A stretch of DNA of 28,440 nucleotides from a virus, in IMG/VR virus record IMGVR_UViG_3300027996_000130, positions 1-28,440 of that record; one strand, written 5' to 3'. Shown piece after piece: positions 1 to 28,440 of the stretch (positions are counted from its first letter, which is position 1; each line of letters opens with the position of its first letter). Under the pieces are notes generated by a model, which saw only the letters and a list, made by a program, of their open reading frames with translations, made no database searches and was not told the DNA's origin. Made by a program: the position numbers and the translations under genes.

Positions 1-2
1 TA

Positions 3-398
3 GTTGTAGGAGGTTCAGAAATGCTTAGTGTTAACCCAGCATCTTTAGGTAGGGTTGGTATTGGAAATACAAGTCCAGGATATAAATTAGACGTATCAGG
101 TAATGGTAGATTTACTTCTACAGTTACTGCGACTAACTTTATATTGTCTTCTGACGAAAGATTAAAAACAAAAGTAAAGACATTAACGCCTAATAAAATA
201 GATGTTGCTTGGAAGTCTTTTGAAATGAAAGAAGAAAAAGGCTTATATAGAACAGGTGTTATAGCTCAAGAATTAGAAAAAACTCATCCTGAGTTTGTTG
301 CGGATGATGCAGAAGGATACAAAACAGTTAAATACATAGATTTATTAATAGCTAAAATTGCTGAATTAGAAGCAAGATTAGAAAAAGCAGGGATATAA
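3..398 (+). CDS. Tail fibre/tailspike C-terminal part with peptidase S74 intramolecular chaperone domain (5' end outside window)
   Basis: The reading frame is open from the left edge through the ATG at 21, so this is the 3' end of a longer gene rather than a 125-aa protein. The visible part starts with a fibre-type segment (VGIGNTSPGYKLDVSG, a motif common in flavobacterial and phage fibre proteins). It then enters an S74 domain: SSDERLK (residues 43-49 counted from the ATG at 21), GVIAQELE, the P-E-F-V segment, KTVKYIDLLIAKIAELEARL, and a C-terminal coiled-coil-like helix. In the S74 family this domain helps the fibre trimer fold and then cleaves itself off at a Ser-Asp bond; the Ser-Asp in SSDERLK is the expected site. 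The role is host recognition at the virion surface. The gene ends in TAATG, sharing one base with the next start. The family assignment is strong; the receptor specificity cannot be read. Confidence 0.88.
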   Translation, partial: VVGGSEMLSVNPASLGRVGIGNTSPGYKLDVSGNGRFTSTVTATNFILSSDERLKTKVKTLTPNKIDVAWKSFEMKEEKGLYRTGVIAQELEKTHPEFVADDAEGYKTVKYIDLLIAKIAELEARLEKAGI

Positions 399-841
399 TG
401 GGTGTTCCAAATACTACAACTTTTACATTACAAGATGTGGTTACAGAAGTTAACCCAACAACAGATGATTTAAACGACTGTTTTTCTGATGCTAATGCTA
501 GTTATTTTAATTCAGCATACGAAGGAAGTAAGAATCAATTACTAAACTTTAGAGATTATGGATCGCAAAATGCTCTTACATCTTTTCTTAGTAATACTTC
601 TAGTCCAAGAAATCCTTGTACTCTTACAAGTTCTAACACTACTTTTTACCATGATGGTAGTGGTACTTTTCCAGCTGTAGGAGATATTGTTTATTCAGAT
701 TCTGCTGGAACTACTCCTTTATTTGGCGGAGGAAGAAGACAGTTTAACTCTAATGGGACAGGTTCAGGTAAATTTACCATAGAAGTACCAATAACAGGCC
801 CAGATACAGGTTTGGTAACATCTATAGGGATTTGTTTCTAA
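398..841 (+). CDS. Probable phage virion protein, 147 aa, function unknown
   Basis: The start overlaps the fibre gene's stop by one base (TAATG), implying translational coupling and a related, probably virion-surface role. The N-terminal half (residues 5-55) is polar, with TFTLQDVVTEVNP and NQLLNFRDYG. The C-terminal half is rich in Ser, Thr and Gly and carries VYSDSAGTTPLFGGG followed by a G-L-V-T-S-I-G-I-C-F ending. A similar pattern (VFSD-NG, DGNY, then NGVVSSIVAC at the very C-terminus) occurs in the protein at 17196-18131, so the two may share a small beta-rich C-terminal domain. No enzyme motif, signal peptide or membrane segment is visible. A fibre accessory or distal tail protein is the best guess, from position only. 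Confidence 0.7.
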   Translation: MGVPNTTTFTLQDVVTEVNPTTDDLNDCFSDANASYFNSAYEGSKNQLLNFRDYGSQNALTSFLSNTSSPRNPCTLTSSNTTFYHDGSGTFPAVGDIVYSDSAGTTPLFGGGRRQFNSNGTGSGKFTIEVPITGPDTGLVTSIGICF

Positions 842-864
842 AATTAAAATAAAAATTAAATTAA

Positions 865-1095
865 ATGGATATAAGAAAAATTTCAGTAGGAGCGGATTAC
901 AAGTCTAGTGCTATGCACTATATATTAGGTCAAGATATTTTAAATGGAAATTATTGTATACATTTGATAAAGCATATAGAAGAAAACAATTCTATAAAAA
1001 TTTGGATTGAAAACAAAAAAGGAGAAATATTTCTTTGGAAAGAGTTTAATTCTAATATGCCAATATCAATTGAATATAATATAAATTTTGAATGA
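865..1095 (+). CDS. Small conserved-looking phage protein, 76 aa, function unknown
   Basis: The ORF starts after an AT-rich spacer with only A/T upstream of the ATG. It overlaps the next gene by 4 bp (ATGA at 1092-1095), as expected for a translated member of the operon. The product begins MDIRKISVGADYKSSAMHY and ends with KGEIFLWKEFNSNMPISIEYNINF. It looks like a compact alpha/beta domain with no cysteine cluster, signal sequence or membrane helix. I have an impression of similar small proteins near terminase genes in marine phages, but no function is known to me. It sits between a probable virion protein and a protein with GroES-like segments, ahead of the packaging genes. Confidence 0.7.
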   Translation: MDIRKISVGADYKSSAMHYILGQDILNGNYCIHLIKHIEENNSIKIWIENKKGEIFLWKEFNSNMPISIEYNINFE

Positions 1096-1658
1096 AATCA
1101 CCTTTTAATTTTATTGTAAAACCGAGCAATAACAAAAGGTATGATAACACTATAAAGATTGGAAATGTTAATTTAATAACAAGTTCATCTAAAGAAGATC
1201 ATACTGTATCTAATCGATACGCAATAGTTGTTGAAACTCCAATAAACTACACAGGCCCTATAAAGCCAGGAGACACCCTTTTAGTGCATCATAATGTATT
1301 TAAGTACTACAATGATATGCAGGGTAGAGAAAAGAGCGGAAAAAGCTTCTTTAAGGATAATTTGTTTTTTATAGACAACGATCAGTTTTTTATGTATAAA
1401 CAAAATGGAGAATGGAAAGCTCATTCTAAATACTGCATGATTAAACCTATTGAAAAGAGTGGGAATCATTATCTTAAAACTCACGCAGAGGAAGAGCCAT
1501 TAATTGGCTTAGTTAAGTATCCTAATAAATACTTAACTAGTAAGGGTATTAATAAAGGCGATAAAGTTTCTTTTCAGCCAGATAGTGAATATGAATTTAA
1601 TGTAGATGGTGAAAAACTATATAGAATGTTTGATAAAAATATAACAATGGTTTTATGA
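1092..1658 (+). CDS. Hypothetical protein with possible tandem GroES-like (Cpn10-fold) segments, 188 aa
   Basis: Two segments have the GroES-type layout of a hydrophobic strand, a turn, then a Gly-Asp-hydrophobic strand. The first is YAIVVETP followed by GPIKPGDTLLVHHNVF (Gly60-Asp61) and a later FMYKQNGEW/YCMIKPIE strand pair. The second is LIGLVKYP followed by KGINKGDKVSF (Gly156-Asp157), then YEFNVDGEKLYRMFDKNITMVL, which resembles the end of co-chaperonin domains. Co-chaperonins such as T4 gp31 work with host GroEL to fold phage capsid proteins, and the position just before the terminase-portal-capsid module would suit that. This is pattern reading only: length and sequence differ from classical GroES and the mobile loop cannot be identified with certainty. 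The start at 1092 gives a 4-bp overlap with the gene before; the stop overlaps the next start (ATGA at 1655). Confidence 0.6.
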   Translation: MKSPFNFIVKPSNNKRYDNTIKIGNVNLITSSSKEDHTVSNRYAIVVETPINYTGPIKPGDTLLVHHNVFKYYNDMQGREKSGKSFFKDNLFFIDNDQFFMYKQNGEWKAHSKYCMIKPIEKSGNHYLKTHAEEEPLIGLVKYPNKYLTSKGINKGDKVSFQPDSEYEFNVDGEKLYRMFDKNITMVL

Positions 1659-1942
1659 ACAATACTGAATTAAAATTAGAAATTATAAAAGCAGGTAAAA
1701 AAGCTGTACAAGAACTTATTAAAGTTGCTAATGAAGGTATTTTAAAAAAAGACTTAGATGGGTTATCTCCTGATATTGCAGCAGATAGATTAAAAAATGC
1801 AGCAGCGTCTAAGAAGCTAGCTATATTTGATGCTTTTGAAATTTTAACAAAAATTGAAGAAGAAAACAATATGCTTGATACTAATAATATAGATAATAAA
1901 GCTTCATCGTTTAAAGGGTTTGCTGAAGGAAGGTCAAAATAA
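1655..1942 (+). CDS. Small protein directly upstream of the large terminase; candidate small terminase subunit
   Basis: This 95-aa, Lys/Ala/Glu-rich, helical protein lies between ATGA and TAATG overlaps, so it is translationally coupled to both neighbours. The core (residues 10-70) has QELIKVANEG, then SPDIAADRLKNAAASKKLAIFDAFEIL, followed by an acidic region and a short polar tail. Position immediately before the large terminase and its small helical nature fit a small terminase (DNA-recognition) subunit. No clear helix-turn-helix can be defined by eye, and small terminases diverge quickly, so the role is inferred from context. The stretch LKNAAASKKLAIFDAFEIL looks like an amphipathic helix that could drive oligomer formation. 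An antisense ORF covers it but has no coding character. Confidence 0.72.
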   Translation: MNNTELKLEIIKAGKKAVQELIKVANEGILKKDLDGLSPDIAADRLKNAAASKKLAIFDAFEILTKIEEENNMLDTNNIDNKASSFKGFAEGRSK

Positions 1943-4167
1943 TGTATAAACAAACTTTATATAAAATACTTGAAAATGTTATACCTCAAAAGGTATTAAA
2001 GTCTTACAATAAATCTAAGAAATGGAAGTATGGATATAACAAGGAGTTTGATATAGTTGTTATTTCTAAAGATGGCACGATTGATGAAGTATATGAAATA
2101 CAAAACTTAAAAATTGCTTTACCTCAAAAAAAAGATGTTTATAATTTTGAAGGTAATTATTGGGGTAAATTAGAATATCCTAAAGAGTTAAGTAAAATTA
2201 AAAATGTATTTGATTGGGAAAAATATCCTGATACTTTTAAAGAAAAATGGTATGACTATATTGACAAAGAGTTTGAAAGGCGTGAAGAAGGTTTTTGGTT
2301 TAATAACAAAAACGTTCCTACTTATATTACTGGCTCTCATTACATGTACTTGTGCTGGACCAAAATTGATATTGGGCAGCCAGACTTTAGAGAGTCCAAT
2401 AGATTATTCTATATATTTTGGGAGGCATGCAAAGCGGACGTTCGTTCATACGGAATGTGCTATCTTAAAAACAGGCGTTCAGGCTTTTCGTTTATGTCCT
2501 CATCAGAACTCGTGCATACAGCAACCACCTCACGCGACTCACGTTTTGGTATATTGTCAAAAACAGGGTCGGATGCTAAGAAGATGTTCACCGATAAAGT
2601 CGTACCTATATCCCTCAACTATCCATTCTTCTTCAAACCAATCCAAGACGGAATGGACAGGCCGAAGACGGAGCTTGCGTATAGAATCCCAGCATCCAAA
2701 CTTACCAGAAAGAAACTTGATCAAAATCAAGCCGTTGAGGAACTCGAAGGTCTCGATACCACCATTGACTGGAAAAACACAGGGGACAACTCGTATGATG
2801 GGGAAAAATTAAAAATACTTGCTCATGATGAAAGTGGGAAATGGGAAAGACCTGATAATATATTAAATAACTGGAGGGTTACTAAAACCTGTCTTAGATT
2901 AGGTTCTAGAATTATTGGAAAATGTATGATGGGAAGTACCTCAAATTCTCTTGAAAAAGGAGGAGGTAATTTTAAAAAATTGTATTTAGATTCCGATGTG
3001 GGAAAACGAAACAAGAATGGTCAAACTAAAAGTGGACTATATTCACTTTTCATCACTATGGAATGGAATTATGAAGGATTTATTGATATATATGGGCATC
3101 CTGTATTTGATGAACCTTCAAAAGAATTAGAAGGCCCTTTAGGAGAGGTTATAGACCAAGGAGTTGTTGATCATTGGAATAATGAAGTTGAAGGACTCAA
3201 GTCTGACCCTGATGGATTAAACGAATACTACAGACAATTTCCAAGAACAGAATCACATGCTTTTAGAGATGAAAGCAAACAATCTTTATTTAATTTACAG
3301 AAGTTATATCAACAAATAGATTACAATGATTCTTTAATAAAAGACAGATTTGTAACAAGAGGTTCTTTTTCTTGGAAAAATGGAATACAAGATACAGAAG
3401 TTATTTTTTCTCCAAATGATAGGGGTAGATTTTATGTTACATGGACTCCAAATAAACAATTACAAAATCAATACTATTTTAAAAACGGAATTAAATATCC
3501 TGGTAATGAACACATGGGAGCTTTTGGTTGTGACAGTTATGATATATCAGGTACTGTTGGTGGTGGAGGTTCAAATGGTGCATTACATGGTATGACAAAA
3601 TTCCATATGGATGAAGGGCCAACTAATGAGTTTTTTTTAGAATACATTGCTAGACCACAAACTGCGGAAATATTTTTTGAAGATGTGTTAATGGCGTGTG
3701 TATTTTATGGAATGCCTATTCTTATTGAAAACAACAAACCACGTTTATTATATCATTTTAAGAATAGAGGGTACAGGGGGTTTTCTATGAATAGACCTGA
3801 CAAAGTTTACACAAAACTTTCTAAAACAGAAAAAGAATTAGGTGGTATGCCAAACAGTTCTGAAGATATAAAACAAGCTCACGCAGCAGCTATAGAATCT
3901 TATATTGAAAAACATGTTGGATTTGATTTGTCAGGTGCTTTTAGAGACTCTGATTTAATAGGTTCAATGTATTTTATTAGAACATTAGAAGACTGGGCAA
4001 GGTTTGATATTAACAATAGAACAAAGTTTGATGCGTCAATAAGTTCAGGTTTAGCTATAATGGCTACACAAAAGAATCTCTACCAACCCATTAAAAAGAA
4101 ATCAAAAATAAAACTTAACTTTGCAAGATATGACAATAAGGGAAGTTATAGCCAAATTATACAATAA
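1942..4167 (+). CDS. terL: Terminase large subunit (packaging ATPase and nuclease)
   Basis: This is the DNA-packaging motor: an N-terminal ATPase that pumps DNA into the prohead and a C-terminal RNase H-fold nuclease that cuts the concatemer. At 741 aa it is within the size seen in crAss-like and marine phages. The Walker A-like segment is LKNRRSGFSF (residues 175-184), a deviant P-loop as is usual in terminases. The Walker B with catalytic Glu is KILAHDESGKW (Asp296-Glu297). Candidate nuclease acidic residues are Asp531 in GCDSYDISG, Glu596 in ILIENNK and Asp697 in KFDASISSGLA. It begins one base inside the preceding stop and ends immediately before the portal start with no spacer. About 380 bp in the ATPase half (near 2420-2797) has much more C/G at third positions than the rest of the gene; see the separate entry. 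Confidence 0.93.
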   Translation: MYKQTLYKILENVIPQKVLKSYNKSKKWKYGYNKEFDIVVISKDGTIDEVYEIQNLKIALPQKKDVYNFEGNYWGKLEYPKELSKIKNVFDWEKYPDTFKEKWYDYIDKEFERREEGFWFNNKNVPTYITGSHYMYLCWTKIDIGQPDFRESNRLFYIFWEACKADVRSYGMCYLKNRRSGFSFMSSSELVHTATTSRDSRFGILSKTGSDAKKMFTDKVVPISLNYPFFFKPIQDGMDRPKTELAYRIPASKLTRKKLDQNQAVEELEGLDTTIDWKNTGDNSYDGEKLKILAHDESGKWERPDNILNNWRVTKTCLRLGSRIIGKCMMGSTSNSLEKGGGNFKKLYLDSDVGKRNKNGQTKSGLYSLFITMEWNYEGFIDIYGHPVFDEPSKELEGPLGEVIDQGVVDHWNNEVEGLKSDPDGLNEYYRQFPRTESHAFRDESKQSLFNLQKLYQQIDYNDSLIKDRFVTRGSFSWKNGIQDTEVIFSPNDRGRFYVTWTPNKQLQNQYYFKNGIKYPGNEHMGAFGCDSYDISGTVGGGGSNGALHGMTKFHMDEGPTNEFFLEYIARPQTAEIFFEDVLMACVFYGMPILIENNKPRLLYHFKNRGYRGFSMNRPDKVYTKLSKTEKELGGMPNSSEDIKQAHAAAIESYIEKHVGFDLSGAFRDSDLIGSMYFIRTLEDWARFDINNRTKFDASISSGLAIMATQKNLYQPIKKKSKIKLNFARYDNKGSYSQIIQ
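2420..2797 (+). other. Stretch of atypical codon use inside terL (possible recombination or co-conversion tract)
   Basis: Within the otherwise strongly A/T-ending codons of terL, this stretch (about residues 160-285, from just before Walker A to just before Walker B) switches to C/G-ending codons such as tcc, ctc, ttc, acc, gac, atc and ccg. It then switches back abruptly near 2797. The encoded protein remains a continuous, plausible terminase. The raised GC also removes stops from the +1 frame, leaving a 202-codon open frame (2204-2812), which I do not regard as a gene. A recombined segment from a relative with different codon habits, or a co-conversion tract left by a homing element in terL, would explain it. 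The boundaries are estimates by eye. Confidence 0.55.
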
Positions 4168-6624
4168 ATGGAGGATGTAAAAATCACGTTAAACGCAACT
4201 GGATTTCCTAGTCAATTTGTTTCAGACAAGGAAAAAGATTCTTTTGAGTTTGGACTACAAATAGGACAGGCTATTCAATATGAATGGTTCAGGAAAGATG
4301 GTGGACAAAGTAGATTCTATAATCAATGGGCAGATTTCCATAGATTAAGACTGTATGCTCGTGGAGAACAGTCAGTACAAAAATATAAGAATGAACTTGC
4401 AGTTGATGGAGATTTAAGTTATTTAAATCTTGATTGGACTCCTGTACCTATTATTCCAAAATTTGTAGACATTGTTGTTAATGGAATGGCCGACAGGGTG
4501 TTTAAAATAAATGCCTATGCTCAAGATGGAATGTCACTTGAAAAGAGAAGTGAATATCAAGTTTCTTTAGAAAAAGACATGTTAGCAAAACCTGTTATGA
4601 AACAGGTTCAAGAATCTCTAGGTATAAATACTTTTGCAACTTCTGAAAAAGATGTACCTAATACTTCAGAGGAGTTAGCATTGCATATGCAACTTAAATA
4701 CAAGCCTTCTATTGAGATAGCTGAAGAAGAAGCAATAAATACTGTTTTAGCTGAAAATAGATATTATGAAATACAAAAACAATTATATTACGACCAAACT
4801 GTATTAGGTGTTTCGATATGTAAAAATACATTTAAACCAGGTTCTGGGATATCAATAGAATATGTTGATCCTGCTAATGTGGTTTATAGCTATACTGAAG
4901 ACCCTCATTTTCAAGATTGTTTTTATTGGGGTGAAATTAAAACACTTCCAATTACAGAATTAAAAAAAATAGATCCTAGTCTAACAAGACAGGATATGGA
5001 TGAGATATCTAAATATAGTCAAAGTTGGTACGATTATAATAATACAGCTCAATATTACAATAATAGTTTATTTAGTAAAGATAGTGCTACCGTATTGTTT
5101 TTTAATTACAAAACAACACACACGTTTACTTATAAGAAAAAAGTAAACTCAGTTGGAGCAGAAAGAGTAATAGAAAAAGAAGATACTTTTAATCCTACAG
5201 AAGAAATGCAGGAAGAAGGTAAATTTACAAAAGTTTCTAAAACTATAGACGTATGGTATGAGGGTGTAATGGTAATGGGTACTAATATACTTTTAAAATG
5301 GCAGATGGCTGAAAACATGGCTAGACCACAATCTGCATCTCAGGAAGTTTATCCGGAATATATAGCATGCGCACCTAGAATGTATAAAGGTGTTTTTGAA
5401 TCATTAACAAGACGTATGATTACGTTTGCTGATTTAATTCAGATTACTCATTTAAAACTACAACAAGTTATATCTAGAATTGTTCCTGATGGAGTATTTA
5501 TTGATGCTGATGGATTAAATGAAGTAGATTTAGGAACTGGACAAGCTTATAATCCAGAGGATGCGCTTAGAATGTTTTTTCAAACAGGTAGTGTTATTGG
5601 TAGAAGCTATACTCAAGATGGAGATTATAATCAAGCAAAAGTTCCTATTCAACAATTAAATAGTAATTCAGGTCAAGGAAAAATTCAAAGTTTAGTTGGA
5701 ACATATAATCATTACATGCAAATGTTAAGGGATGTAACAGGATTAAATGAAGCCAGAGATGGATCAACTCCTGATTCTTACTCGTTAGTTGGATTACAAA
5801 AGTTAGCCGCATTAAGTAGTAATACAGCAACAAGACATATATTAGATGCAGGTCTTCAATTAAGTCAAAGGCTTTGTACTGCTTTATCAAGTAGAATTGC
5901 TGATGTTTTAGAATATTCTGATTTTAAAGAGGAGTTTGTAAATCAAATAGGAAAGTTTAATGTAGGTATTTTAGAAGAAATAAGCAAGTTGTATTTAAGT
6001 GACTTTGGAATATTTATAGAAATTGAGCCAGATGAAGAGGAAAGAAAAATGTTAGAACAAAACATTCAAATGGCCTTACAAAGAGATTCTATAAATTTAG
6101 AAGATGCAATAGATATTAGGGAAATAAGAAATTTAAAGTTAGCTAATCAAATACTAAAACTAAAAAGAATAGCTAAACAAGATAGAGAGCAAGAAGAAAA
6201 AGCCGCTGCTGCTCAACAGCAAGCTCAGATAAACCAGCAGTCACAACAAATGGCAGCACAAGCTAAGATGCAGCAATTCCAAATGGAACAACAAGCTTTG
6301 ATTCAATTAGAAGAAGCTAAGATGAGTTTTTCTGTTAAAAAAATGCAAGGTGAGGCTGCGATAAAAGCTGAACTTATGAATCTTGAGTTTTCATTACAAA
6401 TGAAATTAAAAGGAGTAGATGTTGAAGTGGCTAAAATGCAACAAGAAGGACTACAGAAAAGAGAAGATGAAAGAGAAGGTGCTAAATCTAAACGAATATC
6501 TCAAGCTAATACAGAGCAATCTAAATTAATAGAACAAAGAAAAAATAATCTACCATCAGTAAGTTTTGAATCTAACGAAGATAGTCTTGATGGTTTTGAT
6601 CTTGCTGAATTTGAACCTAGATGA
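4168..6624 (+). CDS. Portal protein
   Basis: The portal forms the dodecameric ring at the capsid vertex through which DNA enters and leaves. The assignment rests on position directly after terL and before scaffold and capsid, on the size (818 aa, large as in crAss-like phages), and on an alpha/beta body of portal style. Visible body segments include DWTPVPIIPKFVDIVVNGMADRVFK, a middle section with PRMYKGVFESLTRRM, and MLRDVTGLNEARDGSTPDSYSLVGLQKLA, a helical segment typical of the region around the tunnel. From about residue 675 to 795 the protein becomes Gln/Ala/Met/Glu-rich and should form a long coiled coil, consistent with the barrel or crown at the inner end of many portals. The tail is acidic (DSLDGFDLAEF). 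The gene abuts terL with no spacer; about 45 bp of A/T-rich sequence follow. Confidence 0.88.
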   Translation: MEDVKITLNATGFPSQFVSDKEKDSFEFGLQIGQAIQYEWFRKDGGQSRFYNQWADFHRLRLYARGEQSVQKYKNELAVDGDLSYLNLDWTPVPIIPKFVDIVVNGMADRVFKINAYAQDGMSLEKRSEYQVSLEKDMLAKPVMKQVQESLGINTFATSEKDVPNTSEELALHMQLKYKPSIEIAEEEAINTVLAENRYYEIQKQLYYDQTVLGVSICKNTFKPGSGISIEYVDPANVVYSYTEDPHFQDCFYWGEIKTLPITELKKIDPSLTRQDMDEISKYSQSWYDYNNTAQYYNNSLFSKDSATVLFFNYKTTHTFTYKKKVNSVGAERVIEKEDTFNPTEEMQEEGKFTKVSKTIDVWYEGVMVMGTNILLKWQMAENMARPQSASQEVYPEYIACAPRMYKGVFESLTRRMITFADLIQITHLKLQQVISRIVPDGVFIDADGLNEVDLGTGQAYNPEDALRMFFQTGSVIGRSYTQDGDYNQAKVPIQQLNSNSGQGKIQSLVGTYNHYMQMLRDVTGLNEARDGSTPDSYSLVGLQKLAALSSNTATRHILDAGLQLSQRLCTALSSRIADVLEYSDFKEEFVNQIGKFNVGILEEISKLYLSDFGIFIEIEPDEEERKMLEQNIQMALQRDSINLEDAIDIREIRNLKLANQILKLKRIAKQDREQEEKAAAAQQQAQINQQSQQMAAQAKMQQFQMEQQALIQLEEAKMSFSVKKMQGEAAIKAELMNLEFSLQMKLKGVDVEVAKMQQEGLQKREDEREGAKSKRISQANTEQSKLIEQRKNNLPSVSFESNEDSLDGFDLAEFEPR

Positions 6625-6670
6625 TATATAAAAAATAAAAATACATACACTAACTAATAAAAATAAAAAA

Positions 6671-7360
6671 ATGGCAATAATACCAGCAGGACAAAAGTTT
6701 CACACAGTTTCAGAAAACGTAGATACTACAAATAAAGGGTCAGCTCAAGCAAACGCAGATAGAAAGTCGTTTACAATGCAAGACATTTCAGATACTGCTA
6801 ATGCAGGCGGTGGAGGAGGTATAGTTACAAGTTTAACCACGACTGGAGATTCAGGTGCTTCAACATTAGTAGGGGGAGTTTTAAATGTTCCTGAATATGC
6901 TGATACAGTTACAAGCTTAACAACAACAGGTGATAGCGGTGATGAAGCCACATTAGTGGCAGGAGTTTTAAACATTCCTACACCAAGTGTTTATCCTTTA
7001 GTATGGAGCGCTCAGTTATATCAAGCAGGCACAGGTAATCCAGTTCCACAAGCAAGAGCTGTTACAACTTTAACTACTAGTAAATTAGAAGGAGGAACAA
7101 GATCCGTTCAATTTACCAGGTTAGGTGTTGGGCAATATAAAGCTCAAGTACAATACACAAATAGCAATACAGTAGTAAATAATCTTTCTATAATGTTTGG
7201 AGACTCTATATGTAGAGTAACAGGGAAACAACAGGGTAGTAGTGGTGGTCTTAGTTATAGAGATTGGACTTTTGAAACACCAGGTTTTGATGGTGTGTTA
7301 AGTGATGATTTATTACTAGGAAATAATGGTGGATATTGCACTATAACTTTATATGCTTAA
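6671..7360 (+). CDS. Repeat-containing fibre-like protein between portal and scaffold (possible head fibre or decoration protein)
   Basis: The 229-aa product has a short N-terminal polar region (MAIIPAGQKFHTVSENVDTT), a glycine run (residues 46-50), and two tandem 28-residue repeats starting at residues 52 and 80. Each reads VTSLTTTGDSG followed by a TLVxGVLNxP segment. This repeat type is seen in the shafts of phage fibre and head-fibre proteins, where it forms trimeric beta structure. The remaining part (residues 108-229) is a beta-rich domain with no catalytic motif that ends in GGYCTITLYA. Location within the head module favours a capsid-surface fibre or decoration over a tail fibre, but that is inference. 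The start is preceded by an A-rich leader (aaataaaaaaATGG), typical for Bacteroidetes. Confidence 0.72.
   Translation: MAIIPAGQKFHTVSENVDTTNKGSAQANADRKSFTMQDISDTANAGGGGGIVTSLTTTGDSGASTLVGGVLNVPEYADTVTSLTTTGDSGDEATLVAGVLNIPTPSVYPLVWSAQLYQAGTGNPVPQARAVTTLTTSKLEGGTRSVQFTRLGVGQYKAQVQYTNSNTVVNNLSIMFGDSICRVTGKQQGSSGGLSYRDWTFETPGFDGVLSDDLLLGNNGGYCTITLYA
6824..6988 (+). repeat. Two tandem 84-bp coding repeats (28-aa shaft repeats)
   Basis: The unit beginning gttacaagtttaaccacgac at 6824 recurs from 6908 as a diverged copy (gttacaagcttaacaacaac). Both encode VTSLTTTGDSG plus a TLVxGVLNxP ending. The period is 28 residues. The nucleotide differences are largely synonymous, so the protein repeat appears to be maintained. 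Confidence 0.8.
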
Positions 7361-7388
7361 GCCTAAAAAAATTAAATTAAATTAAAGT

Positions 7389-7396
7389 TAACTTTG
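7389..7396 (+). promoter_or_regulatory. Weak candidate -7 box before the scaffold gene
   Basis: TAACTTTG matches the Bacteroidetes TAnnTTTG -7 element and lies 15 bp before the scaffold ATG at 7412. No convincing TTG-type -33 element lies 17-23 bp upstream in this A/T-rich spacer, so chance is a real alternative. If active it would add transcription of scaffold and capsid. Confidence 0.3.
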
Positions 7397-7411
7397 TAAA
7401 AATAAAATCAA

Positions 7412-8506
7412 ATGGAATTTAAAGTAAAAGAAGTAAACCCTGTAACAGAAAAATCTGTTCAGGAAGTAGAAGCAAAACTACTTGAAAAACATAATGAAGA
7501 ATTAACACAGGTAGAAACTACTTCTGTTGAAGATACAAGTGTAAATAAAGTAGATGAAGAACCGATAAATGAAAATATCGGCTTAAAAGACGAAGATGTT
7601 CTTTCATATATTAAAACCAGATATAATAAAGACATATCTTCTGTAGATGATTTGTTTGTTGAAAGAGAGCAAACAAAAGATTTACCTGAAGATGTTTCTA
7701 AGTATTTAGATTATAAAAAAAATACAGGGCGTGGATTTGAAGATTTCGTAAAAGTAAATAAAAATTACGATGACTTAAATGATGACCAGGTATTACAAGA
7801 GTACTATTCTTTAACTGAATCAGATTTAGATAGTGAAGATATTTATTATTTAATAGATGAAAAGTTTTCATATGATGAAGACTTAGATGATGAAAAAGAT
7901 ATAAAGAAAAAGAATATTGCTAAAAAAAGAGAACTTTCAAAAGCGAAAACATATCTTAATGAGTTAAAAGAAAAATACAGAGTTCCTCTTGAGTCAAGTG
8001 GGGGTTCTATTTCTGAAGAACAACAAAAAGATTTGCAAGCTTACAAGAGTTATATAGAAAATTCAAAGTCAGCTCAAGAGGTTGCCCAAAGAAAAAGTGA
8101 GTTTTTTCAAAAACAAACTAATGAAGTTTTTAATTCCGAATTTAAAGGTTTTGAGTTCAATGTAGGAAATAAAAATGTAAAATATTCTTATGGTGATTCA
8201 AATGAAATGAAGTCTAAACAAAGTGATTTAAATAATTTTATCGGCAAATATGTTGATGATAATGGTTTAATCAAAGATGCTAAAGGGTGGCATTCGGCAT
8301 TAGCTGCTGCAATGGATCCTCAGCGTTTTGCCAATTATTTTTATGAGCAAGGGAAGTCTGATGCGATAGGTGATGTTAGTAAAAAAAGCAAAAACGTCAA
8401 CATGTCGGTAAGAAAAACTCCCCAAGTGATTGGAGAAGGTGGCTTTAAAGCTAGACAAATTTCAGATACAAGCGGTAGAGGATTAAAAATTAGAAGTAAA
8501 AAATAA
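7412..8506 (+). CDS. Probable capsid scaffolding protein
   Basis: This 364-aa, highly charged protein sits immediately upstream of the major capsid gene, the usual place for a scaffold. The N-terminal two-thirds are acidic and helical with low complexity (VTEKSVQEVEAKLLEKHNEE, DEDLDDEKDIKKKNIAKKRE). A more structured C-terminal part contains GWHSALAAAMDPQRFANYFYEQGKSDAIGDVSKKSKNVNMS and a basic tail (GRGLKIRSKK). A basic helical C-terminus binding the capsid protein is a general feature of phage scaffolds, and the YEQGKSDAI-type segment is familiar from phage scaffold-like proteins. There is no protease motif, so it is not an obvious self-cleaving scaffold-protease fusion. A 24-bp A/T spacer separates it from the capsid gene. 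Confidence 0.8.
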   Translation: MEFKVKEVNPVTEKSVQEVEAKLLEKHNEELTQVETTSVEDTSVNKVDEEPINENIGLKDEDVLSYIKTRYNKDISSVDDLFVEREQTKDLPEDVSKYLDYKKNTGRGFEDFVKVNKNYDDLNDDQVLQEYYSLTESDLDSEDIYYLIDEKFSYDEDLDDEKDIKKKNIAKKRELSKAKTYLNELKEKYRVPLESSGGSISEEQQKDLQAYKSYIENSKSAQEVAQRKSEFFQKQTNEVFNSEFKGFEFNVGNKNVKYSYGDSNEMKSKQSDLNNFIGKYVDDNGLIKDAKGWHSALAAAMDPQRFANYFYEQGKSDAIGDVSKKSKNVNMSVRKTPQVIGEGGFKARQISDTSGRGLKIRSKK

Positions 8507-8530
8507 GTTTAAAAATTTAAAACAAAAATT

Positions 8531-9949
8531 ATGGCAGTAGATGCAGTACCAGGTTTTGACTTGCAGCCAAGTTCAGAACAAGTCTTATTACAGACAAATT
8601 ATATTACTAACTTTGATTTCTTAAATCAGTATCTTCCAGATACTTATGAAAAAGAATTTGAACGTTATGGAAACAGAACAGTAGCATCATTCTTAAGAAT
8701 GGTTGGCGCTGAGATGCCTTCTAATTCTGACCTTATTAAATGGGCAGAACAAGGAAGATTACACACGAAGTACACAAACGTAACTTCTGCAGCAGCAGCA
8801 GGACAGTTGACAGCTACTTTAACAGTTGGAGATGTATTAGTACCAGGTTCTGGTTCTATCGCTATTCGTGTTGGACAAACAATTATGTTATCTGACAGCA
8901 CAGCAGGTTCAATTCTTAGCAACAAAGCTATTGTAACAGCAGTTAATACAGGAGCTGGAACAATTGATGTAGCTTACTATGAAGCAGCAGGTCAGGGAGT
9001 TGCAGCAGGAATAGTATGTTCTTTATTTATTTATGGTTCAGAATTTCAAAAAGGATCTGTTGGAATGCAAGGTCAATTAGAAGCTGATGATCAGATTTTC
9101 TCTAATTCTCCAATTATCATTAAAGACCGTTACGCAGTAAGTGGTTCTGATATGGCGCAAATCGGATGGATTGAAGTTACAACTGAAAATGGAGCAACAG
9201 GTTTCTTATGGTATATGAAATCAGAGCATGAAACTAGACTTCGTTTTGAAGACTATTTAGAAACAGCTATGGTTGAAGCAGTACCAGCTGAAGCAGCTTC
9301 AGGAGCAGCAGCAATTGTTGAAGGTGTAGCGAGTGGTGTAGGTAACAAAGGTTCAGAAGGACTTTTCTATGTAGTTGAAGAAAGAGGAAATGTATGGAGC
9401 GGTGGTAACCCAACGGCTCTTGCAGATTTTGATGCTATTATTCAACGATTAGACAAACAAGGTTCTATTGAAGAAAATGTTATTTTCTTGAACAGAGAGT
9501 TTGGATTTGATATTGATGATATGTTAGCATCACAAAACTCTTATGGAGCAGGTGGTACATCATATGGTCTTTTTGACAATGATGAAGAAATGGCTCTTAA
9601 CTTAGGTTTCTCAGGATTCCGTAGAGGTTATGACTTTTACAAAACAGACTGGAAATATCTTAACGACCCTACAATGCGTGGAGGTTTAGTAGGTGGAGCT
9701 ATTAATGGGGTACTTGTACCTGCAGGTTCTACTACAGTATATGACCAAGTGTTAGGTAAAAACGCTAAAAGACCATTCTTACATGTACGTTACAGAGCTT
9801 CAGAAACTGAAGACAGACGTTATAAGACTTGGATTACAGGTTCAGCAGGTGGAGCAGCTACTTCTAGCTTAGATGCTATGGAAGTAAACTTCTTATCTGA
9901 AAGAGCTTTATGTACTTTAGGTGCTAACAACTTCTTTATCTTTAAATAG
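8531..9949 (+). CDS. Major capsid protein (HK97-fold type)
   Basis: This is the main building block of the icosahedral head. The assignment rests on its position after the scaffold, its size (472 aa) and the segment around residues 190-253 (NSPIIIKDRYAVSGSDMAQIGWIEV, then EHETRLRFEDYLETAMVEAVP), which I recognise as typical of capsid proteins of crAss-like and related phages. Residues about 76-168 form a beta-rich, Ala/Gly/Thr-rich segment (GQLTATLTVGDVLVPGSG) that looks like an inserted surface domain. Codon choice is shifted toward C-ending codons and cgt for Arg relative to neighbouring genes, as expected for a highly expressed protein. Its mRNA is followed by a strong intrinsic terminator at 9972-10001. 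The gene ends in TAG, evidence against TAG reassignment in this phage. Confidence 0.92.
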   Translation: MAVDAVPGFDLQPSSEQVLLQTNYITNFDFLNQYLPDTYEKEFERYGNRTVASFLRMVGAEMPSNSDLIKWAEQGRLHTKYTNVTSAAAAGQLTATLTVGDVLVPGSGSIAIRVGQTIMLSDSTAGSILSNKAIVTAVNTGAGTIDVAYYEAAGQGVAAGIVCSLFIYGSEFQKGSVGMQGQLEADDQIFSNSPIIIKDRYAVSGSDMAQIGWIEVTTENGATGFLWYMKSEHETRLRFEDYLETAMVEAVPAEAASGAAAIVEGVASGVGNKGSEGLFYVVEERGNVWSGGNPTALADFDAIIQRLDKQGSIEENVIFLNREFGFDIDDMLASQNSYGAGGTSYGLFDNDEEMALNLGFSGFRRGYDFYKTDWKYLNDPTMRGGLVGGAINGVLVPAGSTTVYDQVLGKNAKRPFLHVRYRASETEDRRYKTWITGSAGGAATSSLDAMEVNFLSERALCTLGANNFFIFK

Positions 9950-9971
9950 ATAGAGTAGTTATTTAAATATT

Positions 9972-10001
9972 AGGGGGGATGTAACCCATTCCCCCTTTTT
10001 T
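9972..10001 (+). terminator. Intrinsic terminator after the major capsid gene
   Basis: A 10-bp GC-rich stem (AGGGGGGATG pairing with CATTCCCCCT, one G-U wobble) with a 5-nt loop is followed directly by a run of T (9996-10001). It sits 22 bp after the capsid stop. It should end or reduce transcription from the head module and may also protect the 3' end of the capsid mRNA. Confidence 0.88.
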
Positions 10002-10023
10002 ATTAAACTTTAATTTAAATCAA

Positions 10024-10767
10024 ATGAAAAAAAAGAAAGAAGCTTTTGTAAACAAAAGTTACAAGCTTACCAGAGACAAAGCTCCATTGAGCTACACAAT
10101 TCCATCAAGGAATACAAAAAGAAATGCATTATTATATTTTGACGAAGAGACTGGACAAAACAGATCTATGCGTTATGCTAAAAATCAAAAAAGTATTTTT
10201 GAAGAAGAGCAAGATGGTAATGTTATATTAGAACCTATTATTTTTGAAGATGGATTTTTACAAGTCCCAAAACAAAACCAAATACTACAAGAATTTTTAG
10301 CTTATCATCCAGGTAATGGAAATATATTTGTTGAAGTTGACAAAGAGAGAGACGCAGCTATTGATGTTGACACTATGGATTTAACTTTAGAGGCTATGAT
10401 GGCAGCAAAAGAGTTAGATATTGAGATGTTAGAAACAATAGCTAGAGTTGTAATAGGTGTAAGAGTAGAAAAAATGACATCAGCTGAACTAAAACGTGAT
10501 GTTAGAATGTTTGCTCAAAGATATCCACAAGATTTCTTAGAGTCTATTAATGACCCTTTATTAAGTCTTCAGAATAAATGTGCTAAATTTTTTGCAGAAA
10601 GTTTATTGATATTAAAAAACAATAAAGACGTTTACTATAATTTAAAAGGAAATAAAAAGAAACTACTTACAGTTCCTTATGGTGAAGACCCTTTATTTAT
10701 ATTAGCATCATTTCTTCAAAGTGATGAAGGCATAGAGGTATTAAGAATATTGGAAGACAAGCTATAA
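10024..10767 (+). CDS. Conserved phage structural-type protein, 247 aa
   Basis: The gene lies between two intrinsic terminators, after the capsid gene and before the connector genes. No promoter is evident in the 22 bp between the first terminator and the ATG, so it is probably reached by read-through. The N-terminus is basic (MKKKKEAFVNKSYKLTRDK), followed by a domain with RNALLYFDEETGQNRSMRYAKNQKSIFEEEQ, then ILEPIIFEDGFLQVP and EFLAYHPGN. A helical C-terminal half (residues 115-247) contains LEAMMAAKELDIEMLETIARVVIG and ends KLLTVPYGEDPLFILASFLQSDEGIEVLRILE. I recognise this general architecture from structural regions of marine phage genomes, but no exact role is known to me. There is no membrane or catalytic motif. 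A minor capsid or internal head protein is plausible from position. Confidence 0.75.
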   Translation: MKKKKEAFVNKSYKLTRDKAPLSYTIPSRNTKRNALLYFDEETGQNRSMRYAKNQKSIFEEEQDGNVILEPIIFEDGFLQVPKQNQILQEFLAYHPGNGNIFVEVDKERDAAIDVDTMDLTLEAMMAAKELDIEMLETIARVVIGVRVEKMTSAELKRDVRMFAQRYPQDFLESINDPLLSLQNKCAKFFAESLLILKNNKDVYYNLKGNKKKLLTVPYGEDPLFILASFLQSDEGIEVLRILEDKL

Positions 10768-10796
10768 CCAATAAAAAAAATCAGCTTATTCCTAAA

Positions 10797-10829
10797 AGGG
10801 GCTTCACAAAAAATGAAGCTCCTTTTTTT
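10797..10829 (+). terminator. Intrinsic terminator between head and tail modules
   Basis: The stem AGGGGCTTCA pairs with TGAAGCTCCT (one G-U wobble) around a 7-nt A-rich loop and is followed by seven T. The flanking AAAA (10794-10797) could extend the stem by pairing with the T run, so some activity on the opposite strand is possible. The T run merges directly into the promoter for the next gene. Confidence 0.9.
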
Positions 10830-10830
10830 G

Positions 10831-10838
10831 TATCTTTG
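10831..10838 (+). promoter_or_regulatory. Bacteroidetes-type promoter (-7 box) for the connector/tail operon
   Basis: TATCTTTG fits the TAnnTTTG consensus exactly and is part of TTTTTGTATCTTTG (10825-10838), identical in 14 bases to the element at 18929-18942. The ATG at 10856 lies 17 bp beyond the box, giving a predicted leader of only about 10 nt. A TTG -33 element at proper spacing is not visible, because the terminator stem occupies that region. Terminator followed by promoter is a clear transcription-unit boundary. Confidence 0.75.
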
Positions 10839-10855
10839 TCAAAAGATTAAATAGT

Positions 10856-11842
10856 ATGAGTTTAATAAATACAGTAAGAGCAACGGTTCTTTCTATTGCA
10901 AATAAAAATAATTTTGGGTATATAACACCCAATGATTTTAACCTATATGCAAAGCAAGCGCAATTGGATATTTTTGAAGATTATTTTTACCAATATAATT
11001 CCCAAATTGTAAAACAAAACGCTAGAGTTTCAGGCGAAGGTTATGCTGATTTAGTAAAAGGAATAGTTGAAGTAATAGATAGTTTTTCATCTACAAAAGG
11101 ATTAATAAACACAGGTATAAATTTATTTGATTTACCTGAAGATTACTATTTAATTAATAAAGTTAATTATTATCCAAATGTTACAGCAACAGGTACAATA
11201 ACTTTTAATTCACAAGGAACACAATTAATTGATTCAGCCGCAAATTTTGTAACAGGAGGTCAGGTAAAATCAGGTCAGTTAATAACTAATACTACAGGTG
11301 GTGGTGTTTTTTCTGGAGGAAGCGCTTTTGTAGTAAGTGTAGATAGTGAGACCCAATTGACAATATCAAGTAATAATTTCTTTAGTGGCGCATTTTTAAA
11401 TACTAGTTACAGTATTGTGAATACAAAGGGAATTACAGAAGTTGAGAGAGTGTCTCAAAATAAAATATTTTACCTAAATTCATCTCCATTAACAAGCCCA
11501 GGTCTTACATTTCCTGCATATGTTTTAGGTGGTGCAAATAATGTTGATTTAGGAAATACTATTACAGTTTATCCAGATACAATAACTACAGCAGGAACAC
11601 TTGTTTCTCAGTATATTAGATATCCTAAAGATCCTAATTGGACTTATTTAAATATTATTACTGGTGGAGACCCTAGTTTTGATGAAACAGCAGCAGATTA
11701 TCAAGATTTTGAATTACCGCTGTCAGATGAGCCTAATATTGTAAATAAAATATTACAGTATGCAGGTATGTCTATAAGAGAAGGAGCATTGGTTCAATTT
11801 GGAAAAGCAGAAGAAAACGAAGCAACTCAACAAGAAGGATAG
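10856..11842 (+). CDS. Head-tail connector/tail adaptor-type structural protein, 328 aa
   Basis: This is the first gene of the tail operon after a terminator-promoter boundary. The N-terminal 75 residues are helical (NTVRATVLSIANKNNFGYITPNDFNLYAKQAQLDIFEDYF). A beta-rich insert at about residues 110-188, rich in Gly/Ser/Thr (TGGGVFSGGSAFVVSV), follows. The C-terminal part has DYQDFELPLSDEPNIVNKILQYAGMSIREGALVQFGKAEEN. The core of helices plus a C-terminal FELP..DE..IV.KIL.YAG.SIRE pattern is of the type seen in connector or ring proteins of podoviruses and crAss-like phages. The insert resembles small beta domains found in other virion proteins and may face outward. The gene ends in TAG and the next starts 3 bp later. 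Assignment to the connector is from position and pattern; the exact ring cannot be named. Confidence 0.72.
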   Translation: MSLINTVRATVLSIANKNNFGYITPNDFNLYAKQAQLDIFEDYFYQYNSQIVKQNARVSGEGYADLVKGIVEVIDSFSSTKGLINTGINLFDLPEDYYLINKVNYYPNVTATGTITFNSQGTQLIDSAANFVTGGQVKSGQLITNTTGGGVFSGGSAFVVSVDSETQLTISSNNFFSGAFLNTSYSIVNTKGITEVERVSQNKIFYLNSSPLTSPGLTFPAYVLGGANNVDLGNTITVYPDTITTAGTLVSQYIRYPKDPNWTYLNIITGGDPSFDETAADYQDFELPLSDEPNIVNKILQYAGMSIREGALVQFGKAEENEATQQEG

Positions 11843-11845
11843 ATT

Positions 11846-12772
11846 ATGGCATATTTAACAGATTATCAATATTACGAAAACAATGGAAACCCAAATGCAG
11901 AAGACGCAAATTGGGGTTCATATCAATATATAACATTAAATGACATTGTAAATAACTTTATGTTAATGTATGTTGGAAATGATAAACTAATAAACAACGT
12001 TGAGAGGTATAATATAATATTTCATGCTAAAAGAGCTATTCAGGAATTAAATTATGATTCTCTTAAAGAAATTAAAATTCTTGAACTACAGGTTTGTGAT
12101 ACATTAAGATATGTTTTACCACAAGATTATGTTAATTGGGTTAGGATTTCTTTGTACAAGAATGGTACACTAATGCCTCTTACTGAGAATATTCAAACAA
12201 ATTGGAGCGATGCTTATTTACAAGATAATAATTGTAGAATATTATTTGATCACGATGGAAATATATTAAAACCATCTACTTCAACATTAGATTTAGATAG
12301 AATTTCAAAAGGTAAGAAAAGTATATACTTAAATCAACAAAGTCAATATAACGGACAAGAAGGGTATTTTTATAATGGCTTATGGTATTTTGAATATCCT
12401 GTTGGTGCTAGGTATGGTTTAAATACAGAAACAGCAAATGCAAATCCAACTTTTAAAATAAATAAAAAAGGTGGTGTTATTAACTTTAGTTCAGATATGG
12501 CAGATGAGTTGGTAGTTCTTGAGTATGTATCAGATGGTATGGAAGGTGGAGTAGACTCAGAGATAAGCGTTAATAAGTTGTTTGAAGAGTTTATTTATTC
12601 ATATATAAAGTTTGTAATACTTCAAAGTAAATTTGGTATACAAGAGTACATCATAAATAGAGCTAGAAAAGAGAAATCAGCTCTTCTAAGGAATTCAAAA
12701 TTAAGATTGAGCAATATACATCCAGGAAGATTATTGATGAATCTAAGGGGACAAAATAAGTGGATAAAATAA
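11846..12772 (+). CDS. Connector/tail ring-type structural protein, 308 aa
   Basis: Residues 30-110 contain the most distinctive segment: ITLNDIVNNFMLMYVGNDKL, then YNIIFHAKRAIQELNYDSLKEIKILELQV and LPQDYVNWVRISLY. Later come AYLQDNNCRILFDHDGNIL and a C-terminal helical region with basic residues (RARKEKSALLRNSKLRLSNIHPG). This architecture recurs beside the nozzle-like gene in marine and crAss-like phages and fits a tail adaptor ring contacting the portal or connector. No enzymatic motif is present. The start lies 3 bp after the previous stop and the next gene starts 1 bp after this one ends, so these three genes are co-transcribed and probably co-translated in fixed proportion. Confidence 0.72.
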   Translation: MAYLTDYQYYENNGNPNAEDANWGSYQYITLNDIVNNFMLMYVGNDKLINNVERYNIIFHAKRAIQELNYDSLKEIKILELQVCDTLRYVLPQDYVNWVRISLYKNGTLMPLTENIQTNWSDAYLQDNNCRILFDHDGNILKPSTSTLDLDRISKGKKSIYLNQQSQYNGQEGYFYNGLWYFEYPVGARYGLNTETANANPTFKINKKGGVINFSSDMADELVVLEYVSDGMEGGVDSEISVNKLFEEFIYSYIKFVILQSKFGIQEYIINRARKEKSALLRNSKLRLSNIHPGRLLMNLRGQNKWIK

Positions 12773-12773
12773 T

Positions 12774-15700
12774 ATGGCTAAAATTCAAAAGAACTTTGTC
12801 GCAGGTAAAATGAATAAAAGCATTGATGAACGATTGCTTCCTCAAGGCCAATATGTAGATGCGTTAAATATACGATTAGGTTCTACAGAAGGAACTGAAA
12901 TAGGTGCAGTTGAAAATTCAAAAGGAAACGAACTTATTGTAGAATTAGAGTTTAAAAACTCAAGTTTAAGTTCTTCTGCTAGATGTATTGGTGCTTTTGA
13001 AGATGGTGCTAATGAAACTATATACTGGTTTGTTACTGACAAGGCAAATACTAATTCATCAACAGGTAAAGTAGATTTGATAGTATCATATAATACTAGG
13101 ACATTTGTTTTGTTTTATCATGTTATATCTACTTCTTTATTAAATTTTGATGAAAAATTTTTAGTAAATGGTATAAATTTAATTGGAGACCTTTTGTTTT
13201 TTACGGATAACTTAAATCCTCCTAGAAAAATAAATATAAAAAGAAATTACTTACAACCAAATTCATTTACTACAGTTGATCAAATAACAGAACAAGATAT
13301 TGGTGTTATTGTAGCACCTCCATTAAACGCACCTTCCTTAAATAGCTATCAATTAGGTGGAGGGGAAAACTATATGGAGGAACTTTTATTAAGTTTTGCA
13401 TATAGATGGCAATATGAAGATGGTGAATATTCAGCTTTATCGCCTTTTAGTCAAGTAGCTTTTACTCCTGGCCCATTTAAAATAAATTATCAAACCTATG
13501 ATAATGATGGGATGTTAAATGTGTTTAATACAACAGATGTAACTTTTAATACAGGTGGTAGAAATGTAAAAGATTTAGATGTTGTGTTTAAATTTAGTAC
13601 AAGTCAAACAGTAAATGTAATAGAACGATTTAACAAATTAAACGAAGGTTGGTTAGATAACGTTGAACAAACATTATCTTTTACAAACAAGAAAATATTT
13701 ACAACACTTCCTGAAGCTCAGTTATTAAGGTTATTTGATAATGTTCCTAAAAAAGCACAAGCTCAAACAATAATGGGTAATAGGTTGATGTATGGTAATT
13801 ATGTTGATGGATATGATATTAAGAGTTCATCAGGTAAAGATATTTACTTAGATTATAACCTATCATTAGTAGGAGAAAATCTTTCCGCAAAAGAAATACA
13901 AGGTTTAATTGGTAATTTTGATTATACAATACAAGGAGGAACTAATCCTGTTTCTACTGCAAAAATAACAATTGATTTTGGTGGATTAGATTTAATTCAA
14001 GGCGCACAAATAGGAGTTGTTTTTGAATATGAAAGCGTTTCATATAGTGGAGATGCTTCTTATGATGATGGTACACAGCCTGAAAATAGTTTTGACAGAA
14101 CTTTTTTGTTTAATTTACAACAAAATTACTCAAGTGTTTATGCTTTAGCTACTAGCACAGAATTTGTGGCTGCTGTAAGTGATTTTGTTTCTATTGCTAA
14201 TTCAAGTTGTTTTTCAACAATTGTTTCAGGATGTCTGACTAATTGTACTTCTGGAACAAGTCAAACAGATATTTTTAACTGTGGGGTATCCGCTAAATCT
14301 GAATGGGAACAAGTAGGTTTTGGTTTAACTGGAACACCTCAAGGTATATTAATTGAAGCATCACAAGGAAGTAATAATATTTCTTTTACATTACCAGCTA
14401 TAAAATTTGAAAAATATGACCAAACGCAAAATCCTGCAACTCCAATGGGGATATTTGCCTATGAGTATTTAGGAGCTATTGATGCAACTGGATTATATTC
14501 AAAAGATGGTTCAAGACAATCATTACATAGTAATAGAGATTATGAAATAGGAATTGTTTATATGGATGAATATGGGCGTAGCACTACTGCGTTAGTTGAT
14601 ACTGATAATACAGTATATATTCCTTGTAGCAATTCAGTAACAAAAAATAACATTAGGGTTGAATTAAATAGCTATCCTCCCTATTGGGCTACTAAATATA
14701 AATTTGTTATAAAAGAGTCTAAAGGACTTTACAGAACTATTTATTCTAATATCTTTTTTCAAGAAGAAGAGACAGGTATTGTTTATTTTAAACTTGAAGG
14801 AGACAATAGAGATAAAGTAAAAGATAATGAAATACTTTATGTAAAATCAGATAGTAATGGTGCAGTTACAAATTGTGCCAAAACAAAAGTATTAGGATTT
14901 GGAGTAGAATCAGATGATTTTCTTTGCGATAAAGATGCAGATGGGAATCTTATAGCAGGTAGCCCTCCTTGTGGACAATTAGCAGGTGCATATATGCAAT
15001 TAAAACCTAATGGTTTTTCAGCAAGTTATCCTGAAAATGCATTTATTGAAGAAAGTAATGGTTGTAAAGGAGGTTACTGTGCTGTACAGGTAGAAACTTA
15101 TATTGACAATCCAGATACTACAGGCCCTACTGATGTATTTATTCCGTTTACTATACCTGCAGGAAGTATTGTTAGAATTCAAATTCGTGCAAATAGAAGA
15201 AGTAGAGGAAGTAAGTGTGGTGGTCGTAGCTATCAGTATGATAAAAGGTTTACATCAGGAGATGATTACAATAGTTTATATGACTTTGTTTTAGGAGACA
15301 ATATAGATTTAACAAATGGCGTAACAACAGGTACTGATGATACTATAAATACAACTATTTTTGACGAAACATTATATACAAATGGAAGCTTTCCTTCAGC
15401 GGTAGCAGGTACAAATACAATATATTTTACATCATATCCTGATGGTAGACAGTTAATGGGTATGCGAAATGGTACACCTAACTGTAGTTCTCCTGACAAA
15501 AGAAATTCTTACGGAAATATTGACCTTGAAATTCAAAGAGCTACATCATTGATGGTATTTGAAACAGAGCCTTTAGATTCAGATAATGAGTTGTATTATG
15601 AAAATGAACAAACATTTGATATTTCAAATGGATTTCATTTATCAGGAACATTAGATGCTGACCAAAACCAAACTATTTCACAGCCTGCTATTGTAGATTT

Positions 15701-17183
15701 AACATTTTTTAATTGTTTTGCCTTCGGAAATGGAGTTGAAAGCAATACTGTTTTAGACGCTTTAATAAAACCAACATTAAGTTTAGGTGACAAAGTAACG
15801 GCTGTATCTGAAGAACAATATAAAGAGGCTAATAGATTTGGAGATGTAACTTATAGTGGAGTCTTTAATCAAGAAACAGGTTTAAATAAATTAAATCAAT
15901 TTAATTTAGCATTAGCTAATTTTAAAACACTCGAAACATCTTATGGCCCTATTAGGGTTATGCATGCTAGGCAAACAGATATTTTGGTTTTGCAAGAAGA
16001 TAAAATATCATCTTTACTTGTAGAAAAGAATTTATTATCAGATGCTGCAGCAGGAGGAGCTATTACTTCAGTACCTGAAGTTTTAGGAACTCAATTAGCT
16101 AGAGTAGAGGAATTTGGTATTAGTAATAACCCTGAAAGTTTTTCTACATATGGAACTGATGTATTTTTTACTGATGCAAAAAGAAGTTCTGTTATTCAAT
16201 TAAAAGGAAGTGGGCAAAGAGGAGATACAGGAGGTTCATTAGGAGTTATTTCTGAAGTAGGTATGAGGTCTTGGTTTAGAGATTTATTTGTAGATGCTTT
16301 TGAAACGCAAAAGTTAGGTGGATTTGATCCTTATATGAATGAATTTGTTTTATCTTCTAATTCAAGAGAAATACCTCAACCACCAAATGAAAGAGATTGT
16401 GGATACACTTTAATTATGTCTGAATTAATAGAACCTTATACTATTGTGGTTGACTTAGGTACATTAATAGGAACTGTTTTATTTGCTTATGAAGTTAATA
16501 ATCTATTAAACATTTCTATTGAATGGAATGGTTTAAGTGTTGTTAACCAAAACGTTACTGGAACTGGTAATGTTTCTTTTAACAAAACTGCAAATAATCC
16601 AACTCAAGCAACAGTAACTATAACTCCTGTTCAAGTAGCAAATCCTGTTACATTAGAAATTGACTTTAATTGTCCTGTGTCACAGGAATTAACGGTTAAA
16701 GAGATTGTTATAAATAATGAAGGAGATGTTAACTTAACTACAACATGTAGATATAGATGGTCTTTAGGAACTGATTCAAGTCCTTATAGCACTAACTCAG
16801 TTGTTTTAGAATCAGATGGGGTGTCATTATTTTCAGAACAAAGTGGAGATTCTTCTTTTGGGACTTTACCTGCTTTAGGTTCAGTTGTTACAATGAAAAA
16901 TAGACAAAATGCAGGTCAAACTTTTGAGTTTGACGTGAATAAAGATGAATTTAAGTATTTAACTAGTAATACGAATTATAATGAATCAGATTTAAGCACA
17001 TTAATGCCTTTGTTGAATACAGCAACACCAATAACAGGAAGTTTCCCTGAGTATTCAGCTAGTTTTACATACAGTTCACATATGGATTATATGTATTTGG
17101 TTTGGGACTTTAGAGAATCTACACCATTACAATTTTGTTACGATGCAACAAGCCCAACAGAGGCATGTTGTGAATGCTCTTAA
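12774..17183 (+). CDS. Large tail nozzle/muzzle-like structural protein, 1469 aa
   Basis: At 1469 aa this is the largest complete protein of the window. The N-terminus (residues 10-50, AGKMNKSIDERLLPQGQYVD, then ALNIRLGSTEGTEIGAVEN) is the hallmark start of large stabilisation or nozzle-type tail proteins in marine podoviruses, distantly comparable to T7 gp12-like tubular protein B. The body is beta-rich with repeated tyrosine/glycine strands, compatible with propeller and beta-sandwich domains. A segment near residue 1000-1150 (ANFKTLETSYGPIRVMHARQTDILVLQEDKISSLLVEKNLL) has the look of a propeller blade. Cysteine clusters occur near residues 480-503 and at the C-terminus (EACCECS). The protein would form the distal tail tube that opens at infection. 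Assignment to the nozzle/muzzle class is inferred from size, position and the N-terminal motif. Confidence 0.78.
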   Translation: MAKIQKNFVAGKMNKSIDERLLPQGQYVDALNIRLGSTEGTEIGAVENSKGNELIVELEFKNSSLSSSARCIGAFEDGANETIYWFVTDKANTNSSTGKVDLIVSYNTRTFVLFYHVISTSLLNFDEKFLVNGINLIGDLLFFTDNLNPPRKINIKRNYLQPNSFTTVDQITEQDIGVIVAPPLNAPSLNSYQLGGGENYMEELLLSFAYRWQYEDGEYSALSPFSQVAFTPGPFKINYQTYDNDGMLNVFNTTDVTFNTGGRNVKDLDVVFKFSTSQTVNVIERFNKLNEGWLDNVEQTLSFTNKKIFTTLPEAQLLRLFDNVPKKAQAQTIMGNRLMYGNYVDGYDIKSSSGKDIYLDYNLSLVGENLSAKEIQGLIGNFDYTIQGGTNPVSTAKITIDFGGLDLIQGAQIGVVFEYESVSYSGDASYDDGTQPENSFDRTFLFNLQQNYSSVYALATSTEFVAAVSDFVSIANSSCFSTIVSGCLTNCTSGTSQTDIFNCGVSAKSEWEQVGFGLTGTPQGILIEASQGSNNISFTLPAIKFEKYDQTQNPATPMGIFAYEYLGAIDATGLYSKDGSRQSLHSNRDYEIGIVYMDEYGRSTTALVDTDNTVYIPCSNSVTKNNIRVELNSYPPYWATKYKFVIKESKGLYRTIYSNIFFQEEETGIVYFKLEGDNRDKVKDNEILYVKSDSNGAVTNCAKTKVLGFGVESDDFLCDKDADGNLIAGSPPCGQLAGAYMQLKPNGFSASYPENAFIEESNGCKGGYCAVQVETYIDNPDTTGPTDVFIPFTIPAGSIVRIQIRANRRSRGSKCGGRSYQYDKRFTSGDDYNSLYDFVLGDNIDLTNGVTTGTDDTINTTIFDETLYTNGSFPSAVAGTNTIYFTSYPDGRQLMGMRNGTPNCSSPDKRNSYGNIDLEIQRATSLMVFETEPLDSDNELYYENEQTFDISNGFHLSGTLDADQNQTISQPAIVDLTFFNCFAFGNGVESNTVLDALIKPTLSLGDKVTAVSEEQYKEANRFGDVTYSGVFNQETGLNKLNQFNLALANFKTLETSYGPIRVMHARQTDILVLQEDKISSLLVEKNLLSDAAAGGAITSVPEVLGTQLARVEEFGISNNPESFSTYGTDVFFTDAKRSSVIQLKGSGQRGDTGGSLGVISEVGMRSWFRDLFVDAFETQKLGGFDPYMNEFVLSSNSREIPQPPNERDCGYTLIMSELIEPYTIVVDLGTLIGTVLFAYEVNNLLNISIEWNGLSVVNQNVTGTGNVSFNKTANNPTQATVTITPVQVANPVTLEIDFNCPVSQELTVKEIVINNEGDVNLTTTCRYRWSLGTDSSPYSTNSVVLESDGVSLFSEQSGDSSFGTLPALGSVVTMKNRQNAGQTFEFDVNKDEFKYLTSNTNYNESDLSTLMPLLNTATPITGSFPEYSASFTYSSHMDYMYLVWDFRESTPLQFCYDATSPTEACCECS

Positions 17184-17195
17184 ATAAAATAAATT

Positions 17196-18131
17196 ATGCC
17201 AAGTACAGTAAATAAATTTATAAACGCATCTACATTTGTTACGGCTACAGCTGTATATGATGATGCTGATTTAACTATTATATCTCCAGATGGATATTAT
17301 CAATACAATAGTGAATACCGATACCAACTAAACGGCTTATTAGGCCCTTTAGTTGTTTGTGAATCTTGTGATGATCCTTCAAGCCCCATAGCTTGTGGTT
17401 CAGGAATTGTAATACCACAGAGCGGTGCTGGATTATATGAATTAAATTTTTCTGCAGGTAGCACAACAGGAGCTATAAGTATTTATTTTGAGCCTCAAGA
17501 AATTCCTGATGGAATAAGAGTTCTTTATGATGGTGTATATTACAATAGATTATCAGCTCCATTAGATGGAAATAAACAAAGTACAAGTGGTGTAGCAAAT
17601 GCATTTACTGTGTTGGGTTTACCAGCAGCAGCAGGCCCATGTGCAGCCGCTCCGCAAACGCATACCCTTAATTATTACAATGGTTTAAACCAAAATCCTG
17701 CGTCATGGATTCCTGGAAGCCCTAGTCCTCAAACTATTACTACAAATACAGGGGATGATGTTTTAGGAGGTGCAGTCCAATATAATCTTTTAATTATACC
17801 TAAAATAAGTGCTACACCTAGTAACGTAAAAATAGAAGTTCTAGGTACTTGTCCTACTACTCAATTTAATTTAGAGGTGTCTTGTCCTGCAAATTTACCT
17901 AGTTTCCAGGGTAAATCAATTGCATCAGGTACAGGATGTACTACAGCAAATGCAACTTATTATTTTGGTAGATTTAGATATCAAGTAAACAGCTACCCTG
18001 AGCTTAACAATCCTGTATTTAGTGATGTTAATGGTGTATCTAGAGTTTTAGATGGAAATTATTACATGGATAATAGTCAAGTAATTACAGTTACAAACGG
18101 AGTAGTTAGCAGTATAGTAGCATGCTCGTAA
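17196..18131 (+). CDS. Tail-associated beta-rich protein, 311 aa, function unknown
   Basis: The gene starts 12 bp after the nozzle-like gene. The product is Ser/Thr/Gly-rich and beta-structured, with cysteines in spaced groups (CESCDDPSSPIACGSG near residue 56). The C-terminal section (from about residue 248) has TYYFGRFRYQ, VFSDVNGVSRVLDGNYYMDN and a terminal TNGVVSSIVACS. That last pattern resembles the end of the 147-aa protein at 398-841, suggesting a shared C-terminal module in two virion-surface proteins. No peptidase, lyase or glycosidase motif is visible. Proximity to the tail genes suggests a tail appendage or nozzle-associated protein. The gene ends in TAA, followed by two more in-frame-type stops in the short spacer. 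Confidence 0.7.
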   Translation: MPSTVNKFINASTFVTATAVYDDADLTIISPDGYYQYNSEYRYQLNGLLGPLVVCESCDDPSSPIACGSGIVIPQSGAGLYELNFSAGSTTGAISIYFEPQEIPDGIRVLYDGVYYNRLSAPLDGNKQSTSGVANAFTVLGLPAAAGPCAAAPQTHTLNYYNGLNQNPASWIPGSPSPQTITTNTGDDVLGGAVQYNLLIIPKISATPSNVKIEVLGTCPTTQFNLEVSCPANLPSFQGKSIASGTGCTTANATYYFGRFRYQVNSYPELNNPVFSDVNGVSRVLDGNYYMDNSQVITVTNGVVSSIVACS

Positions 18132-18159
18132 TGATGAGTGTGAACAAAAATAATAACAT

Positions 18160-18927
18160 ATGGCATTAGAAAATTATACATTAACGTTTAGTGAATCGGT
18201 AAAAGGATGGCCTTCTTTTTACAGTTACAATCCAGATATGATATTGGGAATGAATCAATATTTATATTCTTTTAGTGGTGGTGCTTTATATAGGCATAAT
18301 ACTAACGAGAGAAGGAACAACTATTATGGAGTTGATTATGATTCTACAATTACAGGTGTTTTTAATCAAGAGCCTACAGCTGTTAAGGTTTTCAAAACTA
18401 TTGAGCTTGAAAGTGATGACTCATGGGACTGTGCTTTAGTTACAGATCTAGGTAGTGGTTTTATGGATGACACTTATTTTGAGCAAAAAGAAGGAGCTTG
18501 GTTTGCTTTTATTAGAAGAATTGGAGGAAGTCAAGATTTTAGTCAAAGGTCAACTCAAGGAATAGGTAGTTTTTTAAGTACATCAGGATTATCACCAAAT
18601 ACAATAACTGTAATATTTTCAATATCAATAAGTTCTATTATTAATTATGGTGATTCTGTTTTTTATAAAGATGGTGCTATTGTAAAAGAGGTAGGGCCAA
18701 TAACAAGTATAAGTGCTGATAGGAAAACTATTTTAATAGATGCCACAGACTTAACGCCACCTCTTTCAGGAATACCTGTTGGAGCGTATATTTTTACAAC
18801 TAAAAATAGTGTTGCTGAATCTTATGGAGCAACAGGTTATTATATGGAGTTTAAATTAACAAACAACAGTACTACAGCTGTGGAACTTTTTACAGTTGAT
18901 TCTGATGTATTGAAAAGTAATCCTTAG
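18160..18927 (+). CDS. Conserved tail-region structural protein, 255 aa
   Basis: The N-terminus, LTFSESVKGWPSFYSYNPDMILGMNQYLYSFSGGALYRHN, is a distinctive segment I recognise from proteins next to the nozzle/tail genes of marine and crAss-like phages. It is followed by NYYGVDYDSTITGVFNQEPTAVKVFKTIELE. The C-terminal third includes GPITSISADRKTILID and GATGYYMEFKLTNNSTTAVELFTVDSDVLKSNP. It lies after the tail genes and ends in TAG just before a promoter. A virion component attached to the tail or nozzle is most likely; there is no catalytic motif. The family recognition is from memory, and the molecular role remains unassigned. Confidence 0.75.
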   Translation: MALENYTLTFSESVKGWPSFYSYNPDMILGMNQYLYSFSGGALYRHNTNERRNNYYGVDYDSTITGVFNQEPTAVKVFKTIELESDDSWDCALVTDLGSGFMDDTYFEQKEGAWFAFIRRIGGSQDFSQRSTQGIGSFLSTSGLSPNTITVIFSISISSIINYGDSVFYKDGAIVKEVGPITSISADRKTILIDATDLTPPLSGIPVGAYIFTTKNSVAESYGATGYYMEFKLTNNSTTAVELFTVDSDVLKSNP

Positions 18928-18942
18928 ATTTTTGTATCTTTG
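18910..18942 (+). promoter_or_regulatory. Bacteroidetes-type promoter for the GNAT gene
   Basis: TTG at 18910-18912 and TATCTTTG at 18935-18942 are separated by 22 bp, within the TTG-N17-23-TAnnTTTG arrangement reported for Flavobacterium. The element overlaps the end of the preceding gene (stop at 18925-18927). The ATG at 18948 is only 5 bp after the -7 box, so initiation at the usual distance would place the mRNA start at or next to the start codon, a leaderless or nearly leaderless transcript. Confidence 0.78.
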
Positions 18943-18947
18943 CGTTA

Positions 18948-19358
18948 ATGGAATTTAATATAAGAAAATTAAACGCATTAGACTACGATACCATTTTGGT
19001 GAATTGGTGGAAAGATTGGAGATGGACTCCACCTCCTAAAGATTTTTTACCAGAAAATGGTGAGGGTGGTTTTATTGTATATGATAATGATATTCCTGTT
19101 TGTGCAGGATACATATATATAACTAATTCATCAGTAGGATGGTGTGATTGGATTATATCTAACTTTGAATATAAAGACAAGATAAAAAGAAAACAAGCCT
19201 TAAAAGAGTTAATAGATATTTTAACACGCACTTTAGAGTTATCTAATTGCAAATATGCGTATGCTTTAATAAAGTCTGATTCTTTAATAGAACATTATAA
19301 AAAAAACGGTTATGTTGAGGGAGATCAGTATACAAAAGAAATGATAAAAAAATTATAA
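18948..19358 (+). CDS. GNAT-family acetyltransferase-like protein, 136 aa
   Basis: The short N-terminal strand MEFNIRKLNALDYDTILVNWWKDW is followed by PPPKDFLPENGEGGFIVYDNDIPVCAGYIYITNSSVGWCDWIISN, the beta-hairpin core of GNAT proteins. A helix with KIKRKQALKELID stands at the place of the acetyl-CoA pyrophosphate loop, which is degenerate relative to the canonical Q/RxxGxG/A. A final segment ends IEHYKKNGYVEGDQY, the usual GNAT C-terminal strand and helix. Such short GNAT-like proteins are frequent in phage structural regions; their substrate is unknown. The gene has its own promoter although its neighbours form an operon, suggesting separate timing or an accessory role. The next gene begins 1 bp after it ends. 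Enzymatic activity is not certain because of the degenerate loop. Confidence 0.78.
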   Translation: MEFNIRKLNALDYDTILVNWWKDWRWTPPPKDFLPENGEGGFIVYDNDIPVCAGYIYITNSSVGWCDWIISNFEYKDKIKRKQALKELIDILTRTLELSNCKYAYALIKSDSLIEHYKKNGYVEGDQYTKEMIKKL

Positions 19359-19359
19359 T

Positions 19360-20334
19360 ATGGGATTGTTTACAACAATAGCAGCAGCAACAGTATCGAT
19401 AGGAGGTAGTATTGCGAAAGGTTTTATAGCAGCTGATGGGGCTAGCGAAGCAGGAAGAATGGCTGGAAGACTAAGGACAGAGCAAAATAGATTAGAAAAA
19501 GAATCTGTAGCTAGGTTAGAGCAAAATTTTTTAGAAGGTGTTAGAGCAACAACAGATGTCTATGATAAGATGCTTGAAAACTCAAATGCAGTAACTGGAC
19601 AAATAATCGAAAATGCAGCCGAAGGTGATCAAAGAGGTTTGGGAGCAGCAGCAGGTAAGGTAAAGCAAGCATCAGATGCTACTACAGGACAAGTTGCTGA
19701 TAAGTTTGCTGACCAACAATTTAAAAGAGACATGGCTGAAGCTGAGGCAGGTGAAAAATCTGCTTCAGAAATAGCAGGTTTATTTGATGATAGGGCAACG
19801 GCTGCAGGAGTAAAAGCAGACGCATTAACCCAACAAGCAGATGACTTATCAGGTCAGGCAACAGGTTCATTCTTACAGGGTGGAGTCAACGCTTTAAGCG
19901 CAGGAATTGGTGCATTTGGAGGGCTAGGAGGAGGAGCAACAGCACAAGGTAAGGCTGCTGATGCATTATCAAAATCTTCAGGTATAGATAGAGCAGCTGC
20001 TTTAAAACAAATTCAATCAGCCGGATATGATTCCAAAACATTAAAGGGTATAATCGATAGCGGTAAATTACCAAAATCAGATACATTTAAAGAGTTTTTA
20101 AATAAAGATTTAGGCGCACCTTTAAATCCCACTACAGAAAAAACTATATCTGATTTTGAAACACCAAACACTACTCCTGATTTTTTAAGTGGGTTAACTC
20201 CTGAGCAAGTAAAGCAGTTTCAAGAGTATATTTCTAAAAATTCTGACAAGCCAGAAGTTCCAGGGAATGTTTCTGATTTTCAAAAAATGATTATGAGTGT
20301 GGGTGGAAGTGCTGATTACTCAAAATTTTTCTAA
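19360..20334 (+). CDS. Gly/Ala-rich internal virion (ejection/pilot-like) protein, 324 aa
   Basis: The N-terminus, GLFTTIAAATVSIGGSIAKGF, is a hydrophobic, small-residue segment that could insert in membranes. Residues about 30-165 are helical and charged, with regularly spaced Ala and Glu. Residues 168-193 form a second Gly/Ala-rich hydrophobic stretch (FLQGGVNALSAGIGAFGG). A polar Pro/Asp/Lys region follows, ending GSADYSKFF. This layout resembles T7 gp14-like proteins, which leave the head early at infection and form the outer-membrane part of the DNA channel. Its place just before two large candidate cargo proteins supports that. The similarity is of composition and context, not a sequence match I can demonstrate. 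Confidence 0.7.
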   Translation: MGLFTTIAAATVSIGGSIAKGFIAADGASEAGRMAGRLRTEQNRLEKESVARLEQNFLEGVRATTDVYDKMLENSNAVTGQIIENAAEGDQRGLGAAAGKVKQASDATTGQVADKFADQQFKRDMAEAEAGEKSASEIAGLFDDRATAAGVKADALTQQADDLSGQATGSFLQGGVNALSAGIGAFGGLGGGATAQGKAADALSKSSGIDRAAALKQIQSAGYDSKTLKGIIDSGKLPKSDTFKEFLNKDLGAPLNPTTEKTISDFETPNTTPDFLSGLTPEQVKQFQEYISKNSDKPEVPGNVSDFQKMIMSVGGSADYSKFF

Positions 20335-20355
20335 AGACCTAAAAAAAAATAAGAT

Positions 20356-22368
20356 ATGGGTAATGCATTAGAAGCAGCAAAGTTTTCAGTAGAAAAAGGA
20401 AACACAGGGGTAGGTACTAAAAAAACACTACTTGAAGGGATTGACAAGGCACAGCTTGGTGTAAAAACCTGGAAAGAAAATATAGATACAGAACGCTTAA
20501 AACTTAAAACAGATACAGCTGCAAAGTATAGGGAGGCTGAAATGGATACAATGAAGAATCTTCCTAGTGATAAAACTAGTAGAGATTTAGCATTAAACGC
20601 ATTATCAGAATATAAAGACCGACTATACGGAAATATGGGATTAGTTCAATCAGGTTTGATAAGCGCTGATGATAATTTAATATTTCAAGAAAACGGAAAA
20701 CAATCTTTTAATATACTTGCGCAACAAATAAACGATTACTCAAAACAAAAAGAACAAGCCATAAAAGAAGCCACAGGTTATTACGAATTAAAAGAAGATG
20801 GAAGTAAAAAATTAGGTGATGACGGTTTGCCAATTTATGTAGAACCTACTGCAGGTGGTGTTCAAGCTGCTCTTCAAGATTTTCATGATAGAATGGGTAA
20901 TCCTGATTTTACACAAATAGGATTTGGCGAGAATGGAATGGGTAGAGTTACATTTTTAAAAACTAAAATTGACAAAACAACCAACACAAGAGTTTTAGAT
21001 TTAGATTCAGATGGTAAACCTCAAACTTATGGAGGTCTTAAAGAAATGAGTGTTTTAGCATTTGATCAAGGTAAAAACCAAAAATCAGCTAGGTTTAATC
21101 TTGACAAAGAGGTTAAGGGTCTAGTATCTGGTGGTCTAGGTGGTAATTATCAAGAACTGAAAAGGAAGGGGAATATGAGCGGTGTTATAGTAGATGACCA
21201 AAAAAATAATCCTCAATTTTTTCAAATGCTTGAAACAGCAGTTGATACTGCTGTTATTACAACTGATAGAATAGCAAGTGTTTTGTCTGATAATGGCCTA
21301 GAGTCAGAGAGGTCACAGGTTATAAATGATATTCAAGCAAAAGAATTAGAGGCAGCTGGAATAGATTTAGATGAAAAAATAAGTTATAGTTATCTTGATA
21401 TGAAGACAGGTAAAATGACTACCGGTCTAAAAAATAAGTATATAAAAATGAAAATGGCTTCTAACAACACAATGGTTCCTGTAACTACTCCAGAAGATAT
21501 TCAAGCTGCAAGAAACGTAGCTAGAACCACTATTTTTGGAGCTTTAGATAGAAAATATATAGATAAAGGAGTTAGGGATAATCAGTTTGCCCCAACTCAA
21601 CCAAGTGCTGCTTCAATTAAGGCGGGTGAAGACAAGAAAAAAAATCAAGATTATGCAAAGATTATTGATAATGCGGTGACTGGTGACCAAACAGCTTTAA
21701 AGTCTATAGCAACTCAAAGTAAATTAGTAAAAGATTTTGATTTAAGAATGAACGACAAAAAACAACTTGTTTTAAATTTTATTGATTTAAACAATAGACA
21801 ACTTGCAGATATAGTTTTTACAGGTAGTAATGCAAGTGAAGTAGGTCAGCAAATAGCTGCTCAGACAGGTCTGACTGAAGATGCTGCTCAAAAATATCTT
21901 CAATATACACGTTTCCAAGGAGACAAAGCAGATACAAAAGCAAGCGGTAAAGAAGGAAAGTTTCAGAGTGTAAAAGAAGGAAGACCATATAATGGGTTGA
22001 ATAGTGTAATATTGAGTTATGATAACAATGACAATCCAGTTACAGGGGGTACCCTTATGGCTGATGCAGGGAATAACGGAGCAAAAATATCGAAAGCCTT
22101 AAATCTTATTGCTGTTAATGCAGTAACTCAATTTGGGTTACCTGAAAATTTTGTAACTGTTGACGTTGAAAAGGGATATGTGCCTGGTGATAATGACGAG
22201 ATTATCTTTAGAGATTCAAACGGTAATAAATTGAAAAGTTTTGAGGAGGATGATACAAATAATCTTAAGTCTAAAAAATGGCTTGATGATTATATTAAAG
22301 GCGCTATAAAAGATGCAAAGGCTAAAAAGGCTAAAGAGGCAGGAGAAAAGGCAGGAGAACTTGACTAA
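20356..22368 (+). CDS. Probable internal virion/cargo protein, 670 aa
   Basis: Much of this protein appears helical and charged, with a central alpha/beta part (IGFGENGMGRVTFLKTKID, SVLAFDQGKNQKSARFNLDKEVKGLV). A second structured part lies near residues 430-530 (DNAVTGDQTALKSIATQSKL, DLRMNDKKQLVLNFIDLNNRQLADIVF). The C-terminus is a Lys/Ala tail (DAKAKKAKEAGEKAGELD). No membrane segment or catalytic motif is evident. It lies between a pilot-like protein and the giant gene, where T7-like phages encode gp15/gp16 and crAss-like phages encode cargo proteins. The start is preceded by an A-rich leader (aaaaaaaaataagatATGGG). The proposed role is cargo packaged in the capsid or tail and delivered with DNA; this is contextual inference. 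Confidence 0.7.
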   Translation: MGNALEAAKFSVEKGNTGVGTKKTLLEGIDKAQLGVKTWKENIDTERLKLKTDTAAKYREAEMDTMKNLPSDKTSRDLALNALSEYKDRLYGNMGLVQSGLISADDNLIFQENGKQSFNILAQQINDYSKQKEQAIKEATGYYELKEDGSKKLGDDGLPIYVEPTAGGVQAALQDFHDRMGNPDFTQIGFGENGMGRVTFLKTKIDKTTNTRVLDLDSDGKPQTYGGLKEMSVLAFDQGKNQKSARFNLDKEVKGLVSGGLGGNYQELKRKGNMSGVIVDDQKNNPQFFQMLETAVDTAVITTDRIASVLSDNGLESERSQVINDIQAKELEAAGIDLDEKISYSYLDMKTGKMTTGLKNKYIKMKMASNNTMVPVTTPEDIQAARNVARTTIFGALDRKYIDKGVRDNQFAPTQPSAASIKAGEDKKKNQDYAKIIDNAVTGDQTALKSIATQSKLVKDFDLRMNDKKQLVLNFIDLNNRQLADIVFTGSNASEVGQQIAAQTGLTEDAAQKYLQYTRFQGDKADTKASGKEGKFQSVKEGRPYNGLNSVILSYDNNDNPVTGGTLMADAGNNGAKISKALNLIAVNAVTQFGLPENFVTVDVEKGYVPGDNDEIIFRDSNGNKLKSFEEDDTNNLKSKKWLDDYIKGAIKDAKAKKAKEAGEKAGELD

Positions 22369-22388
22369 TTAAATATATATATAAAAAA

Positions 22389-25300
22389 ATGGGTGATTTA
22401 GAAAAACTTTTTAATGTACTAGTTAGAGAGGGTAAATACACAAAATCTTTTGAGGAATTTAAAACTCAATTTTCAGAGAAAGATTACCAAACAAAAGTTT
22501 TTGATGCTGTTGTAAGAGATGGTTTGTATACAAAAGATAAACAATCTTTTTTAAATAAATATACAACTCAGGGAGATGTCGTTGAAAAAAAAAACCCAAT
22601 CGTTACTCCTTCAAATGGGGAAGAGGTTGTTACGGAATCCACTACAGAAACGGAAACAACTCCTGGGTCTTCGGATGGTTTAGAAGCAAACGAAGTAGTT
22701 GAGGTAGACGAACAGGTTGACTTCAGGGAACAGATGAATCCCATGAACGCTTTAATAGGAGACACAGAAAGTTTAATTCCAGAAGAAGAAGTTCAGAGTT
22801 TATTAAAGGAAGATTTAGATACGTTATTACAAAATAGCGATGTACCCTTTAGTGGGTTTTACATGCCAGGGCAAGGTAGAGCTAGGGTTATGAGAAATGC
22901 AAGTAAAATAGTAGATGAAACATTAAAGTTAAAAATAGAGTCAGATCCAAACATTCAAAAAGCATTAGAAGTTGGTTATATAAAGCAATCAGATATAATA
23001 AGTGCTTTAAAGGGAAGTAGAAGCGCTGTCGAAAAACTTCAAGAGATTTCGGTTAAGTCAACTGAAGACAACATATTAAAACTACAAAGTGAAGATTTTA
23101 AGCCTTATGATGATTACTCAGAAACAAAAAACTACGTTGAAACAGAAGAAGACAAGGCAATAAAAACACAAGCTATAAATGCAGTTAATTCTTTTAATGC
23201 TGAAACAGAAAAACTTCTAGATGCAAATCCAGATGCTACTGCACAGGAAATGGAGGCTATATTTCAAAGAGAAGGTTCTCCTACACAGGAACAGTTTGAC
23301 ATTGCAGAAGATGCAGATTACCAACCAACAGGTTTTGAAAATGAACAGCTTGGTAAAATGTATAATCAAGTAGCTCTTAAAGAATTATCAGATACTAATG
23401 AAGGTTTTAGTATAGCTGGTTTTAATGGCTATTTAAATAAAAAAGGATTTTTAGACAAATACAATCAGTTATTAGAAGACGAAACCATTTCTGAAGATGG
23501 AAGATATTACGACTACTCAGGTAATTACAATCCAACCCTTGCAGCAGAAAAACTTAAGTATGATTATTTAAAAAATTATCTTGCTGAATCTGACATGCAA
23601 AGAATTGAAAAAGAAGTTTTACAGTACCAAATAAATAACAATGGTAGGAATCCGTTTCTACATGGTGATACTGATAAAATTAATTTAAAACCTTCAATTA
23701 AAAGCGAAGACCTAAATCAATATATGATTGAGGAATTTAAAACTCTTGCAGCTATTGTAGAGAAACAAAAAGCCAAAACAAAAGAAAACTATCAAAGAGA
23801 ACTAGAGGGAGGCGCAGGTGGAGATAATACTCAATGGCTTCTTGATTCAGCGTATCAAGGTGGTCGTTCTGTATCTGATAGGATAAATAGTACTACTGAG
23901 TGGGGGTACGGATGGTTAGGTATGGATTCTGTTATTGATGAAATTCAAATGAATCAAGCTGAAATAGAACTCAACAGAGATGATATGCTTAGGTATACCT
24001 TTGCAAGTGGTAAAAGTGCTTTTGCTAATGGCAGAGAGTATATGATTGACGATAGGGGAGAGATATATGATTTAGATTTAAAGATAAGAGTTAGTAGTGT
24101 TTTAGAGCCTAGTCAGATTGAAGAAATAAGAAAACAAGTATCAAAAAATGGAGTTGAAACAAGTAGTGTTAGTACTACAGGAGCATTAGTAACAACAGCA
24201 GGTGTAGCCTCTGATATGTTACTTCAGATAGCTCTTACTAGAGGTGTTGGAATGTTAGGTCAAGGATTAAGAGGAGCAGCATTTGCATCTAAATACAAGC
24301 AAGGAAGGTCTATAGTAAAATTATTAGAAAAAGTACCTATGAGGGCCACAACAGCATCAGCTATGATTGCTCAGGGAACTTTAATGGCTAGTTCGTTATC
24401 TTCAGATGTAAGAAAGCAAGCTTTAGCTGCAGGAATGTCAAATGAAGAGGCAGATGAATTAGCATCAACTGCAAGTATGCAGGGTTATGCTTTAGGAGTT
24501 TTAACAGCTCCTATATCTACTCAAAGAATTGCTATGGATAAAATTTTCGGAACAAAAGTAAAAGAAAAGCTTATTCAAAAAAGTATAGATGCATATACTA
24601 AAGGAGCAGGTATTGAAGCGTCTAAAAGTATTTTTAAAAAAGGGTTAGATAAGGTAATAACAAATGGAAGAGTGTACCTTGGAGAAGGTAGTAAAGAGTT
24701 TATTCAAGAAAACATTCAACAAGCAGGACAGGCTTATGTTATTGGTGCTAACATAAATGAGCAAGCAGGCCAAGAAATAATGCGAGATACTATAAGCGGA
24801 GATGAATTTATGAACACATCCATAATCTCACTAACAGCAGGTGTTTTTATGCCCTTTGCAGGAGATTTAAAAACAGGTACTGTTAATTCTTTTAAAGTTA
24901 AAAGCAGAGGTTTTCAGGCTGTCGATCAAATGAAGGCTTTAGCTTTAATGGCTAATAATTCGGATAAAACAAAACAACTTTTAGACTCACAAGTTAAACA
25001 AGGAGTATATACACCAGAACAGGTAGAAAATATAATGGCTGATGTAGAGATATACAAAAGCACGATAAATGGATTACCTCCTAATTTAAGTGCAGAAACC
25101 TCTTTGTCGGTTATGAGTGACTTAGCTAAAATAAAAGAACTTGAAGCTAGAAAGAAAAAAGAAAACCCTGCTTTTCCAGATTTTAGAACTGATGTAGAAA
25201 TACAGAAATTAAAAAATAGAATAATTAAGAATTCTAACTTTGACTTTATTAATAATAAAGAGAAGCAAAAATTCATGGATAATGCAGGTAAAGAGTTAGT

Positions 25301-28300
25301 TGCAGAGAAAGAAGCTGCAGGTGAAAAAAACTACAAAATAAATAATAGCGAAATTAGAAATAGAGCTGTAGAGAACTTTAACAAGTTGTCAATAGAAGAA
25401 ATGCAGGCTTTAGCTTCTCCAGACCAACAAAAAGAATCAGAAACTAAAACAGATAAGCAAGTGCCTGTGACACAAGCACAAAAGGATTTATTTGGAGAAA
25501 CTCATACAGATGAAAATTTAAAAACATCATCTAATCCTAAAGGAGAAGCAAATATATCAAACATTACAAGCCTCGATAAAGAAGGGGTATCAACAGCAAC
25601 TTATGTAAATCCAGAAACAGGTAGTGTAGATGCTATCATAAGTAGTAAAGACAAGAAAAACTTTGTTGGATATGTTAGGATTTATGAAAATGGTAAGCCA
25701 ACAAATATGTTCTCTACTAAGATGGAGTCTACAGGGGGTGCGTTTAAGAATATGATTACATCTGCTGATACTAATCTACCTGATGGAGCTAAAGTTCTTC
25801 CAGGTAAAACCATATCTGAAGGAGGTCTTAAGTCTTTTAATAATTCTAAATTAGATGTAGAGACTGATTCAGATGGTAATGTTGTTACAAGAGAAGTAGA
25901 TTATAGCGATGCAACAAAAGAGACTGTAAAGCAAAAAGGAGATAGAGCTTTTGGTAAATTTGTAACTCCTATTAAGTCGGAAGCAGAAGCAGAGATTGTT
26001 AAAATACAAAAAGCATATCCTGGAATAGAAGCAAGAATAGTAAAAAGTGGTTTGTCTTTTGAGATAAAAATAGACTTACCTGTATTAATTAAAACAGAAA
26101 CAGATGCCGTTCAAAAGCCAAGCACAGAGAAGCAAGTGTTACCAAATGATGCAACAAGCCAAACAGATGGGGCAGACTCCGAAGTGGAACTGCAGCAAGT
26201 GGGAAAAGGAGACGTTGGGACAGATACCGACACGCAAGTCGAAGAAGGTGAAACGCAAACCGATACAACTAGCGACAAGACTGCGGAGACAGATACTGAA
26301 CAGTTAACAGAAGGAGAAAAGTATTTAGAATCCAAAAGAAAAATATTAGAAGATTTACAAGCAAAAGATAAGTCTCTTAGAAATGAAGACGGATCTGTTC
26401 CTAAAGAAAATCAAAAAGAATGGAAGGAAAATAGAAAAGCAATAACTGATGCTTCTGAGGACTTACTAACTGGAGATACTACTGGAAAAAATTTCGGAGC
26501 TATGATGAGTTATGAAGAAGGTTCTACAGACCCTACAGCAACAAAATCGGATGAACAAATTAAAAAAAATGAAAACGAAATTGAAGCAGTAATACAGAGG
26601 GTTATTGATGGAAAAATAACGGCTGAAGATGCTACACAATATATTGCTCAAAAGTTTGGATTTTATGTAGACCAAGTAAATGTTTTATCTAGATATATAG
26701 CCGAAAGAAGTGATTCAAGTTTTCCTGAAATTGGAAACAACAAGTCTAAATTTAAAGACTGGAGAAAAGGAAACAAAACGACAGATACTGAACAAGTAGT
26801 AAAAAAAACAAAGACAAATGAAAAAACAAAACAACAAGTACAATCCAAACGCTCCAGAGACGGAGGAACAGGACGGACTGCAATCAGCAAAACTACGCCT
26901 CTTCAAGGCACTCCAATCATCAAAGGTGCAACCGGACCAGATATACAGCTCGTATCCGTTGCTGAAAAATATGCAAATGACAACAACATTAAACTCAAAA
27001 GACAAGGAGAATATGTTGAGGTAGATCCTGTTAGAGCTAAAAGAATAGCTGATGCTTACACAGAAATGGCTAACGATCCTCAAAATCCAAAAGTAAAGGA
27101 AGCCTATGCTGAATTAATAAAACAAACTAAAGCTCAATATGAAGCTTTAGTTGAAGCAGGTTATAAGTTTTGGTTTATTGACTTAAACAATTCTAAAAAT
27201 ATTGAATACATTTCGTCTCCATTTAATGCAATGCGTGATTTGCGTAAAAATAAAGAAATGGGAGTTTTCCCAACAGATTTAGGTTTTGGTTCAGATGAAG
27301 ATGTTGATGTTTCTCAAAATCCTTTACTAGAAGACACAGGTCTAAAATGGCCGGTTGGAGGATTGAATGGAGAAACCAAATCTGTTACAGCTAATGATTT
27401 ATTTAGAGCTGTCCATGATGCTTTTGGCCATGGATTAGAAGGGGCAGGATTTAGAGCAAGAGGAGAGGAGAATGCTTGGCAAGCTCATTCTAGATTATTT
27501 ACAGGAGCTGCTATTGGTGCAATGACAAGTGAAACAAGAGGACAAAACTCTTGGGTAAATTTTGGCCCTAATGGGGAATCAAATAGAACTGCAAGTGCAG
27601 AGGATACGGTTTTTGCAGATCAAAAAGTAGGATTAATGCCTGAGTGGACTTGGTCTGAAGGTCGTTCAGAAGATATGCAGTCTCCAAAAGTGATGAGTGT
27701 GAACAATGAACTCGATAATAAGATTGAGTCATTTTCAAGAAGAATGGCTGATGCTGATACTTCTAACGAATTATCTGATGAAGCTATAGAATTTTATTCA
27801 GAGAATCAAGAAGCTATAGATAAAAGAGTTTCTGAAATACGAAAAGAATCACCTAAAGATAAATCAAAAACAAGAAGACTAGCTAATAAAATAGCAAAAG
27901 GAGAGACTAACTTTTCAAATGAGCAGATAGATTTATATGCTGCTAATGAAGCAGAAGTACAGGCTGAGGTAGAAGCCATTGCTAAAACCAATAGTCAAAC
28001 TGTAACGGCTGATACTTATAAAGGTATTTTAAAATCTATAAAGAGTACAACTAGAACCGACAAAGCAAGACGAGAAGGAGAGAATGCTCAACGTAAAAGA
28101 TTTTGGAAAGCTTGGAACAAGGCCAACAGAGAAGGTAAACAAGATTTAAAAACTAAAAGAAAAAATCTTAATGACCAGATAAAGACATATGCTAAAGGTA
28201 AAAAAGGAACTATTACCGCAGCTCAAACAAGAGCAGTTATAAATATGGTTAATAGTGTAAACCTTGACAATGAATTAGCTGTACAAAAATTAATAGATTA

Positions 28301-28440
28301 CTCTGAGAAAATTTTTAATGATGCAGACTTTGCTGTTAAAGAAGCACAGGCTATTAAACTTAATTCAGATGTAACAAAGAAACTTAATTCTGGAGCTTAT
28401 GGTTTAAATACAGACTTAAATACAAGATCGTCAAATATTT
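22389..28440 (+). CDS. Giant polyvalent-type protein, more than 2017 codons, 3' end outside window
   Basis: The frame from the ATG at 22389 (A-rich leader ataaaaaaATGG) has no stop to the window end. Residues 7-58 hold two diverged copies of a short motif (LFNVLVREGKYTKSFEEF and VFDAVVRDGLYTKDKQSF), followed by an acidic Thr/Glu linker. Small-residue hydrophobic stretches occur near 596-632, 654-680, 697-712 and 811-826, compatible with membrane interaction. Residues about 1070-1180 contain a compact domain with FVGYVRIYENGKPTNMFSTK. A Thr/Asp/Glu linker at 1239-1310 is overprinted by another ORF. Residues 1504-1765 form a conserved domain with VAEKYANDNNIK, DPVRAKRIADAY, HDAFGHG (1676-1682), GEENAWQAHSRLF and SETRGQNSW. 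The rest is basic and helical. This many-domain build fits the large polyvalent proteins of phages, thought to be packaged and ejected to protect incoming DNA or disable the host. The HDxFGH His/Asp residues could bind metal. The activity is unknown. Confidence 0.85.
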   Translation, partial: MGDLEKLFNVLVREGKYTKSFEEFKTQFSEKDYQTKVFDAVVRDGLYTKDKQSFLNKYTTQGDVVEKKNPIVTPSNGEEVVTESTTETETTPGSSDGLEANEVVEVDEQVDFREQMNPMNALIGDTESLIPEEEVQSLLKEDLDTLLQNSDVPFSGFYMPGQGRARVMRNASKIVDETLKLKIESDPNIQKALEVGYIKQSDIISALKGSRSAVEKLQEISVKSTEDNILKLQSEDFKPYDDYSETKNYVETEEDKAIKTQAINAVNSFNAETEKLLDANPDATAQEMEAIFQREGSPTQEQFDIAEDADYQPTGFENEQLGKMYNQVALKELSDTNEGFSIAGFNGYLNKKGFLDKYNQLLEDETISEDGRYYDYSGNYNPTLAAEKLKYDYLKNYLAESDMQRIEKEVLQYQINNNGRNPFLHGDTDKINLKPSIKSEDLNQYMIEEFKTLAAIVEKQKAKTKENYQRELEGGAGGDNTQWLLDSAYQGGRSVSDRINSTTEWGYGWLGMDSVIDEIQMNQAEIELNRDDMLRYTFASGKSAFANGREYMIDDRGEIYDLDLKIRVSSVLEPSQIEEIRKQVSKNGVETSSVSTTGALVTTAGVASDMLLQIALTRGVGMLGQGLRGAAFASKYKQGRSIVKLLEKVPMRATTASAMIAQGTLMASSLSSDVRKQALAAGMSNEEADELASTASMQGYALGVLTAPISTQRIAMDKIFGTKVKEKLIQKSIDAYTKGAGIEASKSIFKKGLDKVITNGRVYLGEGSKEFIQENIQQAGQAYVIGANINEQAGQEIMRDTISGDEFMNTSIISLTAGVFMPFAGDLKTGTVNSFKVKSRGFQAVDQMKALALMANNSDKTKQLLDSQVKQGVYTPEQVENIMADVEIYKSTINGLPPNLSAETSLSVMSDLAKIKELEARKKKENPAFPDFRTDVEIQKLKNRIIKNSNFDFINNKEKQKFMDNAGKELVAEKEAAGEKNYKINNSEIRNRAVENFNKLSIEEMQALASPDQQKESETKTDKQVPVTQAQKDLFGETHTDENLKTSSNPKGEANISNITSLDKEGVSTATYVNPETGSVDAIISSKDKKNFVGYVRIYENGKPTNMFSTKMESTGGAFKNMITSADTNLPDGAKVLPGKTISEGGLKSFNNSKLDVETDSDGNVVTREVDYSDATKETVKQKGDRAFGKFVTPIKSEAEAEIVKIQKAYPGIEARIVKSGLSFEIKIDLPVLIKTETDAVQKPSTEKQVLPNDATSQTDGADSEVELQQVGKGDVGTDTDTQVEEGETQTDTTSDKTAETDTEQLTEGEKYLESKRKILEDLQAKDKSLRNEDGSVPKENQKEWKENRKAITDASEDLLTGDTTGKNFGAMMSYEEGSTDPTATKSDEQIKKNENEIEAVIQRVIDGKITAEDATQYIAQKFGFYVDQVNVLSRYIAERSDSSFPEIGNNKSKFKDWRKGNKTTDTEQVVKKTKTNEKTKQQVQSKRSRDGGTGRTAISKTTPLQGTPIIKGATGPDIQLVSVAEKYANDNNIKLKRQGEYVEVDPVRAKRIADAYTEMANDPQNPKVKEAYAELIKQTKAQYEALVEAGYKFWFIDLNNSKNIEYISSPFNAMRDLRKNKEMGVFPTDLGFGSDEDVDVSQNPLLEDTGLKWPVGGLNGETKSVTANDLFRAVHDAFGHGLEGAGFRARGEENAWQAHSRLFTGAAIGAMTSETRGQNSWVNFGPNGESNRTASAEDTVFADQKVGLMPEWTWSEGRSEDMQSPKVMSVNNELDNKIESFSRRMADADTSNELSDEAIEFYSENQEAIDKRVSEIRKESPKDKSKTRRLANKIAKGETNFSNEQIDLYAANEAEVQAEVEAIAKTNSQTVTADTYKGILKSIKSTTRTDKARREGENAQRKRFWKAWNKANREGKQDLKTKRKNLNDQIKTYAKGKKGTITAAQTRAVINMVNSVNLDNELAVQKLIDYSEKIFNDADFAVKEAQAIKLNSDVTKKLNSGAYGLNTDLNTRSSNI
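22407..22562 (+). repeat. Two diverged 22-aa motifs at the N-terminus of the giant protein
   Basis: Residues 7-28 and 37-58 align with a 30-residue period: L/V-F-x-x-V/L-V-R-E/D-G-K/L-Y-T-K-S/D-x-x-x-F. The pattern looks like a small helical module used at the N-termini of big Bacteroidetes phage proteins. The nucleotide identity is low, so this is an old protein-level duplication. Confidence 0.65.
26104..26307 (+). CDS. Overprinted small ORF, 67 aa, MPFKSQAQR-type phage protein, in +1 frame of the giant gene
   Basis: This ORF lies wholly inside the giant gene, one base ahead of its frame. The product starts MPFKSQAQRSKCYQMMQQAK and continues with TPKWNCSKWEKETLG and a strongly basic tail (RKSKKVKRKP). 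Small phage proteins beginning MPFKS-x-AQR, with KCY, then W-x-C and a W-x-K/H-x-T segment before a Lys-rich tail, are a type I recognise from phage and Bacteroidetes genomes; their function is unknown. Cys12 and Cys30 with nearby Trp28/Trp33 could support a small metal-binding or DNA-associated fold. The main frame here is only an acidic Thr/Asp/Gln/Glu linker. GC is locally raised, with many G-ending codons in this frame. The ATG has an A-rich leader (aaaacagaaacag) suited to Bacteroidetes initiation. Translation is inferred, not shown. Confidence 0.6.
   Translation: MPFKSQAQRSKCYQMMQQAKQMGQTPKWNCSKWEKETLGQIPTRKSKKVKRKPIQLATRLRRQILNS
26818..27024 (+). other. Second open +1 frame inside the giant gene, 68 codons, coding status uncertain
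   Basis: Read one base ahead of the giant frame, 26818-27024 gives a protein starting MKKQNNKYNPNAPETEEQDG with LQSAKLRLFKALQSS, a plausible amphipathic helix, then DQIYSSYPLLKNM. Unlike the ORF at 26104 I do not recognise a family. The main frame is itself conserved-looking here (start of the HDxFGH domain), yet uses unusual C-ending codons (ctc, atc, acc, tcc) between about 26850 and 26990. The local GC rise alone could keep the other frame open. Confidence 0.3.

Follow-up and report, generated by a model that had tools for sequence, protein, structure and literature searches.

The stretch of viral DNA analysed here (the window, 28,440 nucleotides) very likely contains, at positions 26104–26307 of the plus strand, a genuine small gene that was present in this DNA before the giant reading frame surrounding it and that is most likely translated from its own ATG, its expression being inferred. 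The gene encodes a Lys/Arg-rich protein of 67 residues (MPFKSQAQRSKCYQMMQQAKQMGQTPKWNCSKWEKETLGQIPTRKSKKVKRKPIQLATRLRRQILNS, followed by a stop codon) and lies wholly inside the giant open reading frame at 22389–28439, on the same strand and in its +1 frame, so that the criterion of a fully embedded alternative-frame gene is met. The giant host frame spans 2017 amino acids within the window, at whose 3' end it is still open; its homologue in a near-identical relative (L333) measures 3104 residues. Giant codons 1239–1306 overlap the small gene and are read there as an acidic Thr/Asp/Glu/Gln linker. The initial annotation had proposed a 67-codon frame nested in this manner, which the translation and the ORF positions confirm, and had further proposed that two proteins share this DNA, the linker being the by-product of a captured gene; the latter claim also held, in that the codon-position data described below fit it, with the reservation that expression is not shown. 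It had moreover called the giant ‘polyvalent’, a designation that is weakly supported, its sole basis being resemblance to a gene that bears the annotation ‘large polyvalent protein’; the giants that were scanned contain no Pfam domain above cut-off and no recognised effector domain.

How long the frame stays open carries no weight by itself. When the synonymous codons of the giant are permuted, a +1 run as long as this one appears somewhere with P=0.21 and the 26104–26307 stretch itself remains open with P=0.11, i.e. the length alone is unremarkable (P about 0.1–0.2), and ORF-length statistics were therefore dropped as evidence. What goes beyond chance is the homology of the small frame from residue 1, the codon-position constraint and the existence of stand-alone homologues. 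Thus, the earlier argument that a match at the very first residues speaks against a chance frame held, though not by virtue of length. The local G+C content at 26104–26307 is approximately 0.50 versus 0.33 on either side and, over 117 unique nested relatives, it is 0.50 in the nested small genes versus 0.345.

A first scan of viral contigs returned 73 loci encoding the small protein from residue 1. When a diverged member served as the query of another scan, 407 candidate relatives were obtained, 80 of which were kept. With one HMM, 132 hits were nested, the host always being in the same relative frame; a few of them are Acidobacteria loci that were judged to be chance overlaps and excluded, leaving more than 120 nested loci that encode the small protein from its ATG. 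Identity to the small protein is 97% in L003 and declines to about 40% among diverged relatives, with candidate E values down to 3e-39, across many contigs and isolate genomes, and the features of the MPFKS-type family are met (an MP-F/Y-x-S-x-x-Q N-terminus, a conserved Trp, a basic tail and a length of about 40–75 aa). An assembly error as the source of the arrangement was rejected: 68 records of the isolated Flavobacterium phage elemo hold the homologous stretch, and the one examined in detail (L002) shows the small gene in the same nested frame. In the elemo record NC_055853.1 the nested ATG is at position 52379, and the small protein of this phage measures 42 aa. The hosts of isolated relatives belong to Flavobacterium, Cellulophaga, Tenacibaculum and Maribacter; no match to the small gene was obtained in the more distant relatives Cellulophaga phi18:3 and Maribacter Panino. 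In the elemo and ctfjg026 records the host gene alone is annotated across the small gene, and no report of this nested gene was found in the open-access literature searched.

The small frame is intact in all nested relatives found except L081, a single Bacteroidetes MAG contig in which the frame (3137–3340) carries an in-frame stop (AKQKG*TPKW) that may reflect either an error or a pseudogene. The apparent overlaps in the Acidobacteria MAG contigs L082–L095 were judged to be chance long frames in GC-rich DNA and were not counted as nested; a conserved protein encoded by these contigs, MPFKSQAQRRKFAxLLVxGKIS...WNRETG, is of the same broad type and may be a cellular relative.

The pattern of substitutions identifies the frame under selection. 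Inside the overlap, substitutions are distributed over host codon positions 1/2/3 as.49/.30/.21 (387 equal-length pairs), as opposed to.28/.17/.56 and.28/.14/.58 in the two 240-base flanks, and within the small frame it is the third codon positions that vary most freely. In three separate groups, conservation is higher in the small frame than in the host frame for 350/351, 132/136 and 120/120 pairs and, by these codon-position tests, the nested frame is under purifying selection as a protein. Given the greater conservation of the small frame and the inverted codon-position pattern, the linker of the giant is largely dictated by the small protein; in other words, the small frame is, with little doubt, the constrained one and the acidic linker is largely its by-product. 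The two products are opposite in charge per residue (+0.27 for the small protein, with a mean pI of 11.2, versus −0.21 for the host linker). In the group of the window, the median nucleotide identity is 0.93–0.77 inside the gene, falls to about 0.37 within 30 nucleotides past its stop and is intermediate (0.53) in the 30-base leader; the profile was compared without gaps, which exaggerates the divergence further out.

Two kinds of host have been found, namely giants of approximately 1000–3600 aa and proteins of approximately 400 aa coded between the portal and capsid genes, whose position makes it likely that they are scaffold-like. The latter are homologous to the 364-residue protein in the scaffold position of the window (7412–8506, plus strand, phrog_16786), which itself has no nested gene, its sister-clade homologues having one in the N-terminal part. 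The homologue of these hosts in Cellulophaga phi18:3 bears no proteomics note; the nearby portal and virion structural proteins have one. To avoid circularity, the C-terminal part alone was used to fetch scaffold homologues, independently of the small gene: the HMM detects a nested gene in 42/80 and, when 27 loci scored ‘none’ were checked singly, at least 17 were found to have a strongly diverged MP-start ORF in the same place and frame (MPFKHKRQMIAM..., MPIRSQAQW..., MPFQSKKQE...). The scaffold homologues closest to that of the window carry the small gene in 0/80 cases. Giants fetched by a domain 3' of the small gene carry it in 15/57 cases; since most of the giants fetched in this way are without it, the giant does not depend on the small gene.

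Two further frames were observed in this context. In one group of scaffold genes a second +1-frame ORF (MKEMILTRAEWQEAMKLPLP...) lies just past the small gene (L321:3897, L325, L328, L332 and L317); its similarity between L317 and L321 may reflect host conservation only. In the window, a 229-aa ORF (6671–7360) between the portal and the scaffold-like gene has neither a PHROG match nor a relative among the fetched loci.

The question of whether relatives carry the small gene separately was answered positively. It is not nested in L073–L075 and L176–L188, where it lies, at the two junctions examined (L073 and L184), directly behind the stop codon of the giant; it also stands alone in L216 and L239, and in L058, here between the portal and capsid genes. 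Annotated stand-alone homologues are found in phage 023Pt_psg01 (URG13095), between the portal and capsid genes, and in Streptomyces phage FlowerPower (gp48), adjoining a holin gene. Both have the same N-terminal motif, conserved Trp, Lys/Arg-rich tail and similar size, but they are ordinary non-nested genes, and their function is likewise unknown. Stand-alone homologues begin at the same ATG as the nested copies, and in those of the family (L073–L075, L176–L188) stops interrupt the host-phase frame, so that these sequences do not by themselves guarantee an open host frame. The proposal of the initial annotation would have been refuted by the absence of any homologue in a primary frame, together with relatives having a broken +1 frame and a conserved giant frame. 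This was not the case: genes of the L073 type, that of 023Pt_psg01 and that of FlowerPower exist, and it is the giant frame that varies freely, the small one being intact except in L081.

As to how the small protein would be made, the initial annotation had left open initiation at its own start and +1 frameshifting from the giant. The nested ATG is invariant among the aligned homologues and is preceded by an A-rich, unstructured leader (26084–26103 of the plus strand in the window). In a set of 115 nested leaders, A occurs more often at −13 to −11, −6 and −5 and, less markedly, at −3 than it does at same-phase host ATGs (.90/.83/.83/.80/.61 at −13/−12/−11/−6/−3 versus a background of.34–.41), and the start region has an MFE of −0.75 versus −4.1. 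In Flavobacterium johnsoniae, A at −3, −6, −12 and −13 are measured positive determinants of initiation (PMC6847099). The leader statistics come from related sequences that are not phylogenetically independent. In the majority of nested loci a stop closes the small frame not far ahead of the ATG, often with just 2–6 open codons in between, and no shared slippery string was visible on inspection of the nested leaders, no formal motif test having been made. Thus, the own-start option fits both the leader and the invariant ATG, and the frameshift option is disfavoured by these and by the few upstream open codons; that the Flavobacterium-type leader favours separate initiation is likely, as an inference from the leader without expression data.

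Comparison of the window with L333 reveals a module of the giant that begins where the small gene ends. Upstream, and again from 26811 onwards, the two are mostly 85–100% identical, while from the 3' end of the small gene approximately 500 bp are swapped for unrelated sequence (26310–26810 of the plus strand, with 8–18% amino acid identity in those bins that are fully diverged), which places a module edge at or close to the point where the small gene ends. L333 also contains a dead relic of the small gene (L333:5586–5619, also present in L334 and L335), namely its first 34 nucleotides, identical to those of a live copy of the L009 type, followed by a stop in the small frame, with the host frame open. 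The fragment in L003 and L333 is 675 bases upstream of the live copy, and the window lacks the relic by a clean in-frame gap at 25454/25455. In the window itself no relic could be demonstrated, the score being within that of shuffles, so that the relic is shown in L333–L335 only. The L070 and L071 giants are about 94% identical except that a 2-base difference (at ~4970) splits that of L070 just upstream of an intact small gene.

A full-length copy of the small gene was detected by profile search in 31/32 genome records of these phages. The exception is the L266 record, where a weak, diverged match in the scaffold gene, comparable to the diverged MP-start ORFs mentioned above, is below threshold; the L003 record has an extra 15-residue fragment. 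Most of these phages share 66–100% identity in the terminase large subunit (1942–4167 of the window, plus strand, phrog_6681), elemo and the L210 record being more distant. In the terminase tree the scaffold-nested state forms one clade (12 rows, SH-aLRT 100) that is sister to the giant-nested clade of the window, and the stand-alone state arises inside giant-nested clades; 3 changes suffice to explain the location states, versus 15.5 with shuffled labels. That the small gene has changed host gene within one family of marine bacterial viruses can thus be stated with high confidence. No root was inferred for the tree, whose two most distant rows are on long branches, so that the direction of change is an inference, as is the order of events with an older small gene and a later giant frame. 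In one record (L340, G031:C1:55289–58486) the terminase matches fall in two pieces approximately 1 kb apart within one 1083-aa open frame, which is intein-like.

Of the explanations other than a separately translated small gene, +1 ribosomal frameshifting from the giant, yielding an alternative basic C-terminus and no separate protein, is the one that the frame relation would suggest, because all nested cases have the small frame at +1 relative to the host, and some open codons, if few, precede the ATG. It is very unlikely in view of the invariant ATG, of the often only 2–6 open codons upstream without a visible shared slippery string, of the initiation determinants in the leader and of the stand-alone copies that begin at the same ATG. 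Alternatively, the linker of the giant could be the selected product and the +1 ORF a passive by-product, as the more than 2000 open codons of the giant frame and the similar-looking linker peptide in different hosts might indicate. This is practically ruled out, being already contradicted by the codon-position test: changes fall mainly on host codon position 1 and least on position 3, with the flanks reversed, the small frame is the more conserved in nearly every pair of the three groups and stand-alone copies exist without a host.

A conserved DNA or RNA element, such as a recombination site or a packaging or regulatory signal, rather than a protein, would account for the coincidence of module edges and the recombination relic with the small gene. 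However, it is at its third positions that the small frame changes most freely, length changes preserve that frame and diverged forms retain the protein motif MP-x-x-S-x-x-Q...W...KK with the intervening sequence greatly changed, so that this possibility, too, appears remote. Finally, a chance open frame resembling a phage protein family would be compatible with the ORF length, which is expected by chance, but it is contradicted by the degree and the spread of the homology over many contigs and isolate genomes, and can be all but dismissed. The small gene thus remains the preferred reading.

According to this preferred reading, translation of the small gene most likely starts at its own ATG within the late structural mRNA, and the giant frame runs one base out of step through the older small gene. 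Because the small protein is rich in Lys and Arg, encoded by AAR/AGR codons, the shifted frame can avoid stops, and it yields a linker that is acidic, probably disordered and tolerated by the giant. As the small gene sits in their message, the small protein is proposed to be made together with the scaffold or the giant protein.

The AlphaFold2 model predicts a small helical protein (mean pLDDT 85; helices 6–22, 30–37 and 56–66), and the mean pI of the family is about 11. Searches of the PDB by sequence and by fold returned nothing for the small protein, the best viral fold matches (E about 0.01) being no more than uncharacterised proteins with the labels Harvfovirus and Terrestrivirus. Among curated families (PHROG, Pfam, NCBIfam) no informative match was obtained; the best ones, phrog_1375 (7.5e-4) and PF12411 (3.7e-4), are found for 5/70 members each and are both uninformative. 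The location in scaffold and giant genes, the stand-alone copies in the head module, the high charge and the near-universal presence have led us to consider, as the best guess, a basic protein that acts late in assembly and is associated with DNA or the virion; in the absence of expression or functional data, this inference is rated somewhat less likely than not. In a bolder reading, which is no more than possible, a core out-of-frame gene moves with its own leader between unrelated hosts, forcing acidic linkers upon them, and its conserved ends serve as recombination joints for the modules of the giant; the basic protein may, in addition, bind the acidic linker with which it shares its coding DNA.

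Fully nested alternative-frame genes are well known in phages, as exemplified by lambda Rz1 in Rz, by B, K and E of phiX174 and by the leviviral lysis genes. The present gene resembles them in being a complete small gene, with an inferred start of its own, (largely) inside a larger gene in another frame, but it differs in having stand-alone homologues, at least two unrelated host genes within one phage family and a host frame that is seemingly the later one. Overprinting in viruses yields two proteins from one DNA, one frame arising de novo (PMC8227390); usually the nested small gene is the new one, whereas here, to judge from the data, the newer reading is the host linker. The giants share with polyvalent proteins (PMC5512222) a very large and modular character, and one of their homologues is annotated as such, but no recognised effector domain was found in those scanned; a term search of that paper returned nothing on overlapping or alternative frames. 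What is likely to be new, as a variant of nested overlapping genes, is an older small gene, nested out of frame, that changes its host gene. Overprinting is usually thought of as a new small gene within an old large one, and the comparative data obtained here point the opposite way, more than once. A phage protein that is widespread has been overlooked by annotation, and with giant-nested, scaffold-nested, stand-alone and relic states in one phage family, along with cultured isolates, these phages offer a natural system suited to asking how genes enter and leave other genes.
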